From contig JAFLBZ010000005.1 of NCBI GenBank assembly GCA_017303715.1, forward strand, positions 62,001-126,000: a DNA stretch of 64,000 bases, given 5' to 3'. The translations under genes and the position numbers were made by a program. Below the pieces are notes generated by a model that worked only from the letters and a program-made list of their open reading frames with translations, was not told the DNA's origin and did no database searches. Shown here piece by piece: positions 1 to 64,000 of the stretch. Numbering within the stretch: position 1 is the first letter of the stretch; every line of letters starts with the position of its first letter. Source of the DNA: Rhodothermia bacterium (GTDB taxonomy: Bacteria; Bacteroidota; Rhodothermia; Rhodothermales; UBA2364).

Positions 1-542
1 ATATTGCTCAAAAAGACATCATGCTGAATTGGGTTACCATTAGCGAGTACGAGAATTACGGATTTGATATCGAGCATAAAGAAGGAAATGACCCTAACAC
101 TCCTTTCGAAGTGATTGGATTTGTAGAAGGAAATGGAACGACCAGTGAACAAAAACAATACCAATTTCTAACGAATGGCTTGTTACCCGGCCTACACACC
201 TTCCGGCTAAAGCAGCGGGATATAGGATTTGGTTTTTCTTACACGCCTGCCATTGAGGTCGTCTTACCCGGTGAAAAGCCTTTTGCGGTTTCTGGCTTGT
301 ACCCCAACCCGTTTTCAGAACAGAGTAGCTTCAGGATGTCGGTACAGAAAAAGCAATTGGTACAGATAACCGTTTATGATCTTTTGGGAAGAAAAATAAC
401 AGAAATTTTCCGTGACGAAGTTCCCGAAAACAATATTCGCACGTTTACCTTTTCCTCCACAAATTTGCCTTCCGGCTCCTATTTAGTTCGGGTACAAGGA
501 GAAAATTTTGGCCACACCTTTAAAGCAATCTTGAAAAAATAA
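1..542 (+). CDS. C-terminal part of a T9SS-secreted protein (cut by window edge)
   Basis: The reading frame is open to the left edge (codons in phase from base 3), so the gene starts outside the window; the ATG at 21 is probably internal. The visible part has a beta-sandwich stretch of the type LNWVTISEYENYGFDIE, also seen in the protein at 50151-51560, followed by a C-terminal T9SS type A sorting domain: the YPNPF motif, then VYDLLGRKI, then LPSGSYLVRV, ending in KAILKK. Such domains direct cargo through the outer membrane and are usually removed or linked to the surface. The N-terminal effector domain is not visible, so no enzymatic role can be given. Confidence 0.85.
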   Translation, partial: IAQKDIMLNWVTISEYENYGFDIEHKEGNDPNTPFEVIGFVEGNGTTSEQKQYQFLTNGLLPGLHTFRLKQRDIGFGFSYTPAIEVVLPGEKPFAVSGLYPNPFSEQSSFRMSVQKKQLVQITVYDLLGRKITEIFRDEVPENNIRTFTFSSTNLPSGSYLVRVQGENFGHTFKAILKK

Positions 543-579
543 GCCATCTGGGATACAGTTCGGACAAAATTTGTTTATT

Positions 580-613
580 GGTGGGGGATTTGTATTATGC
601 TGAATCCTCCACC
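580..613. other. Hairpin between the sorting-domain protein and the large OM protein
   Basis: An 11-bp inverted repeat (GGTGGGGGATT at 580-590 and AATCCTCCACC at 603-613, one G-U pair) surrounds a 12-base loop, starting 37 bases after the stop codon. No T tract follows, so it is not a typical intrinsic terminator. It may slow transcription or protect the upstream mRNA end. Confidence 0.4.
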
Positions 614-630
614 GCCCTACTGAATCCATC

Positions 631-3600
631 ATGCGCTTTTTTAGTACAATATTTTTATTTTTATACGTTGGGAACACTGTTCCTGTTTTTGGCCAATATC
701 TAGTACAGGATACATTACAAGTAAAGGTAAATGGTTTATACCAACTTAGACCCTTTATTGAGCGCAATTCCTTTAGACTTTTTTCTGGACAGAGGTCTCT
801 TGATACCACTTGGTATCGTTTGAATGCAAAAACAGGTGGCCTTAGACTTCTCAAAGACCTTGATTCTAAGCAGCTCTTGGTAGCACAATACCGTGCTTTT
901 CCTCTTGCTGTCCGGCAAACCTATTATCGGTATTTACCGCCTAATTTCAAACCAGATACCACGCTATTGCGCGATTTAAGCGCCTTTCGTCCGCCTCCCC
1001 CTAAAAACTATAACCCTTTTGAAGGCAGTAATTTGCAAAGAAGCGGCTCGATTACGCGAGGAATCATTGCTGGAAATAGAAGAGACGTGACCATTGCATC
1101 GGGATTTAAAATGCAACTTAACGGAGAAATTGCACCGGGAATACAACTCAATGCCAGTTTAACGGACGAAAACACACCCATCCAGCCAGAAGGAACCACC
1201 CAACGAATTAGTGATGTAGATCGAATTGTCATTGGGCTGTCGAGCAAAAATGCCAACTTGAATTTAGGAGACTTTGACCTTGCGATGAACCAAGGCCATT
1301 TTGCCAGAATAAACCGGAAATTGCAAGGCATCTCTGTTAAAAGTACGTTTCAACCAGCCTCAACATTGGTGGGTGAACAAAATGTCCGTATCTCGGCAGC
1401 AACTTCAAGGGGAATTTACCATAGTATGCAATTTAATGGACAAGAGGGGGTTCAAGGACCTTATCGGCTCTATGGAAAACAAGGGGAATCTTTCATTATT
1501 GTTATTGCAGGCTCAGAGCGTGTGTATATGGATGGTCAATTATTGGCACGCGGCGAATCGTTAGATTATGTAATTGACTATGCGTCGGGCGAGATCATGT
1601 TTAGTGCAAAAATAATGATGACGTCTGTAAAGCGCATTCAAGTAGAGTTTGAATATACCACCAACAGGTTTTCCAGGAGCCTTGTCGGTGCTCATGCCAC
1701 ATCCGCTTTTTTAAAGGACCGACATGCACCTTCCGGACGTATTTCCTTAGGGGTTAATGCCTTGAGAGAAGCAGACGCCATAGCTTTTACGGAGGAACTT
1801 AATGTATCTGACTTAGAATTGGAAGTACTTAAAAATGCTGGAGATGACCCCTTGGCTGCTACTGTTTCAGGTGCAACTTTAGTCCAGTTCGATCCAAAGG
1901 CTACCTATACGCAATATGTAAAACGGGATACGGTGATTGCAGGGATTTATCAAACTTTTTACAGGGTGATGCGGAGTTCATCCGAATCTTCTGAGGTTTA
2001 TCGTGTTCGGTTTACCCAAGTTGAACAAGGAAAAGGGAGTTACATCCGTATAGGGGAAGTTGCTAATGGGATCACCTTTCGGTTTGTTGGGCCAACGAAG
2101 GGAAATTATGAACCTCAACGTTTTTTACCAATGCCCCAAGAAAAAGCTTTGGTGACCATGAATAGCCAGGTCATGGTTTTCCCCGGCTTAGAACTGAATG
2201 GAGAATGGGCGCTCTCACGGCAAGACTTAAATCGTTTATCACAAGTAAACGATAATAACAATGATGGCCAAGCCCTTCAACTCGGTCTAAATCTTAAACC
2301 AATTACACTTGGTGCTTGGCGTCTCGCGGCAAAAGGGCAGTATCGCCATACAGGGGGTAGTTTTGAAGCCTTCGACCGCATCCGTGACATTGAGTTTGCA
2401 AGGCAGTGGAACTTAGGTGAGCCAGCTACGGGAGTTGGTTCGGGCATGAAAGGATTTGCCGAAAATAGCCGAGAATTTGAAGTAGGGATTTTTCACACGA
2501 CAAGGTCTGCTCTTTCTGTTTCTGGAGGGGCAATTTCTTATCCAGGTTTATTTGAAGCCAACCGCTTGGCGGGACAATTAAAAACAGAGCAACCCAAATG
2601 GCCACAAACTCTTTACTTAATCGAGAAAATTGACAGCAAGGACAATGCAAACAGCAACCAATCAGACTGGTTAAGGCAAAAAGGCACACTGCGTTCTGCG
2701 GTTGGTAAAACCCCAATTCAGGGTGTACTCTCTTTTGAGCATGAGCACAAAATGATCTACAATTCCTCTGTACTTCAAAAAGGGTCTTTTTCCTTTATAG
2801 ACTTGCAGCCTGAAGTGGGTCTTAAAGGTTCTAAAACCTCTGGACGTGCGGGCCTCGAATTTCGGAAGGAGAAAAAGGTTCTTGATGACGCCTTTGTACC
2901 TGAAAACTGGTCATTAACTGGGCGGGCAGCCCTCAACTTTAATCCGTTAACTTGGTTCAATAGCGAAAGCGAATTGGGCTTCCGGCATAAACGATATACG
3001 GAAGAAATGAAGCTAAAATCACAAGCCCAAGATGCGTCCTCGTTGCTACTCAAGGGTAATATTAGGGCTACCCCTTGGAAACGTGCCCTCGAAGTTCAGG
3101 GGTTCTACGAAGCCACAACCGAAAAATCGCCGATCCTTCAAGAAATTTTTCGCGAGGTACTACCCGGAGAAGGCACTTTCGTGTGGGTAGATGTCAATAA
3201 AGATGGCTTGCGCCAAGTAGATGAGTTTTTGCCTGCCCTTTCGCAAATTGAGGGCAATTACGTCCGGTTGTTGGTTCCTTCCGACGAATTAAAACCTGTT
3301 GCAAATGTAGAAGCCCGACTTCGGATTTCCTTGGTTCCGCAACGCATTTGGGCACAAAGCACAAGACGTTTTGCAAAAATCATTCGAGCAATCGAAACAC
3401 AGACCATCGCTGATGTGGCCGAGAAAACAGAAGAGACGAGTTTGGGCAAAGTGTATCGTCTCGCGCCTGAAGTGCTACGACAACCAGAAAAAACCATAAA
3501 TGGCCGCTTTCGCTTTTCTCAGGATGTGTACCTCTGGCGAAATCACGCAACCTATGGGGCAAGTTTGCAATTTTTGCGCCTTACAAACCTGTCTCGATTG

Positions 3601-4149
3601 GCAGCGGGCGTAGAAAACCGTATTCAGGAGCGGTGGAATATAGAAACGCGCTATAACCCCACAGTGGCTTATAGAATCCGCATCATGGGCTTGTTTGAAC
3701 ACAATCAGCAAGAAAGCAAAACATTCCTTACCCGTAATTATAATATTTATTCCCAAAATGTACAGTTGGAGGTTCAGTTCCAGCCAAATGTACGCAATAT
3801 GTTTTCGTTGGGGGTTTTATTGGCCCAAAAAGAAGACCGTTTTGCAAATCCCGCAAAATCTGCTAACATTGTACGGATTCCGGCCAATATCCGCTTGGCA
3901 CGTGCAGGAAAACTCCAATGGAGCGGTCTTGTTGAATTTGCTTCAATCCGCTTGGAGGGCAGTGCGGATGGGTTAGCGGGTTATGAACTAACCGACGGGC
4001 GGGGCGCTGGTACAAATTGGTTATGGAGTTCTCAAGTGCAGTATAGTTTCAACCGCTTACTTCGGGCTTCAGTTTTTTATGATGGTCGCACGGCAACAAC
4101 CTCTCCCACACTCCACAACTTTCGGGCGCAGGTCAACGCAACTTTTTAG
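631..4149 (+). CDS. Very large secreted outer-membrane protein, SprA-like region
   Basis: This 1172-residue protein starts with a signal peptide (MRFFSTIFLFLYVGNTVPVFG). Around residues 140-225 it has the run GSITRGIIAGNRRDV, then LNASLTDENTPIQPEGTTQ and a DRIVIGL segment. That order resembles the N-terminal region of SprA, the giant T9SS translocon barrel, and related large Bacteroidota surface proteins. A Ca-binding-like VDVNKDGLRQVDEF motif lies near residue 855. The remainder alternates polar and hydrophobic residues and ends NFRAQVNATF, as expected of a beta-barrel finishing in Phe. At half the usual SprA length it is more likely a paralogue than the main translocon. Function is unknown; the outer-membrane location is inferred. 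Confidence 0.6.
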   Translation: MRFFSTIFLFLYVGNTVPVFGQYLVQDTLQVKVNGLYQLRPFIERNSFRLFSGQRSLDTTWYRLNAKTGGLRLLKDLDSKQLLVAQYRAFPLAVRQTYYRYLPPNFKPDTTLLRDLSAFRPPPPKNYNPFEGSNLQRSGSITRGIIAGNRRDVTIASGFKMQLNGEIAPGIQLNASLTDENTPIQPEGTTQRISDVDRIVIGLSSKNANLNLGDFDLAMNQGHFARINRKLQGISVKSTFQPASTLVGEQNVRISAATSRGIYHSMQFNGQEGVQGPYRLYGKQGESFIIVIAGSERVYMDGQLLARGESLDYVIDYASGEIMFSAKIMMTSVKRIQVEFEYTTNRFSRSLVGAHATSAFLKDRHAPSGRISLGVNALREADAIAFTEELNVSDLELEVLKNAGDDPLAATVSGATLVQFDPKATYTQYVKRDTVIAGIYQTFYRVMRSSSESSEVYRVRFTQVEQGKGSYIRIGEVANGITFRFVGPTKGNYEPQRFLPMPQEKALVTMNSQVMVFPGLELNGEWALSRQDLNRLSQVNDNNNDGQALQLGLNLKPITLGAWRLAAKGQYRHTGGSFEAFDRIRDIEFARQWNLGEPATGVGSGMKGFAENSREFEVGIFHTTRSALSVSGGAISYPGLFEANRLAGQLKTEQPKWPQTLYLIEKIDSKDNANSNQSDWLRQKGTLRSAVGKTPIQGVLSFEHEHKMIYNSSVLQKGSFSFIDLQPEVGLKGSKTSGRAGLEFRKEKKVLDDAFVPENWSLTGRAALNFNPLTWFNSESELGFRHKRYTEEMKLKSQAQDASSLLLKGNIRATPWKRALEVQGFYEATTEKSPILQEIFREVLPGEGTFVWVDVNKDGLRQVDEFLPALSQIEGNYVRLLVPSDELKPVANVEARLRISLVPQRIWAQSTRRFAKIIRAIETQTIADVAEKTEETSLGKVYRLAPEVLRQPEKTINGRFRFSQDVYLWRNHATYGASLQFLRLTNLSRLAAGVENRIQERWNIETRYNPTVAYRIRIMGLFEHNQQESKTFLTRNYNIYSQNVQLEVQFQPNVRNMFSLGVLLAQKEDRFANPAKSANIVRIPANIRLARAGKLQWSGLVEFASIRLEGSADGLAGYELTDGRGAGTNWLWSSQVQYSFNRLLRASVFYDGRTATTSPTLHNFRAQVNATF

Positions 4150-4390
4150 CAGTCTGTGATTTTCGTAAAGCACTTTTTACCAAATTTAATTCTTTTTTTG
4201 ATTGCGAAATTGATCCTATGCTCATATCTGGAAACTCAGCAAGTCTTGTTTACGACACTTGCCTTCAAAGCATACTAAAACAAGAACTCTTTTGATTTCA
4301 AAACCATGTCTATATAGAAAAGAAATATTTCATTGCCCATAAAAACTTTTTTTTTCAAACCTCTTGACATGGAAAAATAAAATTAATATT
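4150..4390. other. Gene-free AT-rich region before the repeat array
   Basis: No reading frame, RNA gene or strong hairpin was recognised here. The only notable element is TTGACA at 4364-4369, which matches a -35 box, with AT-rich sequence (AATTAATATT, 4381-4390) where a -10 element could lie immediately before the tandem repeats. This makes it a plausible promoter region for the small secreted protein at 4514, but the -10 match is weak. Confidence 0.35.
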
Positions 4391-4496
4391 TTCATTACAC
4401 TTCATTACACTTCATTACACTTCATTACACTTCATTACACTTCATTACACTTCATTACACTTCATTACACTTCATTACACTTCATTACACTTCATT
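4391..4496. repeat. Tandem array of a 10-bp unit, 10 full copies
   Basis: The unit TTCATTACAC occurs ten times without a mismatch from 4391 to 4490 and is followed by a partial copy (TTCATT). It lies directly downstream of a TTGACA box and ends 17 bases before the ATG of the small secreted protein at 4514. Perfect short tandem repeats of this kind change copy number by slipped-strand mispairing. Here that would change the length of the promoter/leader by about one helical turn per unit. Confidence 0.95.
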
Positions 4497-4513
4497 TAAA
4501 AAAGAGGTATGTT

Positions 4514-4810
4514 ATGTTCAAAAAAATTATTTCTTCCGTTGTCTTGGCCGCGCTCCTTTTTGCACCCATTTATGCAAAACCAACCTGCGAGGCAGTTGGC
4601 TCTAGGATAGGTGGCAGTGATGCCGATTATGGTTGCGTCATTACTGTTACACAGTTCATGGAAATGACTGGGCCTTGGGATTGGGCTTATTCTGGTTGGA
4701 AAAGCGAGCGACGTTGTGCAGGTATGGCTACAGAATATTTTCGTGGATCCGGACAGTACCACTCTTTTGGATACACAAATTTTTCCAGTTCTACTTGCCC
4801 TTATTTGTAA
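4514..4810 (+). CDS. Small secreted cysteine-containing peptide, unknown
   Basis: This codes for 98 residues with a clear signal peptide (MFKKIISSVVLAALLFAPIYA) and a mature part of about 77 residues rich in Gly, Ser, Tyr and Trp. The mature part has four cysteines (in PTCEA, DYGCV, RRCAG and STCPYL), enough for two disulfides. The ATG at 4514 is preceded by AAGAGG at a sensible distance. A longer frame from a TTG at 4364 would read through the 10-bp repeats, but it lacks a ribosome site and would bury the signal peptide, so it was not used. I recognise no family. A bacteriocin-like or surface peptide is possible; the lipoprotein gene that follows is in the same orientation 34 bases downstream. 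Confidence 0.7.
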   Translation: MFKKIISSVVLAALLFAPIYAKPTCEAVGSRIGGSDADYGCVITVTQFMEMTGPWDWAYSGWKSERRCAGMATEYFRGSGQYHSFGYTNFSSSTCPYL

Positions 4811-4844
4811 ATAATTCACCTCCTCAACAATAAATATAACAATT

Positions 4845-5525
4845 ATGAAAAACGCATTATTACTCATTTTTGCTTTAGCTCTTTCTGCTTGTTCAGATAA
4901 TCTTGGCCCCTCCCAAATGGTAAAAAAACCTACCCAAAATGGTGAAGTAAAACGAATGTTGTTTGGGGATCGTGAAACGGACTCTTCTAAAATTACAGAC
5001 CCTTTGGCGCATTCCAAAGCAGTCTGGAGAGGGGAGGAACTTGGAGTAGCACTTCATGAAGGCTATAAAAATGGTGTTTCATTGGTTGAAACTTGCAAAC
5101 GGGCAGACAAGTTGCTAACCGAAAATGCAGAAGGCACTTATGCGTACCAAACACAACAAGCGATTGCACTTTCAATGGTTAATCTGTTGGTGGATAAGAA
5201 CTTGGATGAGCAAACCAGTGCTTCACTCAAGCAATATACAAAGATTTTGATAGATTCTAACAACCCAGATTTGCCGCTTTTACGTAAATCGTTCCTGAAG
5301 CTAAAAGGTCATTGGGATATTGCCGAAGCTGCTTTATATGAAAAGAAGGCCATCCAAATAGCTGAAGCGTGGGTGGGACGCGAAGCAAAAAGTAGGCTGA
5401 AGAAGAAGGAAGGTTGTGAGAATTGCCCTAAGCAAGTCCAAGAAGGGAACCAAATGGAAGATGCTGCAACAGAAAAAAGTGTTTCAAGCGTAAAAGAAGC
5501 TCTTAGTCTGATGACTAAATCGTAA
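4845..5525 (+). CDS. Hypothetical lipoprotein
   Basis: This 226-residue protein has a lipoprotein signal (MKNALLLIFALALSAC, lipobox LSAC), so it is probably membrane-anchored outside the cytoplasm. The mature part is mostly helical and charged, with a basic stretch and a CENC motif near residue 197 (KKKEGCENCPKQ). No known domain was recognised. It lies just after the small cysteine-containing peptide, probably in the same transcript, and is followed by a hairpin at 5549-5582. A partner role such as immunity or anchoring for the small peptide is only a guess from position. Confidence 0.7.
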   Translation: MKNALLLIFALALSACSDNLGPSQMVKKPTQNGEVKRMLFGDRETDSSKITDPLAHSKAVWRGEELGVALHEGYKNGVSLVETCKRADKLLTENAEGTYAYQTQQAIALSMVNLLVDKNLDEQTSASLKQYTKILIDSNNPDLPLLRKSFLKLKGHWDIAEAALYEKKAIQIAEAWVGREAKSRLKKKEGCENCPKQVQEGNQMEDAATEKSVSSVKEALSLMTKS

Positions 5526-5548
5526 ATTTGAAACCATAATTCAACTTG

Positions 5549-5582
5549 AAAAGCGGTACTTTCATAAGAAAAAGCCGCTTTC
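5549..5582 (+). terminator. Hairpin terminator after the lipoprotein gene
   Basis: A short stem (AAAGCGG with CCGCTTT, 18-base loop) lies about 25 bases after the stop codon at 5525 and ends in a T-rich stretch (CTTTCTT). The T tract is short, so its efficiency is uncertain. Confidence 0.5.
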
Positions 5583-5727
5583 TTGGTTAATGGCTAAAGC
5601 CTTAAGTTTCTCATATCTCCGCCTTGAATGACAGCGTTAAGCCTTAATTGCTTCTCAGCGTCTTAGTCTATAATAAAGACAAAGAAACTGATGGTGTACT
5701 GATGGTGTGCAGCACGCGGGTTTGATT

Positions 5728-5759
5728 AAAAAAAGCCGCTCCAGATTATGAAGCGGCTT
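5728..5759 (-). terminator. Intrinsic terminator of the TonB receptor gene
   Basis: On the minus strand an 8-bp stem (AAGCCGCT with AGCGGCTT, 11-base loop) is followed by seven T residues. It lies 40 bases downstream of the receptor stop codon. It is a textbook Rho-independent terminator. Confidence 0.85.
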
Positions 5760-5798
5760 CTGCTTTCATGGTTTGAAAGATTAAACCGGATTGATTGA

Positions 5799-8411
5799 TT
5801 AGAAACGAACGTTCAAGTTGGCTTGAAGTGTAGTACCATTAAAGCCAAACTGGTTCACTTCCCACGGGTACTTAAAGCGTCCACCAAGATCGGTCACTAC
5901 ATCGCCTTTGTTGTCAATCTCATCTGGATAGACATTGAGTAGGTTTGCAACAGTAACACCCAAGCCGACTTTTTTGGAGAAACGGTAGTTGAGTACCAAG
6001 TCCGTAACCACCTTTGCGCTAAAGGTTTGGTCCTTGTTTTTATCGGAATCATGTTGCCAAGTCACCTCGCCAAAACGGGTATTGTTCAGAGAAACACTTG
6101 CTTTGTTGCGGGTATAATCCAATGCCAGTGTAAATTTGTTGCGTGGACGTGCTGTTGTCACACGGGCTTGCTCTTTACGATTGAACAATACGGCGCCAGA
6201 TTGCGTGAGTGCCGAAGGTGTTGTTGGCTCGCCATCTAAAACCGTTTCGTTGATGTTGCCGGAAAGTGTAGCGTCTAAATAACCACCAGCAAGACCAATG
6301 CCGGCATAACTGATTACCGCATCCACGCCAGAGGTTTTGGTATTCAGGGCATTGATAAAGAATTTGATGGACGTTACATCATAGGTCTTTAAAACTTTAC
6401 CCACGGGAGAGTTTGGATCGCTTGAATTAATCTCGCCGGAGAACAACACGCGGTCATTAACCGTGATGTTGTAATAGTCTATAGTTGCAGACAAACCGGG
6501 AAGTGGTTTTAGGGCGAGGCCAGCGGTAAAGTTAAAGGCTTCTTCTTGTTTCAACTTAGGTACACCCAATGCACGTAAAACGGGGCTTGTATTGGCAAAA
6601 GTTCCTTGGTTGGAGATTGTGCCACCCGAAATCAACGTTTGAATGTTGCGGGTATGAATTTGGTGCAAAGAAGGTGCGCGGAAGCCCGTACTGGCCGAAG
6701 CACGAATAACCACTTTATCATCTGCCAACTTGTAGCGAGATTGCACTTTCCAGTTGACCGTATTTCCGAAGTCAGTATAATGCTCGTAGCGAAGTGCACC
6801 GCCAATTAAGAAATCCTTGGTTACATCCGCAGTTGCATCTACATAGAATCCGATGTTATACCGACGCGCATTAACGGCGTCGGTGGGCTTGAGACCGGGG
6901 AAGGAGATCGTTCCACTGCCTGTGTAAGATTCTGGTTGGCCTTCGCGTGCAACAAAATTTTCCAAACGAAATTCCGAACCGAGCGAAAGGTTGAGCTTTC
7001 CAAAACTACGGGAAACGTCTAAGTTGTTTACAATGTGGCTGAAGGCATTTCCACCCGTATCAAAAGAAACGGGACTACCCGCACCCAGCGACTCATTGTA
7101 GCTATTGTTTACGGAATAATCCGCCTTATTGCTTCCCATAGAGGTACTTAAGTCATAGTTCCAATCTTCCTTCTTGCCGCGAACGCCCAAGACCAATGTA
7201 TTGTCCATAATGTCGGTTTCAAAAGTTGGTTGGAAGCCCTCGAAGGTGGTTCCCGCTGCATGGAGTAAATTGTTAGGGTCGGACTTCCAGTATGGTGGGC
7301 GATAAAGCGCATAACTGGTTCCCTTCCTGAGAACCGTCCCGCCGAGAGCATACACTTCGGCCTCGCCAACGGGTAAATTGGCATTAAAGAAGATGTTGCT
7401 GGACGTCATGTTCGGCTGTCCAATATGCATGCCCAAGTCTGGATGTTTGGCCAACCAAGATTTCCAAGTAGGGTCATTTGCAGGAACACCAAAAAGACCA
7501 TCCGCACCGGGTGTACCTGGACGATTGGTTTCTTGTTGGTCGGCAAAACCTGTAGTGAAGTTTACAAAGCCTTTTGTTCCAATTCTGAATCCTGTATTTG
7601 CAGAGAAACCCGCCATCAGGCCATCCCCTTCGGTGGTCATCCCAGAGAAGAGGTTAATGTCGGTGTATTCCACTTCGTCATTTAGGATGATATTCACCAC
7701 GCCTGCGATGGCATCCGAACCATACTGGGCAGATGCACCATCACGCAAAATTTCGACCCGCTTAATTGCTGCGGTTGGGATGCTCTTCATGTCCACACCC
7801 ACTTCGCCTTTTCCGGGTGTATCATTCAAATAAAGCAAAGAAGATGGGTTTTTTCGCTTCCCATTGACCAAAACCAATGTGCGAGACGGGCCGAGGCCCC
7901 GAAGATCGGCTGGATCAAAATGCGCGGTGGCGTCTGAAATGGTTTGTTGGGTAGAATTGAAAGCAGGCACTTTGTACATCAACTGCTTGTCGAACTGCAT
8001 TTGCCCAGAGTTCATCAGGTCTTGCGCTCGTATATTGTCTATCGGAGCGGGTGAATCTGTTTGTGTTCTTGGGAAAAAGCGGCTACCAACGATAATTAGC
8101 TCATCAGACTGATTGACCATTTCCGAAAGTCGTACATTCAGTTCTTGATCATCATTAACCGTTACGTCCTTGGTCTCGTACCCCACAAACCGGAATTGAA
8201 GGGTTACAGGTAATTTGGAAACCTTTAGCGAGAATTTACCTGTTGTACTCGTGGTGGTTCCTCCGGTGGTTCCGAGTACCAAAATATTTACACCCGGCAG
8301 AGGGGTGCCAGAATCCGCATCGGTAACTTGACCCGTTAGCTTAACCTGTGCAAAAGCCACGGGAAGGCCAAAGAACAGAAGAACCAGTATGAGTCCTATA
8401 CGGTTTAACAT
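5799..8411 (-). CDS. TonB-dependent outer-membrane receptor
   Basis: This 870-residue protein has a signal peptide (MLNRIGLILVLLFFGLPVAFA) and an N-terminal carboxypeptidase-regulatory-like domain (about 23-95, VTDADSGTPLPGVNI). A possible TonB box (DELIIVGSR) follows, then a plug domain (about 110-245, with RVEILRDGASAQYGSDAIAGVVNI) and a beta-barrel ending in LNVRF with terminal Phe. It would import a large substrate across the outer membrane using TonB energy. No SusD-type partner is nearby, so it is not an obvious glycan-utilisation pair, and the substrate cannot be read from sequence. It is transcribed divergently from the amidohydrolase and ends in its own terminator, so it appears monocistronic. 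Confidence 0.92.
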   Translation of the reverse strand: MLNRIGLILVLLFFGLPVAFAQVKLTGQVTDADSGTPLPGVNILVLGTTGGTTTSTTGKFSLKVSKLPVTLQFRFVGYETKDVTVNDDQELNVRLSEMVNQSDELIIVGSRFFPRTQTDSPAPIDNIRAQDLMNSGQMQFDKQLMYKVPAFNSTQQTISDATAHFDPADLRGLGPSRTLVLVNGKRKNPSSLLYLNDTPGKGEVGVDMKSIPTAAIKRVEILRDGASAQYGSDAIAGVVNIILNDEVEYTDINLFSGMTTEGDGLMAGFSANTGFRIGTKGFVNFTTGFADQQETNRPGTPGADGLFGVPANDPTWKSWLAKHPDLGMHIGQPNMTSSNIFFNANLPVGEAEVYALGGTVLRKGTSYALYRPPYWKSDPNNLLHAAGTTFEGFQPTFETDIMDNTLVLGVRGKKEDWNYDLSTSMGSNKADYSVNNSYNESLGAGSPVSFDTGGNAFSHIVNNLDVSRSFGKLNLSLGSEFRLENFVAREGQPESYTGSGTISFPGLKPTDAVNARRYNIGFYVDATADVTKDFLIGGALRYEHYTDFGNTVNWKVQSRYKLADDKVVIRASASTGFRAPSLHQIHTRNIQTLISGGTISNQGTFANTSPVLRALGVPKLKQEEAFNFTAGLALKPLPGLSATIDYYNITVNDRVLFSGEINSSDPNSPVGKVLKTYDVTSIKFFINALNTKTSGVDAVISYAGIGLAGGYLDATLSGNINETVLDGEPTTPSALTQSGAVLFNRKEQARVTTARPRNKFTLALDYTRNKASVSLNNTRFGEVTWQHDSDKNKDQTFSAKVVTDLVLNYRFSKKVGLGVTVANLLNVYPDEIDNKGDVVTDLGGRFKYPWEVNQFGFNGTTLQANLNVRF

Positions 8412-8598
8412 AAGTGTTTGGAGTTTGGAAGGTTATGGTTAAATTGCAAGGTATAACATAGTACGATATTATCTTCCATTTATGCAAGATATGACCTACA
8501 GCGATAATGCAATATTTTGATTTCTTCAACAGAATATTAACTGCTTTGGCAAAATTATCTTTCACATTTTGAATATCCGATAGGAATGGGGCAAAAAA

Positions 8599-10290
8599 AT
8601 GAAACACAGACCTTTGCTGTCTTGCTCAATTTACGTATTGTTCGCAATGGTTTTAGGGGCGACAAGCCTCTTTGCGCAAAATGCCAGACCACAAGTGGGC
8701 AGTTTTCTCCTGCATCAGGCAAAAATTTACACTCTGGACCACAAAAATCCGCAAGTGGATGCCTTAGCGGTACGTGATGGACGAATTGTGGCCATTGGTT
8801 CCTCCAAACAACTTATGCGGCAATATCCCAAACTCCGAAAAGTAGATGCGGGAGGAAAGACCGTTATTCCGGGCTTAATAGATGCCCACGCACACCTTAT
8901 GGGGCTTGGGGAAAGCCTCTTGGCCGCCAATTTAGTTGGAACCACCTCTAAGGCTGAGATCGTCCAAAGACTAAAGGTTTTTGCGGCAAATCAAACCGAA
9001 GGCGATTGGGTTTTAGGTCGTGGATGGGATCAGAACGACTGGGACGAAAAAGTTTTCCCTACGGCAAAAGATTTGGATGCGGCTTTTCCCAACAAGCCCG
9101 TTTGGTTGGTACGAATTGATGGTCACGCAGGTTGGGGAAACACAGCGGCACTGAAACGACTTGGGGAAGCACCCGATAAAATTGTAGAGCCAGACGGTGG
9201 AAAGATTTTCCGAGATGAGAAGGGCTGGCCAACCGGTATTTTCATAGACAATGCCATGAATTTGATCGAGAGGAGAATCCCACAACCAACCGAATCCATG
9301 CTGGATCGCGCTTTGCAAATGGCCATAGAAAACTGTATTTCTTTGGGGCTTACGGGTGTTCATGACGCAGGCACTTCACTTACAACGCTCGAACGGTACA
9401 AAAAAGCCATCAACAAAGGAAAATTTGATCTACGGGTTTATGCAATGGCGGATGGCCCTCTTGGTGCTTTTGAGCATTTAAGCAAAAAAGGCCCACTCTT
9501 AAACTATGGGAATAAGTTGACCATGCGCTCCGTTAAAATGTACATGGACGGCGCACTCGGTAGCCGAGGTGCTGCATTGCTGGAGGATTATAGCGACGAT
9601 ACCGGAAACCAAGGATTATTGCTCACCCAAGAAAATTATTTTAGGGAAATTGTTCAAAAAGCAGTACAAGCAGGGATCCAGATCAATACCCATGCCATCG
9701 GAGATCGTGCAAATCGGATTGTCTTAAGCGTGTATGAAGAAGCACAAGCCTTACGCTCCACGCAAGACTTGAGAAATCGAGTAGAACATGCGCAAATTGT
9801 GGCTTTGGCAGATGTTCCTCGGTTTGCAAGAAGTAGGATTATTGCTTCTATGCAGCCCACACATGCCACGAGTGATATGCCTTGGGCACAAGATCGAGTA
9901 GGGCCAGAACGGATTAAGGGCGGTTATGTGTGGCAGGCCATGCTAAATTCGGGCGCACGTTTGGCGCTTGGATCAGACTTTCCAGTGGAATTCGTGAATC
10001 CAATGTTGGGCTTTTATGCCGCCATTACACGCCAAGATGCCCATGGGCAACCACAAGGCGGTTGGTTCCCAGATCAAATCCTTAGCCGGACAGAAGCGCT
10101 GCGTGGTTTTACGTTAGATGCCGCATATGCTGCTTTCCAAGAAAAGGAATTAGGCTCCTTGGAGGTTGGTAAATGGGCTGATTTTGTGGTCTTAGACCGT
10201 GATATTATGACGGTTCCAGCAAAGGAGGTGCTCGAAACCAAAGTGCTTGAAACATGGATCGGCGGAAAACGGGTGTACCATGCTAAATAA
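8599..10290 (+). CDS. Secreted amidohydrolase family 3 (YtcJ-like)
   Basis: This 563-residue metal-dependent hydrolase has a signal peptide ending near ATSLFAQ. It carries the family signature: a DAHAH metal motif (D95, H97, H99), a GRGWDQNDW segment, MYMDGALGSRGA, THAIGDRAN, VEHAQ, and the catalytic-type GSDFPVE near the C-terminus, closed by a GKWADFVVLDRD segment. The family hydrolyses amide or cyclic amide bonds in small molecules; substrate specificity is not predictable. Export suggests it acts in the periplasm or outside. The transpeptidase-like gene follows 14 bases later in the same direction, so they may be co-transcribed. Confidence 0.88.
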   Translation: MKHRPLLSCSIYVLFAMVLGATSLFAQNARPQVGSFLLHQAKIYTLDHKNPQVDALAVRDGRIVAIGSSKQLMRQYPKLRKVDAGGKTVIPGLIDAHAHLMGLGESLLAANLVGTTSKAEIVQRLKVFAANQTEGDWVLGRGWDQNDWDEKVFPTAKDLDAAFPNKPVWLVRIDGHAGWGNTAALKRLGEAPDKIVEPDGGKIFRDEKGWPTGIFIDNAMNLIERRIPQPTESMLDRALQMAIENCISLGLTGVHDAGTSLTTLERYKKAINKGKFDLRVYAMADGPLGAFEHLSKKGPLLNYGNKLTMRSVKMYMDGALGSRGAALLEDYSDDTGNQGLLLTQENYFREIVQKAVQAGIQINTHAIGDRANRIVLSVYEEAQALRSTQDLRNRVEHAQIVALADVPRFARSRIIASMQPTHATSDMPWAQDRVGPERIKGGYVWQAMLNSGARLALGSDFPVEFVNPMLGFYAAITRQDAHGQPQGGWFPDQILSRTEALRGFTLDAAYAAFQEKELGSLEVGKWADFVVLDRDIMTVPAKEVLETKVLETWIGGKRVYHAK

Positions 10291-10304
10291 TACGAATCAT
10301 CGCG

Positions 10305-11573
10305 ATGATAAAACGACTTTTCATTTTCCTCTTTTTTACCGTCATAACGACAGTGGAAGCGCAACCTGTGACGTTTTCGGGAGCGATTTCTTCAGAACGC
10401 TCGGAACAAGAGCGGGTCTTGCGGGATGAGGCCATCCGCAAAACCTTTTCGGGGAGTTTAACACCCGAAACAGCGCCAGATTGGGAAACGGCTTTCTGGG
10501 CAATGGAATTAATGCAGGTCAAAGATGCTATTGTATTTGGTGCGGTTAAGCGTTCATATGCTCATTTGAACACCCTTTCACCTTCATTTCAACGAGCATG
10601 GATGGAGGTAGTTTATACCCTATTCCCCTCGGAGTTTTTAACCGAAATGAGCGAAATCGCCAACCGAACTAAACATGAAAAAATGTTTGCAATGGCCGTT
10701 CAGTACGTCACCCGTTTGCAAACAAAAAGCAAGCCATTTTTCCTGCAAAAAATCCAACAAACCTTCGGAAGTGCTTCGACCAGCCCAATTATTCACATGC
10801 TGCGGCTCCAATTAGAAGGAAAAACAAGGCCACGAACCATTTCAGAACCGACTTGGCAAGACCTGCTTACACATCCCTTTGGTCCCGAAGAAACCATCAT
10901 TTTTAGCTTTCAACGGCACAACAGGGATTTTCCGGGAAGAACCATAATCCGAAAGCCAGATGGCAAGTTTGTGCAAGACGAATACGGACGCCTCTTCAGC
11001 ATCCCGCATCTTGCCCGTTCGGTGACAAACTTGCCCGGCTACATTACCAACGGAAATTCTCCGCAAGGTATTTTGCGGTGGGATGGGATTTCCAAGACCG
11101 ATAATTCATTTATTGGGCCTACTGAGGTCTTGCCTTTGTTTTTGCCCTATGAAATACCAGAAAGTCGCTTTTTACTCGAAAAGACAGACACCACAAAAAC
11201 ATTGACATATAAGGACTACCTTTCCTTATGGCCAGATTCTTGGCGAAATTATGTTCCGATAGAAGAGGCATATTGGGCTGGTAAAGCTGGTCGTTACGAA
11301 ATTTGGGCACATGGCACGACCATCAATCCAGACTTTTATCTCAATACACCCTTCTACCCTAATACGCCTTCTTTAGGCTGTTTGACCGCATCGGAAATCT
11401 GGTCGCCACAAAACGGTGAACGACTCAAAAGCGATCAACAAGCCTTTATCTCACAGTTAAAGAAAATAAACAAGCCTGCTGGTTATTTTATTCTGATCGA
11501 AATAGACGACCAGCAAATGCCTGTAACGGAACAAGAAGTCCTTCGCTTGGTGCAGTTTGCCTTCAGACAATAG
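10305..11573 (+). CDS. Exported L,D-transpeptidase-like protein
   Basis: This 422-residue protein has a signal peptide (MIKRLFIFLFFTVITTVEA). Its C-terminal third holds WAHGTT (His336) and, 23 residues later, PSLGCL (Cys359). That His...Gly-Cys arrangement resembles the catalytic core of YkuD-type L,D-transpeptidases, which cross-link or anchor to peptidoglycan through a cysteine acyl-enzyme. The usual SxGC-x-R/N signature is changed to SLGCLT, so the match is partial. The N-terminal 200 residues are helical and unrecognised. It sits between a secreted hydrolase and a caspase-like gene on the other strand. Role in cell-wall modification is inference; moderate confidence. Confidence 0.5.
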   Translation: MIKRLFIFLFFTVITTVEAQPVTFSGAISSERSEQERVLRDEAIRKTFSGSLTPETAPDWETAFWAMELMQVKDAIVFGAVKRSYAHLNTLSPSFQRAWMEVVYTLFPSEFLTEMSEIANRTKHEKMFAMAVQYVTRLQTKSKPFFLQKIQQTFGSASTSPIIHMLRLQLEGKTRPRTISEPTWQDLLTHPFGPEETIIFSFQRHNRDFPGRTIIRKPDGKFVQDEYGRLFSIPHLARSVTNLPGYITNGNSPQGILRWDGISKTDNSFIGPTEVLPLFLPYEIPESRFLLEKTDTTKTLTYKDYLSLWPDSWRNYVPIEEAYWAGKAGRYEIWAHGTTINPDFYLNTPFYPNTPSLGCLTASEIWSPQNGERLKSDQQAFISQLKKINKPAGYFILIEIDDQQMPVTEQEVLRLVQFAFRQ

Positions 11574-11577
11574 GGCT

Positions 11578-12825
11578 TTATTTAAAAAACAAGACATCAT
11601 TTGGGCGGATACTGCCGCGATCCACCACCAACCGTTGCATGGAAATGTAAGTTGGATCTGTGACGGAAGCCGATGCCGGAATTTGTGAAGACACGTCCTG
11701 AAACCGGTTCTGAACATAAAGACTCAATTCCAAAGCGGTAATAATATTGTCTTTGTTGAGATCTGCGCGCCCATCTTTTACACCCTCTGCAAAAAGGTAA
11801 GATAGATAGCCGCCAGCTTTAAACTGTGCAGCTACGTTCGACTCCAAGTCTTCTTCTGAAGAAAATAGCCCCATACGGTTCGGGCGCGATATGATGTCTT
11901 TGGCAAACCCACCACTAAAACAAGCATCAATAACGACAATTTGTAATTTTGCAGGAATCATACCAAGAAGGACGTCCAACTCATCGTCTAATATGGTTCC
12001 ATCATAAAGTTCGAGGGTTTCGTCGTAGCCATCGGGGTCTTGTGCTTGATACGAAGACCGCTTCACACGAAATCCATGCCCCGAAAAGAAGAGAATAAAG
12101 ACATCATTTGGGGTCATTTCCTTCGAAAATTGATACATTGCCCGTTGGAAATTGGTCTCCGTTGCTTGACGATCCGTTAAAACCAAGCCATTAGAAGACG
12201 ACATTCCCAGTCCGGTCAACATGGCTTGGCGAACCACATGGGCATCTTGAGCAGTGTAAGAAAGATTTGTGGCTCGACCGTTATATTCGCTTATCCCGAT
12301 AAATAGCCCAAAGACGCGGCTTGAGGATGCAGAGGTCTTGGTGGCCACTATGTCTTCAGTAACCATGGGTGAAGTCGTCGTGTTTCGTTGCGCTAAACGC
12401 TGGGAAGTGCGAGATAAAATAAGCGTATAAGTTCCTGTTTTTCTTGGCAGATATGAGGTTGCAGCTACAAGGTAATTGCCCGATTCCGGTAGCACCAATC
12501 GGAGTTGTGAGTGGCTTTTTAAATTAGATGCGTCGTCGTTGTCAACATACCGACCTGAAGGCGAGGTCAGGCTCAAATAGGTATCAAAATTAGAAGAGTA
12601 AAGGTCAATTTGAATTTCTTCCCCTTCTTGCCCGTAAAAGGTAAATTTATCTGCGAAAGAACCCGTTTGTAGTCTTGAATCCAAATTTGTTAAAACTCCT
12701 TGTACAGCTTCGCCGGATCGTATTTGCGGTATTTCGGCTTGTGCATAAACCAATTCGAGAGCGGGTGTAATCAAAAACCCTACAAATAGTGTCAAAAACA
12801 ACGAATGCAGACTGTTTTTATACAT
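11578..12825 (-). CDS. Secreted caspase-family (C14) protease with PPC domain
   Basis: The chosen start (MYKNSLHS, 12825) gives a 415-residue protein with a normal signal peptide; a frame from 12882 would add 19 residues ahead of it. After the signal comes a bacterial pre-peptidase (PPC) beta-domain, about residues 35-140, with FTFYGQEGEEIQIDLYSS. A linker leads to a caspase-like domain from about 170, with catalytic His250 in FFSGHG and Cys302 in IDACFSGG. An EF-hand-like DLNKDN follows. PPC domains are typical of exported peptidases. Bacterial caspase homologues (orthocaspases) cleave after basic or acidic residues and have been linked to stress or cell death, but the substrate here is unknown. 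Confidence 0.88.
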   Translation of the reverse strand: MYKNSLHSLFLTLFVGFLITPALELVYAQAEIPQIRSGEAVQGVLTNLDSRLQTGSFADKFTFYGQEGEEIQIDLYSSNFDTYLSLTSPSGRYVDNDDASNLKSHSQLRLVLPESGNYLVAATSYLPRKTGTYTLILSRTSQRLAQRNTTTSPMVTEDIVATKTSASSSRVFGLFIGISEYNGRATNLSYTAQDAHVVRQAMLTGLGMSSSNGLVLTDRQATETNFQRAMYQFSKEMTPNDVFILFFSGHGFRVKRSSYQAQDPDGYDETLELYDGTILDDELDVLLGMIPAKLQIVVIDACFSGGFAKDIISRPNRMGLFSSEEDLESNVAAQFKAGGYLSYLFAEGVKDGRADLNKDNIITALELSLYVQNRFQDVSSQIPASASVTDPTYISMQRLVVDRGSIRPNDVLFFK

Positions 12826-12908
12826 GGTAATTTCCAGTATGGTGGGACAAAATCCGCTTATAATATGGCAGTACTCCTGCAAATCCTTTTCACCTATTCG
12901 ACGATTGT

Positions 12909-14651
12909 ATGCAAACCCTCGACGAAAACCTTTTTAGCTCCTTTGAACCTGCAAGTACGCACGATTGGGAAGCACAAATACTTACAGCATTGAAGGGAGC
13001 GGAATACGAAAAAAAACTCGTAACAACGACTTCGGACGGACTGCGGCGAAAACCTTATTATCGGGCGGAAGATTTACCTTCTTGGATGCACAATGGGGAT
13101 ACTGGTTTAGTTAAGCGCAAAGGTCGTTCCAAAACGTTCAAAATCCGTCAAGATTTTTTTGTTTCCGATCCAAATGAAACAAATACGCTCCTATTAACAG
13201 CGCTCAAAGACGATTTGGCCGAATTTGGCCTTCAGTTTGCAAACATCCCATCACCTTCCGACTTAGAAAAGCTCTTGAAAGGTGTTTGGCTGGATGCCGT
13301 ACCCATCCATCTCAACAATGTTGATACCCAAATGTTCTTGGAGGCGCTTCGGGTGCTGGGTTACGAGCCGTCTCAACTAAAAGGAACTTGGACTGGCGCA
13401 AAATCAGTCCAAACGGGATCTATATCCGATTTTCCATTTACAGGTTTTAGAACCACAAAATTGGACGGGCATACAGCACGCGAGCATGGCGCTACGCCAG
13501 TTTTAGAATTGGCCATTCTTTTGGGACAACTAAGCGATGCCTTGTCTGTAGGGACTCCACCAGACAAAATCTTCCTCCACACGGGTATCGGATCGGATTA
13601 TTTTTCAGAGATCGCAAAATTGAGGGCACTGCACCGCTTGATCCCGCAAGTTTTTGACGCTTATCAATTACCAAATCACGAGATACCAACGACTGCGTTT
13701 TCTCTGGTACGGAATAAAACTACCAGAGATCGGCATAGTAACCTTTTGCGTATGACCACCGAGAGCATGTCAGCCATTTTTGGTGGGGTAGATTCGGTCT
13801 CTTTACCGCGATTTGACTTTTTTCATCCCGAAGAATCCACATTTTCCTTACGGCTTTCTCGGAATATCCTGCATTTATTGCGCCATGAGTCTCACCTGAA
13901 CCGCGTTCAAGATCCTGCTGCTGGTTCCTATTATATTGAAAAACTAACCGAGTCGCTTGCAGAATTGGCTTGGGGATTGCTACAGGAGATAGAAGCAAAA
14001 GGTGGGTATAAAGAAGCAACAGACCTTGTTTCCAATTGGATCCAAACTGCAAACAAAAAAGAATTGGCGGATGTAGCAACAGGAAAGCGGGTTCTCTTGG
14101 GAACCAATACTTTTCCAAACCTCATCGAGACACCTGTCTCCGAACTCGTTGGCGAAAATGGTTTGACGTGGCTGTATGATCGTTATCGTGAAGAGGCTAC
14201 AAACCAGAACAAAAAGTTGCGATTCTCCTTGGTTCGTTTTGGCCCCTCGGCAATGGCCACCGTGAGAGGCGTTTTTGCGAGCAATATGGTGGGATGTGCG
14301 CCTTTTCCTGTAATCGAAAGTCCCTTGTTGCCCGACAAAACTGCTGCTATAGCCTATGTAACCGAGCTTGCAAAAGAGCAAAAAGGTGAAGTAACCGACT
14401 TTGTAGTGCTTTGTAGTGCCGATGACGAATATGATGCGTTTTCCCCAGACGAAATTGAAACCTTGAAAGCGAATGCTTGCCTCGTTTTGATGGCTGGAAA
14501 AAGTACAAAAGAATCAGAATACTTAGCACAAGGTGTTGAATTTATTCGACTTGGCAGAGGTGGATTGCCTGAATCTGTTATACAAACCGATACAGGAACT
14601 GCCATGTTGAACCTTTCCGAAGCCGTTGGTCGTTGGACGACTTCCTTTTAA
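12909..14651 (+). CDS. mutA: Methylmalonyl-CoA mutase small (beta) subunit
   Basis: The 580-residue product matches the small subunit of heterodimeric methylmalonyl-CoA mutase: a TIM-barrel with SLRLSRNILHLLRHESHLN and DPAAGSYYIE segments, then a C-terminal flavodoxin-like fold that lacks the cobalamin-binding DxHxxG motif. This subunit is non-catalytic and stabilises MutB. The two genes are 18 bases apart in the same direction, so one transcript is expected. Together they interconvert (R)-methylmalonyl-CoA and succinyl-CoA, the last step of propionyl-CoA oxidation. The start is 83 bases from the divergent caspase gene. Confidence 0.93.
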   Translation: MQTLDENLFSSFEPASTHDWEAQILTALKGAEYEKKLVTTTSDGLRRKPYYRAEDLPSWMHNGDTGLVKRKGRSKTFKIRQDFFVSDPNETNTLLLTALKDDLAEFGLQFANIPSPSDLEKLLKGVWLDAVPIHLNNVDTQMFLEALRVLGYEPSQLKGTWTGAKSVQTGSISDFPFTGFRTTKLDGHTAREHGATPVLELAILLGQLSDALSVGTPPDKIFLHTGIGSDYFSEIAKLRALHRLIPQVFDAYQLPNHEIPTTAFSLVRNKTTRDRHSNLLRMTTESMSAIFGGVDSVSLPRFDFFHPEESTFSLRLSRNILHLLRHESHLNRVQDPAAGSYYIEKLTESLAELAWGLLQEIEAKGGYKEATDLVSNWIQTANKKELADVATGKRVLLGTNTFPNLIETPVSELVGENGLTWLYDRYREEATNQNKKLRFSLVRFGPSAMATVRGVFASNMVGCAPFPVIESPLLPDKTAAIAYVTELAKEQKGEVTDFVVLCSADDEYDAFSPDEIETLKANACLVLMAGKSTKESEYLAQGVEFIRLGRGGLPESVIQTDTGTAMLNLSEAVGRWTTSF

Positions 14652-14669
14652 CCCGAAACTCCTATAAAA

Positions 14670-16808
14670 ATGAGACCAAATTTCTCAACATTGGCTTATA
14701 AACCCGTTGTTGTTGACTATTCAGGCACAACCGAACAGGCAGAAACGCCAGAAGGTATTCAAATAAAGGCTGCTTTTGGGCCAGAAGACCTGCAAAACCT
14801 TAAACATCTTGAATTTGCGGCGGGTATCCCACCTTACTTACGTGGGCCTTATGCCACCATGTACGTAAACCAGCCTTGGACTATCCGCCAATACGCCGGA
14901 TTTTCAACGGCAGAAGAATCTAATGCTTTTTATCGCCGGAACCTTGCCGCCGGCCAAAAAGGACTTTCGGTGGCCTTCGATTTGGCCACACACCGAGGTT
15001 ATGACTCAGACCACGAACGGGTTGTGGGCGACGTCGGGAAAGCAGGCGTGGCCATTGATTCGGTGGAAGACATGAAAATCCTCTTTGACCAAATTCCTTT
15101 GGATAAAATCTCGGTATCCATGACAATGAATGGAGCCGTATTGCCCGTTTTGGCCTTTTATATTGTCGCTGCGGAGGAGCAAGGTGTTCCACCAGAGGCC
15201 CTAAGTGGCACAATCCAAAACGATATTCTGAAGGAATTTATGGTGCGGAATACCTTCATCTATCCACCAGAATCCTCTATACACATTATTGGCGATATTT
15301 TTAGATATACATCTGCTTATATGCCAAAGTTTAACTCTATTTCTATTTCAGGGTATCACATGCAGGAGGCTGGCGCAACCGCCGATATTGAGTTGGCCTA
15401 TACCTTGGCAGATGGGTGGGAGTACTTACGAACGGGCATCAAAGCTGGACTCAATATTGATGCTTTTGCACCGCGTTTGTCCTTTTTCTGGGCGATTGGT
15501 ATGGATCACTTCATGGAAATTGCCAAAATGCGTGCAGGTAGAATGTTATGGGCTAAAATTGTTCAAACATTTCATCCCCAAAACCCCAAATCCCTTGCAT
15601 TAAGAACCCATTCCCAAACTTCAGGATGGAGCCTTACGGCACAAGACCCCTTCAACAATGTAGCAAGAACCTGTATCGAGGCAATGGCCTCGGCGATGGG
15701 GCACACCCAATCCTTACATACCAATGCCTTAGACGAAGCTATAGCACTTCCGACAGATTTCTCGGCACGTATAGCAAGAAATACTCAACTCTACCTACAA
15801 TTAGAAACAGAAATTTGCAAGACGGTGGATCCGTGGGGCGGATCGTATTATGTGGAGTACCTCACCGACAGGTTGGCACGGAAGGCGTGGGACTTGATAC
15901 AGGAGGTGGAGGCATTGGGCGGTATGACAAAAGCCATCGAAGCAGGTATTCCCAAATTGCGCATCGAAGAAGCTGCTGCAAGAAAACAAGCACGGATTGA
16001 TGGGGGGATGGATGTCATCGTCGGCATAAATCGCTATCGCCCAGAAAAGGAAGAAGACGATTTGGAAGTGCTTGTGGTGGACAATACCTCCGTTCGGGCT
16101 TCACAAATTGAGCGGCTGAACCGGATTAAAGCCACGCGCAACGAACTGGACGTAAAAACAGCACTCCATAAAATTACAGAATGTGCAAAAACAGGCGAGG
16201 GCAATCTACTTGCACTTGCCGTAAATGCAGCTCGTCTAAGAGCAACCTTGGGCGAAATCTCTGATGCACTCGAAGTGGTTTTTGGTAGATTTAAGCCACA
16301 GATTCGCTCTGTATCCGGTGTTTTTGCAAAGGAGATGGCCAACGATGCGCTCTTCCAACAAGCCTTGACGCTTTCCGATGAGTTTGCCGCAACAGAAGGC
16401 CGGAGACCGAGAATTATGGTTGCCAAATTAGGCCAAGATGGTCACGATCGTGGAGCAAAGGTGATCGCCACCAGCTTCGCCGACCTTGGTTTCGACGTGG
16501 ATATTGGCCCGCTCTTCCAAACACCCATCGAGGCCGCACGACAAGCTGTAGAAAACGATGTGCATGTTCTCGGTGTTTCGAGTTTGGCAGGTGCGCACAA
16601 TACCCTCGTACCACAAGTTGTTGAAGCCCTCAAGAAGTTGGGGCGGCCAGACATTTTGGTGACAGTGGGCGGCGTTATTCCACCACAAGACGAACCTACC
16701 TTGCTGGCTGCTGGAGCATCCTTTGTTTTTGGCCCCGGAACGGTTATTGCACGCGCTGCCATTGCAATTTTGGAAGAACTCGCTAAGCCGATAACAGTTG
16801 TAGCGTAA
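14670..16808 (+). CDS. mutB: Methylmalonyl-CoA mutase large (alpha) subunit
   Basis: The 712-residue product is the catalytic subunit. The barrel carries [22 protein letters not shown] and the substrate-site block [15 protein letters not shown], and the C-terminal B12-binding domain (about 575-705) has the base-off motif GQDGHDRG with cobalt-ligand His592. It needs adenosylcobalamin and converts methylmalonyl-CoA to succinyl-CoA. It follows mutA directly. The GTPase chaperone MeaB is encoded 30 kb away at 46264, while no epimerase was seen here. The stop overlaps the ATG of a degraded frame (TAATG). Confidence 0.96.
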
Positions 16809-17169
16809 TGATATTGCTCGAAATCAAGATCGCTTTTTGGGTGTTCGGACATTCTTATCCTTCGTTAGGCCGAACACCCGAATGCGGCTTTCAGCTTTCT
16901 TTGCTGAGCTTGGTTGTTGCCTGCGATGACGAAGCCAATAAAACTCCTCCAGTTTACCCCTTAGTCATTGAACAAAGTGAGTACATCCCTCATATAAATT
17001 TGGATATCTTTCCTTCATCCCCACATCCCGAAAAAAAGAATTTAAAGCAAGGCTTAAGTTGAATCTCCTGAAGGAAAACAATAATTCCGAGAAAACAGCT
17101 TTTACCATCAATGAATTTAGCTTAAGTTATTGTACGTTCATCCTTCCAGATGGAAATACCACTGAGTAA
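16808..17169 (+). pseudogene. Frameshifted small lipoprotein remnant
   Basis: A lipoprotein-like signal (LSLLSLVVACDDE) is followed by about 40 residues and stops at 17062. Just before that lies a run of seven A (17031-17037); adding one base there continues the reading frame without stops to TAA at 17167, giving a plausible tail (TAFTINEFSLSYCTFILPDG). Upstream, an ATG at 16882 begins MRLSAFF, a normal signal-peptide start, but in a different frame from the lipobox. The simplest reading is a short lipoprotein gene with two indels. Sequencing error at the A run cannot be excluded. The unbroken 84-residue frame from 16808 is unlikely to be a functional product. Confidence 0.45.
16839..16879. 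other. Perfect 10-bp inverted repeat after mutB
   Basis: GGGTGTTCGG (16839-16848) and CCGAACACCC (16870-16879) form a perfect stem with a 21-base loop, 30 bases after the mutB stop. T residues precede the stem but none follow it, so it is not a classic intrinsic terminator in either direction. It overlaps the start of the broken lipoprotein frame. Confidence 0.6.
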
Positions 17170-17234
17170 TACCAACATGCAATGCGCGGGACTCCGGTAG
17201 GCTCAGTTCACATAGCCTTTAATCCGAAGAAGTC

Positions 17235-18638
17235 ATGCGAATACTACTTTTAAGCCTTTGTTTATTAACGGCTTGTAATAATCTCAGGTCTCCCAAACCC
17301 TTTGGACCGATTCCCACCAAACAGCAATTGGCATGGCAACAATTAGAATATTACGCCTTTGTACATTTTAACATGAACACGTTTACGGGCGTTGAATGGG
17401 GCGATGGCCGCGAACATCCAGAAAAATTTAACCCAACACATTTTGACGCAGAGCAATGGGTTCGGATTTTTAAAGCGGCGGGCATGAAAGGGGTGATTAT
17501 CACCGCAAAACACCATGATGGCTTTTGTCTGTGGCCTTCGGCTTATACAACACACTCGGTGAAAAGAAGTCCTTGGCGAAATGGAAGTGGAGACGTTTTG
17601 AGGGAATTATCTGTTGCTGCAAAAAAGTATGACCTAAAATTTGGCATCTATCTCTCACCTTGGGATCGAAATGCACCAGAATATGGTGATTCTCCCATGT
17701 ACAATGAGATGTACATGAACCAAATTAGAGAAGTGTTAACGCAATATGGAGACGTTTTTGAATTCTGGTTCGATGGCGCAAATGGAGAAGGCCCAAATGG
17801 CAAAAAACAGGTGTATGATTGGCCAGCATTCCATGCCACTGTCCGAAAGTACGCTCCAAATGCAGTAATGTTCAGCGATGGCGGGCCTGATGTACGGTGG
17901 ATTGGGAACGAAGCTGGCTATGCCGGAGAAACCAATTGGTCGTTGCTGCGTGGGGCGGAGGTCTATGCTGGCTATCCCAAATACCATGAACTTGTTGAAG
18001 GTCATGCCGATGGTACGCATTGGATTCCCGGAGAGGTGGATGTTTCAATTCGTCCGGGTTGGTATTATAGAGCAAGTGAAGATGAAAAGGTGAAGTCTGT
18101 AGAAAAGTTGCGTGAAATATACTATGATTCTGTAGGTAGAAATGCAAATCTACTTCTAAATATCCCTATTGATACACGTGGCTTGGTACACCCAAAGGAC
18201 TCAACGGCGTTAATGGGATTGCGCAAGCGTTTAGATAAAGATTTCAAGACGAACCTTGCAGTTGATGCATCCGTTATTGGGGAGTCACAACGAGGGAGAA
18301 AGTATGCCGCAAGGAACGTTCTAGACCATGACTTCAATTCGTATTGGACGACCAAGAACGAGGCTAAAGTTGGGCAACTCGAAGTAACGTTTCGTCGTTC
18401 TGTCACCTTAGATACCATATTGTTACAAGAATACATTGCGCTTGGGCAGCGCGTGGAAAAATTTAGCATCGAGGCGTGGATTAATAACGAATGGAAAACC
18501 GTCGTAAAAGGTACAACCATCGGCTATAAACGGATCCTAAGATTTCCAGAAGTAGAAACCCAGAAAGTCCGTGTAAAGATCGAGCAAGCGCGGGCATGTC
18601 CATTAATTTCTACCATTCAAGCTTTTAAAACCAATTAG
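17235..18638 (+). CDS. Alpha-L-fucosidase, GH29 family lipoprotein
   Basis: The 467-residue product has a lipoprotein signal (MRILLLSLCLLTAC) and the GH29 catalytic barrel: YYAFVHFNMNTFTG, the KHHDGFCLWPS motif, and FEFWFDGANG with the likely nucleophile Asp180. The C-terminal part (about 335-467) looks like a discoidin/F5-8 type carbohydrate-binding domain. It removes terminal L-fucose from glycans at the cell surface or in the periplasm. The acid/base residue is less conserved in this family and was not assigned. No fucose transport or catabolism genes are next to it, so the released sugar may be used elsewhere or the enzyme may expose other glycans. Confidence 0.92.
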   Translation: MRILLLSLCLLTACNNLRSPKPFGPIPTKQQLAWQQLEYYAFVHFNMNTFTGVEWGDGREHPEKFNPTHFDAEQWVRIFKAAGMKGVIITAKHHDGFCLWPSAYTTHSVKRSPWRNGSGDVLRELSVAAKKYDLKFGIYLSPWDRNAPEYGDSPMYNEMYMNQIREVLTQYGDVFEFWFDGANGEGPNGKKQVYDWPAFHATVRKYAPNAVMFSDGGPDVRWIGNEAGYAGETNWSLLRGAEVYAGYPKYHELVEGHADGTHWIPGEVDVSIRPGWYYRASEDEKVKSVEKLREIYYDSVGRNANLLLNIPIDTRGLVHPKDSTALMGLRKRLDKDFKTNLAVDASVIGESQRGRKYAARNVLDHDFNSYWTTKNEAKVGQLEVTFRRSVTLDTILLQEYIALGQRVEKFSIEAWINNEWKTVVKGTTIGYKRILRFPEVETQKVRVKIEQARACPLISTIQAFKTN

Positions 18639-18681
18639 CTTTTTGTATAACGGCTATAAGGGTTTTTTATGCGGTCTTGCT

Positions 18682-18715
18682 CTAATGCAACATAAGTATT
18701 GTTATGTTGCATTAG
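18682..18715. other. dif-like recombination site candidate
   Basis: Perfect 14-bp arms CTAATGCAACATAA (18682-18695) and TTATGTTGCATTAG (18702-18715) flank a 6-base centre, GTATTG. The inner 11 bases on each side plus a 6-bp centre is the layout of Xer dif sites; the right inner arm TTATGTTGCAT matches the E. coli XerD arm (TTATGTTAAAT) at 9 of 11 positions, and the left arm shares the inner CATAA. The site ends 56 bases before a tyrosine recombinase gene. An operator or a terminator-like hairpin is the alternative, but no T tract follows. Confidence 0.6.
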
Positions 18716-18771
18716 GTTCCTGAATATTGTAATTTACCCAAAAACAACCCGTTGTTAAGCCCATATTCCAC

Positions 18772-19659
18772 ATGTCAACGCCAAAACGTACAATCGAACT
18801 CATTAGAAACACAGAGTTGGATGTTATTCGCGAAACCGCCAACGACGATGCCCACTTAATCAAGCTATGGCTACATGATCGTCCAAAAAATACCATAGAA
18901 AGCTACAAGCGAGACGTGCAGCAGTTTTTGTCCTTTATAGACAAACCATTAAAAGCAATAACACTCCATGACTTGCAACAATTCTCGGATGCACTGAAGC
19001 CGTATGCAGATGGAACCAAAAAAAGGAAACTCTATGCCGTAAAGAGTTTAATCGCCTTTGCACATCGCCTCGGTTATTTGGTTTATGATGTCGGCGCACC
19101 TGTCAGGGTTCCTGCGCTTAAAGACACCTTATCCGAACGAATATTAAGCGAACATGAACTTGCACATATGTTAGCTTTAGAAGCAGATACGAGGAACCAT
19201 GCCATCTTGCGGCTCTTATACAGTTCGGGCATCCGTGTTTCCGAAATGATTTCGCTAACGTGGCGTGACTTTACGATGCGCAATAACGGTAGTCAGATTG
19301 TGGTTTTTGGTAAAGGTGGTAAAACACGCACCATTAAATTATCCAATGCCACAACAGAAGAATTGCTTGTACTAAAAAAAGATAGAACCCCCGATGATCC
19401 TATTTTTAGGAGCAAAAAAGGCGGAGCGCTTGGTCGGATTCAGGTTTTTAGAATCGTAAAAAAAGCCGCCGAAAAAGCGGGTCTTTGGCAAAAAGTAAGC
19501 CCACATTGGATGAGACATGCCCATGCAAGCCACGCTTTAGACGCCGGAGCACCCATACATTTGGTACAAGCCACATTGGGCCATGCTTCAGTTGCAACAA
19601 CAGGACGCTATACCCACGCAAGACCCAATCAAAGTTCTTCGGATTTTTTGGAGATATAA
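18772..19659 (+). CDS. Tyrosine recombinase (XerC/D-like integrase)
   Basis: The 295-residue length is that of Xer recombinases. An N-terminal SAM-like DNA-binding domain (about 25-105) is followed by a complete catalytic domain: Arg155 (SSGIRVSE), beta-hairpin Lys184 (KGGKTRT), His245 and Arg248 (HWMRHAHASH), His271 (LGHASVATT) and nucleophile Tyr280 (GRYTH). The enzyme would cut and rejoin DNA through a 3'-phosphotyrosine. It is alone, with no excisionase or phage genes, and has a dif-like palindrome immediately upstream, resembling XerS/dif-SL arrangements where recombinase and site are adjacent. It ends 21 bases from the convergent RhuM-like gene. Xer versus mobile-element integrase is not decided. 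Confidence 0.93.
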   Translation: MSTPKRTIELIRNTELDVIRETANDDAHLIKLWLHDRPKNTIESYKRDVQQFLSFIDKPLKAITLHDLQQFSDALKPYADGTKKRKLYAVKSLIAFAHRLGYLVYDVGAPVRVPALKDTLSERILSEHELAHMLALEADTRNHAILRLLYSSGIRVSEMISLTWRDFTMRNNGSQIVVFGKGGKTRTIKLSNATTEELLVLKKDRTPDDPIFRSKKGGALGRIQVFRIVKKAAEKAGLWQKVSPHWMRHAHASHALDAGAPIHLVQATLGHASVATTGRYTHARPNQSSSDFLEI

Positions 19660-19680
19660 ACAACTTTCTTGGTTGCGGGA

Positions 19681-20373
19681 TCAGAATTTCAGGATCAGAT
19701 CCATGAGTTTCATTTTCACAATTTCCCGCTCACCTTCATCCAAAATTGGGGTTAGCGTAGGTTCACTGCCCACCACCGTGCGGGTTTCATCCACCGTGAT
19801 CATCGCCAAAATATTAGAAAGTTCGGTGGCCTTGTCCAACAAAAGCCGCTGCTCATCTAAGGCGATCTTTGCTTTCTCTAATTCTGGAATGGCCAGCAAT
19901 TCTTTTTGCATTTCGAGGCGCTTTCGCCTGATCTCGGTTTTTTTCTCTGCTATATCCAACGTCATTTCTTTTCTTTTACGTTGGATATCCAAGCGCTTTT
20001 CAGAAAGTTCTAAACGCTCACGGACGGTGGCGAACTTTTTTTCTCGAAGGCGCTCCTTTAGCTGATCGGATGCCCACATACAAAAGCGCATCCCTTTTTC
20101 GGAATGGGTTTTCGTCGCAAGATGCAAGACGACATCCAAAGAAATAAGAACTTCCTGTACTCCCTCACCTTTGTCGTATTTCCGAAAGTGCGCAGGGTCA
20201 AATAGAGATTTGGTGCTTTTGTGGTTTAAAAGGCTTTCTACCTCACTCAGGTTTTTTCCTATAATTTCAGCAATATCTTTGGCATTAATCCATATCGAGT
20301 CATCGTCTATCGCCACTGTATATTCAGCAGACGACAAACCCACTTGGTACGTTATCGTATCAGTTTCAGGCAT
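19681..20373 (-). CDS. RhuM-like protein with long coiled coil
   Basis: In this 230-residue protein the first 110 residues resemble the RhuM/Bro-N-type domain: WINAKDIAEIIGKNLSEVE looks helix-turn-helix-like, and ISLDVVLHLATKTHSEKGMRFCMWAS parallels the RhuM core (LD...V....S..G..F..WA). Residues 110-190 are highly charged with K/R/E heptads (two RKRKEM/RRKRLEM-type runs), predicting a coiled coil, then an acidic tail. RhuM-type proteins are often found in genomic islands and their function is unclear. The position next to a tyrosine recombinase fits a small mobile or remnant island. DNA binding is inference. Confidence 0.55.
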   Translation of the reverse strand: MPETDTITYQVGLSSAEYTVAIDDDSIWINAKDIAEIIGKNLSEVESLLNHKSTKSLFDPAHFRKYDKGEGVQEVLISLDVVLHLATKTHSEKGMRFCMWASDQLKERLREKKFATVRERLELSEKRLDIQRKRKEMTLDIAEKKTEIRRKRLEMQKELLAIPELEKAKIALDEQRLLLDKATELSNILAMITVDETRTVVGSEPTLTPILDEGEREIVKMKLMDLILKF

Positions 20374-20487
20374 TTTGGTTGTGATTTTTTGAAAAATGCG
20401 GAAGGTGTTATTAGGCGGAATACATTTTGAGGTAGCGATAGTAAAATTGGCAAAAATCAGACCTCCTTTTAAGCCAAATCGTCAAAT

Positions 20488-21354
20488 TCACTTTTTATTA
20501 ACTAATCTTATAATATTTTTCGCCTGAACAATATTTGGAGAATCAACCATTTTGCCTTCCCACGTAAAGACCCCAACACCTTCCTTTTGGTGTACTTCAT
20601 ATGCCTCAATAAGTGCTTTTGCAGCTCCCGCTTCTTGATCTGTTGGCTGAAAAACGGCTTGGATAATGGGAACTTGATTGGGGTGAACAGCCAGTTTTCC
20701 AGTGAATCCAAGCTCTTTTATGGCTTCCGTCTCAGCACGCAGGCCAGATAGATCTGAATAGTTTGCATAAATGGTATCTATAGCTTCCAGGGAAAAAGCT
20801 TTTGCATAAGCGATGACCGTGCTCCTAGCCATAAGAACTTCAGTCCCTTCCTTTGTGCGGGTTGCAGCAATACTTCCTGCATAATCTTCGGCACCAAAAA
20901 CAAGTCCTTGTACGTTTGAATACCCAATAACGGTTTCTGATATTTCCCGAATTGAGATTAAGCCGCGTGCAGACTCCACCACGGCGAATATCTTGGTCGT
21001 GCCCACCTCCCGACCTATTCTACGCTCTGTCTTTTGAACAAAACTGGCCACCATTTCGACTTCTGTGCCAGACTCCGTTTTTGCGATAACAATTCCATCG
21101 GGCAAGTGATTCGCGAATACGGCTAAGTCCTCTTGCCAGAAAGGGCTTCTTAGATCGTTTATCCGCACAAACACCTGACTATCACCAAAAGCGACCTCCC
21201 TCAACGTTTTCTTGACACAAGCACGTGCTTCTTCCTTTCTATTAAGGGCCGTACCATCCTCTAGATCCAAACAAATGGTATCAACGTCCATTTGTGCCGC
21301 CTTCTCCGCTTTGTTGCGATCGGTTCCCGGCATGAAGAGCATACATCTACGCAT
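20488..21354 (-). CDS. CitE-like acyl-CoA lyase (HpcH/HpaI fold)
   Basis: The 288-residue product has the CitE/malyl-CoA lyase signature: MLFMPGTDRNKAEKA, the Mg-binding CLDLEDGTA, VRIND, AVVESARGLISI, VFGAEDYAGS and the C-terminal GKMVDSPNIVQA lid motif. Family members cleave citryl-, malyl-, methylmalyl- or citramalyl-CoA into acetyl-/propionyl-CoA and an oxoacid. It lies 20 bases downstream of a MaoC-like hydratase gene on the same strand. A MaoC/CitE pair fits hydration of an unsaturated dicarboxyl-CoA (mesaconyl-CoA type) followed by C-C cleavage. The exact substrate is not determined by sequence. Confidence 0.85.
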   Translation of the reverse strand: MRRCMLFMPGTDRNKAEKAAQMDVDTICLDLEDGTALNRKEEARACVKKTLREVAFGDSQVFVRINDLRSPFWQEDLAVFANHLPDGIVIAKTESGTEVEMVASFVQKTERRIGREVGTTKIFAVVESARGLISIREISETVIGYSNVQGLVFGAEDYAGSIAATRTKEGTEVLMARSTVIAYAKAFSLEAIDTIYANYSDLSGLRAETEAIKELGFTGKLAVHPNQVPIIQAVFQPTDQEAGAAKALIEAYEVHQKEGVGVFTWEGKMVDSPNIVQAKNIIRLVNKK

Positions 21355-21374
21355 ATTAAATATAAGTCTATATT

Positions 21375-21824
21375 TTATAGAGGCTTAAAAAGCATGAGCG
21401 CACTTCTCGTGACTTCGAGTACCACTTCATGCTCTTGGTTATAGGCACGGTGCAAAAAGGTTACGATACCGGTTCCAGCCCTAGAATTGGATGGCCGTTT
21501 GTGTAAGACTTCGGTTTCTACCCGAATAGTATCGCCATGGAAAACAGGCTTTGTATGCCGAACGTTTTCATAGCCTAAATTGGCAACAATCGTTCCAGAG
21601 GTAAGATCACCCACCGATATCCCAACAGAGAGGCTTAGGACAAAAAGCCCATCCACTAAAATGCGTCCATAAGATGATTTTTTTGCAAATGCGGCATCAA
21701 TATGTAGCGGCTGGGTATTTAAGGTGATGGAGCAGAACAAAAAATGCTCCCCTTCGGTTATGGTTTTAGTCACGGCATGTCGGATGACTTGCCCGGGTTC
21801 TAATTCGTCGTAATAGCGGCCCAT
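21375..21824 (-). CDS. MaoC-like (R)-specific enoyl-CoA hydratase
   Basis: The 149-residue single hot-dog protein begins MGRYYDELEPGQVIRH and has FLFCSITLNTQPLHIDAAFA, matching the MaoC hydratase motif (..T..D.NPLH.D..FA) with the catalytic His kept and the usual Asp replaced by Ser/Thr-type residues in the region. It would add water to an enoyl-CoA. It is the first gene of a two-gene unit with the CitE-like lyase; mesaconyl-CoA hydratases pair with such lyases. The gene is transcribed divergently from the carotenoid genes across an 80-bp gap. Confidence 0.85.
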   Translation of the reverse strand: MGRYYDELEPGQVIRHAVTKTITEGEHFLFCSITLNTQPLHIDAAFAKKSSYGRILVDGLFVLSLSVGISVGDLTSGTIVANLGYENVRHTKPVFHGDTIRVETEVLHKRPSNSRAGTGIVTFLHRAYNQEHEVVLEVTRSALMLFKPL

Positions 21825-21904
21825 TTTAAATTTAATCTTTCATTGGTTAATTGGATATTCAATATACGTTTATAAACCGATTCTCCGTCGTCTAACAAAA
21901 TATT

Positions 21905-23443
21905 ATGAAACAAGATTTTGATGCCATCATTGTTGGAGCGGGCCATAACGGCCTAATCACCGCAGCCTACTTGGCGAAAGCTGGATATAAAGTTGGTGTA
22001 TTTGAGCGACGTTCGATGGTTGGCGGGGCTGTTTCTACACAAGAAATTGTTCCCGGTTATCACTTCGATTTAGGAGGAAGTGCCCACATCCTTATTAGAT
22101 TAACGCCTATAATTGAAGAATTAGAATTGGAAAAATTTGGCTTGAAATACGTAGAACTTGACCCCGTATTTTTTGCTCCTTTCAAAGACAATGACGCCGT
22201 ATTTTTCTACCGAAGTGCCGAAAAGACCATTGATCACTTAGAGTCTAAATTCCCCGGAGAAGGCGAGGCATATAAACGCTTTCTGACAGACTGGACGCCT
22301 TTCGCCAAAACCGTAAAAGAAGTTTTCTTAAGTACACCAAGCCCGTTTGAGTTAGGAAAGAAATTTATTTTTGGGAAAGCCATCCAAGGGGATTGGAAAA
22401 AAGCCCTGCCGATGATCCTTAAGCCTTATGGTGATGTTGTGGATAGCTACTTTAAGGAAGAGAAGATAAAATCACCGATGGTTTGGATGGCAGCTCAATC
22501 AGGCCCTCCCCCAACAGAACCTTTAAATGCCCCTTTCTTGCTGTGGCATCCCCTTTATCATGAAGGTGGAGCAGCTCGCCCTATTGGAGGGTCTGGGATG
22601 CTGACACAGGCTCTCCAGCGCCAAATTGAGTATTATGGAGGAACGGTATTTGTGGATAGCCCCGTAAAACACTTCATAGTCTCTGGTAAACAGGTTGTCG
22701 GGATTCACAGCCAAGGAACCGATTACACCGCAAAAGCAGTGATTTCTGGTACACATGCGCTGGAGACGTTTACAAAATTGCTCCCACCTGCTGCTCAGCC
22801 AGAACAAGCCAAGTCCCTCCGTGTTGGGAATGGTTTTGGCGCCATATTACGATTGGCCTTAGACAAACCCATTGAATATGCCGCTCATACTGGCGTTGAA
22901 TCACGCATCGCTTTGCAACTCCTCTGTGAAAATCGGCATGAAGTAAACCGAGCTTTCGGACATTATTTAAAAGGAGAGCCTACACCCAATCCACCGATTG
23001 TTGCAATGTCATTTAGTGCGGTGGATGGTACGCTTGCGCCGCCGGGTGGTGAGGTTTTATGGCTTTGGGCACAGTATTTTCCTTATGAACTTCAAAACGG
23101 CCACTGGGATGACCTTGCGCCCGCAGTCGCCGAAAATATTTTAGACACCTTTGAGCAATATGCCCCCGGTACAAAAGCTAGTGTGGTCGGTTCGCTGTTT
23201 CAACATCCTTTATGGCTTGAACGGGAATTGGGGCTGTATCGGGCAAATGTGATGCACCTTGAAATGACCCTTGACCAGATGTTTATGTTACGCCCGATGT
23301 TAGGGATGTCCGAATACAAAACACACCTTAAGGGACTATATATAACAGGTGCAAGTACACATCCCGGTGGCGGAATTATGGGTGCTTCTGGACGTAATGC
23401 CGCCAGAATTGTACTAAAAGATTTGGAAAAAAAACGTCTTTAA
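21905..23443 (+). CDS. crtO: CrtO-type beta-carotene ketolase
   Basis: The 512-residue FAD-dependent oxidoreductase has an N-terminal dinucleotide fold ([20 protein letters not shown], residues 8-27) with GGAVSTQE, and a C-terminal FAD motif ([23 protein letters not shown]). Length and the overall pattern ([11 protein letters not shown] near the start, [10 protein letters not shown] in the middle) match the CrtO ketolases of Deinococcus and actinobacteria, related to phytoene desaturases. It would introduce a 4-keto group into beta- or gamma-carotene. Its immediate partner is a lycopene cyclase, 33 bases downstream. A desaturase role for another carotenoid cannot be excluded. Confidence 0.82.
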
Positions 23444-23476
23444 CAATAACTATTTTGAACAAGAAAACATAAATTT

Positions 23477-24202
23477 ATGACCTACCTGCAATTCCATTTC
23501 GTCTTTATTGTTCCTGTAATAGTCTTGCTTTGGTATTTTCTGCCAAAAAATATCCCAGACACGAAAGGTAAACACATATTTTATCTACTCTGGATAATGG
23601 GAATTGCGTTTATATACACAACACCATGGGACAATTATTTGGTTTATCGTGGCATTTGGGGGTATGGAAATGAGCGTGTTATTGGCATTATTGGGTATGT
23701 TCCAATTGAAGAATACATATTTTTTCTACTTCAGCCAATTCTTACAGGTTTGTTTTTCTACCACGTTTATTCACGCAATACAGTGGAGCGCCCTACTGGA
23801 AAAACTTATCCTTTCATAAGAAATCTTGGGGCTGGTCTATGGATCTTTATCGCCCTTTCAGGTGCATATATGCTATATTTTGATAAAAGCACGTATCTGG
23901 GACTCATCTTGGCATGGGCGGCTCCTGTACTTTCTGGTATGTGGTTTTTAGTCGGATCTGCCTTATGGGACATCAAACGCACGTTTTTCTGGAGCTTCGC
24001 GATACCAACTGGATATTTATGGGTTGCTGATCGGATTGCAATTGGCTTGGGCATCTGGGAAATTTCAACCACTTATACCATTGGATGGCATATATTGGGA
24101 CTTCCAATTGAAGAGGCAGCCTTCTTTCTCGTGACCAATTTAATGTGTTTGGGCGGCTTGGCGGTGTTTATGCGTCTCTGGGAAGGTACTTCCTCCAAAT
24201 AG
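23477..24202 (+). CDS. Lycopene beta-cyclase, fused CrtYc/CrtYd type
   Basis: The 241-residue membrane protein has about seven hydrophobic segments and two homologous halves, each with the family's acidic motif: YVPIEEYIFF near residue 77 and GLPIEEAAFF near residue 212. Separate CrtYc and CrtYd subunits in actinobacteria are joined in one chain here, as in several Bacteroidota. It closes beta-ionone rings on lycopene to give gamma- or beta-carotene. It follows crtO and precedes rlmN by 15 bases, so the three may share a transcript. Phytoene synthase and desaturase genes are not in this window. Confidence 0.9.
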   Translation: MTYLQFHFVFIVPVIVLLWYFLPKNIPDTKGKHIFYLLWIMGIAFIYTTPWDNYLVYRGIWGYGNERVIGIIGYVPIEEYIFFLLQPILTGLFFYHVYSRNTVERPTGKTYPFIRNLGAGLWIFIALSGAYMLYFDKSTYLGLILAWAAPVLSGMWFLVGSALWDIKRTFFWSFAIPTGYLWVADRIAIGLGIWEISTTYTIGWHILGLPIEEAAFFLVTNLMCLGGLAVFMRLWEGTSSK

Positions 24203-24217
24203 GTATCCAATTTAAGC

Positions 24218-25300
24218 ATGAATAAAAAAGCTATTAAGTCATTAAGTTTAATCGAATTAGAAGAGCTTTCCCTTTCTCTTGGACAACCACGTTTTAGAGG
24301 TAAGCAACTTTTCCAATGGCTGTTTGCGAAAGGTGTTTCATCCTTCGACGAAATGTCAAATCTTCCTATCGCTTTTCGAAGTGCTTTGGAAGAGGCATAC
24401 GAGATTAAAACATTGCAGATATCCCAAATGCAAACGTCATCCTTAGATGGAACCATTAAGTGTTTATTTCGCCTGAACTCTGGTCGCGCCATAGAGACCG
24501 TATTAATTCCGGGCTTTGATGAAGAAGGGGATACTACTCGGCTAACTGTTTGTGTCTCCAGTCAAGTGGGATGCGCTATGGGGTGTAGTTTTTGTGCCAC
24601 AGGTCAGATGGGATATTTGCAAAACCTCCATGCTGGTGAAATATTCGACCAAGTTTTTGAAATGAATCACCTTGCAGTAGCAAAGTATGGGCGAAAAATT
24701 ACCAATATTGTTTTTATGGGAATGGGCGAGCCTCTGCAAAATTATGATCAGGTTCTTAGGTCAATCCACTTGCTCACGTCACCAGAAGGCATGGGCTTAG
24801 CGTCACGGCGCATCACGCTCTCAACGGTCGGGTTGGCCGCACGCATCAAAAAATTGGCTGATGATGGCGCCAAATTCAATTTGGCCATTTCGCTACATGC
24901 ACCAACAGCTACAAAGAGATCGGAGATCATGCCCGTCAACCGTAGTCTAAAAACCGATCTTAAAGCTTTAAAAGAGGCCGTACAGTACTTTTATCAAACC
25001 ACAAAAAGTAGGATTACGTATGAGTATTGCATTTTTGACCATTTTAATGACGGCGAAGAAGATGCGCTTGCACTCGCAAAAATTGTGCGATGGGCGCCAA
25101 GTAAGGTGAATTTGATTATGTTTAATCCCGTAAAAGGAGTCCACTTTGAGGCATCGCGTGAACAACGGCTAAATGCCTTCATCCGCATATTGGTGGCACA
25201 AGGGGTAACGGTCACGGTACGCCGCAGCAAAGGACAAGATATTGATGCTGCATGTGGGCAGTTGGCCATCGGATCTCAAGAAAAAACAGAAACGGTATAA
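24218..25300 (+). CDS. rlmN: 23S rRNA (adenine2503-C2)/tRNA methyltransferase RlmN
   Basis: The 360-residue radical-SAM enzyme binds its [4Fe-4S] cluster through C119, C123 and C126 (GCAMGCSFCATG). MGMGEPLQNYD, SLHAPTATKRSEIMPVN and the C-terminal DIDAACGQLA with the conserved methyl-carrying Cys346 are all present. It methylates C2 of A2503 in 23S rRNA and A37 of some tRNAs, tuning translation accuracy. It sits directly after the carotenoid genes, with no functional link apparent. Its last 60 bases could overlap the start of the next gene, depending on the start used there. Confidence 0.96.
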   Translation: MNKKAIKSLSLIELEELSLSLGQPRFRGKQLFQWLFAKGVSSFDEMSNLPIAFRSALEEAYEIKTLQISQMQTSSLDGTIKCLFRLNSGRAIETVLIPGFDEEGDTTRLTVCVSSQVGCAMGCSFCATGQMGYLQNLHAGEIFDQVFEMNHLAVAKYGRKITNIVFMGMGEPLQNYDQVLRSIHLLTSPEGMGLASRRITLSTVGLAARIKKLADDGAKFNLAISLHAPTATKRSEIMPVNRSLKTDLKALKEAVQYFYQTTKSRITYEYCIFDHFNDGEEDALALAKIVRWAPSKVNLIMFNPVKGVHFEASREQRLNAFIRILVAQGVTVTVRRSKGQDIDAACGQLAIGSQEKTETV

Positions 25301-25343
25301 ACCTTTCAACGATAGACCATTTATTGAATTAGCGAATTGGGAT

Positions 25344-27017
25344 ATGGATTTTGATAAACACAGTGGGCTTCGTCCTAAAATAGGCGTTATTACACAGGGA
25401 TCTCTGGGAAAAGGACTAACCATGCGCTTAGATGTAGGACTTTCCGTAGAACAACTGAAAGCTGGAAAGTACATGGTCGTCGAAGGACAGCATTATGATT
25501 TCTTCACCATGATTACAGATGTTTCATTAGAGGCGGCAAATCCAACAATTTTATTAAATCCACCCGAACCAAATGACTTTCTGCTCAAAGAGGTGATGAA
25601 GGGGCATGCCATTTATGCAACGGTTGTTTTGAAACCATTGCTTATGACCCCGAATAAACATCACCCCGATTTGGGAAGATTTGAAGCAACCCGTGTTAAA
25701 ACCATACCGAGTCATTTTTCTTTGGTGGCAGAAGCACAAGCCGATGACATCGCACGGATTTTTGGAGATGAAGCCAATTTAGACGAAAACAATAAACAGC
25801 GCTTTTTTTATATCGGTACACCACTTGACATGGATGAAATTCCGCTATGTGTAGATTTAGATCGTCTGGTGGAACGGAGTAACGCCGTTTTTGGCAAAAC
25901 AGGAACTGGTAAAACGTTTTTGACCCGATTACTCTTGTGTGGAACCATTAAAAGCAATAAAGCCGTAAACTTGATTTTTGACATGCACTCTGAATATGGC
26001 TTTTCTGCCAGACAAGAGGGGAAATCAGTTCCTTTTGTCAAAGGTTTGCGTGAATTATTTCCGGGTAAAGTTGCCATTTTTTCGTTGGATCCAGAAAGTA
26101 CACGGAAAAGAACACAAGGCATTAATCCAGATTATGAAGTGTTTTTATATGCCGATCAGGTGGAACCAGAAGATATTCTACCACTACAACAAACCTTAAA
26201 TTTAACCCAAACGGCTGCTGAAAGTACCTATTTATTACGCAATAAACTTGGTAAATTCTGGCTCATCCGATTGCTTCAATCTGAATCAGAAGAAGATTTG
26301 ACAGAACTCGCAAAGGATTGTGGAGCAAATTTGCAGTCTGTTTCTGCTCTCAAAAGAAAATTAGAACAGGTGTGCGGGCTTGGCTTTTTTAAGAGAGAAA
26401 CAAATAGTGGAAAAACAGATATTATCGAACAATTACTGGAAAATATCCTCAAAAACAAATCGGTTGTTTTGGAGTTTGGCCGCTACGATAGCCTAAAAGC
26501 CTATATGTTTGTGGCAAACATCATCACCAGAAGACTACGCCAAGCCTACGAACAAAAAACAAATACGTACCTCTCTTCACGTCAAGAACAAGACAAACCA
26601 CCACAATTAATGATCACAATAGAAGAAGCACATAAATTTCTTCAGCCCGGCATTGCTTCTGAGACTCCCTTTGGCGTAATTGCACGAGAAATGCGGAAAT
26701 ATTTTGTCTCTCTATTGATTGTTGACCAAAGACCCAGTGCAATTGACGATGAGGTGCTTAGTCAAATTGGAACCAAAATCGTTGCACAACTAAATGATGA
26801 GAAAGACATTAATGCCGCTTTAGTCGGGACAAGTGATGCCTCTGGGCTTCGACAAGTTCTCGCAAGTTTAGACTCAAAACAACAAGCTTTGGTGATGGGC
26901 CATGCTGTACCAATGCCGGTTGTGCTAAAAACAAGAACCTACGACGAAGCTTTTTATGATGCCATGCGTCCTGAAAAAGCAGTCAATATTCGTCGTGAAA
27001 TTACAGAAATTTTCTAA
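25344..27017 (+). CDS. HerA-like hexameric ATPase (DUF87)
   Basis: The start at 25344 (MDFDKHSG) is preferred because it just precedes the HAS-barrel-type beta-domain (IGVITQGSLGKGLTM) and avoids overlap with rlmN; a frame open from 25242 is the alternative. The product of 557 residues has a Walker A GKTGTGKT at about 184-191, a Walker B with acidic residues in MITIEEAHKF, and the REMRKYF/DQRPSAI segments typical of HerA. HerA ATPases translocate along DNA with the nuclease NurA in end resection, but no NurA-like gene is adjacent. Stand-alone members of this family occur in bacteria with roles not established. Confidence 0.85.
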   Translation: MDFDKHSGLRPKIGVITQGSLGKGLTMRLDVGLSVEQLKAGKYMVVEGQHYDFFTMITDVSLEAANPTILLNPPEPNDFLLKEVMKGHAIYATVVLKPLLMTPNKHHPDLGRFEATRVKTIPSHFSLVAEAQADDIARIFGDEANLDENNKQRFFYIGTPLDMDEIPLCVDLDRLVERSNAVFGKTGTGKTFLTRLLLCGTIKSNKAVNLIFDMHSEYGFSARQEGKSVPFVKGLRELFPGKVAIFSLDPESTRKRTQGINPDYEVFLYADQVEPEDILPLQQTLNLTQTAAESTYLLRNKLGKFWLIRLLQSESEEDLTELAKDCGANLQSVSALKRKLEQVCGLGFFKRETNSGKTDIIEQLLENILKNKSVVLEFGRYDSLKAYMFVANIITRRLRQAYEQKTNTYLSSRQEQDKPPQLMITIEEAHKFLQPGIASETPFGVIAREMRKYFVSLLIVDQRPSAIDDEVLSQIGTKIVAQLNDEKDINAALVGTSDASGLRQVLASLDSKQQALVMGHAVPMPVVLKTRTYDEAFYDAMRPEKAVNIRREITEIF

Positions 27018-27045
27018 TTATTTTTTCACCTAAAACATTTTTATC

Positions 27046-27510
27046 ATGTATTTATTTACAGAAATTCTCCGCTATATCCATTCCTATAACCGCTGGGCTG
27101 TTTTGGTTCTAATGGTAATAGTATTGTTGAAAAGCTACCAAGGTTGGAAGGCCAATCAATCTGTCTCGATCGGACTCAAAAAACAATCAACTATTTTAAT
27201 AGGATTGTTCCACCTTCAGCTTTTAATTGGTTTGATTTTGTATGCAATTATTTATATTCCATACTGGCAGGGAATGGGAATGGCCTTGATGAAAGTAAGC
27301 GCAATCCGGTTCTATGCCGTAGAGCATATATTGCTCATGATCATCGCAGTTTTAGTTGCCCAAATTGGCAGCATCAAAAGTAAAAAAACTACAGACGGCG
27401 GATTAGCACATAAAAAGATGTTTACTTCTTGGCTCATTACGCTAATTTTGGTTCTTTTATCGGTTTTGCCGGGGTTGATGACGGGAAAAATGACTTGGAT
27501 CAGAATCTAA
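27046..27510 (+). CDS. Small four-helix membrane protein
   Basis: The 154-residue protein has four predicted transmembrane segments. It belongs to a family common in Bacteroidota, marked by an early HSYNRW motif, a second-helix HLQLLIGLILY and a third-helix RFYAVEHILLMIIAV with conserved histidines. The histidines have led some databases to call such proteins cytochrome b-like, but heme binding is unproven. It lies 28 bases after the HerA-like gene and ends before a strong terminator, so it may be the last gene of that unit. Confidence 0.7.
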   Translation: MYLFTEILRYIHSYNRWAVLVLMVIVLLKSYQGWKANQSVSIGLKKQSTILIGLFHLQLLIGLILYAIIYIPYWQGMGMALMKVSAIRFYAVEHILLMIIAVLVAQIGSIKSKKTTDGGLAHKKMFTSWLITLILVLLSVLPGLMTGKMTWIRI

Positions 27511-27526
27511 GGATCAAAAACAGGAT

Positions 27527-27566
27527 ATTAGGGCCGGCCTATCTTTAGAACTGGCCCTAATTTTTT
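27527..27566 (+). terminator. Intrinsic terminator
   Basis: A perfect 9-bp stem (ATTAGGGCC at 27527-27535, GGCCCTAAT at 27553-27561) is followed by six T residues. It lies 17 bases after the stop of the small membrane protein and separates it from the next gene. Confidence 0.9.
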
Positions 27567-27632
27567 GGATCACATTTGGAAGAAGCTACCCCATATGTGT
27601 ACATTCTTTTTCTAATACGTAATATTATCGGT

Positions 27633-28814
27633 ATGAAAGCCGCCAACCGTTGGGTTTTTGTTGATATTTTCCGGTTCACCGCTGTTGTACTCATGCTTCA
27701 GGGGCATACATTCGATGCTTATTTATCTCCAGAAATAAAAAAAATGGCTTGGTTTCAAGGAAACCATACATTTATCCACGGATTTACCAGTCCAATCTTT
27801 TTATTCTCTTCTGGCTTGGCATTCGGTGTGGCTACTTTTCGTAAATGGAACCATTTTACGTCGTGGTCTCCTGCCCTTTGGAAGAGAATTAGAAGGTATC
27901 TCCTCCTTTTGGCCATCGGTTATTGGCTGCATTTGGCGTATTTTTCTTTTGCAAAAATCTTAACACAGATGTCTGAGAAGAATATCCTTTTTTTCTTTCA
28001 GATTGATGCACTTCAGATTATAGGGGTTACATTGGCTTTTTGTCAATTTTCTGTTTTTATTCTAAAAAAGAAAAAACATTTCATTACACTTCTTTCCTTA
28101 TTGTTTTTATCAATCTTTTTTATCACACCTTTTTTATGGGGCAGTGACCTTACCAGTATTCCACTTGTAATAAGAGGATATTTAGACAAATCTATTGGTT
28201 CATATTTCCCCTTATTTCCTTGGAGTATGTATTTATTTGCTGGAATTATCTCTGCCTTTCTCTTCCGTAATTGGCAAGAGAAAATGTCTAATAATCAAGT
28301 ATCTTTAAGATTTGCTGCAATTGGTTTATTATTCATTCTAATTGGAAAGCCGGGGATGGAAAATTGGATTAACCCATTCCGTGATCCTGATGGCGTATAT
28401 TCCTTTCTTGTGATTCATAATTTAGGGTATATCCTCCTTATTATATCATTGCTCTATTGGGTTGACCAATTTTTTTTACAACCTATGATAGAGAAAAATC
28501 CACATGGCTTGCCAATCCTAAAAAACATCACCTTAATGGGGCAAGAAACACTTGCAATTTATGTAATGCACTTATTTATTGTTTATGGCTCGCCACTGAA
28601 CCAAAGCGTCTTACCTTCTATGCGATATAACATGGAAGTATTACCTGCATTGTTCTATGCTATTTTGCTTTTTGTTTCCATGTTCTATTATGCAAAATTT
28701 TGGTCATGGTTCAAAAAAGAACGGCCCTCGGATTTTAAGACTTTTCAATACATAGGTGTTGGATTACTTCTTTATCTCTTTTTGATAAATGACTGGGTTC
28801 TCCATTTAATTTAA
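27633..28814 (+). CDS. DUF1624/heparan acetyltransferase-like membrane protein
   Basis: The start at 27633 (MKAANRW) is chosen over a frame from 27576, because the family begins close to the RWVFVDIFRFTAVVLMLQGH motif. The 393-residue product has about ten hydrophobic segments. The first segment carries the R..DI.R....L...H pattern typical of DUF1624 and related acyltransferase-3-like proteins, with conserved His in helix 1. Some relatives transfer acetyl groups to sugars across a membrane, but most bacterial members have no known substrate. Its 3' end overlaps that of mazG by 4 bases, tail to tail. Confidence 0.7.
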   Translation: MKAANRWVFVDIFRFTAVVLMLQGHTFDAYLSPEIKKMAWFQGNHTFIHGFTSPIFLFSSGLAFGVATFRKWNHFTSWSPALWKRIRRYLLLLAIGYWLHLAYFSFAKILTQMSEKNILFFFQIDALQIIGVTLAFCQFSVFILKKKKHFITLLSLLFLSIFFITPFLWGSDLTSIPLVIRGYLDKSIGSYFPLFPWSMYLFAGIISAFLFRNWQEKMSNNQVSLRFAAIGLLFILIGKPGMENWINPFRDPDGVYSFLVIHNLGYILLIISLLYWVDQFFLQPMIEKNPHGLPILKNITLMGQETLAIYVMHLFIVYGSPLNQSVLPSMRYNMEVLPALFYAILLFVSMFYYAKFWSWFKKERPSDFKTFQYIGVGLLLYLFLINDWVLHLI

Positions 28815-29626
28815 GCACGTTTTGCCTCGTCCCAATATTTATCCATTTCTTCGAGTGTAATATCCTCAAGAGACTTTTCTAGTTCCTTTATTCTTTTCTC
28901 TATGTACCTAAATCGAGAGATAAATTTCTGATTTGTACGCCTGATGGCGCTCTCGGCTACAAGACCATTTAAACGCGCATGATTAACGATGGAAAATAGG
29001 ACGTCGCCTAACTCGTCTTCCTTCTCTTCAGAAGTACAATTTGGATTGGAAAGTTTTTCTGAATACTCCTTTATTTCCTCCTGAACTTTCAAAAATGCTT
29101 GATCTGGATTGGGGAAGTCGAACCCTACACCTGCGGCCTTTTCTTGAATTCTATGCGCTTGTAACAGACCAGGCAAATGTTTGGGAACACCATCTAATAC
29201 AGATGTTTTTTTGGGGTTTTCACCTTGCTTGATTTTTTCCCAATTCTCCAATACCATTTGCGCATCAGCGGCTATTATTTCCCCATAAACGTGTGGATGA
29301 CGTCGAATAAGCTTCTCCGATATGGACAAAATAACGTCTTTTAGGGTAAATCTATTTTCCTCTTGTGCCATAACTGCGTGAAACACAATATGAAGAAAGA
29401 GATCTCCTAATTCTTTCTTCACCTCTAGCCAATCTGCCTTTTCGATGGCTTCTAAGGTTTCATATGCCTCTTCAATCAAGAGATGGCGGATAGATTCTTG
29501 GGTCTGTTCTCTATCCCAAGGACACTCTTTCCGTAACCGATGAACAATTTGTACAAAGTCGGTAAAAGCCTGCGCACTTTCTTCCTTTTTGATCGGCGCA
29601 GAAGGGATAATAATTTTTTTTGACAT
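28811..29626 (-). CDS. mazG: Nucleoside triphosphate pyrophosphohydrolase MazG
   Basis: The start MSKKIII (29626) fits the family better than an ATG 30 bases upstream. The 271-residue product has two MazG helical repeats: the first with CPWDREQT, LIEEAYETLEAI and KKELGDLFLHIVFHA, the second with VQEEIKEYSE and KEDELGDVLFSIVNHARL. The EExxE...ExxD residues bind Mg2+. It hydrolyses NTPs, including aberrant ones and ppGpp precursors, to NMP and pyrophosphate. It is transcribed divergently from the first ssb gene over a 180-bp gap. Confidence 0.95.
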   Translation of the reverse strand: MSKKIIIPSAPIKKEESAQAFTDFVQIVHRLRKECPWDREQTQESIRHLLIEEAYETLEAIEKADWLEVKKELGDLFLHIVFHAVMAQEENRFTLKDVILSISEKLIRRHPHVYGEIIAADAQMVLENWEKIKQGENPKKTSVLDGVPKHLPGLLQAHRIQEKAAGVGFDFPNPDQAFLKVQEEIKEYSEKLSNPNCTSEEKEDELGDVLFSIVNHARLNGLVAESAIRRTNQKFISRFRYIEKRIKELEKSLEDITLEEMDKYWDEAKRA

Positions 29627-29808
29627 ATTTTTTTGCTTATGACATACTGTTGTCATAGTGGGATTTTTATTTTGGCATCAGCAAAGGACAAACAGTTTTT
29701 GCAGTGTCAACCAAATTATCTCCTGGTTGGGTTCATGAAAGAAGATACGTCACACATCGAACAAACCAGGGTTCTTGTACAAACATTAAATTTTCAGGAG
29801 GTATTCTC

Positions 29809-30297
29809 ATGGCACACAACACCATCAACCGCGTCACCTTAATTGGTTTTTTAGCCGCCGATCCACAAGTACGTGCTACTGGCTCCGGCGTCACCATCTG
29901 TAATTTCGTGGTCATGACCAACGAAAATTATCGGGATGGGAGTGGACAAATTGTAGAACGGGCTGAGTCCCACCGCATCGTCGTTTTTGATAAATTGGCC
30001 GATGTCTGTGCCAAGTATCTCGTAAAAGGACGAAAAGTTTACCTTGAGGGTTCTCTTCAGACACGTTCCTACGACGACAAAGACGGAAACAAGCGTTACA
30101 TCACAGAAGTAAGAGCACACGAAATGCTTTTGCTGGATCGAACACAACAAGCTACATCCGATGGGGAAGTGAAACAAGAAAAAAGAGGGTATGAAAATAC
30201 CGGCAAGCGGTACGTAAATAACAAATCGGGTCAGCGTGTTGTAGCTGAACCAGAAATGGAGTCCATGATAGAACCAGAGATGGATCTTCCATTCTGA
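29809..30297 (+). CDS. ssb: Single-stranded DNA-binding protein, copy 1
   Basis: The start at 29809 (MAHNTINRV) is set by a strong AGGAGG at 29796-29801. The 162-residue product has an OB-fold over residues 1-110 (TLIGFLAADPQVRATGSG, VFDKLADVCAKYLVKGRKVYLEGSLQTRSYDD), a short linker and an acidic tail ending MDLPF, the site that binds repair and replication partners. It is about 75% identical by eye over the OB-fold to the second copy just downstream. The linker lacks the Gly/Gln-rich stretch of that copy. Two paralogues may form mixed tetramers or serve different conditions. Confidence 0.95.
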   Translation: MAHNTINRVTLIGFLAADPQVRATGSGVTICNFVVMTNENYRDGSGQIVERAESHRIVVFDKLADVCAKYLVKGRKVYLEGSLQTRSYDDKDGNKRYITEVRAHEMLLLDRTQQATSDGEVKQEKRGYENTGKRYVNNKSGQRVVAEPEMESMIEPEMDLPF

Positions 30298-30314
30298 CCT
30301 AAGCCGTGTTGAGC

Positions 30315-30360
30315 AACAACGGATTGGTTTATCTGTGAACTGATCCGTTGTTTATTTTCT
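30315..30360 (+). terminator. Hairpin terminator after ssb copy 1
   Basis: A 10-bp stem (AACAACGGAT at 30315-30324, ATCCGTTGTT at 30343-30352) is followed by TATTTTCT. It lies just after the ssb stop and indicates that the two ssb genes are separate transcription units. Confidence 0.7.
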
Positions 30361-30529
30361 GAAGGCTATAAGGGATCGTTCAGGTGTAACTATCTTTTAA
30401 AGACTTTTATTTAAGATTCTTTTATGGGGAACCAGAATGTTGTAATTTAAAAGATTGATTCTTAAGATGAATATCCTAAGTTCTTAAAAAAGCAAATACC
30501 ACAGCTTATTTTTATTGGAGGTACTTTAA

Positions 30530-31027
30530 ATGGCACGAAATTCTCTTAATCGTGTAATGCTAATAGGCAATTTGGCAGCAGATCCCCAAACGCGCGCCAC
30601 GGGAAATGGCGTTACCGTCACAAACTTCACGGTTATGACCAATGAAGGCTACCGAGATGCAAGTGGGAATATGGTTGAGCGTTCAGAGGCGCATCGGATC
30701 GTTGTATTCGACAAACTTGCCGATATCTGCGCGAAATATCTCACCAAAGGACGAAAGGTATATATCGAAGGTTCCTTGCAAACAAGATCATATGATGATA
30801 AAGATGGCATAAAACGATATACAACCGAGATTAAGGCAAATGAGATGCTGATGTTGGATCGCGGTAATAACGAGTCTGGAGCAGGTAACTACCAATCTGG
30901 GGGATCTTCCTATGGAACTGGAGGAGCATCTACCTACGGAGGTGGCTATCAAGCCCCACAGCGACAAAGCCCGTCACCTCCGCCCGCACACGATGACTTT
31001 GGGCCGGATGACGACTTGCCCTTCTAG
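30530..31027 (+). CDS. ssb: Single-stranded DNA-binding protein, copy 2
   Basis: This 165-residue protein starts after a GGAGG at 30517-30521. The OB-fold occupies residues 1-112 (MLIGNLAADPQTRATGNG, SEAHRIVVFDKLADICAKYL), followed by a Gly/Ser/Tyr/Gln-rich linker and an acidic DDDLPF tail that recruits partner proteins. This is the more canonical SSB of the tandem pair. It coats single-stranded DNA in replication, recombination and repair. The gene is preceded by a 230-base spacer carrying its own leader and is followed by a terminator hairpin, so it is expressed independently of copy 1. Confidence 0.96.
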   Translation: MARNSLNRVMLIGNLAADPQTRATGNGVTVTNFTVMTNEGYRDASGNMVERSEAHRIVVFDKLADICAKYLTKGRKVYIEGSLQTRSYDDKDGIKRYTTEIKANEMLMLDRGNNESGAGNYQSGGSSYGTGGASTYGGGYQAPQRQSPSPPPAHDDFGPDDDLPF

Positions 31028-31036
31028 GATAATTTC

Positions 31037-31068
31037 AAGGGGTGGAAAAAATCTTCCCCTTCTTTTTT
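31037..31068 (+). terminator. Intrinsic terminator after ssb copy 2
   Basis: AAGGGG (31037-31042) pairs with CCCCTT (31056-31061) and is followed by CTTTTTTAT. The stem is short, but the T tract and position 10 bases after the ssb stop support it. Confidence 0.7.
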
Positions 31069-31146
31069 ATCATTGATGTGCATCCTGCCAAACAGAGGTA
31101 CGTAATTTGGTTCTGAATCTATTTTACGTTCAAATTTTTGTTAGCC

Positions 31147-31830
31147 ATGATTAAGAATATAGCACTTCTGCTTGTTGCTTGTATTGCAATTTTGTTTTTG
31201 TGGGACACCCCAATATTATATCCCTTACAGATGCTGGTGGTTTTCTTCCATGAAGCATCCCATGCCCTTGCAACCATTTTAACAGGAGGATCTGTACAAG
31301 AAATGGTCTTGGTTCGCGAGCAAGGCGGCCATGTTGTCTCACTGGGGGGATGGCCATTTGTGACCTTAAGTGCGGGTTACCTTGGTTCTTTAGGCTTTGG
31401 TGTTCTTTTTTATGTTTTATCAGCGTCTAAACGTTTCCAAAAATGGATGGTGTTGGGCATAGGCGTTTTTATCTTACTGATCACATTGTTTTTTGTAAGA
31501 AACTGGTTTGGCTTTGGATTCAGCCTTGTTGCTGGGGGTGTTTTTGTAGTAGCTGGAAGATATTTGGCAGACGACTGGAATGCTCTTGTTTTAAAAGCCA
31601 TCGGTTTAACCAGTATGATGTATGTTCCGCATGACATTTATAGCGATACCATTGCACGTTCTTACCTCGTTTCCGATGCACGCATGTTGGCCGAAGCGTA
31701 TGGTGGCTCAACAATGATGTGGGGTGGAATATGGTTAATAATATCTTTATACGTCATCTTTAGTGTATTTAGATGGACGCTTACTAAAGCAGATAACGAA
31801 CAAAAACTTTCTAATGTCCATACCATCTAA
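31147..31830 (+). CDS. M50B-like integral membrane peptidase
   Basis: The ATG at 31147 is used; a TTG at 31138 is a weaker choice. The 227-residue protein has about six hydrophobic segments and a membrane HExxH zinc motif, FFHEASHALATILTGG, near residue 33, with GGHVVSLGG next to it, as in the M50B-like (PF13398-type) family. A conserved YVPHDIYSD follows in the C-terminal half. Such proteins are related to site-2 proteases, but activity of this short group is unproven. The gene overlaps the next by 17 bases, suggesting translational coupling with the FAD oxidase. Confidence 0.75.
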   Translation: MIKNIALLLVACIAILFLWDTPILYPLQMLVVFFHEASHALATILTGGSVQEMVLVREQGGHVVSLGGWPFVTLSAGYLGSLGFGVLFYVLSASKRFQKWMVLGIGVFILLITLFFVRNWFGFGFSLVAGGVFVVAGRYLADDWNALVLKAIGLTSMMYVPHDIYSDTIARSYLVSDARMLAEAYGGSTMMWGGIWLIISLYVIFSVFRWTLTKADNEQKLSNVHTI

Positions 31831-32869
31831 AGTGTATGACCTTATTATTGTTGGTGCCGGTTTAGCGGGAGCTATGGTTGCGTGGAACCTACAAAGCCAT
31901 TACAATATTTTGATCCTTGAACGTGATAATGATGAAGCAAAAGGGTCGAGAATCTCGGCAGGGCTGATTAATCCGTTGATGGCGCAAAAAGGCAGGAAGG
32001 TATTTGAGGCAGAAAACGGCTTAAAGGCTTTTCACGAACTTTTGGCGCGCGCCTCTGTTCCTGAAGAGATCGCGCGGATGGATGGCTTGCTGCGACCCGC
32101 AAAGAATGAACAGCAAGCCACTTGGTTCAAAATGTCTGCCCAAGCCTCACCTCAACTTGGAAAATGGCTGAGCGAACCTGAGGTAAAAAAGCAGTTTCCT
32201 GCGGTTAATGCGCCCTATGGTGGCTTATGGGTTTTTTCTGGAGGAACAGTAAAAATATGTGCCTTGGTGAATTGGCTTGTTCAGCGTGCAAATATTACGT
32301 ACCAAATAGCAACCGTTCGAGACATTATTGAAAGCGAAGACTTTGTAACCGTAATAGATGAAAAAGGTCAAAAATATACAGCCTCCAAATGTATTTCCTG
32401 TATGGGTTATGGTTTTAAGACACTTTCCTTGTTTAAATCTTTAAACCTTCATGCGATCAAAGGTCAGGTTGAAGTGATCGAAGCTCCGCCTGCTATTCAG
32501 ACGCCAAGCCTGAGTGGAGGCATGTATGTTTCAACTTTCCAAAACAAATGGGTGGCTGGGAGCAGTTTTGTACATCATTTTGAGACTCTAAATTCTTCTC
32601 CTACAGAAAAAGAAGCAATTATTGGCGGAATTAAAGAAATGCTTGCATTGCCCGTTCACGATCTCCAAACCAAGTCCGAGGTTGGGATTAGAATTACGAT
32701 TCCTTCAACAAGATTGCCGATGGTTGGACCAATATCTAAACTGGGAAATATTTGGGTTTTTACAGGCTTTGGAGCAAAAGGTCTCCTTTTAGCGCCTTAT
32801 TTGGCGCAAAATCTTAAAGATTGGTTAGAAAATTCTGACTTAATTCCATCAGTACTTCTGCCGCATTAG
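31814..32869 (+). CDS. FAD-dependent amino-acid oxidase-like protein (DAO family)
   Basis: The start MSIPSKVYD (31814) lies inside the preceding gene. The 351-residue product has the Rossmann FAD motif IIVGAGLAGAMVAWNL (about 10-25) and an acidic E at the end of the second strand (ILILERD). It also has ISAGLINPLMAQKGRK and the C-terminal GFGAKGLLLAPYLA that closes the FAD site in DAO-type oxidoreductases. Relatives oxidise glycine, sarcosine or D-amino acids, or act in tRNA modification (MnmC-like), so the substrate is open. It ends 4 bases into the convergent trkH gene. Confidence 0.75.
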   Translation: MSIPSKVYDLIIVGAGLAGAMVAWNLQSHYNILILERDNDEAKGSRISAGLINPLMAQKGRKVFEAENGLKAFHELLARASVPEEIARMDGLLRPAKNEQQATWFKMSAQASPQLGKWLSEPEVKKQFPAVNAPYGGLWVFSGGTVKICALVNWLVQRANITYQIATVRDIIESEDFVTVIDEKGQKYTASKCISCMGYGFKTLSLFKSLNLHAIKGQVEVIEAPPAIQTPSLSGGMYVSTFQNKWVAGSSFVHHFETLNSSPTEKEAIIGGIKEMLALPVHDLQTKSEVGIRITIPSTRLPMVGPISKLGNIWVFTGFGAKGLLLAPYLAQNLKDWLENSDLIPSVLLPH

Positions 32870-34371
32870 CGCTTCCAATAAGAAGGTATAAGCACCAACA
32901 ACACGGTAAAGATTTCTAATCTTCCCAGCAACATCAAAAAACTTAAAAACCATTTAGAGAGGTCTGGTAAAATCGCATAGCTCTCAGATGCACCGAATGC
33001 ACCAATAGGCGGCCCAACGCCAGATAAACAAGAAATAACAATACCTGCTGCATCCACAAGAGAAACACCCGTGAAGGTCATAATCCCTGTACCAAAAACA
33101 AAAGTGGCAAAATACACAAAAACAAAACTTGTAATGTTTCTGCTAATTTCAGGCGGGACGACCTCATGATCTAGTCGAATGGCAATAATGGCACGTGGAT
33201 GAATCATCAATTGAATTTCCCGGATAACCTGCTTAAAAATTAATACTATACGTAGAATTTTAAGCCCACCGGCGGAAGAACCCGCCATCCCACCGATCAT
33301 GGCAAGTGTTATGAGTAGAAATGTAGTGAAAGGCATCCACTTATGAATATCCGTATTAGTGAAGCCTGTAGTTGTCATTACGGAAACGACTTGGAATGAA
33401 GCGTATCGCAAGGCGTCACCGAATGAGGGGTACATGAGATATTCTGGAGCGGTTAGCTGCAGTGGTGGAAAATATTCTGCTGTGGGTCTCCAAATTGCCA
33501 ACGTCATTAAAACGATGGAGATGCCCATGATGGACATAAAAACCTTAAAGACTGTTTTGGTAAAAACCTTATAGTTTTTGTGGGAAAGCGCCTGATAAAA
33601 GAAATTGAAATTTATAGCACCGATGATCATGAAAACCATTACAATCAATTCTACATACACGGAATCAAATGCAGCAAGTGAGTCAGTTTTAGTTGAAAAT
33701 CCCCCCGTTGAGATAGCCGAAAATGCTGTAGAAGCGGCATCAAAGAAGCTCATGACGGGCAAGAGCAATAGTGCAAGAATGATGGTTAAAAGGGTATAAA
33801 TCCCCCAAACTCTTTTTGATATTTCGCTCACACGAAAAGAAAGACGTTTGATGGCTGGCCCACTTACTTCAGACTTAAAAAGTTGCATCCCACCAATACC
33901 AAGAAGAGGTAAAAGGGATGTAGATAAAACAATCATGCTTAGCCCGCCCAGCCATTGGCTAAAAGCACGCCAAAACTGAAAAGCAAAGGGCAATTCTTCG
34001 ACGGGGAGATTATTATTACCGCCCAGAATTGACGCCCCAGTTCCTGTAAAGCCACTAATCATTTCAAAATAAGCATCCGTAAAAGAGGGGACGACACTAG
34101 ACCAAACGAAAGGCAATGCTGCAATGAGCGGTATTAAAATCCATGCAAGGGTGAGAATGGCAAAAGCTTCACGGATTCGAAGTTCCTCGTCTGGACGGTA
34201 TATATTCCAAGTTGCAACTCCAAAAGAGATGCAAATTGCAGCCGTTCCTCCGAAAGCCCACCAGTCAGCATCACCGTAGCCCAGCCCCACCAACATGGGG
34301 ATCAACATCAGGAATCCAACAACAAGCAAAATTGCTCCCAGAATACCGACGATTATCCTATAATTAAGCAT
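32866..34371 (-). CDS. trkH: Potassium uptake membrane subunit TrkH/KtrB
   Basis: The 501-residue protein has ten or more hydrophobic segments and the repeated pore-loop signatures of the SKT family: SGFTGTGASI for the first filter, AISTGGFST for the second, SVMTTTGFTNTD for the third and SCLSGVGPPIGAFG for the fourth. It is the K+-translocating subunit and normally works with a cytoplasmic TrkA/KtrA ring, which is not encoded nearby. It is the last gene of the long minus-strand run but is separated by 110 bases from the carboxylase gene. Confidence 0.93.
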   Translation of the reverse strand: MLNYRIIVGILGAILLVVGFLMLIPMLVGLGYGDADWWAFGGTAAICISFGVATWNIYRPDEELRIREAFAILTLAWILIPLIAALPFVWSSVVPSFTDAYFEMISGFTGTGASILGGNNNLPVEELPFAFQFWRAFSQWLGGLSMIVLSTSLLPLLGIGGMQLFKSEVSGPAIKRLSFRVSEISKRVWGIYTLLTIILALLLLPVMSFFDAASTAFSAISTGGFSTKTDSLAAFDSVYVELIVMVFMIIGAINFNFFYQALSHKNYKVFTKTVFKVFMSIMGISIVLMTLAIWRPTAEYFPPLQLTAPEYLMYPSFGDALRYASFQVVSVMTTTGFTNTDIHKWMPFTTFLLITLAMIGGMAGSSAGGLKILRIVLIFKQVIREIQLMIHPRAIIAIRLDHEVVPPEISRNITSFVFVYFATFVFGTGIMTFTGVSLVDAAGIVISCLSGVGPPIGAFGASESYAILPDLSKWFLSFLMLLGRLEIFTVLLVLIPSYWKR

Positions 34372-34481
34372 ATGCGAGAAGTCAGAGGGTACTTTTTAAG
34401 GGTTGGCTTCTGAAAGAAGTACTTGGCGGGAGGGTTTAAGGACGTAAAATAAACAGATTACCTTGGTTTTACAATTTGAAT

Positions 34482-36074
34482 TTATGTTTGGATTACGCCC
34501 GGATTAAAAGGAGGTATATGTGGGTTCTGGTTTGCCATCTCGATGCCCAAGGAAATCCAATTTCGGGTATCTTTCGGTTCGATAATTTCATCAACCCATA
34601 AACGTGAAGCAGCATAGGTAATTTCGGTTTTTATTTCGTATGTAGCGGCAATATCGTCTAATCGAGTTTGTTTTTCGGTCTCTGAAAGCAGTTGTCCTTT
34701 TTTTTCTGCTTTTGCAAGTTGGATTTGCAACAAAGTCTTTGCGGCTTGCACACCGCCCATGACCGCGATCCGTGCAGTAGGCCAAGCGAGCATAAGCCTT
34801 GGGTCGTAAGCCCTCCCACACATGGCATAATTGCCAGCACCATAGGAATTGCCCAGCACAATGGTAAATTTTGGAACGACGGAATTGGCAACAGCATTAA
34901 CCATTTTTGCACCATCTTTGATGATTCCCCCATGCTCGGATCGGGAACCGACCATAAAGCCGGTTACATCTTGCAAAAAGACCAAAGGAATTTTCTTCTG
35001 ATTGCAATTCATGATAAAACGTGCTGCTTTATCTGCCGAATCTGAATAAATTACTCCACCGACCTGCATTTCGCCCTTTTTTGAGCGTGTCATTTTTCGC
35101 TGATTGGCAACAATACCTACACTCCAGCCATCTATCCGAGCATAGCCACACAGCAGGCTTTTCCCAAATCCCGCTTTATATTCTGTCCATGAATCTGCAT
35201 CAATTAACGCCTTTAGCACCTCATACATATCGTAAGGTTGTACTTGGTTTTCGGGGATTACTTTATTGAGGCTCTCCGGTGATAATGACGGCATTTTGCT
35301 ATCTCCGCGTGAGAAATTCGCCTTGGCACGTTCCCCGAAATGCCCGACCAAGTCTCGAATGGTGCTGAGGCAAGTTTCATCGTCCGGCATAGTATAATCT
35401 GTCACCCCCGAAATTTCGGAGTGTGTTACTGCTCCACCAAGCGTTTCAATATCGGTGTCTTCTCCGATGGCCGCTTTAACCAAAAATGGCCCTGCTAAAA
35501 ACACAGAACCTGTTCCGTCCACAATGAGGGCTTCATCACTCATGATCGGCAAATAAGCCCCACCTGCAACACAACTGCCCATAATGGCGGCAATTTGTGG
35601 AATTCCCATGGAGGATAGGCGTGCATTGTTCCGAAAAATGCGACCAAAATGCTCTTTATCGGGGAAGATTTCGTCCTGCATGGGAAGGTACACCCCCGCA
35701 GAATCCACCAAATAGATAATGGGCAAATGGTTTTCAATTGCAATTTCTTGTGCACGAAGGTTCTTTTTTGCCGTAATCGGGAACCATGCACCGGCTTTTA
35801 CGGTGGCATCATTTGCAACGATCATACAAAGTCGCCCATTGATCCGGCCAATTCCTGTAATTACCCCACCGGCAGGACATCCGCCTTCATTCTCATATTG
35901 TCCATAACCTGCAAAAAGCCCCCATTCATAGAACGTGTTCTCATCCACCAGCAATTCGATTCGTTCTCTTGCAGTTAGTTTCCCACGTTTGTGAACAAGG
36001 TCTATGGCTTTTCGGCCTCCACCTTGGTAGAGGGAATTTTTTATGTTGTTTATTTTATTTGCAATAACGGGCAT
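34482..36074 (-). CDS. Acyl-CoA carboxylase carboxyltransferase (methylcrotonyl-CoA type)
   Basis: The 530-residue protein is a biotin-dependent carboxyltransferase beta subunit: the N half has KLTARERIELL, GRINGRLCMIVANDATVKAG and SAGVYLPMQDEIFPDKEHFG with GSCVAGGAYLPIMSDE, and the C half has QDVTGFMVGS and AKMVNAVANS. The PMQDEIFPD...FGRIFRNNA stretch resembles 3-methylcrotonyl-CoA carboxylase (leucine breakdown) more than propionyl-CoA carboxylase. The biotin carboxylase/BCCP subunit is not encoded next to it. Its start codon overlaps the stop of the dienoyl-CoA reductase gene (TAATG), implying coupled translation. Confidence 0.88.
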   Translation of the reverse strand: MPVIANKINNIKNSLYQGGGRKAIDLVHKRGKLTARERIELLVDENTFYEWGLFAGYGQYENEGGCPAGGVITGIGRINGRLCMIVANDATVKAGAWFPITAKKNLRAQEIAIENHLPIIYLVDSAGVYLPMQDEIFPDKEHFGRIFRNNARLSSMGIPQIAAIMGSCVAGGAYLPIMSDEALIVDGTGSVFLAGPFLVKAAIGEDTDIETLGGAVTHSEISGVTDYTMPDDETCLSTIRDLVGHFGERAKANFSRGDSKMPSLSPESLNKVIPENQVQPYDMYEVLKALIDADSWTEYKAGFGKSLLCGYARIDGWSVGIVANQRKMTRSKKGEMQVGGVIYSDSADKAARFIMNCNQKKIPLVFLQDVTGFMVGSRSEHGGIIKDGAKMVNAVANSVVPKFTIVLGNSYGAGNYAMCGRAYDPRLMLAWPTARIAVMGGVQAAKTLLQIQLAKAEKKGQLLSETEKQTRLDDIAATYEIKTEITYAASRLWVDEIIEPKDTRNWISLGIEMANQNPHIPPFNPGVIQT

Positions 36075-36928
36075 TATTTTCGCATGGATTTAAGCATTTC
36101 TAACAGGAAAGGTCGAGGCAAGCGCGTTAACTCATTAAACTGCCCTCCAGCATTCAGGACTTCGCCGCCATCTAACGTTAGGATCGTTCCCGTCATATAA
36201 GAACTTGTGTCTGAAAGCAGAAAAACCACCAATGACGTCAGTTCATCATGTTCGCCAAAGCGTCCCAATGCGACACGGGCACGCATTTGATCCGCAACTT
36301 GTTCATTGGGAACCAATCGCTTCCAAGCTCCTTCAGTAGGAAAAGGGCCGGGTTGAATGCAGTTTAAGCGGATATTATAAGTTCCCCACTCGACCGCAAG
36401 AGATTTGGTCATGGCCTCAATTCCGGCTTTTGATACTGCACTTGGAACAACAAAGGCGCTCCCTGTTGTCGCATAAGAGGTTGTAATCGAGACTACAGCC
36501 CCCGATTTTTCACTTTCGATCCACTTCTTACCCACGGCTTGCGTCACATAAAAAGCACCATAGAGGTTTGTTTTTACGACCGAATCAAACGCATTGGGCG
36601 AAATCTCGTGTGTCGGGGCTAAAAAATTTCCGGCGGCATTGTTTACCAAGCCATGAATATCTCCGAACGTAGAGCCAGCACGTTCCACCATTTCTATCAC
36701 ACTTTCTGCTTCTCGGATGTTGCAACTGATGCCTTGGGCTTTTCCACCATTGTCTTGTACGAATGCTGCCGTTTCTTCGAGCGGTTCGGGTCTTCTTCCA
36801 CAAACCGTAACGGAAGCACCTAATTGAGCGCATCGAATGGCCATAGAGCGTCCAAGTCCGGTTCCGCCACCGGTGATCAAAATGTGTTTACCGGCCATTG
36901 CATCCGGTGCAAATAGTTCTTTGTGCAT
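36074..36928 (-). CDS. 2,4-dienoyl-CoA reductase-like SDR
   Basis: The 284-residue short-chain dehydrogenase has the Rossmann motif TGGGTGLGRSMA, NNAAGNF, and VVPSAVSKAGIEAMTKSLAVEWG, followed by NCIQPGPFPTEGA. The YxxxK tyrosine position is Ser (SAVSK), as in mitochondrial 2,4-dienoyl-CoA reductase, whose whole C-terminal half it resembles including EFNDL-like GQFNEL. It reduces dienoyl-CoA intermediates during oxidation of unsaturated fatty acids with NADPH. It is followed by the carboxyltransferase gene with overlapping stop and start, and lies 5 bases downstream of mgtE, in one run. Confidence 0.87.
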   Translation of the reverse strand: MHKELFAPDAMAGKHILITGGGTGLGRSMAIRCAQLGASVTVCGRRPEPLEETAAFVQDNGGKAQGISCNIREAESVIEMVERAGSTFGDIHGLVNNAAGNFLAPTHEISPNAFDSVVKTNLYGAFYVTQAVGKKWIESEKSGAVVSITTSYATTGSAFVVPSAVSKAGIEAMTKSLAVEWGTYNIRLNCIQPGPFPTEGAWKRLVPNEQVADQMRARVALGRFGEHDELTSLVVFLLSDTSSYMTGTILTLDGGEVLNAGGQFNELTRLPRPFLLEMLKSMRK

Positions 36929-36933
36929 ATATT

Positions 36934-38337
36934 TTACCTGAAATACATAAATTGAGCGATCGAGAAATAAATCATTACTCCCAGAATATCATTACTGGTG
37001 GTCACAAATGGGCCCGTTGCTTTGGCCGGATCAATGCCATAGCGGTGTAACAAAAGTGGCGCTCCAGATCCAATACTGGCGGCCATGAGAATGCATGTTA
37101 AGAGGGATAAACCGACCGTCTCGAACAGACGTAACAGATCGGCACCAGCCATCTCCCCCCAGCCAGAAAACTTAAGGGCAAGCATGACCAAACCGATTAC
37201 GCAAGCAAGTGCAATGCCATTAATAAAAGCCACCGAGATTTCCTTTAGCAACCGCTTCAGAATATCACTTGCCCAGATATCGCCAGACGCAATCCCTTGA
37301 ACGGCTATTGCCGCACATTGCACCCCAACATTTCCCGCAGTAGAGCCAATGACCGGTATAAACATGGCCAAGACCACTACTTTTTCTAAAACAGATGTAA
37401 AAGTACCAATGACAAATGCAGAAACCAATGATCCGGTCAAGCCAAAAAGGAGCCAAGGAAGACGCCCTCGGCTAACAGCCAAAACACTATCCCCAATATC
37501 TTCGTCCCCAAAAGAAATACCACTCAAGCGCTGCAAGTCCTCCTCGGCCTCTTCACGGATTACATCTACGACATCATCAATCGTAATGCGTCCAATGAGT
37601 TTCCCTTGTTCATCAACCACAGGCAAAACAGTTAAATCGTATTTCTCCATAATGCGTGCCACTTCTTCTTGATCCATATCAGGTAATACCGAAAGAATAT
37701 CAGTTTCCATAATGGATTTAAGGGTGGTATTTGCTGGATTTAAGAGCAACTGCTTCAGGGAAACCAACCCTTGAAGAAAGCCTTCATCATCTAGAACATA
37801 GACCAAATAAATTGGCTCGACTTCTTCGGCAAGCCTTCTCACTTCTTCTGTGGCTTGTGCCACTGTCCAATATTGAGGTGCAGAGACCAATTCGGTGGCC
37901 ATCAATCGGCCAGCACTGTCTTCGCCATATTGCAGCAACTCGCGCAGGTCATCAGCATCCTCTAAAGACGTAAGCACCTCCTCAGTCAGGTCATCCGGCA
38001 ATTCAGCCAGTACATCCGCAGCGTCGTCAGTGTCCATCTCGTCCACCATTTCCACGATATCGGCGGCTTCCATGTCGTCGAGGAGGACTGCTCTTAAAGG
38101 GGAATCCAGTTCCAATAAAACATCTGCACGTTGATTGGCGGGCAACCAGTCAAAAAGTTTTTGCGCCTCCTCTTTTTCGAGGCGCTCTATCATCAAAGCA
38201 AGGTCTGCATAATGGAGGTCCAAGACAATATTCAACACCATACCCCGCTCATCTTTGGTGATGAGGTCTGCAATGTCTTCGATAAGTGCATGATCTACTT
38301 CAGGAAGCCCAAAGCGATCTTCATTCGTGGTTGCCAT
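36934..38337 (-). CDS. mgtE: Magnesium transporter MgtE
   Basis: The 467-residue product has the complete MgtE layout: an acidic N-terminal superhelical domain (about 15-140), two CBS domains (about 150-275, with VLPVVDEQGKLIGRITIDDVVDVIREE), a connecting helix and five membrane segments ending in TTSNDILGVMIYF. The acidic N and CBS domains sense cytoplasmic Mg2+ and close the pore. It overlaps rsmA by 17 bases, so it is translated from the same message. No separate Mg2+ riboswitch region exists because of that overlap. Confidence 0.95.
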   Translation of the reverse strand: MATTNEDRFGLPEVDHALIEDIADLITKDERGMVLNIVLDLHYADLALMIERLEKEEAQKLFDWLPANQRADVLLELDSPLRAVLLDDMEAADIVEMVDEMDTDDAADVLAELPDDLTEEVLTSLEDADDLRELLQYGEDSAGRLMATELVSAPQYWTVAQATEEVRRLAEEVEPIYLVYVLDDEGFLQGLVSLKQLLLNPANTTLKSIMETDILSVLPDMDQEEVARIMEKYDLTVLPVVDEQGKLIGRITIDDVVDVIREEAEEDLQRLSGISFGDEDIGDSVLAVSRGRLPWLLFGLTGSLVSAFVIGTFTSVLEKVVVLAMFIPVIGSTAGNVGVQCAAIAVQGIASGDIWASDILKRLLKEISVAFINGIALACVIGLVMLALKFSGWGEMAGADLLRLFETVGLSLLTCILMAASIGSGAPLLLHRYGIDPAKATGPFVTTSNDILGVMIYFSIAQFMYFR

Positions 38338-39154
38338 CTTTGTCTTCGAATGGTGGTGAAGCGTATTGCAATGCGGTGGCTAAGGCGACAAAGTCCGCTG
38401 GCGTAAGATTTTCAGCCCTTAGACCCGTCCAAGGCTCCGGAACTGATCCCAATTTCTGCAAACTGTTTCGCAACGTTTTCCGACGCTGATTGAATGCCGT
38501 CCGAATGACCAACCTCAGGTATGTTGAGTCAATATTGGGTGCTATTTCTTCTTTCGGAAAGAAATCCAATGCAATAACGGCACTAACAACATCAGGTTTG
38601 GGATAAAACACACTCGCGGGAACCTTAAACAATAGTTGAGGCTGGGCGTACAACTGCGTTACGACACTTAGAATCCCATACTCTTTTGTATTGGGCTTCG
38701 CGACCAAGCGCTGCGCAACTTCTAATTGCATCATCAAAATCGCACGTTTTACCGTTGTTGCAGCATCCAAAAGTGAAAAAAGAATGGGTGTTGTAATATA
38801 ATAAGGCAAATTTCCAACCACAAAAAGCGGGCGTGTCCCACCCAATTCATCCCAACCCGTTTGTAAAACATCTTGCAAACGAATGTCTAAATACGAGAAT
38901 TGACCCTTTAGCCATGCCACGGCCCGATGATCCACCTCAATCGCTGTCAAATCAGGGTAAGTACGTAACAACTCTCCTGTTAGCGCTCCTGTACCCGGGC
39001 CAATTTCTACCACTTTCGCCCCCAATGGTGCTTGAACAGCCCCTACAATCTTCCTGATGATGTTCGGATCTTGAAGAAAGTTTTGGCCAAAACGCTTAAG
39101 AGGGACAAATGGAACTGCCACAAGTATGGGGGTTGATACGCTGGAAGGTATCAA
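38321..39154 (-). CDS. rsmA: 16S rRNA dimethyladenosine transferase RsmA/KsgA
   Basis: The 277-residue enzyme has KRFGQNFLQDPNII at its start, the SAM-binding VVEIGPGTGALTGELL, AIEVDHRA, and the catalytic NLPYYITTPIL motif. It dimethylates two adenines at the 3' end of 16S rRNA during 30S maturation. The C-terminal domain (about 195-277) includes FNQRRKTLRNSL. The start ATG 60 bases after the VWA gene stop is the only ATG before the conserved KRFGQNF; the first 18 residues are less conserved. It overlaps mgtE. Confidence 0.95.
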   Translation of the reverse strand: MIPSSVSTPILVAVPFVPLKRFGQNFLQDPNIIRKIVGAVQAPLGAKVVEIGPGTGALTGELLRTYPDLTAIEVDHRAVAWLKGQFSYLDIRLQDVLQTGWDELGGTRPLFVVGNLPYYITTPILFSLLDAATTVKRAILMMQLEVAQRLVAKPNTKEYGILSVVTQLYAQPQLLFKVPASVFYPKPDVVSAVIALDFFPKEEIAPNIDSTYLRLVIRTAFNQRRKTLRNSLQKLGSVPEPWTGLRAENLTPADFVALATALQYASPPFEDKDGNHE

Positions 39155-39214
39155 GATAAGGATACGGTAAGGCGGAATAAATGATTTGCAATAACGGAAT
39201 ATAGATTTTTTTTG

Positions 39215-40360
39215 TCATCGAACGCCACGCTTTTTACGATTCCGAGCATAATCCTCAAAAATGAAAGCACCTAAATTATCCAAGGAAGCAAAATAGGCAC
39301 GACCAGCATTCGCCTCGGTCATTTCTTGAATAAAGTGCTGGAGATAACCATCTTTCGCAATCATGAATGTGGTGATCGTAATGCCTTCGCGCTTGCACAT
39401 CACCGCTTCGTCAAGTACCTTATTGACGATTTTCCGGTCTAAGCCATAAGGATTTTTATACAACCGGCCAAATTCATAGTGGCAACTCGGCTTGCCATCC
39501 GTGATCATAATAATTTGTTTGTTCCTGTTTTTTCTTCGGCTTAAGATCATCCTAGCTCGCTGAAGCCCAGCACGGGTATTGGTATGGAAGGGACCTACTT
39601 GCAAATAAGGCAAATCTTTTACCGAGACCTCCCACGCATCATTGCCAAAGGCCACAATATCCAACGTATCCTTCGGGTAACGGGTCATGATCAATTCAGA
39701 AAGCGCCATCGCCGTTTTACGGGCGGGTGTAATACGGTCTTCGCCATACAAAATCATGGAGTGTGAAAGGTCAATCATCAACACCGTTGAGGTAGAGGTA
39801 TGGTGATCGGTCTCAAAAACCTCAAAATCGTCCTCCTTGAGTTCCCACCCCTCCCCGCCTGTTCTGCGGTAGGTATTGGACAATGTCTTGGTGATGTCTA
39901 GCTGATTAAGATCGTCTCCAAATTTCCATGAGCGACTTTCTGGCATACGCTCGTCCCCTTTACCAATAAATGGGGTTTTGTGCTGCCCGTTTTTCGCCTG
40001 CTTTAAGTTGTTGAATACCTCTTCCAACGACTTTTGGCGTAATTCCCTTTCTGCTTTTCGGGTCAGGACTAAGTTTCCACGCTTTTCATCATCTTCCAGA
40101 AAGCCCTCTCTCTTCAATTCTGCTATCAAATCCCCTATGCCATAACGGTCATTAGATAGATTGTAACGCTGATCCAATGAGGTCAGCCACTGAAGTGCCT
40201 CTTCAACATCACCCGCTGTTATCAAAAGCAGTTGCTCGAAAATATCCCGAAGTTGATTATTGGTCGCGGATGAGTCCTGCGAGGCCGTAACCCATTGTGT
40301 GTAACGAAATAAAATTACCGAAGGGTTTAAGGGTGTATTTTGAGGATTCATGTCGGTCAT
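39215..40360 (-). CDS. VWA-domain protein
   Basis: The 381-residue protein has a helical N-terminal part (1-120), a linker rich in charged residues, and a von Willebrand A domain from about residue 190 with a MIDAS metal site (D197-L-S199-H-S201 in LMIDLSHSM), plus a later MITDGKPS that supplies the Asp. Such proteins often work with a MoxR-type AAA ATPase, but none lies next to it. The start overlaps the last 4 bases of the TPR gene (ATGA), so the two are probably translated together and may interact. Confidence 0.8.
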   Translation of the reverse strand: MTDMNPQNTPLNPSVILFRYTQWVTASQDSSATNNQLRDIFEQLLLITAGDVEEALQWLTSLDQRYNLSNDRYGIGDLIAELKREGFLEDDEKRGNLVLTRKAERELRQKSLEEVFNNLKQAKNGQHKTPFIGKGDERMPESRSWKFGDDLNQLDITKTLSNTYRRTGGEGWELKEDDFEVFETDHHTSTSTVLMIDLSHSMILYGEDRITPARKTAMALSELIMTRYPKDTLDIVAFGNDAWEVSVKDLPYLQVGPFHTNTRAGLQRARMILSRRKNRNKQIIMITDGKPSCHYEFGRLYKNPYGLDRKIVNKVLDEAVMCKREGITITTFMIAKDGYLQHFIQEMTEANAGRAYFASLDNLGAFIFEDYARNRKKRGVR

Positions 40361-41517
40361 CTTATACCTCGATAAGGATTTTTGAGAAACTCTTTTGCGC
40401 GGTCATGCGCTCTTTGGGTATCTGGCATTCGAAGTACCAAATTGTACATTTCTTTGGCCTTGTTGCGCTCACCAAGCGCATCATAGGTCATGCCAAGCCT
40501 TAGGCGTCCCAAAACATGGAAATCAGATTTTTTCTTAGCTTTAGTACCCAATCCCAGTAATTTTATAGCAGCCCCTTTTGCTTCTTCATAATCGCCTTTG
40601 AACAAGTACAAACCACTTAGGTAATAATAGGCTTGCTCCGCAATAGCAGCCGTATAACCAGATTGCCTTTTCTCGTGTCGCGCAGCGACTTCATGAAACA
40701 GTTGTTTTGCCCGCTCACTGTAACCAAAATAGTTTTCCACCCTTGCTTGCAAAATATGGTAAAACGAGTTGTTGGGATATTTAGTCCTCAGCCAGCCGAT
40801 ATAAAAAGAAGCCCCTTCGTACCGAGGTTCATAGATATAATTGATTTGGAAGAGATAATAAGCGGCCTCCGAGCGCATAAAGGTTCCTTGTTTAAATGTC
40901 CGCTTTATTTCTTCCAATCCTCGTTCACGGCTTCCTCTGGGCAAAAACCACATTGCATACTTCATGGCCGGATATTTTCGAGGCAAGACATCTGCAAAAT
41001 AATCATAAACCCCCCATCCAAAATAGTAATCATTGTTCTCTGGTGCTATCTGAGCGGCTTTAGTCACATAATCAACTGCTTCTTTCCCATATTTAAAAGA
41101 CCGAATCCATTCTGAGCGGTTCGCATACAAACGACTTCGGAAGCCAACAGCCATCCCTTTAAAAAGCACCGCATCGTAACTATTTGGATTTTTGGCGAGC
41201 ATTCGGTCGCTACGCTGGCTTACTTGCGTCATTTCGTTATGAAAAACGTCATCAATGGCCGTATCTCCTACACTGGCCAGAATGAGCCACCACCGAGACA
41301 ACGCTTTTAGAAACGGGCCTGCCGGATGCTGGGGATGTTGGCGTTCTATCTCGGAAAAAATCCGGTCTGCTTCAGAGAAACGCATGTCATAGGCCGCATC
41401 CACCCCACGCATTGCTCGCTGCACAAAGAGCGAATCTTTCATCAAGTCTTGTGCATGAACTTGCCCCCCAACTACTAGGAGGAAAAACCAAATCAAATTG
41501 CAAAGATGTTTTTTCAT
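40357..41517 (-). CDS. Exported TPR-repeat protein
   Basis: The 386-residue protein begins with a signal peptide (MKKHLCNLIWFFLLVVGGQVHA) and consists of helical tetratricopeptide-like repeats: SEADRIFSEIERQHPQHP, SEAAYYLFQINYIYEP, AIAEQAYYYLSGLYLFKGDYEEAKGAA and LRLGMTYDALGERNKAKEMYNLVLRMPD are clear units. TPR proteins serve as assembly scaffolds; the export signal places this one in the periplasm. The VWA gene starts inside its stop codon. No enzymatic motif was seen. Confidence 0.8.
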   Translation of the reverse strand: MKKHLCNLIWFFLLVVGGQVHAQDLMKDSLFVQRAMRGVDAAYDMRFSEADRIFSEIERQHPQHPAGPFLKALSRWWLILASVGDTAIDDVFHNEMTQVSQRSDRMLAKNPNSYDAVLFKGMAVGFRSRLYANRSEWIRSFKYGKEAVDYVTKAAQIAPENNDYYFGWGVYDYFADVLPRKYPAMKYAMWFLPRGSRERGLEEIKRTFKQGTFMRSEAAYYLFQINYIYEPRYEGASFYIGWLRTKYPNNSFYHILQARVENYFGYSERAKQLFHEVAARHEKRQSGYTAAIAEQAYYYLSGLYLFKGDYEEAKGAAIKLLGLGTKAKKKSDFHVLGRLRLGMTYDALGERNKAKEMYNLVLRMPDTQRAHDRAKEFLKNPYRGIR

Positions 41518-41649
41518 TGCCAGATCACCTCCAAAAGGTGTCGTTTTAGGATCAAAAATCTAAGAAGGCATCTATCGTCATACCTAATGGACATTAACAA
41601 TAATACCAAGTCAGCCTCTTGTGGCGCTCTGCACCCCAAGAATAAATAC

Positions 41650-42069
41650 CTATAGTGTTGTTACGGTTCCGCTCAAAGCGGCCAATGGCCCTTCTTCCTG
41701 CATCCACCAGATTTCACCTTTGGTTTCTTTTTCTTGTCGGAATACTAAGATGAAGCCCTTGCGGTAATCATCATTTACTTCTGGTTTTTTTACCGCTTCA
41801 TATGCTTTTTTACTGGTGTAAATTTGAAGATTAGCGGGCTTTTTTTGTGCCACTACTTTTTTTACCAAAGCGACGTAAGTCTCTTCGGTGTATTGTCCAG
41901 CAACCATAATCGCCACTGCTTTCCCTACAGGTGTCTGTGATTCTGAAATCACCTCATAATCTGGTAATTGTGGAGCTTTTATCTGCTGTTGCTCTTCAGG
42001 TTTTTCACGACAACCTGCAATTAAGAAAAGGGCAAACCAGAAAAAAACTAGCGTTTTATTGTAATACAT
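41650..42069 (-). CDS. Small hypothetical lipoprotein
   Basis: The start at 42069 (MYYNKTLVFF) is chosen because it gives a normal lipoprotein signal (FALFLIAGC); the longer frame from 42138 adds 23 unlikely residues and overlaps the rpsA terminator. The 139-residue protein has an unrecognised mature part with a long K/E-rich central region (YVALVKKVVAQKKPANLQIYTSKKAYE) ending in a WWMQEEGPLAALSG tail. No family assigned. It is downstream of rpsA but separated by a terminator. Confidence 0.65.
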   Translation of the reverse strand: MYYNKTLVFFWFALFLIAGCREKPEEQQQIKAPQLPDYEVISESQTPVGKAVAIMVAGQYTEETYVALVKKVVAQKKPANLQIYTSKKAYEAVKKPEVNDDYRKGFILVFRQEKETKGEIWWMQEEGPLAALSGTVTTL

Positions 42070-42091
42070 TGGATTTTTTGCCCTAAGATAC

Positions 42092-42122
42092 AAAAAAAGG
42101 CAGCCCCATAAAGAGACTGCCT
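42092..42122 (-). terminator. Intrinsic terminator of rpsA
   Basis: On the minus strand a 6-bp stem (AGGCAG with CTGCCT) with a 13-base loop is followed by seven T residues, 25 bases after the rpsA stop. Confidence 0.8.
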
Positions 42123-42147
42123 CGCACCTTTTGGCCAAAGACTAAGA

Positions 42148-44154
42148 TCAATCGTCAAACTTGAGATTGCCCAAGCCAGCAATTTCCCCAAGGGTGGCGG
42201 GGCCACTTGTACCAGCATTTGCCTGATACTCTTCGAGGGCTTTGCGTTCTTGGCTCTTCTCTTTATCCTTTTCAGCGTCCTTTTCGGCTTTTTCAGCTTG
42301 CTTTGCCGCTTGAGCAATGGCCTTCTCGCTGAGAATAATCCGCTTATCTGCCTTATTGAACTCTATGACCCGTACACGAAGGGTGTCTCCGGGCTTGTAG
42401 GAATCTTCAGGGTTTTTGGCAGGCTTAGTCAAATGTCCGGCAGGAATAAAGGCTTCGACATCCAATGGCATTTCTACAATCACACCATTTTCGTTAAAGC
42501 GCACCACCTTAACCTCAACATCGGTTCCGACGGCATACGCATTTTCAAACTGGCTCCAAGGATCGGTAGAAACTTGCTTGTGTCCCAATGAGAGACGGCG
42601 GTTTTGTTGGTCAATGTCCAATACAACCACATCAATCTCATCACCTTTTTTAACCACTTCGCCGGGGTGACGGATTTTCTTCGTCCACGACAAGTCAGAA
42701 ACGTGTACCAAACCATCTACCCCTGCTTCAATTTCAACGAATACCCCGAAGTTGGTTAGGTTACGAACCACCCCTTTGGTCACGGTTCCGGCTGGGAAGC
42801 GGGCTTCAATCTCAGTCCACGGATCTGGCTCAAGTTGCTTCATCCCCAACGAAATCTTGCGGTTTTCAGAGTCAATACTTAGGATTTTCACCTTTACATC
42901 ATCTCCGAGGGAAACCATTTGGGTTGGATGCTTGATGTGCTGACGCCAACTCATCTCACTGATGTGTACCAAGCCTTCGATACCTTTGTCCAATTCAACA
43001 AATGCACCGTAGTCGGTAATCGAAACAACTTTTCCTTCAACATCTTGGCCTTCTTTGAAGTTCTCGGCAATCTGATCCCAAGGATGAGATTGCAACTGCT
43101 TCATGCCCAACGAGATGCGATGGCGGTCTTTATCGTAGTCTAAGACTACAACTTGAATTTTTTGATCTAATTCCACCACTTCACTGGGGTGCGTAACACG
43201 TCCCCAAGAAAGGTCTGTAATGTGCAGGAGGCCATCTACGCCGCCAAGGTCAATAAACACCCCGAAATCGGTGATGTTCTTAACAGTTCCTTCCAGAACC
43301 TGACCCGGCTCCATTTTATCCAGAATACGAGAGCGTTGGTTTTCAAGGTCTTTTTCGATCAAGGCTTTATGCGAAACCACCACGTTGCCATTTTGCTCGT
43401 TAAGTTTCACAATTTTGAATTCCATGCGCTTGTCAAGATAGGCATCAAAGTCACGAACCGGACGGACGTCAATTTGGGAACCGGGCAAAAAGGCTTCCTT
43501 GCCAAAGAGATCTACAATCATACCACCTTTGATCCGGCGAATAATGAGACCCTCGATCACCTCGTCATTCTTGAAGGCTTCGTCAATCCGCTGCCAACGA
43601 CGCAATTCGGTCGCACGACGGCGCGAAAGCATCGGCTGGCCTTGGCGATCTTCCAATTTTTCGAGGAATACATCCACATCGTCACCGATGGCAATTGGCC
43701 CGTCAAATTCGTTCTTGGACACAACCCCATCAGATTTAAAGCCGATGTCCACCACCACATCCTTTTCCCCAATACTGACGACTTTACCCGTTAGGATGTC
43801 TCCTTCCGTAAAGTCCACCTTGATCGGATCGTACTGCGAAAGAAGTTCCAGAAACGCCTTGTCAGCGTCACTTTTTTCGTGGTCAAGTGCAGTTAACTCG
43901 TCCAATTTAAAGACGCGGCCTTCTGGTTTTCCGGTAAAGCCTTTCTTCGGTGTTTTTGCCACTACCGGACGGAGTACCTCGTCCATAACTGCGGCATCAG
44001 CTACTGCTTCGACCTCGGCTACATCTTGTACAACCTCCTCAACTTGGGTTGTAGCTTCAGCGACCTCGGTTGATACTTCGGCTACCGTTTCAGCGACCGC
44101 TTCTTGTACGGTTTCCTCAACGGTAGGTTGAACGTTGTTCAGTTCATCACTCAT
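42148..44154 (-). CDS. rpsA: 30S ribosomal protein S1
   Basis: The 668-residue protein has a long acidic N-terminal extension (residues 1-65, rich in Glu, Val, Ala) followed by six S1 RNA-binding motifs, of which the central ones ([39 protein letters not shown]) are most canonical. The C-terminal tail is again charged and K/E-rich. It brings mRNA to the ribosome and is essential in most bacteria. The acidic N extension is longer than the E. coli protein's. The upstream neighbour cmk is the classic partner. A short 13-base palindrome at 44191-44203 lies in its leader. Confidence 0.96.
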
Positions 44155-44190
44155 ACAAATTTTCGGATTTTGAGGACATTCTACTTTAGA

Positions 44191-44203
44191 CGAGACAGTC
44201 TCG
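44191..44203. promoter_or_regulatory. Small palindrome in the rpsA leader
   Basis: CGAGACAGTCTCG is a 13-base palindrome about 36 bases upstream of the rpsA start. It could be an operator or an mRNA hairpin for autoregulation by S1, but nothing else supports this. Confidence 0.25.
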
Positions 44204-44290
44204 CAATCCTTCTCCTAATAGGCTCCCAGCAGTGTGTGTCTCGAACAGCAACAGATGGGGTTTAAAGGTGAATAAATACAGTAAGTTATA

Positions 44291-44974
44291 TTATTTTTTT
44301 GAATTCATTTTTATTTCTGCTTTTTCGACCACCCAGCGCACTTGCTCCGCGATGTCCATAAACGAGGTATCCAAGACAAAAGCATCGTCAGCCCGTTTAA
44401 GTGGGGCAATTTTCCGTGTAGCGTCCTGTAAGTCGCGGGCTTCTATCTCCGCAAGAACAGCATCATACGCCAAAGTATGCCCTTTTTCCTCCATCTCAAC
44501 CACCCTTCTACGTGCACGAATGCGTGCGTCGGCAGTAAGAAAAACCTTCAAGTCTGCATCAGGAAAAACAACCGTACCAATGTCACGCCCATCCAGCACT
44601 ACCCCACCGTGTTTTTCCACTTGCTCTTGGGCGGTTTCCCGTTGTAAAGCCATTAATTTTTCGCGCACAACGGTTTGCGTAGCGACGCTACTCGCCATCT
44701 TTCCTACTTCGGGCGTCCGAAGTTTCGACGTAATATCCGCTCCCGCCAAGAAAACCTGCATTTGTTCCTCACTTGGCACCACCTTTAATGCCAAATTTTG
44801 AACAAAAGCGCCAAAATCTGGATTTTCAATGGTTTTGCCCGACGCAATGCTTGCAAAGGCAATTGCCCGAAACATCGCTCCGGTATCTAAATACAGAAGC
44901 CCTAATTTATTTGCCACCCATTTTGCGGTGGTGCTTTTTCCGGAGCCGGCTGGCCCATCAATGGCAATAATCAA
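44291..44974 (-). CDS. cmk: Cytidylate kinase
   Basis: The 227-residue kinase has the P-loop GPAGSGKST (about 7-15), the LDTGAMFRA motif and the nucleotide-binding VLDGRDIGTVVFPDA with TADARIRARRR. It phosphorylates CMP and dCMP to the diphosphates. It lies upstream of rpsA on the same strand with a 136-bp gap, the order seen in many bacteria, and may share its transcript. The start ATG at 44974 gives MIIAIDGPAG directly. Confidence 0.96.
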   Translation of the reverse strand: MIIAIDGPAGSGKSTTAKWVANKLGLLYLDTGAMFRAIAFASIASGKTIENPDFGAFVQNLALKVVPSEEQMQVFLAGADITSKLRTPEVGKMASSVATQTVVREKLMALQRETAQEQVEKHGGVVLDGRDIGTVVFPDADLKVFLTADARIRARRRVVEMEEKGHTLAYDAVLAEIEARDLQDATRKIAPLKRADDAFVLDTSFMDIAEQVRWVVEKAEIKMNSKK

Positions 44975-45008
44975 GTTTTCTTCGGTTTTTTAAAGCCTAT
45001 GAATATAC

Positions 45009-45038
45009 AAAAAAGCCCACCCCTTACTTGAGGTGGGC
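45009..45038 (-). terminator. Intrinsic terminator after the 45065-45676 lipoprotein gene
   Basis: On the minus strand the perfect 7-bp stem GCCCACC/GGTGGGC with a 10-base loop is followed by six T residues, 27 bases after the lipoprotein stop codon. It separates that gene from cmk. Confidence 0.9.
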
Positions 45039-45064
45039 AAATAATTACCTAAATTCTTCACTTT

Positions 45065-45676
45065 CTAAGGCGTTTTACCATACGTTTTGCTTACAACATC
45101 AATTGTATTGGGAAATCGAAATGGGCCTAATGGGGTTTGAAGAGTCGGACGCGCACTCAGACGTAAATTAACAGGATTCTCACCAGTACCAATGAGGTTT
45201 TTAACCAACTCAACCACATTTTGGGCGTTGCCCTCCATAAAATCAACCGCATTTAGTTTTATCTCGATGGGGATGTCCACCCGTTGACCTGCTGGCAAAG
45301 AGATACTTTGATTCAGTAATCCAGAAATTGCTTCCTTATTTTGCAAAAAGAGTGTCCACTCCATCGTGGACAATTTTGCCGCAACCGGAAGGTTTTGTGG
45401 GGCTTCGGCAGCAACATGGAGACTAAACGTTAAAGGAACATCCCGTTTACCGATGGCTTGTGTAACCCGAAGTAAATCTAAAGCGCCCAGGTCTCTAACA
45501 GACTTTAGGTTGAGCACGTCAATTCCGGCCAAACGGACATTGCTCACGCGGTCTAAATCAAACTTCATGAGCTTTAAGCTCGAAAGTTGTTGTAAGTTCT
45601 GGCAACCTGCGGAGTTCAGCAAAAATGCGGACAAAACAAAAAATCCGAGGCTTTTAATTAAGTAATTATTTTTCAT
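45065..45676 (-). CDS. LEA-type/hypothetical lipoprotein
   Basis: The start MKNNYLIKS (45676) gives a standard lipoprotein signal (LLNSAGC); a frame from 45736 would add 20 residues ahead. The 203-residue mature protein has beta-rich regions such as VSNVRLAGIDVLNLKSV, PLTFSLHVAAEAPQNLPVAA and VDIPIEIKLNAVDF. This alternating pattern resembles LEA14/WHy-type lipoproteins, although no exact motif is confirmed. It is divergent from the TrmH-like methylase with start codons only 6 bases apart, and has its own terminator. Confidence 0.65.
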   Translation of the reverse strand: MKNNYLIKSLGFFVLSAFLLNSAGCQNLQQLSSLKLMKFDLDRVSNVRLAGIDVLNLKSVRDLGALDLLRVTQAIGKRDVPLTFSLHVAAEAPQNLPVAAKLSTMEWTLFLQNKEAISGLLNQSISLPAGQRVDIPIEIKLNAVDFMEGNAQNVVELVKNLIGTGENPVNLRLSARPTLQTPLGPFRFPNTIDVVSKTYGKTP

Positions 45677-45682
45677 GGCTTT

Positions 45683-46303
45683 ATGAATGATTTTGATGAA
45701 TTTAAGGGTCTTCATACCAATACCCAAACCGAACAACAGCCGATTTTATTGCGCAAATTAAAACATGTAGAAATCCCGCGTTCATCTTTGCAGGAAATTT
45801 CTTTAATGAAAAGAAGCCCCATTGTTGCGGTTTTGGACAATATACGATCGGTTCATAATGTTGGGGCTATTTTTAGAACATCTGATGCCCTTTTAGTGGA
45901 GCAACTTTGCCTTTGCGGGATCACCGCCACACCGAACACACATCCGGAACTTCAGAAAACAGCATTAGGCGCACAAGATACGGTTCCGTGGGCTTACTAT
46001 TCACACACAACTGATGCATTGGTCGCACTAAGAAAGGCAGGATACCAAATTGCTGCATTAGAGATTACCAACCTTTCCAGAATGATACAAAGTGTTCAAC
46101 AGGACGAATTTCCCATCGCTTTGGTCGTAGGTCATGAGGTTTTTGGCGTTTCGGACGAAGCCATTGCGCTGTGCGACTTCGCACTCGAATTGCCACAATT
46201 TGGGGTAAAGCAGTCGCTTAATGTCTCGGTTGCTTACGGAATTGCCCTATATGGATTGGTAAATCAGTTGGACATTTTTACATCATCTGGGCTTTCACGG
46301 TAA
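45683..46303 (+). CDS. SpoU/TrmH-family RNA 2'-O-methyltransferase
   Basis: The 206-residue protein has the SPOUT knot motifs: LDNIRSVHNVGAIFRTSDA (motif 1), ALVVGHEVFGVSDEAI (motif 2) and LPQFGVKQSLNVSVAYGIALYGL (motif 3). It transfers a methyl group from SAM to a ribose 2'-OH, in a tRNA or rRNA not determined by sequence. The start at 45683 is only 6 bases from the divergent lipoprotein start, so each gene's promoter must lie inside the other. Its 3' end overlaps that of meaB by 40 bases. Confidence 0.9.
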   Translation: MNDFDEFKGLHTNTQTEQQPILLRKLKHVEIPRSSLQEISLMKRSPIVAVLDNIRSVHNVGAIFRTSDALLVEQLCLCGITATPNTHPELQKTALGAQDTVPWAYYSHTTDALVALRKAGYQIAALEITNLSRMIQSVQQDEFPIALVVGHEVFGVSDEAIALCDFALELPQFGVKQSLNVSVAYGIALYGLVNQLDIFTSSGLSR

Positions 46304-47277
46304 CGCCTTAACAAGGCTTTTGCAGCATTTCCGGGCACTTTTTTTCCTTCTTTTACAGCTTCTTCATAATCTTCTAAGGCTGCACGTACAGCCGGATGGG
46401 TATAAAAGTGTTGTAACACGGCGGCCTCCATGATCTGATGAAGCCAATAGGACGATTGCTCGGTTCTTCTTGTGTCCAACCAACCATTTTCCGTCACCAA
46501 TTTATGGTGGTTCTGGATCATTTCCCACACCTCTGTAATTCCAGTTCCCTTCAGAGCAGAACACGTCCGAACTTCTGGAACCCAACCAGATTCATTTTCC
46601 CTAAAGAGATGCAAAGCGCGTTTATAGGAAATTCGGGCCGTTTCTGCGGGTAATCTGTTGTCACCATCTGCTTTATTGATCACAACACCATCAGCAAGTT
46701 CCATAATGCCGCGCTTAATCCCTTGTAATTCGTCACCAGCACCTGCAAGCATGAGCAACAAAAAAAAGTCAACCATTGAGGCAACTTGGGTTTCCGACTG
46801 CCCAACCCCAACCGTTTCAACCAAAATGACATCAAAACCCGCCGCTTCGCAAAGCAACATCACTTCTCGTGTTCTGGGAGCAACGCCACCCAAAGCACCT
46901 CCGGAAGACGTTGGCCGAATGAACGCATTTGGATGTTTTGACAGATCTTCCATTCGGGTTTTATCGCCCAAAATGCTCCCGCGCGTTTTCTCACTGCGAG
47001 GATCAATCGCCAAAACAGCAACCTTATGCCCCAACTCGGCGACATGTAAGCCAATGGCTTCGATAAAAGTACTTTTGCCCACACCCGGAACGCCCGAAAT
47101 TCCAATACGGGTACTGTTTCCGGTGTAGGGCAAACATTGCTCTAATAAGGATTCTGCAAGGTCTTGGTGCGTCGCCGAGGTACTTTCAATGAGGGTAATG
47201 GCGCGGCTAAGCATTATCCTATTCCCCGAAAGAATTTCTTCACGGAAGGTGTCTATAGCCGGTAATGGAAGTCGCAT
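46264..47277 (-). CDS. meaB: Methylmalonyl-CoA mutase GTPase chaperone MeaB
   Basis: The 337-residue GTPase has a P-loop GVPGVGKST (62-70), the metal-binding DVILVETVGVGQSE and a guanine-specificity NKADGDN. MeaB (ArgK) gates cofactor loading and protects methylmalonyl-CoA mutase from inactivation. Its presence supports the mutAB genes at 12.9-16.8 kb, although it is not in their operon here. It lies downstream of the acyl-CoA dehydrogenase on the same strand, separated by a probable terminator. Confidence 0.95.
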   Translation of the reverse strand: MRLPLPAIDTFREEILSGNRIMLSRAITLIESTSATHQDLAESLLEQCLPYTGNSTRIGISGVPGVGKSTFIEAIGLHVAELGHKVAVLAIDPRSEKTRGSILGDKTRMEDLSKHPNAFIRPTSSGGALGGVAPRTREVMLLCEAAGFDVILVETVGVGQSETQVASMVDFFLLLMLAGAGDELQGIKRGIMELADGVVINKADGDNRLPAETARISYKRALHLFRENESGWVPEVRTCSALKGTGITEVWEMIQNHHKLVTENGWLDTRRTEQSSYWLHQIMEAAVLQHFYTHPAVRAALEDYEEAVKEGKKVPGNAAKALLRRYRESPDDVKMSN

Positions 47278-47343
47278 ACAATTTTTTGTTGGAAAATAGG
47301 ACTTTGGTCATGTCCGCAATCGGTAAAATTTCCGTAAAGCAAG

Positions 47344-47387
47344 GAAAAAGAAAAGGAGCCATCCCGAATCAACAGAAAAGCCCCTTT
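47344..47387 (-). terminator. Probable terminator of the acyl-CoA dehydrogenase gene
   Basis: On the minus strand AAAGGGGC pairs with GCTCCTTT (one G-U pair) around a 20-base loop, followed by TCTTTTTCC, 27 bases after the stop codon. Confidence 0.55.
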
Positions 47388-47413
47388 CTTTTTATGCCCT
47401 TTCCCAAAAGTGA

Positions 47414-49225
47414 TTATTGAATCCCAAAACACCATCCACCATTGGTACGGATGTTCTCGGCCACCATTCGACGTGCCGCTTTAACGTTAATGGAGTGTAT
47501 TTGAGCGAGTTGTTGTACGGCCAAAACTGCCATGTCGAGGGCTTCACCCTCCATAAAAGAAGCAAGTGCATCAATGGCCGCATGTTGGCACTTCCGTGTA
47601 GAATCCTGCAAAACCAAGTCCAACATGGCTTCATATACCACCATTGCCGCCCTATCTTTAACTTCACGAAGTTTTTCTACCCGAAGTAAAACCGACTCAG
47701 ACATATAGATTTCGGTAATTATATCGGCAAGATTCATCAATATCTCTTGTTCTTCTTTCAATCTAATGCCCCCCTCTGTTTGCGCCGTAAGGGCATTCCC
47801 AAGGGTGAGTAAAAAGACTTTTTTAAGTTGCTCGGTCTGGTATTGTGCCAAGGCTTGACGTTCAATTGGCCTATCAGAGCCTACCCGACCAGACGATAAT
47901 TCGTCTTGAATAGCAAAAATAGGCGTGAGCAAGTCAATTTCCCCTTTCATAAACCTACGTAATAACATGTCCACCATTAATAAGCGGTTTATTTCGTTCG
48001 TCCCCTCAAAAATTCGGTTTATTCTGCTATCCCGATAAGCACGCGCAGCAGCATATTCTTCGCTAAAGCCAATTCCGCCATGAATTTGGACGTTTTCATC
48101 CACACAATAATCCAATACTTCCGAACCTAGAATCTTGAGGATTGAACATTCTATCGCATATTCTTCAGCAGCATCCAACATTGCTTCGGTATAAGATTTT
48201 CCTGAAGCCATAGAAGCCTCTTTCTGTAATTGCATTTGGTTGGACACACGATAAACCGCGCTTTCGCTTGCAAAAATGCGGGTGGCCATTTCCCCTAATT
48301 TATATTGAATGGCACCAAAATTACCGATCGGCTGGCCAAATTGATACCGTTCATTGGCGTATTTGGTTGCGTCTGTCAAGACGCCTTTAGACCCACCTGT
48401 ACACAAAACGCCCAATTTGTAGCGCCCAATATTAAGCACATTAAAGGCAATTAAGTGACCTTTGCCAATCTCGCCCAATACCTGATCTTGTGGAACAGCG
48501 ACGTTTTCAAAGAAAACTTGGCGCGTGGACGAGCCTTTAATCCCCATTTTGTCTTCTTCAGCGCCCAATATTAAACCGGGTGTACCCTTTTCTACGATAA
48601 AAGCAGTAAATTTTTCACCATCAATCTTGGCAAAGACAATAAAAACATCTGCAAATCCCGAATTGGTGATCCACATTTTTTGACCATTCAGGATATAATG
48701 CGAACCATCATCGCTTTGTACGGCGCGTGTTTTGGCCGCAAGTGCATCCGACCCACTTCCGGGTTCCGTCAAGCAATAAGCCGCTTTGAGTTCTCCAGAA
48801 ATCAGGCCGGGTAAATATTTTTCTTTCTGTGCTTCCGTTCCGAAATACAAAATGGGCAACATACCGATCCCTGTATGAGCTGCTAAGGCCACACTAAAAG
48901 ACCCCGCAGGCCCCATGACATCAGCAATAATCGTATTGGTATTGGTGTCTAAGGCCGTTCCGCCATAAACCTCTGGCATGTGCGACCCCAACAAGCCCAA
49001 TTCGCCCATTTTTTGGAGCAACTCCGGCGTAACACCCTCTATTTGCTTCTCAATCTGTTCCCTTTTCGGAAAAACCTCCTGTGTCAAAAAGTCTTTGGTC
49101 ATCTGCCAAATCATTTGTTGTTCTTCGTTGATCTCTTCCGGAATGAACACTTCTTCAGGCGTACTTCCAGTTGTTAAAAAGACACCTCCTTTTAAGAGAT
49201 GCTGGGTTTGGGCTGTCTGCATCAT
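47414..49225 (-). CDS. Acyl-CoA dehydrogenase, VLCAD/ACAD9-like
   Basis: The 603-residue enzyme has the flavin-dehydrogenase signatures YCLTEPGSGSDA and MWITNSGFAD, the QIHGGIGFSEEYAAARAYRD region and RINRIFEGTNEINR with the catalytic Glu of the EGTNEINR type. The extra C-terminal helical domain of about 180 residues matches very-long-chain enzymes (VLCAD, ACAD9). It starts beta-oxidation by dehydrogenating acyl-CoA and passes electrons to ETF. It is probably monocistronic, with meaB further downstream. Confidence 0.92.
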   Translation of the reverse strand: MMQTAQTQHLLKGGVFLTTGSTPEEVFIPEEINEEQQMIWQMTKDFLTQEVFPKREQIEKQIEGVTPELLQKMGELGLLGSHMPEVYGGTALDTNTNTIIADVMGPAGSFSVALAAHTGIGMLPILYFGTEAQKEKYLPGLISGELKAAYCLTEPGSGSDALAAKTRAVQSDDGSHYILNGQKMWITNSGFADVFIVFAKIDGEKFTAFIVEKGTPGLILGAEEDKMGIKGSSTRQVFFENVAVPQDQVLGEIGKGHLIAFNVLNIGRYKLGVLCTGGSKGVLTDATKYANERYQFGQPIGNFGAIQYKLGEMATRIFASESAVYRVSNQMQLQKEASMASGKSYTEAMLDAAEEYAIECSILKILGSEVLDYCVDENVQIHGGIGFSEEYAAARAYRDSRINRIFEGTNEINRLLMVDMLLRRFMKGEIDLLTPIFAIQDELSSGRVGSDRPIERQALAQYQTEQLKKVFLLTLGNALTAQTEGGIRLKEEQEILMNLADIITEIYMSESVLLRVEKLREVKDRAAMVVYEAMLDLVLQDSTRKCQHAAIDALASFMEGEALDMAVLAVQQLAQIHSINVKAARRMVAENIRTNGGWCFGIQ

Positions 49226-49472
49226 GGTCTTCTAAGATAATCGGTGGAAAATGCAAGATGATCTCTCAAAAATATTGCCCCTAATGCTTGTTCATCACAA
49301 GTCAAGTTCTGCAAATACATCTGAAAGGGCTTTTCAAGAAATTTAACGCATTGCGGCACAACAAGTTAACAGTGTTAAGATGAATTTAATGCGAATACAA
49401 AAAAGTCAGAACCTTCACGCTGACCAAATATAAATGTGACAATCCCCACGAGCCTCACCGCTAACGCTGGAG

Positions 49473-50141
49473 CTACTCTATGCGCATTCTGAAATGTCCT
49501 GTTTGTTTCCACAAAAAAAGTGCGTCATTTTCAACCGTTCCAAACCCATAATTATGCACAACCATCAACCGTTCTCCATCTGCAATTCGGTCGGTAACAA
49601 GTCCGATATGCGTGAGATTGGGCGGAATGATCCATGCCACAATGTCTCCGGGTTTATAATGATGTTCTTCTGACGAGATAGGGACTTCCCAACCCTTTCT
49701 TTGGAAGTAGCGGCTTAAGTTGGGAACCCGCCGATGATCAATATTGGGGTCGGGTCGCACCATGTGCCACAGCTGGGGATACTGTAAAAAATTTTTCCGC
49801 ATGTCTTCGTGAACCTCTTTTTGGAGGTCTATCCCAATTTTGCGAAAAGCACGAACTAAAACATCCGAGCAGACACCTGTATGCTGGGGGACATCACCAT
49901 TTGGATATGTTAATCTCTGGTACGATGGGTCATAACCAGTGGTAACGCCCACTTGTCCAAGTGCAGCCGCAATAAATTGAGCTATACGAGCATTTTCTAC
50001 AGGAACACGCCGGACGATTTGAGGGGAGAAGGAGTTTTCCTCATGCTTAGGGGAATTGGGTTCCCCTAAGCATCCAAACAAGCTCAACAGTGCAAGTAGA
50101 TAAAGATACCTTGACTTTATTTTGAAAGGAACATGTTGCAC
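49473..50141 (-). CDS. DUF1287 lipoprotein
   Basis: The 222-residue protein has a lipoprotein-like signal (YLLALLSLFGC) and the DUF1287 core: GYDPSYQRLTYPNGDVP, GVCSDVLVRAFRKIGIDLQK, VHEDMRKNF, and DPNIDHRRVPNL, followed by PGDIVAWI and HIGLVTDR. The Cys-containing GVC.D and later His suggest a NlpC/P60-like cysteine-peptidase fold, but activity is not established. It lies 9 bases after the CAP-domain gene on the same strand and is likely co-transcribed with it. Confidence 0.88.
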   Translation of the reverse strand: MQHVPFKIKSRYLYLLALLSLFGCLGEPNSPKHEENSFSPQIVRRVPVENARIAQFIAAALGQVGVTTGYDPSYQRLTYPNGDVPQHTGVCSDVLVRAFRKIGIDLQKEVHEDMRKNFLQYPQLWHMVRPDPNIDHRRVPNLSRYFQRKGWEVPISSEEHHYKPGDIVAWIIPPNLTHIGLVTDRIADGERLMVVHNYGFGTVENDALFLWKQTGHFRMRIE

Positions 50142-50150
50142 GAAATATCA

Positions 50151-51560
50151 TTATTCTATTCGGGAGACAGGCACGGTTTTAGAGAAATTTTCTCCCTTGA
50201 TGACCAAAAAGAAACGTCCTAGTGGAAGTTTTGATAGATTTACCTCGTACTGATACCTCGTCAATGCAGGAATTTCTGGCACGATCTCTTGATAAAGCTG
50301 TCTCCCAGTCACATCAATTATCTGAAGCGTTAAGGCTTGTTTTTTTGCAACCACCAAATCTACGTTTAGCAAATGGCGAAAAGGATTCGGGAAAACACCA
50401 CCCAGATAAAACCCTTCTGGCAAGTCATTGACCTCAATGCGTTGGGATTGGGTGAACGAGATGCGACCGTTTTTGTCAATATTTTTCAGTCGGAAGAAAT
50501 ATATACCGGGCTGTAATTGGTTGGTCTGAAACGCATATTGCTCACCAACATCGGGTGAACCTTTAGACGGAAGATATGCTATTGGTTTAAAGTCGCCTAA
50601 AGTTGTTTTACCCTTTTTTAGTACAAGTTGGGCCATTTCCACCCAAAAGCCATCGAAATTTGCTTCCGAAGCTGTTTCCCATTTTAAGGTCACTTGTTGT
50701 GCCTCTACTTGCCCCATAAAAGTGGTTAGTGTTATGGGTAACGGCACGGTACATGTAAAGTAAGGATCAAAAATCATCATCACAACCACAGTTCCCATGT
50801 TCATGCCGGCGAAAGAAAACGGATTATAGCTTGCGCCGTTTGCTATTCCAAAGCCAATAAATCCTTCAGAACCCGTAGCGCCATAGTTATCATCAAAACC
50901 GGTCGCATCTCCAGAAGTACCTCCTATAATGTAGTCTTGCACCAACACTGCCCTCCGGTGTCCCCATGATGAGATAGAATCATCATAAATCCAACCATAA
51001 ACAGCCCGTTCAACCGCAAGAGGGTTTGCAGAACCAGATGTCCAGAATGCAGCCAAGTTTTCAGAATAAGAAATAAATTCCCGACAATTTGAAGGAATGG
51101 TATTGGCCACGCGATCGAAGGGGCCGGAGCCTAATGGATGTGCAGGTGTAGCGTTATGCGAAAACTGATTAACGGAAATCAAATAATCTGCATAGGATTG
51201 CGAAGTTGTTGTAACCTCTGTATTTACGCCTTCCAAGGGCAATCCCTTGACGACCGTCCCTCCATAATTAACGCCAGCTCTTGCTATACGCTCCGCATTA
51301 ACGAGGTATAGCCCTTTTTCATTAATAGACATCGCATCCCACGTTGCTTGTGAGGGCATTGTGAGGCTCCCTAAAATATTGGTTGTAAGGCTTTTTTGGG
51401 TTTCCTCGCCCCTTCGTCCGGCATTGAATGCGGTTGCAATATCAGAAACCGTCGCAAAACCCGCACTCCATGTGATGTCTGTATCTAAGTCTGGAGGCGA
51501 CTGTGCTTGAACCAAGCTTAACGTCAGAAAAGCTGTTATAAAAAAATACCATTTTTTCAT
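50151..51560 (-). CDS. CAP-domain protein with T9SS sorting domain
   Basis: The start MKKWYFF (51560) is chosen for its standard signal peptide (FFITAFLTLSLVQAQ); an ATG 18 bases upstream is an alternative. Residues 80-265 form a CAP/SCP-like domain: LYLVNAERIARAGVNYGG, YADYLISVNQFSHN, SENLAAFW and WGHRRAVL are the conserved blocks. It is followed by a beta-sandwich (LKWETASEANFDGFWVEM), a repeat of the cargo type seen at the left edge, and a C-terminal sorting domain with GGVFPNPF and LPLGRFFLVI. The product is exported by T9SS to the surface. CAP proteins have varied roles, including proteolysis. Confidence 0.88.
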   Translation of the reverse strand: MKKWYFFITAFLTLSLVQAQSPPDLDTDITWSAGFATVSDIATAFNAGRRGEETQKSLTTNILGSLTMPSQATWDAMSINEKGLYLVNAERIARAGVNYGGTVVKGLPLEGVNTEVTTTSQSYADYLISVNQFSHNATPAHPLGSGPFDRVANTIPSNCREFISYSENLAAFWTSGSANPLAVERAVYGWIYDDSISSWGHRRAVLVQDYIIGGTSGDATGFDDNYGATGSEGFIGFGIANGASYNPFSFAGMNMGTVVVMMIFDPYFTCTVPLPITLTTFMGQVEAQQVTLKWETASEANFDGFWVEMAQLVLKKGKTTLGDFKPIAYLPSKGSPDVGEQYAFQTNQLQPGIYFFRLKNIDKNGRISFTQSQRIEVNDLPEGFYLGGVFPNPFRHLLNVDLVVAKKQALTLQIIDVTGRQLYQEIVPEIPALTRYQYEVNLSKLPLGRFFLVIKGENFSKTVPVSRIE

Positions 51561-51611
51561 GATTTTGTTTTTTAGCATGTGTATAGAAAATATTTATGAT
51601 ATACCCATCTA

Positions 51612-52403
51612 TTAGGGCTGTAATCCTTGTGGCAATCCATTGGGGAATCGTTTACGGATTTCATCTTGGATCCGCGCTATGCGGTTGTCTGGATCGGGGT
51701 GGGTAGAAGAAAACTCGGGTTGGCGATTTGGTCCAGCTGCTGCTTTTAGGATTTCCATCACTCCGGCCATAGAATTGGGATTGTATCCCGCACCCACCAT
51801 AAAGCGCACCCCCAATTTATCGGATTCAATCTCGTCATCTCGGCCATATTTCATGTTCACCATCATGGCCACTTGTTGTGCGATTTGATCTGCACCGGCA
51901 CTTCCTGAGGCGACAGAAACGGCTCCCAACAAGCCACCTGTGAGGTTTTCTTTCGCCATTTGTTGCGCACCATGCCTTGCAATGACATGGGCAATTTCGT
52001 GCCCTATTACGCCAGCAAGTTGTCCTTCGGTCTGTAGGCGGCTAAGAAGCGCATACGTAATAAAGACTTGTCCACCGGGAAGTGCAAAGGCATTAATGGT
52101 TTGGGGATCTGCGAGCAGTGTAAATTCAAAGTTCCAACCCGTTTTCCCCGCTTCGGACTTTTCCAACAACCGTTTACCCACATGTTGTACCAATTGCCTA
52201 AGCCTTGCATCAGGGTGTATCCCGCCATATTCCTGCACCAAACTTGGCTTTGCTTGTAGTCCTAAGGAGATTTCCTGTTCCGGCGTAAGACTTACATGTT
52301 GGTTCTCGCCTGTTATAGGATTATAACTATTGGAGCCGAAATAAGAAATAAGTGCAAAGACGGCCATTACAAGGCCAATCATGAGCCGTGGGTTGTTTTT
52401 CAT
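51612..52403 (-). CDS. M48-family zinc metalloprotease
   Basis: The start MKNNPRLMIG (52403) gives a short N-terminal membrane anchor; an alternative 54 bases upstream adds residues without a clear signal. The 263-residue protein has the HEIAHVIARH zinc motif (H135, E136, H139) and the third ligand Glu191 in GRDDEIESDKLGV. It resembles BepA/LoiP-type periplasmic proteases that act on outer-membrane proteins. It lies 50 bases upstream of the CAP-domain gene on the same strand. Confidence 0.9.
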   Translation of the reverse strand: MKNNPRLMIGLVMAVFALISYFGSNSYNPITGENQHVSLTPEQEISLGLQAKPSLVQEYGGIHPDARLRQLVQHVGKRLLEKSEAGKTGWNFEFTLLADPQTINAFALPGGQVFITYALLSRLQTEGQLAGVIGHEIAHVIARHGAQQMAKENLTGGLLGAVSVASGSAGADQIAQQVAMMVNMKYGRDDEIESDKLGVRFMVGAGYNPNSMAGVMEILKAAAGPNRQPEFSSTHPDPDNRIARIQDEIRKRFPNGLPQGLQP

Positions 52404-52599
52404 GTTAAATAGCGTTTTAAGAAAGAGAAAGCTAATAAGGAACTTTCTAAAACACAAACAATTTTTCTTTGCTCCGATAATTACCAGCAGATTGTAACGC
52501 TTTTTTGGAATTAATCTTTAAAAAACATACGAATGAGTGCTTGCAGGAAAGGATAACACGTCGTAATATGAAAGAACGAACAACCTTCACGAACCCTGA

Positions 52600-52627
52600 A
52601 GCATCTATTTTTTTCCTCATAGATGCT
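52600..52627. promoter_or_regulatory. Perfect hairpin 30 bases before the ATP-grasp operon
   Basis: AGCATCTAT (52600-52608) and ATAGATGCT (52619-52627) form a perfect 9-bp stem around a T-rich 10-base loop. It lies in the probable 5' leader of the ligase operon, with no T tract behind it. A role in mRNA stability or protein binding is possible. Confidence 0.45.
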
Positions 52628-52657
52628 ATACCACTCACCCCAACTACCTAAATTGTC

Positions 52658-53632
52658 ATGGCAAAAAAATCAACCTCTCCCACCCCCAAAAAAATTGGGA
52701 TCCTCCGTGGAATGGAAACCACTTTTCCAGATGCACTTATCCCCTACATCAATGAACATTATGGCGATCGCGGCGTCGTCGCCGAGTTTTGTAGTTTAGA
52801 TGCTTTTTCGCAAGATGAAGCACCAACCTATGACTTAATTTTGGATCGGATTTCCCATGAAGTCCCCTTCTATCGCTCTTACCTGAAGGCTTCGGCCATC
52901 AAAGGGACATACGTTGTGAACAATCCTTTTTGGTGGAGTGCCGACGATAAGTTTATCAACAACTTTGTTGCGCAGCAAGTGGGTGTTGCCGTACCCAGAA
53001 CCGTGATTCTCCCGCATAACCAACATCCACCGAATACCCAGACCACTTCTTTCCGTAACTTAAAATACCCTTTAGATTGGCAAAAGGTCTTTGATTACAT
53101 TGGGTTTCCGGCTTTTATGAAGCCTCATGATGGTGGTGGCTGGCGAGGGGTGACGAAGGTTAACAACCAAGAGGAATTCTTTGCGGCCTACAATGAGTCT
53201 GGAACCGACTGTATGATGTACCAAGAAGGGATTGAGTTCACCGAATATTTCCGTTGCTATGGTGTTGGGCGCAAAAAAGTACACATCATGCGTTACAATC
53301 CAGCAGCACCACACCATTTACGGTATAAAGATGTGCCACAAGAGCCTATCGCGCCGGCCCTTTTTGCCAAAATCGAACGTGATGTCTTGGCACTTTGCAG
53401 CGCCTTGGGCTATGACTTAAATACGGTTGAGTTTGCCGTCCGAGATGGGATTCCATACGCCATTGACTTTATGAACCCCGCACCAGATGGCGACTACCAC
53501 TCGGTAGGCCACGAAAATTTTGAATGGATCGTTTCCAATATGGCGGAATTTATGGTCGAAAAAGCTTTGAGCCATAAAGGAAAACCTATTACCTTTTCTC
53601 CGGGTAAAGCCTTAGATAAAAAAGGTATTTAA
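52658..53632 (+). CDS. RimK-like ATP-grasp ligase
   Basis: The 324-residue protein is an ATP-grasp enzyme of the peptide-ligase type: ATP-binding FPAFMKPHDGGGWRGVTKV near residue 150, MMYQEGIEFTEYFRC and the metal-binding TVEFAVRDGIPYAIDFMNPAPDGD at the C-terminal side. Such ligases join an amine to a carboxylate through an acyl-phosphate. It is the first gene of the cluster and lies 9 bases before a second, circularly permuted ATP-grasp gene. Substrates are unknown. The N-terminal 20 residues are basic and Pro-rich. Confidence 0.85.
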   Translation: MAKKSTSPTPKKIGILRGMETTFPDALIPYINEHYGDRGVVAEFCSLDAFSQDEAPTYDLILDRISHEVPFYRSYLKASAIKGTYVVNNPFWWSADDKFINNFVAQQVGVAVPRTVILPHNQHPPNTQTTSFRNLKYPLDWQKVFDYIGFPAFMKPHDGGGWRGVTKVNNQEEFFAAYNESGTDCMMYQEGIEFTEYFRCYGVGRKKVHIMRYNPAAPHHLRYKDVPQEPIAPALFAKIERDVLALCSALGYDLNTVEFAVRDGIPYAIDFMNPAPDGDYHSVGHENFEWIVSNMAEFMVEKALSHKGKPITFSPGKALDKKGI

Positions 53633-53641
53633 CGATAAAGG

Positions 53642-55057
53642 GTGAAGGTAAAATCGCCGTTTCACCGTTCATTTAATCAAGCGACCACCAATTCCATGCA
53701 ACAGCGCTTATACGAGGCCATCAATCATTATCATGGCCTGATGTCGGATAATTTGGCCGAGGCGGAATCTCAGCTATTACGCTTGGCAGAACTCCAACAA
53801 GAGGAGGAGACCTTGTTCGGAGACCGACCGTTAACAACCACACTCCGTCCTGCTTTCATTACCGAAAGCACCTATACCCGAATGCAAGATGTCATCTATC
53901 TATTCAGACAGGCGGTTATCAGTATTGCAAAAAACTTCTTTAACGACCAACATATCCTCAAAAACATTTTATGTCTGGAGGATTGGGAAATAGAACTTGC
54001 GGCGATTCCTACAAAAATTGCCCGTTTCTCGGTATTATCTCGAATGGACTCCTTTGTGACCGAAAATGGATTCAAATTTGTAGAACTAAACGGCGAGAGT
54101 CCGGCTGGCTTGGCTTATAACCATCATTTACACAAGGTTTACAAACAGTTGCCCATATTCCAGAAATTTGAGAAACAATTTCCGGTTCGGTATATCTCGC
54201 CGTTAGAGCATACCATCCAAGCTATGCTACGTTCTTACCACGAGGAGTTTGACGGAACCGAAGAACGGCCCGCCTTCTGTATTGTGGATCACTTGGATGT
54301 ACCTACCATTCATGAGTTTAATCTCACCAAGGCATATTTGGAGCGAATGGGCTTCCCTTGCGAGATTGCACATCCCAAAGACCTTGACTTACGCGATGGG
54401 TGGATTTATGCAAATGGCCGTAAGATTGATATACTTTACCGTCGCTTACTCATGAATGAGTATTACGACATTAAGGACGATTGTAAAAACTATTTAGAAG
54501 GTTATCGTCAACAAAAAACGTGTTATCTAAACACGTTTAGAACCAAATTGGTTCACAAAAAATCAATTTTCGAGTTTTTGACGGATGAAACCTATACCAG
54601 AGTCCTGACTGCCGAACAAGCAGAGGCGATTCGTCATCATATCCCTTGGACCCGCATTTTGCGTGACCGAAAAACCAAATTCCGAGGCTTACCCATAGAC
54701 TTGGTTCCTTTTGTTCGAGCAAATAAACAGTTTTTTGTAGTGAAGCCGAACGATGAATATGGTGGTAAAGGGGTTACATTAGGCTTTTCAGCATCTCAAA
54801 GTGAATGGGATGATGCCATACAAGATGCACTGGCAAATGGGCCATTTGTGGTTCAAGAAGTGGTGGACATCCACCGTGAGCCATACTTGATGCAGTTGGA
54901 CGGTACGTGGAAGATGGTTCCAGTTGTTGTGGACTTAGACCCTTACGTGAACGGCCCGCTCATGGGTGGTTGTCTCACCCGAATTTCTTCCTCCAACCTT
55001 GCAAATGTTACCGCAGGTGCAGGCTCACTTCCAACCTTCATTTTGCGATATAGTTAA
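53642..55057 (+). CDS. Circularly permuted ATP-grasp ligase
   Basis: The 471-residue protein starts with GTG (53642); an internal ATG at 53696 is the alternative. Central FVTENGFKFVELNGESPAG and the later ATP-binding KPNDEYGGKGVTLGF, FVVQEVVD and GGCLTRISSSNLANVTAGAG follow the order of glutathionylspermidine-synthase/COG2308-like permuted ATP-grasp ligases, where the nucleotide lobes are swapped. These make amide bonds between small peptides or polyamines. It is the second gene of the cluster and ends at a terminator 55 bases later. Confidence 0.75.
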   Translation: MKVKSPFHRSFNQATTNSMQQRLYEAINHYHGLMSDNLAEAESQLLRLAELQQEEETLFGDRPLTTTLRPAFITESTYTRMQDVIYLFRQAVISIAKNFFNDQHILKNILCLEDWEIELAAIPTKIARFSVLSRMDSFVTENGFKFVELNGESPAGLAYNHHLHKVYKQLPIFQKFEKQFPVRYISPLEHTIQAMLRSYHEEFDGTEERPAFCIVDHLDVPTIHEFNLTKAYLERMGFPCEIAHPKDLDLRDGWIYANGRKIDILYRRLLMNEYYDIKDDCKNYLEGYRQQKTCYLNTFRTKLVHKKSIFEFLTDETYTRVLTAEQAEAIRHHIPWTRILRDRKTKFRGLPIDLVPFVRANKQFFVVKPNDEYGGKGVTLGFSASQSEWDDAIQDALANGPFVVQEVVDIHREPYLMQLDGTWKMVPVVVDLDPYVNGPLMGGCLTRISSSNLANVTAGAGSLPTFILRYS

Positions 55058-55112
55058 GTCTAAACAACCTTGTTTTATGGGGTTCAAATTAACATCCGAT
55101 TGATTCATGGAG

Positions 55113-55150
55113 AAAAAAGGGCTTGCGGCTTGCCTGTAGGCTCTTTTTTT
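55113..55150 (+). terminator. Intrinsic terminator inside the ligase cluster
   Basis: A 12-bp stem (AAAAAAGGGCTT with AGGCTCTTTTTT, two wobble pairs, 13-base loop) ends in T residues. It divides the cluster into a two-gene and a three-gene unit. It may also work in the other direction because of its flanking A/T runs. Confidence 0.7.
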
Positions 55151-55207
55151 ATGTACGTTGGCAGGATTCTCAACATGCAGAAGCCCCTTGCTTGAAAAAC
55201 AAATCAT

Positions 55208-56065
55208 ATGGAGTCTATAAGTTCAAGACCTTTACGGGTTGCCATCCTTGATATGAACAACAATCATCCCAATTTGGGATTGAATTGCATCCGTACAATG
55301 GTCAAACTGCAATCCGGTGAAATTGAAAATGTTTTACTGGATTATGATATTTTTGATGTACGTGCCAAAGATGAAGTTCCGGATCTTTCCTACGACATCT
55401 ATATCTCCTCTGGTGGTCCGGGCAGTCCTTACGACGGTGAAGGAATGGATTGGGAAGAAAAATACTTTGAATGGCTCCATGATGTTTGGGCATATAATTT
55501 AGACCATGAGCCAGAAGCGAGAAAGCATGTTTTCTTGATTTGCCATTCTTTTCAGATGGCGGTTCGGTATTTCAAACTTGCTCAGGTTGTCCCACGCAAA
55601 GGCGAGTCTTTTGGCATCTTCTCCTGTTCGATGACGGAATCGGGGAAATCCGAGCTTATATTTGAAGGACTTACGGATCCTTTCTATATTGCAGATTTCA
55701 GAAAATGGCAGGTGATCCAACCCAACCTTGAACGCATTTCTGGTATGGGTGCCGAGATTCTTTGTATCGAGCAAGATCGCCCGCATGTGCCCCTTGAACG
55801 CGCCATTATGGGTATTCGGATTACGCCAGAAATTATTGGCGTGCAATTTCACCCCGAAGCTGATCCACCCGGCATGGCATGGCATTTTATTCAGCCAGAA
55901 CGGCAACAGGCCATTAAAGAAAACTTTGGAGAAGAAAAATACCAGCGGATTATGCGCCACTTGTACGACCCCAATTACCTCTTTAAAACTTATAATACGG
56001 TACTGCCGAATTTTCTAAAAAATGCTATTTTGTCTTTACGTCCGCAAATGTTAGTTGAGGCTTAA
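55208..56065 (+). CDS. Class-I glutamine amidotransferase-like protein
   Basis: The 285-residue protein has the triad of GATase1: a nucleophile-elbow Cys112 in LICHSFQM, His215 and Glu217 in GVQFHPEADPPG, and an oxyanion-type ISSGGPGSP near residue 68. The elbow differs from the usual G-x-C-x-G, since Leu and Ser-Phe replace Gly, but the catalytic residues remain. It would release ammonia from glutamine for transfer to a substrate. It is the first gene of the second unit of the ligase cluster, 11 bases before the esterase gene. No dedicated synthetase domain is attached. Confidence 0.8.
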   Translation: MESISSRPLRVAILDMNNNHPNLGLNCIRTMVKLQSGEIENVLLDYDIFDVRAKDEVPDLSYDIYISSGGPGSPYDGEGMDWEEKYFEWLHDVWAYNLDHEPEARKHVFLICHSFQMAVRYFKLAQVVPRKGESFGIFSCSMTESGKSELIFEGLTDPFYIADFRKWQVIQPNLERISGMGAEILCIEQDRPHVPLERAIMGIRITPEIIGVQFHPEADPPGMAWHFIQPERQQAIKENFGEEKYQRIMRHLYDPNYLFKTYNTVLPNFLKNAILSLRPQMLVEA

Positions 56066-56076
56066 GCGATATTGAG

Positions 56077-57033
56077 ATGACAGAAGAAGAAATCCTGAAC
56101 CGACACCGGCAACACCTGCATGGTAGTCTAAAATCCATCCGGCTTAAGTCTAATGCCTTAAGGGTTTATAAGAATTTTTATGTCTATGAACCCCCGTATT
56201 ATGGTCATCCTTTGTTTCCCCAAGAAACCTCTTTGCTCTACCTTTTTCGAGGACACGAACGCGAATATGTCAACTTGGCGGAAGACGGTTCCAGAAAAAT
56301 GGTCACCACTATAGAGTTATTGGATCAACTCATAGTAGCGGGCGTTTTACCACCAATGGTTGCCATCTTGCCGGGCCTAAACAGCAACAACAACCATGTG
56401 CCCTCGCTTGGAATTGATATGGCGGGAACCTGGGAACGCGGCCTGAAGGGCTTGGGCACGGGCAAGTTTTGGGAGTATCTCACCCAAGAATTGTTTCCGT
56501 ATGTGGAAACCCGCTGGCCGATGGGTAAGAACGGCGTTCGATTGGGTGCGGGCTTTTCCTTGGGCGGATATACCGTCAGTATGATTGCTTCCCGGGTGCC
56601 AACGTTTTTCCATCATGTCGGGATTTATGATGGTACGTTGATGTGGCCACACCAAAATGACCCACGCTATCCGGAGCCGGAAGACGGCGTTTGGCGATCG
56701 GCTCGTCTTTTTGATGCAGCCTTAGGTACACCACGAGATGCAAACTTTATGCACCAATGGAACCCAACCGATCTTATTCTTGAGGCTGCGAACGACAAAT
56801 TGGCAAAACTGCGCAAAATCACCTTCTGGGTAGCGAGTACCCCTTTCGATGGGATGCGGGGCAATCGAGAACGCTGCGAATATTTCGTGCAAATGCTTAA
56901 AGATAAAAACATTCCGGTTGGTTGGCAGACAGTTCCATTCGACCCCGCTGCCGAACACAATTGGTATTGGAACAATCTTTTTGTAATCCGCTTCGTAAAA
57001 TCTGTTTTTAGCTTAAAATCTTCAGATAAATAA
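56077..57033 (+). CDS. Esterase D-like alpha/beta hydrolase
   Basis: The 318-residue protein begins with a hydrophilic N-terminal stretch and a core with GFSLGG around Ser161 (GxSxG elbow) and a late AAEHNWYW containing the likely catalytic His. The acid residue is not assigned. It has no signal peptide. Such esterases can cleave or form ester and amide bonds, including trimming of activated peptides. It lies between the GATase and the third ATP-grasp gene, with an 11-base gap upstream and 101 bases downstream. Confidence 0.8.
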   Translation: MTEEEILNRHRQHLHGSLKSIRLKSNALRVYKNFYVYEPPYYGHPLFPQETSLLYLFRGHEREYVNLAEDGSRKMVTTIELLDQLIVAGVLPPMVAILPGLNSNNNHVPSLGIDMAGTWERGLKGLGTGKFWEYLTQELFPYVETRWPMGKNGVRLGAGFSLGGYTVSMIASRVPTFFHHVGIYDGTLMWPHQNDPRYPEPEDGVWRSARLFDAALGTPRDANFMHQWNPTDLILEAANDKLAKLRKITFWVASTPFDGMRGNRERCEYFVQMLKDKNIPVGWQTVPFDPAAEHNWYWNNLFVIRFVKSVFSLKSSDK

Positions 57034-57134
57034 CCCTAATCTGTAAAGTACCTCCAATTTGGGGGATGCTTAAACAAAATACCTTTCTCTATAATCCAAA
57101 TCATTTTATATAAAAATACCCAATAGGCACCTTC

Positions 57135-58313
57135 ATGCACCCAAAAACCATTCTTTGTGTAGCCAGTTATTTTAAAGGCGCACGATTTATTCAAGCCGCC
57201 AAAGCACAAGGCTGGCGCGTTTTACTTCTTACTTCCCTGTCTATCAAAGACGAACCTTGGCCTTGGGCCTCTATTGATGACGTCTTTTACATCCCGGACG
57301 ATAACCACAAATGGCATATGCCCGATGTCATTAAAGGCGTAAGCCATTTGGCACGCCGTGAGCGGTTGGATAAAATTGTACCCTTAGATGACTTAGACGT
57401 AGAAAAAGCCGCTGAACTCCGCGAGCATTTGCGGATACCAGGCTTAGGGACAACACAAACCCGATTCTTTAGGGACAAATTAGCCATGCGCGAACAGGCA
57501 AAGGCGCATGATATTTTGATTCCAGAATTTATTCACGCGCTTCACTATCAAACTATTACTGATTTTGCAAACCGCGTACCGGGGCCTTGGGTCGTAAAGC
57601 CTCGCTCTGAAGCTGGTTCGATGGGCATCAAAAAAGTTTATAACACCGAGGAATTGTGGTCTGTCGTGCATGGTTTAGGAGATGACCAGTCCGATTTTTT
57701 GATTGAGCAATTTATTCCGGGTGATATCTTTCATGTGGATTCGATTTTTGTAAATGGGAAGCCTGTTTTTCAATTGGTCCACCAATACGAAAATCCCCCC
57801 CTTGCAGTCACCCAAGGTGGAGGTGTTTTTTGTAGCCATAATGTATTGTATAAATCGGAAGATGATACCGCTCTACGTGGGCTAAATAAATTGATCCAAA
57901 AAACGATGGGTTTAAAAAATGGTGTTGCCCATACCGAATTTATTAAAGCACATCACGACGGAAGATTTTATTTCTTAGAAACAGCAGCGCGTGTTGGTGG
58001 GGCACACATCGCCGATATGATTGAAGCCTCGGCAGGCATTAACCTTTGGGAGGAATGGGGTAAGTTGGAGTGTTTGCACGAAGACGAGGCATATGAATTG
58101 CCTAAGATTCGAAAGGAATATGGCGGTATTCTTATTACCCTGTCTAAAGTCGAACATCCCGATTATAGCGATTATACCGATCCTGAAATTGTGTGGCGGA
58201 TGCACGAGAACCGTTACCATGCAGGCTTAATTGTCCGGTCTAACGAATTGAATCGGGTAAAAAACCTTCTAAATGACATTTCAGATCGTTTTAAAGAGGA
58301 TTTTTGTGCATAA
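57135..58313 (+). CDS. ATP-grasp ligase, carbamoyl-phosphate-synthase-like
   Basis: The 392-residue ATP-grasp protein has the pre-ATP domain (VASYFKGARFIQAAKAQGWRV), ATP-binding WVVKPRSEAGSMGIKKV near residue 157, and metal-binding HTEFIKAHHDGRFYFLETAARVGGAHI. This layout is like carnosine synthase, BtrJ and biotin-carboxylase-like ligases that join amino acids. It has a different family type from the first two ligases in the cluster. It is the last gene on the plus strand and ends at a strong terminator against the convergent isoaspartyl peptidase gene. Confidence 0.85.
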   Translation: MHPKTILCVASYFKGARFIQAAKAQGWRVLLLTSLSIKDEPWPWASIDDVFYIPDDNHKWHMPDVIKGVSHLARRERLDKIVPLDDLDVEKAAELREHLRIPGLGTTQTRFFRDKLAMREQAKAHDILIPEFIHALHYQTITDFANRVPGPWVVKPRSEAGSMGIKKVYNTEELWSVVHGLGDDQSDFLIEQFIPGDIFHVDSIFVNGKPVFQLVHQYENPPLAVTQGGGVFCSHNVLYKSEDDTALRGLNKLIQKTMGLKNGVAHTEFIKAHHDGRFYFLETAARVGGAHIADMIEASAGINLWEEWGKLECLHEDEAYELPKIRKEYGGILITLSKVEHPDYSDYTDPEIVWRMHENRYHAGLIVRSNELNRVKNLLNDISDRFKEDFCA

Positions 58314-58345
58314 TCAACACCGATAACCCAACCTACATTAGTCAG

Positions 58346-58371
58346 GGCCAAGTTTTTTCTTGGCCTTTTTT
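58346..58371 (+). terminator. Intrinsic terminator after the ligase cluster
   Basis: Perfect stem GGCCAAG/CTTGGCC (58346-58352 and 58359-58365) is followed by six T residues, 33 bases after the last ATP-grasp stop codon. Confidence 0.92.
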
Positions 58372-58384
58372 ATGCTAATTGTGC

Positions 58385-59359
58385 TTAGATGGCTGTCCAG
58401 ATGGGGCTTTTTAAGTGCCATCCTCCCCTTGCCATACGGGGAGTTGTATAGGCCCATCCACCATTACCTTGGTGATCAAGAACAATTAAGCCCGCCGTTG
58501 CATCAATCTTCTGCTCATGAATAAAGGTATGTCGCATCAAACCAAGTTGCTCGGTTGCGGCATCACTTGGTGATAAACCATTTGCAACCCGTAAAGCAGT
58601 CCGGGTACATAACTGAATGGCTAAAATCCCTTCGCCCCAACCTGTTGCGCTACAAGCAACCAACCTGTCTGCAAAATATCCAGCGCCGGGTACGGGAGAA
58701 TCTCCAACACGACCAGCCAAAGTAAAAGGTGCACCACCCGTAGAGGTTCCCGCTGCGAGGTTTCCATCGGTATCCAGGACCACACATCCTACGGTTCCTC
58801 TTGGGTTCTCTTCGCCAGAAAAAGCCAGACTGGTGTGGAATTGGCGACGTTGACGCAACTCCTCGAAACGCCGATATTCGCGTTCTGTTGTGAAAAAGCC
58901 CGATTTTACGGGATGAAAACCCATCGCAACGGCATATCGCTCAGCCCCTTCCCCAACCAAAAACTGACTTTGCCCACCACCGTTTTCCATAAGATTATGT
59001 GCTACACTGATAGGGTGCTCGATCGTTTTGGTACCAGCAACAGCACCAAAAGCCATCGTTTTCCCACACATTATTCCTGCATCTAGTTCGGCTTCGCCAT
59101 CTTGATTCAGTACGGCTCCATAACCCGAATCGAACGCTTGGTGTTGTTCTAAAACACTCACAACCTCCCGCACCACCCATGTTGCATTTTTGTTTTGCAA
59201 TAACAGTCTTCTACCACGTTCAAGAGCCAGCCGCATTCCTTCTTCGTGTGCCTCCGTTTCGTAAAAAGGGATATCCCAAGCGCCACCATGTACCAACACC
59301 ATAGGGCCAGAACCTGCAATTGAACCACGGCGAATACCAACTTTAAAAGAGTTTGACAT
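58385..59359 (-). CDS. Isoaspartyl peptidase/L-asparaginase (Ntn hydrolase)
   Basis: The ATG at 59359 (MSNSFKVG) is preferred over a TTG 15 bases upstream that would overlap yraN. The 324-residue proenzyme has VHGGAWDIP near the start, GYGAVLNQDGEAELDAGIM, and the autocleavage site GTVG with nucleophile Thr189, plus AGTSTGG and the SATGWGEG substrate region. It is made as a proenzyme, splits into two chains and hydrolyses beta-aspartyl (isopeptide) dipeptides and asparagine. It is the last gene of a minus unit (histidine kinase, yraN, this gene), facing the ATP-grasp cluster. Confidence 0.9.
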   Translation of the reverse strand: MSNSFKVGIRRGSIAGSGPMVLVHGGAWDIPFYETEAHEEGMRLALERGRRLLLQNKNATWVVREVVSVLEQHQAFDSGYGAVLNQDGEAELDAGIMCGKTMAFGAVAGTKTIEHPISVAHNLMENGGGQSQFLVGEGAERYAVAMGFHPVKSGFFTTEREYRRFEELRQRRQFHTSLAFSGEENPRGTVGCVVLDTDGNLAAGTSTGGAPFTLAGRVGDSPVPGAGYFADRLVACSATGWGEGILAIQLCTRTALRVANGLSPSDAATEQLGLMRHTFIHEQKIDATAGLIVLDHQGNGGWAYTTPRMARGGWHLKSPIWTAI

Positions 59360-59361
59360 GC

Positions 59362-59730
59362 TTAATTTGCCCAAAAGGCGTCTTCAAAATGTTCGATCTG
59401 GATCGCTTCGCCATGCTGCATCACGATTGAAACAACATCAAAGCGGCACTTGACCTCTTCCATCTTTTTCTGATCTAAGTATAGGGCTGCTGCCCGAATT
59501 AAACGATCCCGCTTAACAGCATGAAGAGCCTCGGCAGGATGACCATATTGGAGGTTTTTACGGGTTTTAACTTCCACAAAAACAAGGAACTGCCCATCGG
59601 GAGATTGGCAAACCAAGTCTAATTCCAAATGCCCAATACGGTAATTCTGATGCAAAACTTGGAATCCTTTTTGGCGCAAAAAACGTTCCGCAACTGCCTC
59701 ACCTTTATCTCCGGTTTGTTTATTTCCCAT
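59362..59730 (-). CDS. yraN: YraN family (UPF0102) nuclease-like protein
   Basis: The 122-residue protein has the YraN layout with GEAVAERFLRQKGFQVLHQNYR, HLELDLVCQS and FVEVKTRK, a PD-(D/E)xK-like core in which E..D...EVK are the candidate metal-binding residues. Its role is unclear although a nuclease fold is accepted. It lies between a histidine kinase (1-base gap) and the isoaspartyl peptidase (2-base gap), so the three are translated from one message. Confidence 0.93.
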   Translation of the reverse strand: MGNKQTGDKGEAVAERFLRQKGFQVLHQNYRIGHLELDLVCQSPDGQFLVFVEVKTRKNLQYGHPAEALHAVKRDRLIRAAALYLDQKKMEEVKCRFDVVSIVMQHGEAIQIEHFEDAFWAN

Positions 59731-59731
59731 G

Positions 59732-61288
59732 CTACACCATTTCGATTTCGGGTACTTTCTTGTCTAAAGCAACTTTTATAGCCCCTCGGTCGGGTAAAGG
59801 CCCATGAAGACTAAAGAAGAACGCAGCCCCTTTTCCAGATTCAGAGAAGGCATCAATTTCGCCACCATGCCGGGTAATCACTCGCTCAACCGTAGCAAGC
59901 CCCACGCCAGTACCTGTAAATTGTCTTTCTGTATGGAAGCGTTGAAAGGGATGAAATAATTTAGTGGCGGCCTCTCTATCAAACCCATCGCCATTGTCTT
60001 TCATAAAATAGACCACCTGTCCATCAATTTCAATCGCCCCAAAAAGAATATAGGGGTCAATGGCTTTTCCCGTGTATTTCCAAGCATTGCCAATTAAGTT
60101 CTCAAATGCAATTTTCATCATCCGGCCATCACAACTTGCCCAAACTTGGTCTTGGACATCCATATGTACCCAGCGATTTTTGACCGATATTACAAGATCA
60201 TGGTGGATGGATTTCGCCATTTCGGTTAGGTCAACCAATTCTTGTTCTAACTTTATTCGGGTCACGCGCGATAACGCCAAAAGATCTTCAATGAGTGCGT
60301 TCATACGTTCGGCATTACGCTTTACTTTTTGTAGATACTCGAACTGTTTATCTTCAGGGACATTTCCTTGCATAAGATATTCTAAAAAACCATACATGGC
60401 CTGAAGCGGGACTTTCAGGTCATGCGATACCGAATATGCAAAGGCTTCCAATTCTTTGTTGGATGCTTCCAACTCGGCGGTTCTAAACCGAACCCGTTCC
60501 TCCAGAGATTCGTTCATGCGCACAATTTGATCTGCGGCCTCGCGTTTTTCCGTAATGTCCATCACAATCCCCGTCATTCGGAGTGCCTCCCCTTCTACGC
60601 TTCTAAAGACCTTGGCCACTGACCGTACCCATCTGATGTTGTTATCGGAGGTGATGATGCGGTATTCAAAATCATAATCGGAACCACTCAACAAAATTCT
60701 TTGAATGGACATGTTCACGGCCGCTCTGTCCTCTTGGTGGACATAGGAAAGAAACGTAGCAAATTTATGTCTTAAACCATAAGAAATTCTCCCAGTTACC
60801 ATAGAAGGCTCGGAGGAATACCTTAATTCATCCTTCGGTACGTCCCAATCCCACGCCACCATTCGGGCTGCTTTTAATGCAATTCTCAAGCGCTCATCTC
60901 CTTCCGACATCGCGCGTATGGCATCCGCTTGCCGCAAACTGGTATTTAAAACCGATCTTAAGGGCTGTAAACGGATTCCATCCATAGATAGACATCCTAA
61001 AGCGCCCAAATCTTGTACACGCTGAGCCATCCGATCATCATTATAACGTTGGATAAGCAGGGCTGGGACTCTTTCTTTATCTTTTCTGGCTGCATGTAAC
61101 AATTGTAACCCTCCACTTTCGTAACTTAGCAGGTAGAGGTCAAAAATTCCTTTCTCCAAAGCGCCCAATGCCTCTCGGAAGGACGAAGTCCAGTCAAGTT
61201 TTATTTCTTCAGTACCAGCAGAAGACAATAAATCTTTCAGGAACAAAAAGTTGCCCTCAAGCTGATCGAATAGCAAAATTGTTTTCAA
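59732..61288 (-). CDS. PAS sensor histidine kinase with degenerate receiver domain
   Basis: The 518-residue protein has an N-terminal receiver-like domain (1-120) where the phospho-acceptor position is Ser55 (DLYLLSYESGG) instead of Asp, so it probably does not accept phosphate. A PAS/PAC domain (about 130-255), a short coiled coil, a HisKA domain with His289 in YSVSHDLKVP and an HATPase domain with ENLIGNAWKYTG, MKDNGDGFD and GTGVGLATV follow. No membrane segment is present, so it is cytoplasmic. It lacks a neighbouring response regulator and is first in the unit with yraN and the peptidase. Confidence 0.88.
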   Translation of the reverse strand: MKTILLFDQLEGNFLFLKDLLSSAGTEEIKLDWTSSFREALGALEKGIFDLYLLSYESGGLQLLHAARKDKERVPALLIQRYNDDRMAQRVQDLGALGCLSMDGIRLQPLRSVLNTSLRQADAIRAMSEGDERLRIALKAARMVAWDWDVPKDELRYSSEPSMVTGRISYGLRHKFATFLSYVHQEDRAAVNMSIQRILLSGSDYDFEYRIITSDNNIRWVRSVAKVFRSVEGEALRMTGIVMDITEKREAADQIVRMNESLEERVRFRTAELEASNKELEAFAYSVSHDLKVPLQAMYGFLEYLMQGNVPEDKQFEYLQKVKRNAERMNALIEDLLALSRVTRIKLEQELVDLTEMAKSIHHDLVISVKNRWVHMDVQDQVWASCDGRMMKIAFENLIGNAWKYTGKAIDPYILFGAIEIDGQVVYFMKDNGDGFDREAATKLFHPFQRFHTERQFTGTGVGLATVERVITRHGGEIDAFSESGKGAAFFFSLHGPLPDRGAIKVALDKKVPEIEMV

Positions 61289-61339
61289 TGGGTTAAAGTC
61301 GGTGTTAATTCAGAATATTTACTAAAATATGAATATACA

Positions 61340-62227
61340 ATGAACGAATCAAGACTTGAAGATAAAAAGAATCGTCTTTCTTGGATATTAGCGTTAGAAG
61401 GCTTAGACGGTATTGGCCGCATCCAAACACAGCGCTTGGTGAATACCTTTCCTACCTACGAGGATTTATTGAACATGCCATACGAGCAAGCCTTGGTACG
61501 GATGAAAGGAGTTGCAAAAAAAGAGAACTTGCTTCAACGGCTACGGGATAAATCCTATTTCACACCTCTACTCCATGCAGCTCAAGAACAGATCACTGCT
61601 TTACAACGCATTCGGGTAGAGGTAATTTCCTGGTTAGACCCCAACTGGCCAGCCGGACTCCCAATCAATCAAAGCCCACCAAAGCCAAATCTATTGTATG
61701 GATATGGAAATATAGCCTTGCTGAAAGAACCATCCTTTGCGATCTTTGGAAGAACAGGTATAGACCCAAGTGCATTTGAACGGACCCAAAGTGCTGTAAG
61801 ACATTTATTGGCACATCATAAAATGATTCTCGGTGGGCTTAATACAGGTTTTGACACGGTTGTACACAAGATTTGTGCAGAAGCCGGCCGCCCTTCTATC
61901 ATGTGGGCTTCTTCTGGTTTATCACGGGTCAAGACCGAAATTCGGACGCAGGCGATGAACTCGGTGAGGCTAGGTGGTCTCATGGTCTCCTCCTTCCCCA
62001 TGCAACACGGACACCAAGAGCATGATGAGTTTGAGCGGGCAAAGTGGATGGCCTCGATTGCACAATGCTGCATTTTTGCGGACGTCAAAGAAAATTCTCC
62101 AGAATACCATGCTATGAACTTAGCCATTTCCTTAGAAAAGCCTGTTTTTGGAATTGGTAATACCTTTCCAACTGGCGTCCAACCCATTTCATCGGAACAA
62201 GATTTTGTTTGGTTGACGGTCTCCTAA
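61340..62227 (+). CDS. DprA-like (Smf) Rossmann protein, divergent
   Basis: The 295-residue protein has a helical N-terminal region with a helix-hairpin-helix-like LDGIGRIQTQRLV (about 22-34) and a DprA-type Rossmann core: PNLLYGYGNIALL, then FAIFGRTGI where DprA normally has a GSR motif, ILGGLNTGFDTVVHKICAEAG, and EHDEFERAKWMASIAQCCIFADV. Normal DprA loads RecA on incoming ssDNA. The altered GSR segment suggests a diverged paralogue. It is divergent from the histidine kinase with a 51-bp gap. Confidence 0.7.
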   Translation: MNESRLEDKKNRLSWILALEGLDGIGRIQTQRLVNTFPTYEDLLNMPYEQALVRMKGVAKKENLLQRLRDKSYFTPLLHAAQEQITALQRIRVEVISWLDPNWPAGLPINQSPPKPNLLYGYGNIALLKEPSFAIFGRTGIDPSAFERTQSAVRHLLAHHKMILGGLNTGFDTVVHKICAEAGRPSIMWASSGLSRVKTEIRTQAMNSVRLGGLMVSSFPMQHGHQEHDEFERAKWMASIAQCCIFADVKENSPEYHAMNLAISLEKPVFGIGNTFPTGVQPISSEQDFVWLTVS

Positions 62228-62353
62228 AATCGTGGGTTTAGCTTAAATTGACCTTGGGCAAGTTTGGTTATTAAATCAATATGTGAACTCCGCCGACAGG
62301 CTAAGGGAAATACCAACCGTCTGACAATCTTTTTAGTGCCTAACCAATAACAG

Positions 62354-62388
62354 AAAAAAGCGGATGTACACCTTATATATACATCCGC
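62354..62388 (-). terminator. Intrinsic terminator of the S46 peptidase gene
   Basis: On the minus strand a perfect 9-bp stem (GCGGATGTA with TACATCCGC) and 11-base loop are followed by six T residues, 45 bases after the stop. Confidence 0.9.
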
Positions 62389-62432
62389 CGAGTAAGCAGC
62401 ACGTTTCTGGTTCTAAGCCCATGCGACACGCA

Positions 62433-64000
62433 TCAATTTCTTTTTTTCTTTCCTTTTGGAGCAGGTTTTGCACTTGACCTCATTGAGGCGTCAGCCGCAG
62501 CCTCCGTTTCAAAATACTTACCAGTACGCAATTCTTGGGCAATTCGATCCAAGTCGAAAATTTTGTCTAAGGACTCCACCATTCCGCGAGAGTCAACCGA
62601 AACGGTTCTATTTGAAGCGTCCACGTAGATAAATTCTCCGGGCAAACCTTCAATATTGCTGTCAAACGCCAAACCAACCACTTCTAGTTTGGTATTGACC
62701 AAAGGCGAGCCAGAGTTCCCTCCAATGATATCGTTGGTTGAAACGAAGTTGAACGGTGTGGCCAAATCCAAGTCCGCAGGTAACTTTTGCCAGCGTGCCG
62801 GAAGTTTCCATTCGCCTTTTCCGTCCATACTGTGGTAACGATCCATCAGTCCATAAAACGTGGTATAAGGTGCTGCCGATGTTCCATTATAGGCATATCC
62901 TTTCACAACACCATCGGAGATTCGTAAAGAAAACGTGGCATCTGGTGGGATGTCTGTTCCATAAATCGAGAATCTGGCATTTGCAAGTTGTCCCAAAAGT
63001 TCCCGTTCCCGTGCATTTAAGGGACCTAATTTTCCGGTAAAGGCCGTAAAAGCCTCTCCCATTGCGCGACCAAGGACAACCGCAGGATCAGTGCTGTTTG
63101 CCCAATCGCCTCCCAATTCGGCAGCAAAGCCGGTTGCGTTGGCCAATTTAGAAGTTGCCAACATTTTACGGGCTGCATCCAATGGGGTCACACCGCCCAC
63201 CATTCCAGCCGCTTTAACCAGCGCGTGCTCGCGTCCCAGCCACTTTTCCATCATCTCGAAACGGATGGCAAGCAATTCTTCTTCCATCTTAGGATATTCG
63301 TCTTTTAGTCCATCCAAAGCGGCTTTTAGTTGGGCATTGTTGTTCGTTTTGTACATATTGCCCAAAAACGCACGTTTAATTAAATTAGACTCGAACGGGA
63401 AGCCATTTGAAACGCCGTATAGCCCTGCAATGTATGGGCCTTGCTCACGTTTTTGCTGTTGAATAGCCGCAATATCGGAAATAAGCGTTCCGTATTTCGC
63501 TTTTAAAGCCGGAGAATTGTTTATTGCTGCAACCATTTGCGACTCGGCATCTCTTTTTCTGTCTAAGAGCACTTGATCCCTAAGTCCGGAAAGCCGACCG
63601 TTGAGTGCCTTCCAACTGTTAGAATATCCAAAATATTCATCCATTTTTTCTTCGTCGTTTGGATCCCAGTACTTCTTAAGTGTTGCCAGACCATCTTTAA
63701 AAAGACCAACTTGTGCCGGCATCGCTATATCCCGACGATATTCTAAGATAGAAACGGTTTGTAATCTGTTCGTTGTTCCGGGATTTCCCAACGTAAATAC
63801 GGCATCTCCATCTTTTGTGCCATTTTTGGAAAAGGGGAAGTGATTTGGGGTGGAAATAGGTTTCCCATTTTTGCTGTATGCCCTAAAGAAGGCCATGTCA
63901 AGGTTAAAGCGGGGAAAGGTAAAGTTGTCAGAGTCCCCACCAAAATAGGCAATATCCAATTCGGGCGCCATAACCAAACGGATATCGTCATATTTTTGGA
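62433..64000 (-). CDS. S46-family dipeptidyl peptidase (cut by right edge)
   Basis: The frame is open to the right edge, so the N-terminal part with the catalytic His is missing. The visible 520 residues begin at DDIRLVMAPELDIAYFGGDSDNFTFPR, a region highly typical of S46 peptidases (DPP7/DPP11), with the catalytic-Asp region GGDSDN near the start and the catalytic Ser in NDIIGGNSGSPLVN. The tail is basic (PAPKGKKKRN). These periplasmic enzymes release N-terminal dipeptides and are found in Bacteroidota that feed on proteins. A terminator lies downstream; no neighbours on the left share the unit. Confidence 0.93.
   Translation of the reverse strand, partial: QKYDDIRLVMAPELDIAYFGGDSDNFTFPRFNLDMAFFRAYSKNGKPISTPNHFPFSKNGTKDGDAVFTLGNPGTTNRLQTVSILEYRRDIAMPAQVGLFKDGLATLKKYWDPNDEEKMDEYFGYSNSWKALNGRLSGLRDQVLLDRKRDAESQMVAAINNSPALKAKYGTLISDIAAIQQQKREQGPYIAGLYGVSNGFPFESNLIKRAFLGNMYKTNNNAQLKAALDGLKDEYPKMEEELLAIRFEMMEKWLGREHALVKAAGMVGGVTPLDAARKMLATSKLANATGFAAELGGDWANSTDPAVVLGRAMGEAFTAFTGKLGPLNARERELLGQLANARFSIYGTDIPPDATFSLRISDGVVKGYAYNGTSAAPYTTFYGLMDRYHSMDGKGEWKLPARWQKLPADLDLATPFNFVSTNDIIGGNSGSPLVNTKLEVVGLAFDSNIEGLPGEFIYVDASNRTVSVDSRGMVESLDKIFDLDRIAQELRTGKYFETEAAADASMRSSAKPAPKGKKKRN

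Follow-up and report, generated by a model that had tools for sequence, protein, structure and literature searches.

The window analyzed here, a 64,000-nucleotide stretch from the 4.35-Mb genome of a Rhodothermia bacterium, carries five adjacent genes (A to E), among them three ATP-grasp-type ligases. The locus raises the question of whether these genes form a single system and, if so, what kind of molecule it might make. An earlier note on this sequence had described five co-directional genes; our check of the open reading frames found all of them on the plus strand, with the same order and coordinates. The intergenic gaps measure 9 bp (A-B), 150 bp (B-C), 11 bp (C-D), and 101 bp (D-E). The internal terminator also proposed in that note was confirmed by sequence and RNA folding as a terminator-like hairpin with a 17-bp stem, a 5-nt loop, and a T run in the B-C gap (55112-55150, plus strand). 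RNA folding revealed a further terminator-like hairpin 3′ of E (58344-58367, plus strand; z -3.0). Given these two hairpins, A-B and C-D in the window could form separate units or attenuated ones. In several relatives, B and C are separated by a short gap or none. By eye, a MeaB-like GTPase gene and an acyl-CoA dehydrogenase gene lie upstream of the cluster on the minus strand (46264-49225).

Gene A (52658-53632, plus strand) encodes a 324-amino-acid ATP-grasp ligase that serves as the signature of the system. The Pfam matches of B, C, D, and E all lie above the cutoffs, while A was recognized only below them, through matches to ATP-grasp (0.0015), the RimK family (5e-5), and D-Ala-D-Ala/Ser ligases. 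The label RimK-like, given to A in the earlier note, has such matches behind it but is approximate, since they are subthreshold. The predicted structure of A was poor (pLDDT 59). Syntenic homologues share 66 to 92% identity with A, and the ATP-grasp-type residues K155, E258, D270, and N273 are invariant among them. Searching GTDB contigs with A yielded 560 confirmed related stretches, the best 80 of which belong to Rhodothermia, Ignavibacteria, Chlorobiota MAGs, and Acidobacteriota, at 55 to 72% identity.

The order A-B-C recurs in many Rhodothermia genera. Related clusters headed by A are present in Ignavibacteria, Chlorobiota MAGs, and Acidobacteriota; the order outside Rhodothermia is a small esterase (F), A, a YbdK-type carboxylate-amine ligase (GCS2), an M29 peptidase or C, and then a protein that we refer to as H. 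The YbdK-type ligase matched the NCBIfam equivalog PRK13515 above its cutoff and PF04107 at 6e-65, and the M29 peptidase matched PF02073 at 7e-14. The window does not show the wider cluster in full: esterase F lies outside it, as does the YbdK-type ligase that relatives carry. We found no GCS2 match in the window's genome (G000) or its congeners at the depth searched; this ligase is present in the clusters of other lineages. Two loci unite most of these parts. A Bryobacteraceae locus (L100) has the single cluster K-F-A-GCS2-M29-H-E, in which K is a second esterase, and a Rhodothermales locus (L154) has E-K-F-A-B-GCS2. The window set can be mapped onto L100, with A and E each matching their namesakes, B corresponding to H, C in the M29 slot, D corresponding to K, GCS2 missing, and F moved elsewhere. 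The gene set includes at least two ATP-grasp carboxylate-amine ligases that are syntenic and co-inherited, and the synteny across phyla rules out a chance clustering of unrelated genes. As a separate observation, two A matches of equal score (G238:C1:2470361 and 2930881), and likewise two M29 matches, occur in Terriglobus roseus with a spacing of about 460 kb, pointing to a large duplication.

Gene E (57135-58313, plus strand; 392 amino acids) had been described as CPS/carnosine-synthase-like. The ATP-grasp assignment held (ATP-grasp_4, 1.5e-13), but profile matches placed E nearer to L-amino-acid ligases (4wd3 at 8e-25, also BacD). Active-site-like residues are conserved. Linkage of E to A was first seen only in the window's genus, which left the option of an unrelated downstream gene. 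We examined co-occurrence in three groups of genomes. In 199 Acidobacteriota genomes, A was detected in 59 and E in 33; E occurred in 33 of the 59 A-positive genomes and in 0 of the 140 A-negative ones (Fisher p 8e-22, a value that ignores phylogeny). Of 40 Rhodothermales genomes, 18 carry A, and these also carry F (18/18), B (17), and C (16). Strong E matches were found in 14 of the 40, 13 of them A positive; the remaining one has F and C, on separate contigs. Among 22 A-positive genomes of other lineages, 15 have E, with matches better than 1e-130. Outside the window's genus, E is mostly unlinked to A, and the second esterase is likewise linked in a minority; in four Rhodothermales genomes (L144-L147), E stands divergent from esterase K. 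The co-occurrence, together with the clusters at L100 and L154, rules out E as an unrelated downstream gene. That E belongs to the system of A, even where unlinked, is strongly supported. The view of the earlier note that the genes form one system is strongly supported by synteny in two phyla and by phyletic co-occurrence, the unlinked E included. The A-B-C order and the co-inheritance of A and E recur in other genomes, but E is usually unlinked. A gene that by eye looks asparaginase/isoaspartyl-peptidase-like (58385-59374, minus strand) is convergent with E and neighbors E in congeners L031 and L032 as well; L153 has another fragment of this family about 7 kb away from F.

Gene B (53642-55057, plus strand) codes for a 471-residue circularly permuted ATP-grasp ligase that matched CP_ATPgrasp_2 in Pfam at 2e-9. 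It also matched PDB entry 3n6x, titled putative glutathionylspermidine synthase, at 1e-9 and, with a profile, at 3e-11. K368, the motifs PND and YGG, D431, R447, and N455 are invariant in 10 homologues. An alternative start, an ATG 54 bases downstream, coincides with the position at which the congeners begin. Orthologues of B with 52 to 91% identity occur in genera of the window's order and class, and A-B-C are collinear around them. Protein H of the wider cluster (about 395 amino acids) has no Pfam match and aligns with B across 357 columns (hhalign 93.9%). H is probably a circularly permuted ATP-grasp protein, a fold call that comes only from this profile comparison. That B simply replaces GCS2 is an explanation weakened by L154, which carries B and GCS2 together.

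B is also a remote homologue of the circularly permuted ATP-grasp proteins of COG2308 operons (hhalign 99.7%; 22 to 28% identity). However, those operons have their own alpha-E and transglutaminase-like genes, which are absent at A-E, and they occur without A, C, and F. The partner families of the distant B homologues (f5 and f6) were found neither near A-E nor in syntenic relatives. Membership of B in a COG2308 system is ruled out by its neighbors and by the level of identity. Six of the seven loci with distant B homologues (L042-L048) show a conserved set of three genes that resembles a COG2308/alpha-E/transglutaminase operon. A lone B relative (L041:7181-8743; 35% identity) from another class of the phylum stands beside an argC-like gene; A and C are not nearby.

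The role of C bears most directly on the chemistry of the system. Gene C (55208-56065, plus strand) encodes a stand-alone class-I GATase-fold protein of 285 amino acids, which matched PF00117 at 6e-8. The unusual LICHSFQ elbow remarked on earlier is real: all 13 homologues aligned have Cys112, His113, His215, and Glu217, and Ser114 is nearly invariant. The Cys-His-Glu triad (C112/H215/E217) is intact even in the most divergent of the 13. The structure model of C (pLDDT 90.8) resembles GATase-fold structures with Z of about 22, and C has both the class-I GATase fold and the triad. Its best structural matches, at Z 21 to 23, were gamma-glutamyl peptidase 1, SMU.1228c, DnfC, tm1158, and homoserine succinyltransferases. 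Synthase GATase subunits scored about 18 to 20, a gap that partly reflects length and is not decisive for function.

We then compared the genes that occupy the slot after the second ligase. Of the 74 loci at which 5 kb or more of sequence follows A, 35 hold the M29 peptidase in this slot and 21 hold C, and in none are both present. C accompanies B in Rhodothermia and takes the place of M29 in Ignavibacteria (L069 and L079); a divergent C does so in Thermoanaerobaculia-type loci (L072 and L085). The neighbors of C are B or GCS2, and in other lineages the M29 peptidase stands there instead. In genome-wide searches of the genomes checked, close M29 relatives (at least 61% identity) were confined to M29-type genomes; the C-type genomes checked had no M29 proteins or only distant ones (about 30% identity). 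Because C exchanges with M29 in this slot and its model matches stand-alone GATase-fold enzymes, we predict that the role of C may be amide hydrolysis and not ammonia donation, a reading that we favor only moderately. The fold itself does not tell the two roles apart, since the model also scores high against homoserine succinyltransferases and synthase GATase subunits. Moreover, the mutual exclusivity of C and M29 follows lineage, so that replacement by an unrelated activity is possible.

Alternatively, C could be a genuine glutamine amidotransferase supplying ammonia to one of the ATP-grasp ligases, giving a product with a terminal carboxamide. Carbamoyl-phosphate synthetase is one example of an ATP-grasp synthetase that works with a GATase partner. 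The intact triad and the PF00117 match are in line with this role, as is the high structural rank of DnfC, which is annotated as a glutamine amidotransferase. Nevertheless, a peptidase replaces C in the same slot, the elbow is without the usual flanking glycines (CHSF, not CxG), and no reliable GATase-synthetase fusion was seen. We regard ammonia donation as possible but rather unlikely. The GATase assignment of the earlier note stands as to fold and triad; the supply of ammonia is doubtful, given the M29 slot and the stand-alone-type model. An apparent 783-amino-acid GATase-ligase fusion at L107 was not used, as its N-terminal part looks out of frame.

The remaining enzymes are esterases. D (56077-57033, plus strand; 318 amino acids) is a PF00756 alpha/beta-hydrolase (2e-11) with a GFSLGG elbow, whose Ser and His are conserved in 11 homologues; it is homologous to esterase K of the relatives (hhalign 97.8%). 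F is a small PF00756 esterase just upstream of A, found within 5 kb in 74 of 94 loci. The best F homologue of the window's genome, 54% identical, is located on a separate contig (G000:C1:92366-93070). Next to the start of F in this genome, a murF gene (L153:9118-10419, minus strand; TIGR01143 above cutoff) comes to its end. In two Balneolia loci (L037:11105-12804 and L039:12316-14060), an ABC transporter-like ATPase and permease, identified by eye, lie just upstream of F and form a possible exporter. A mutase-like protein (RFVTAxSLFDGHDAxINIMRRIL) is encoded near F or A-C in three genera (L153:4924-8292, L158:13052-16630, and L040:9582-13094).

ATP activation of carboxylates and their joining to amines are established for the families of A, B/H, the YbdK-type ligase, and E. 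A small amide- or peptide-type product made by ATP-grasp ligases is plausible. What we observed is which genes are present, how they are arranged and co-inherited, the mutually exclusive slot, and the conservation of active sites; the reactions that follow, their sequence, and the kind of product are inferred. A and B would convert carboxylates to acyl phosphates and make one amide bond after another; the YbdK-type ligase and H would work alongside A in Acidobacteriota and Ignavibacteria. C would then most likely cut an amide or gamma-glutamyl bond in a trimming or deprotection step, the presumed job of the M29 peptidase in Acidobacteriota. Esterases D and F could remove an ester or acyl group from an intermediate, and E could add or preform an amino-acid unit as optional tailoring. 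On balance, we lean slightly toward a conserved biosynthetic system, independent of NRPSs, whose product is a small amide-linked metabolite of the peptide or gamma-glutamyl type, with A-E as its form in Rhodothermales.

Two other explanations would use the same enzymes differently. The ligases could attach amino acids or peptides to a protein or carrier, in the manner of RimK or LysX, with C or M29 removing the tag. The pairing of ligase and peptidase is typical of tagging systems, A has its weak RimK-family match, and B is related to the COG2308 family, found with alpha-E and transglutaminase-like genes. We consider tagging unlikely: E resembles free-amino-acid ligases, and the clusters showed no obvious gene for a carrier, precursor, or acceptor, nor a conserved small ORF of the kind expected for a graspetide or other RiPP precursor, in a comparison that was systematic for ORFs of 60 to 80 amino acids and longer. 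The second explanation is a catabolic or detoxifying route, in which an incoming amine or acid is glutamylated or otherwise capped by ligases, converted, and then set free by hydrolases. Putrescine breakdown by PuuA/PuuD works through gamma-glutamylation and a GATase-fold hydrolase, and the cluster does contain a YbdK-type ligase, hydrolases, and esterases. Since the clusters have no conserved oxidase, dehydrogenase, or aminotransferase, this route appears improbable, still more so than tagging.

A more specific form of the biosynthetic reading is that Rhodothermia, Ignavibacteria/Chlorobiota MAGs, and some 30% of the sampled Acidobacteriota species have in common a pathway to a conserved, never-isolated small amide-type metabolite or cofactor, possibly gamma-glutamyl, in which the GATase-fold and M29 enzymes are interchangeable deprotecting hydrolases. 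We put this forward tentatively, as a proposal that may well prove wrong. If it is true, abundant and poorly understood soil and aquatic bacteria share a conserved small-molecule pathway, and the C/M29 swap is a natural experiment that sets GATase-fold against M29 enzymes in one pathway slot. The gene set would also be a source of new amide-bond ligases.

Among known systems, bacilysin (BacD) and dapdiamide (DdaF) are products of NRPS-independent ATP-grasp peptide pathways. In phosphonoalamide biosynthesis (PnaB/PnaC), several ATP-grasp ligases likewise build small peptides independently of an NRPS (PMC11867202). A-E resemble these pathways in having multiple ATP-grasp ligases, with E nearest to L-amino-acid ligases, but no warhead-forming genes were seen with A-E; the circularly permuted ATP-grasp protein, the GATase-fold protein, the two esterases, and the cross-phylum conservation are features of their own. 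Glutathione and glutathionylspermidine synthesis (GCS2, GshB, and GspS type) is similar in that the wider cluster has a GCS2-type ligase, an ATP-grasp ligase, and a circularly permuted one, and in that B matches 3n6x. The GCS2-type ligase, however, belongs to the YbdK-like group (PRK13515) and is missing from the window's genome at the depth searched, and the likeness is one of enzyme kinds. Gamma-glutamyl peptidase 1 of Arabidopsis shares the fold and catalytic triad of C (Z about 22, 3.0 Å over 231 residues), but this and other stand-alone class-I GATase-fold enzymes are 14 to 17% identical to C, which has its own CHSF/Y elbow and an extra helical C terminus. In butirosin side-chain assembly and in the PuuA/PuuD route, a ligase adds a gamma-glutamyl or amide group that a hydrolase later removes; they share with A-E this add-then-remove logic only, and no gene set. 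A literature search returned no paper describing the gene set; it did not cover the 2009 amidoligase survey (Iyer et al.), which may list it. ATP-grasp small-peptide systems as such are known; the gene combination, its breadth, and the exchange of C with M29 look new.
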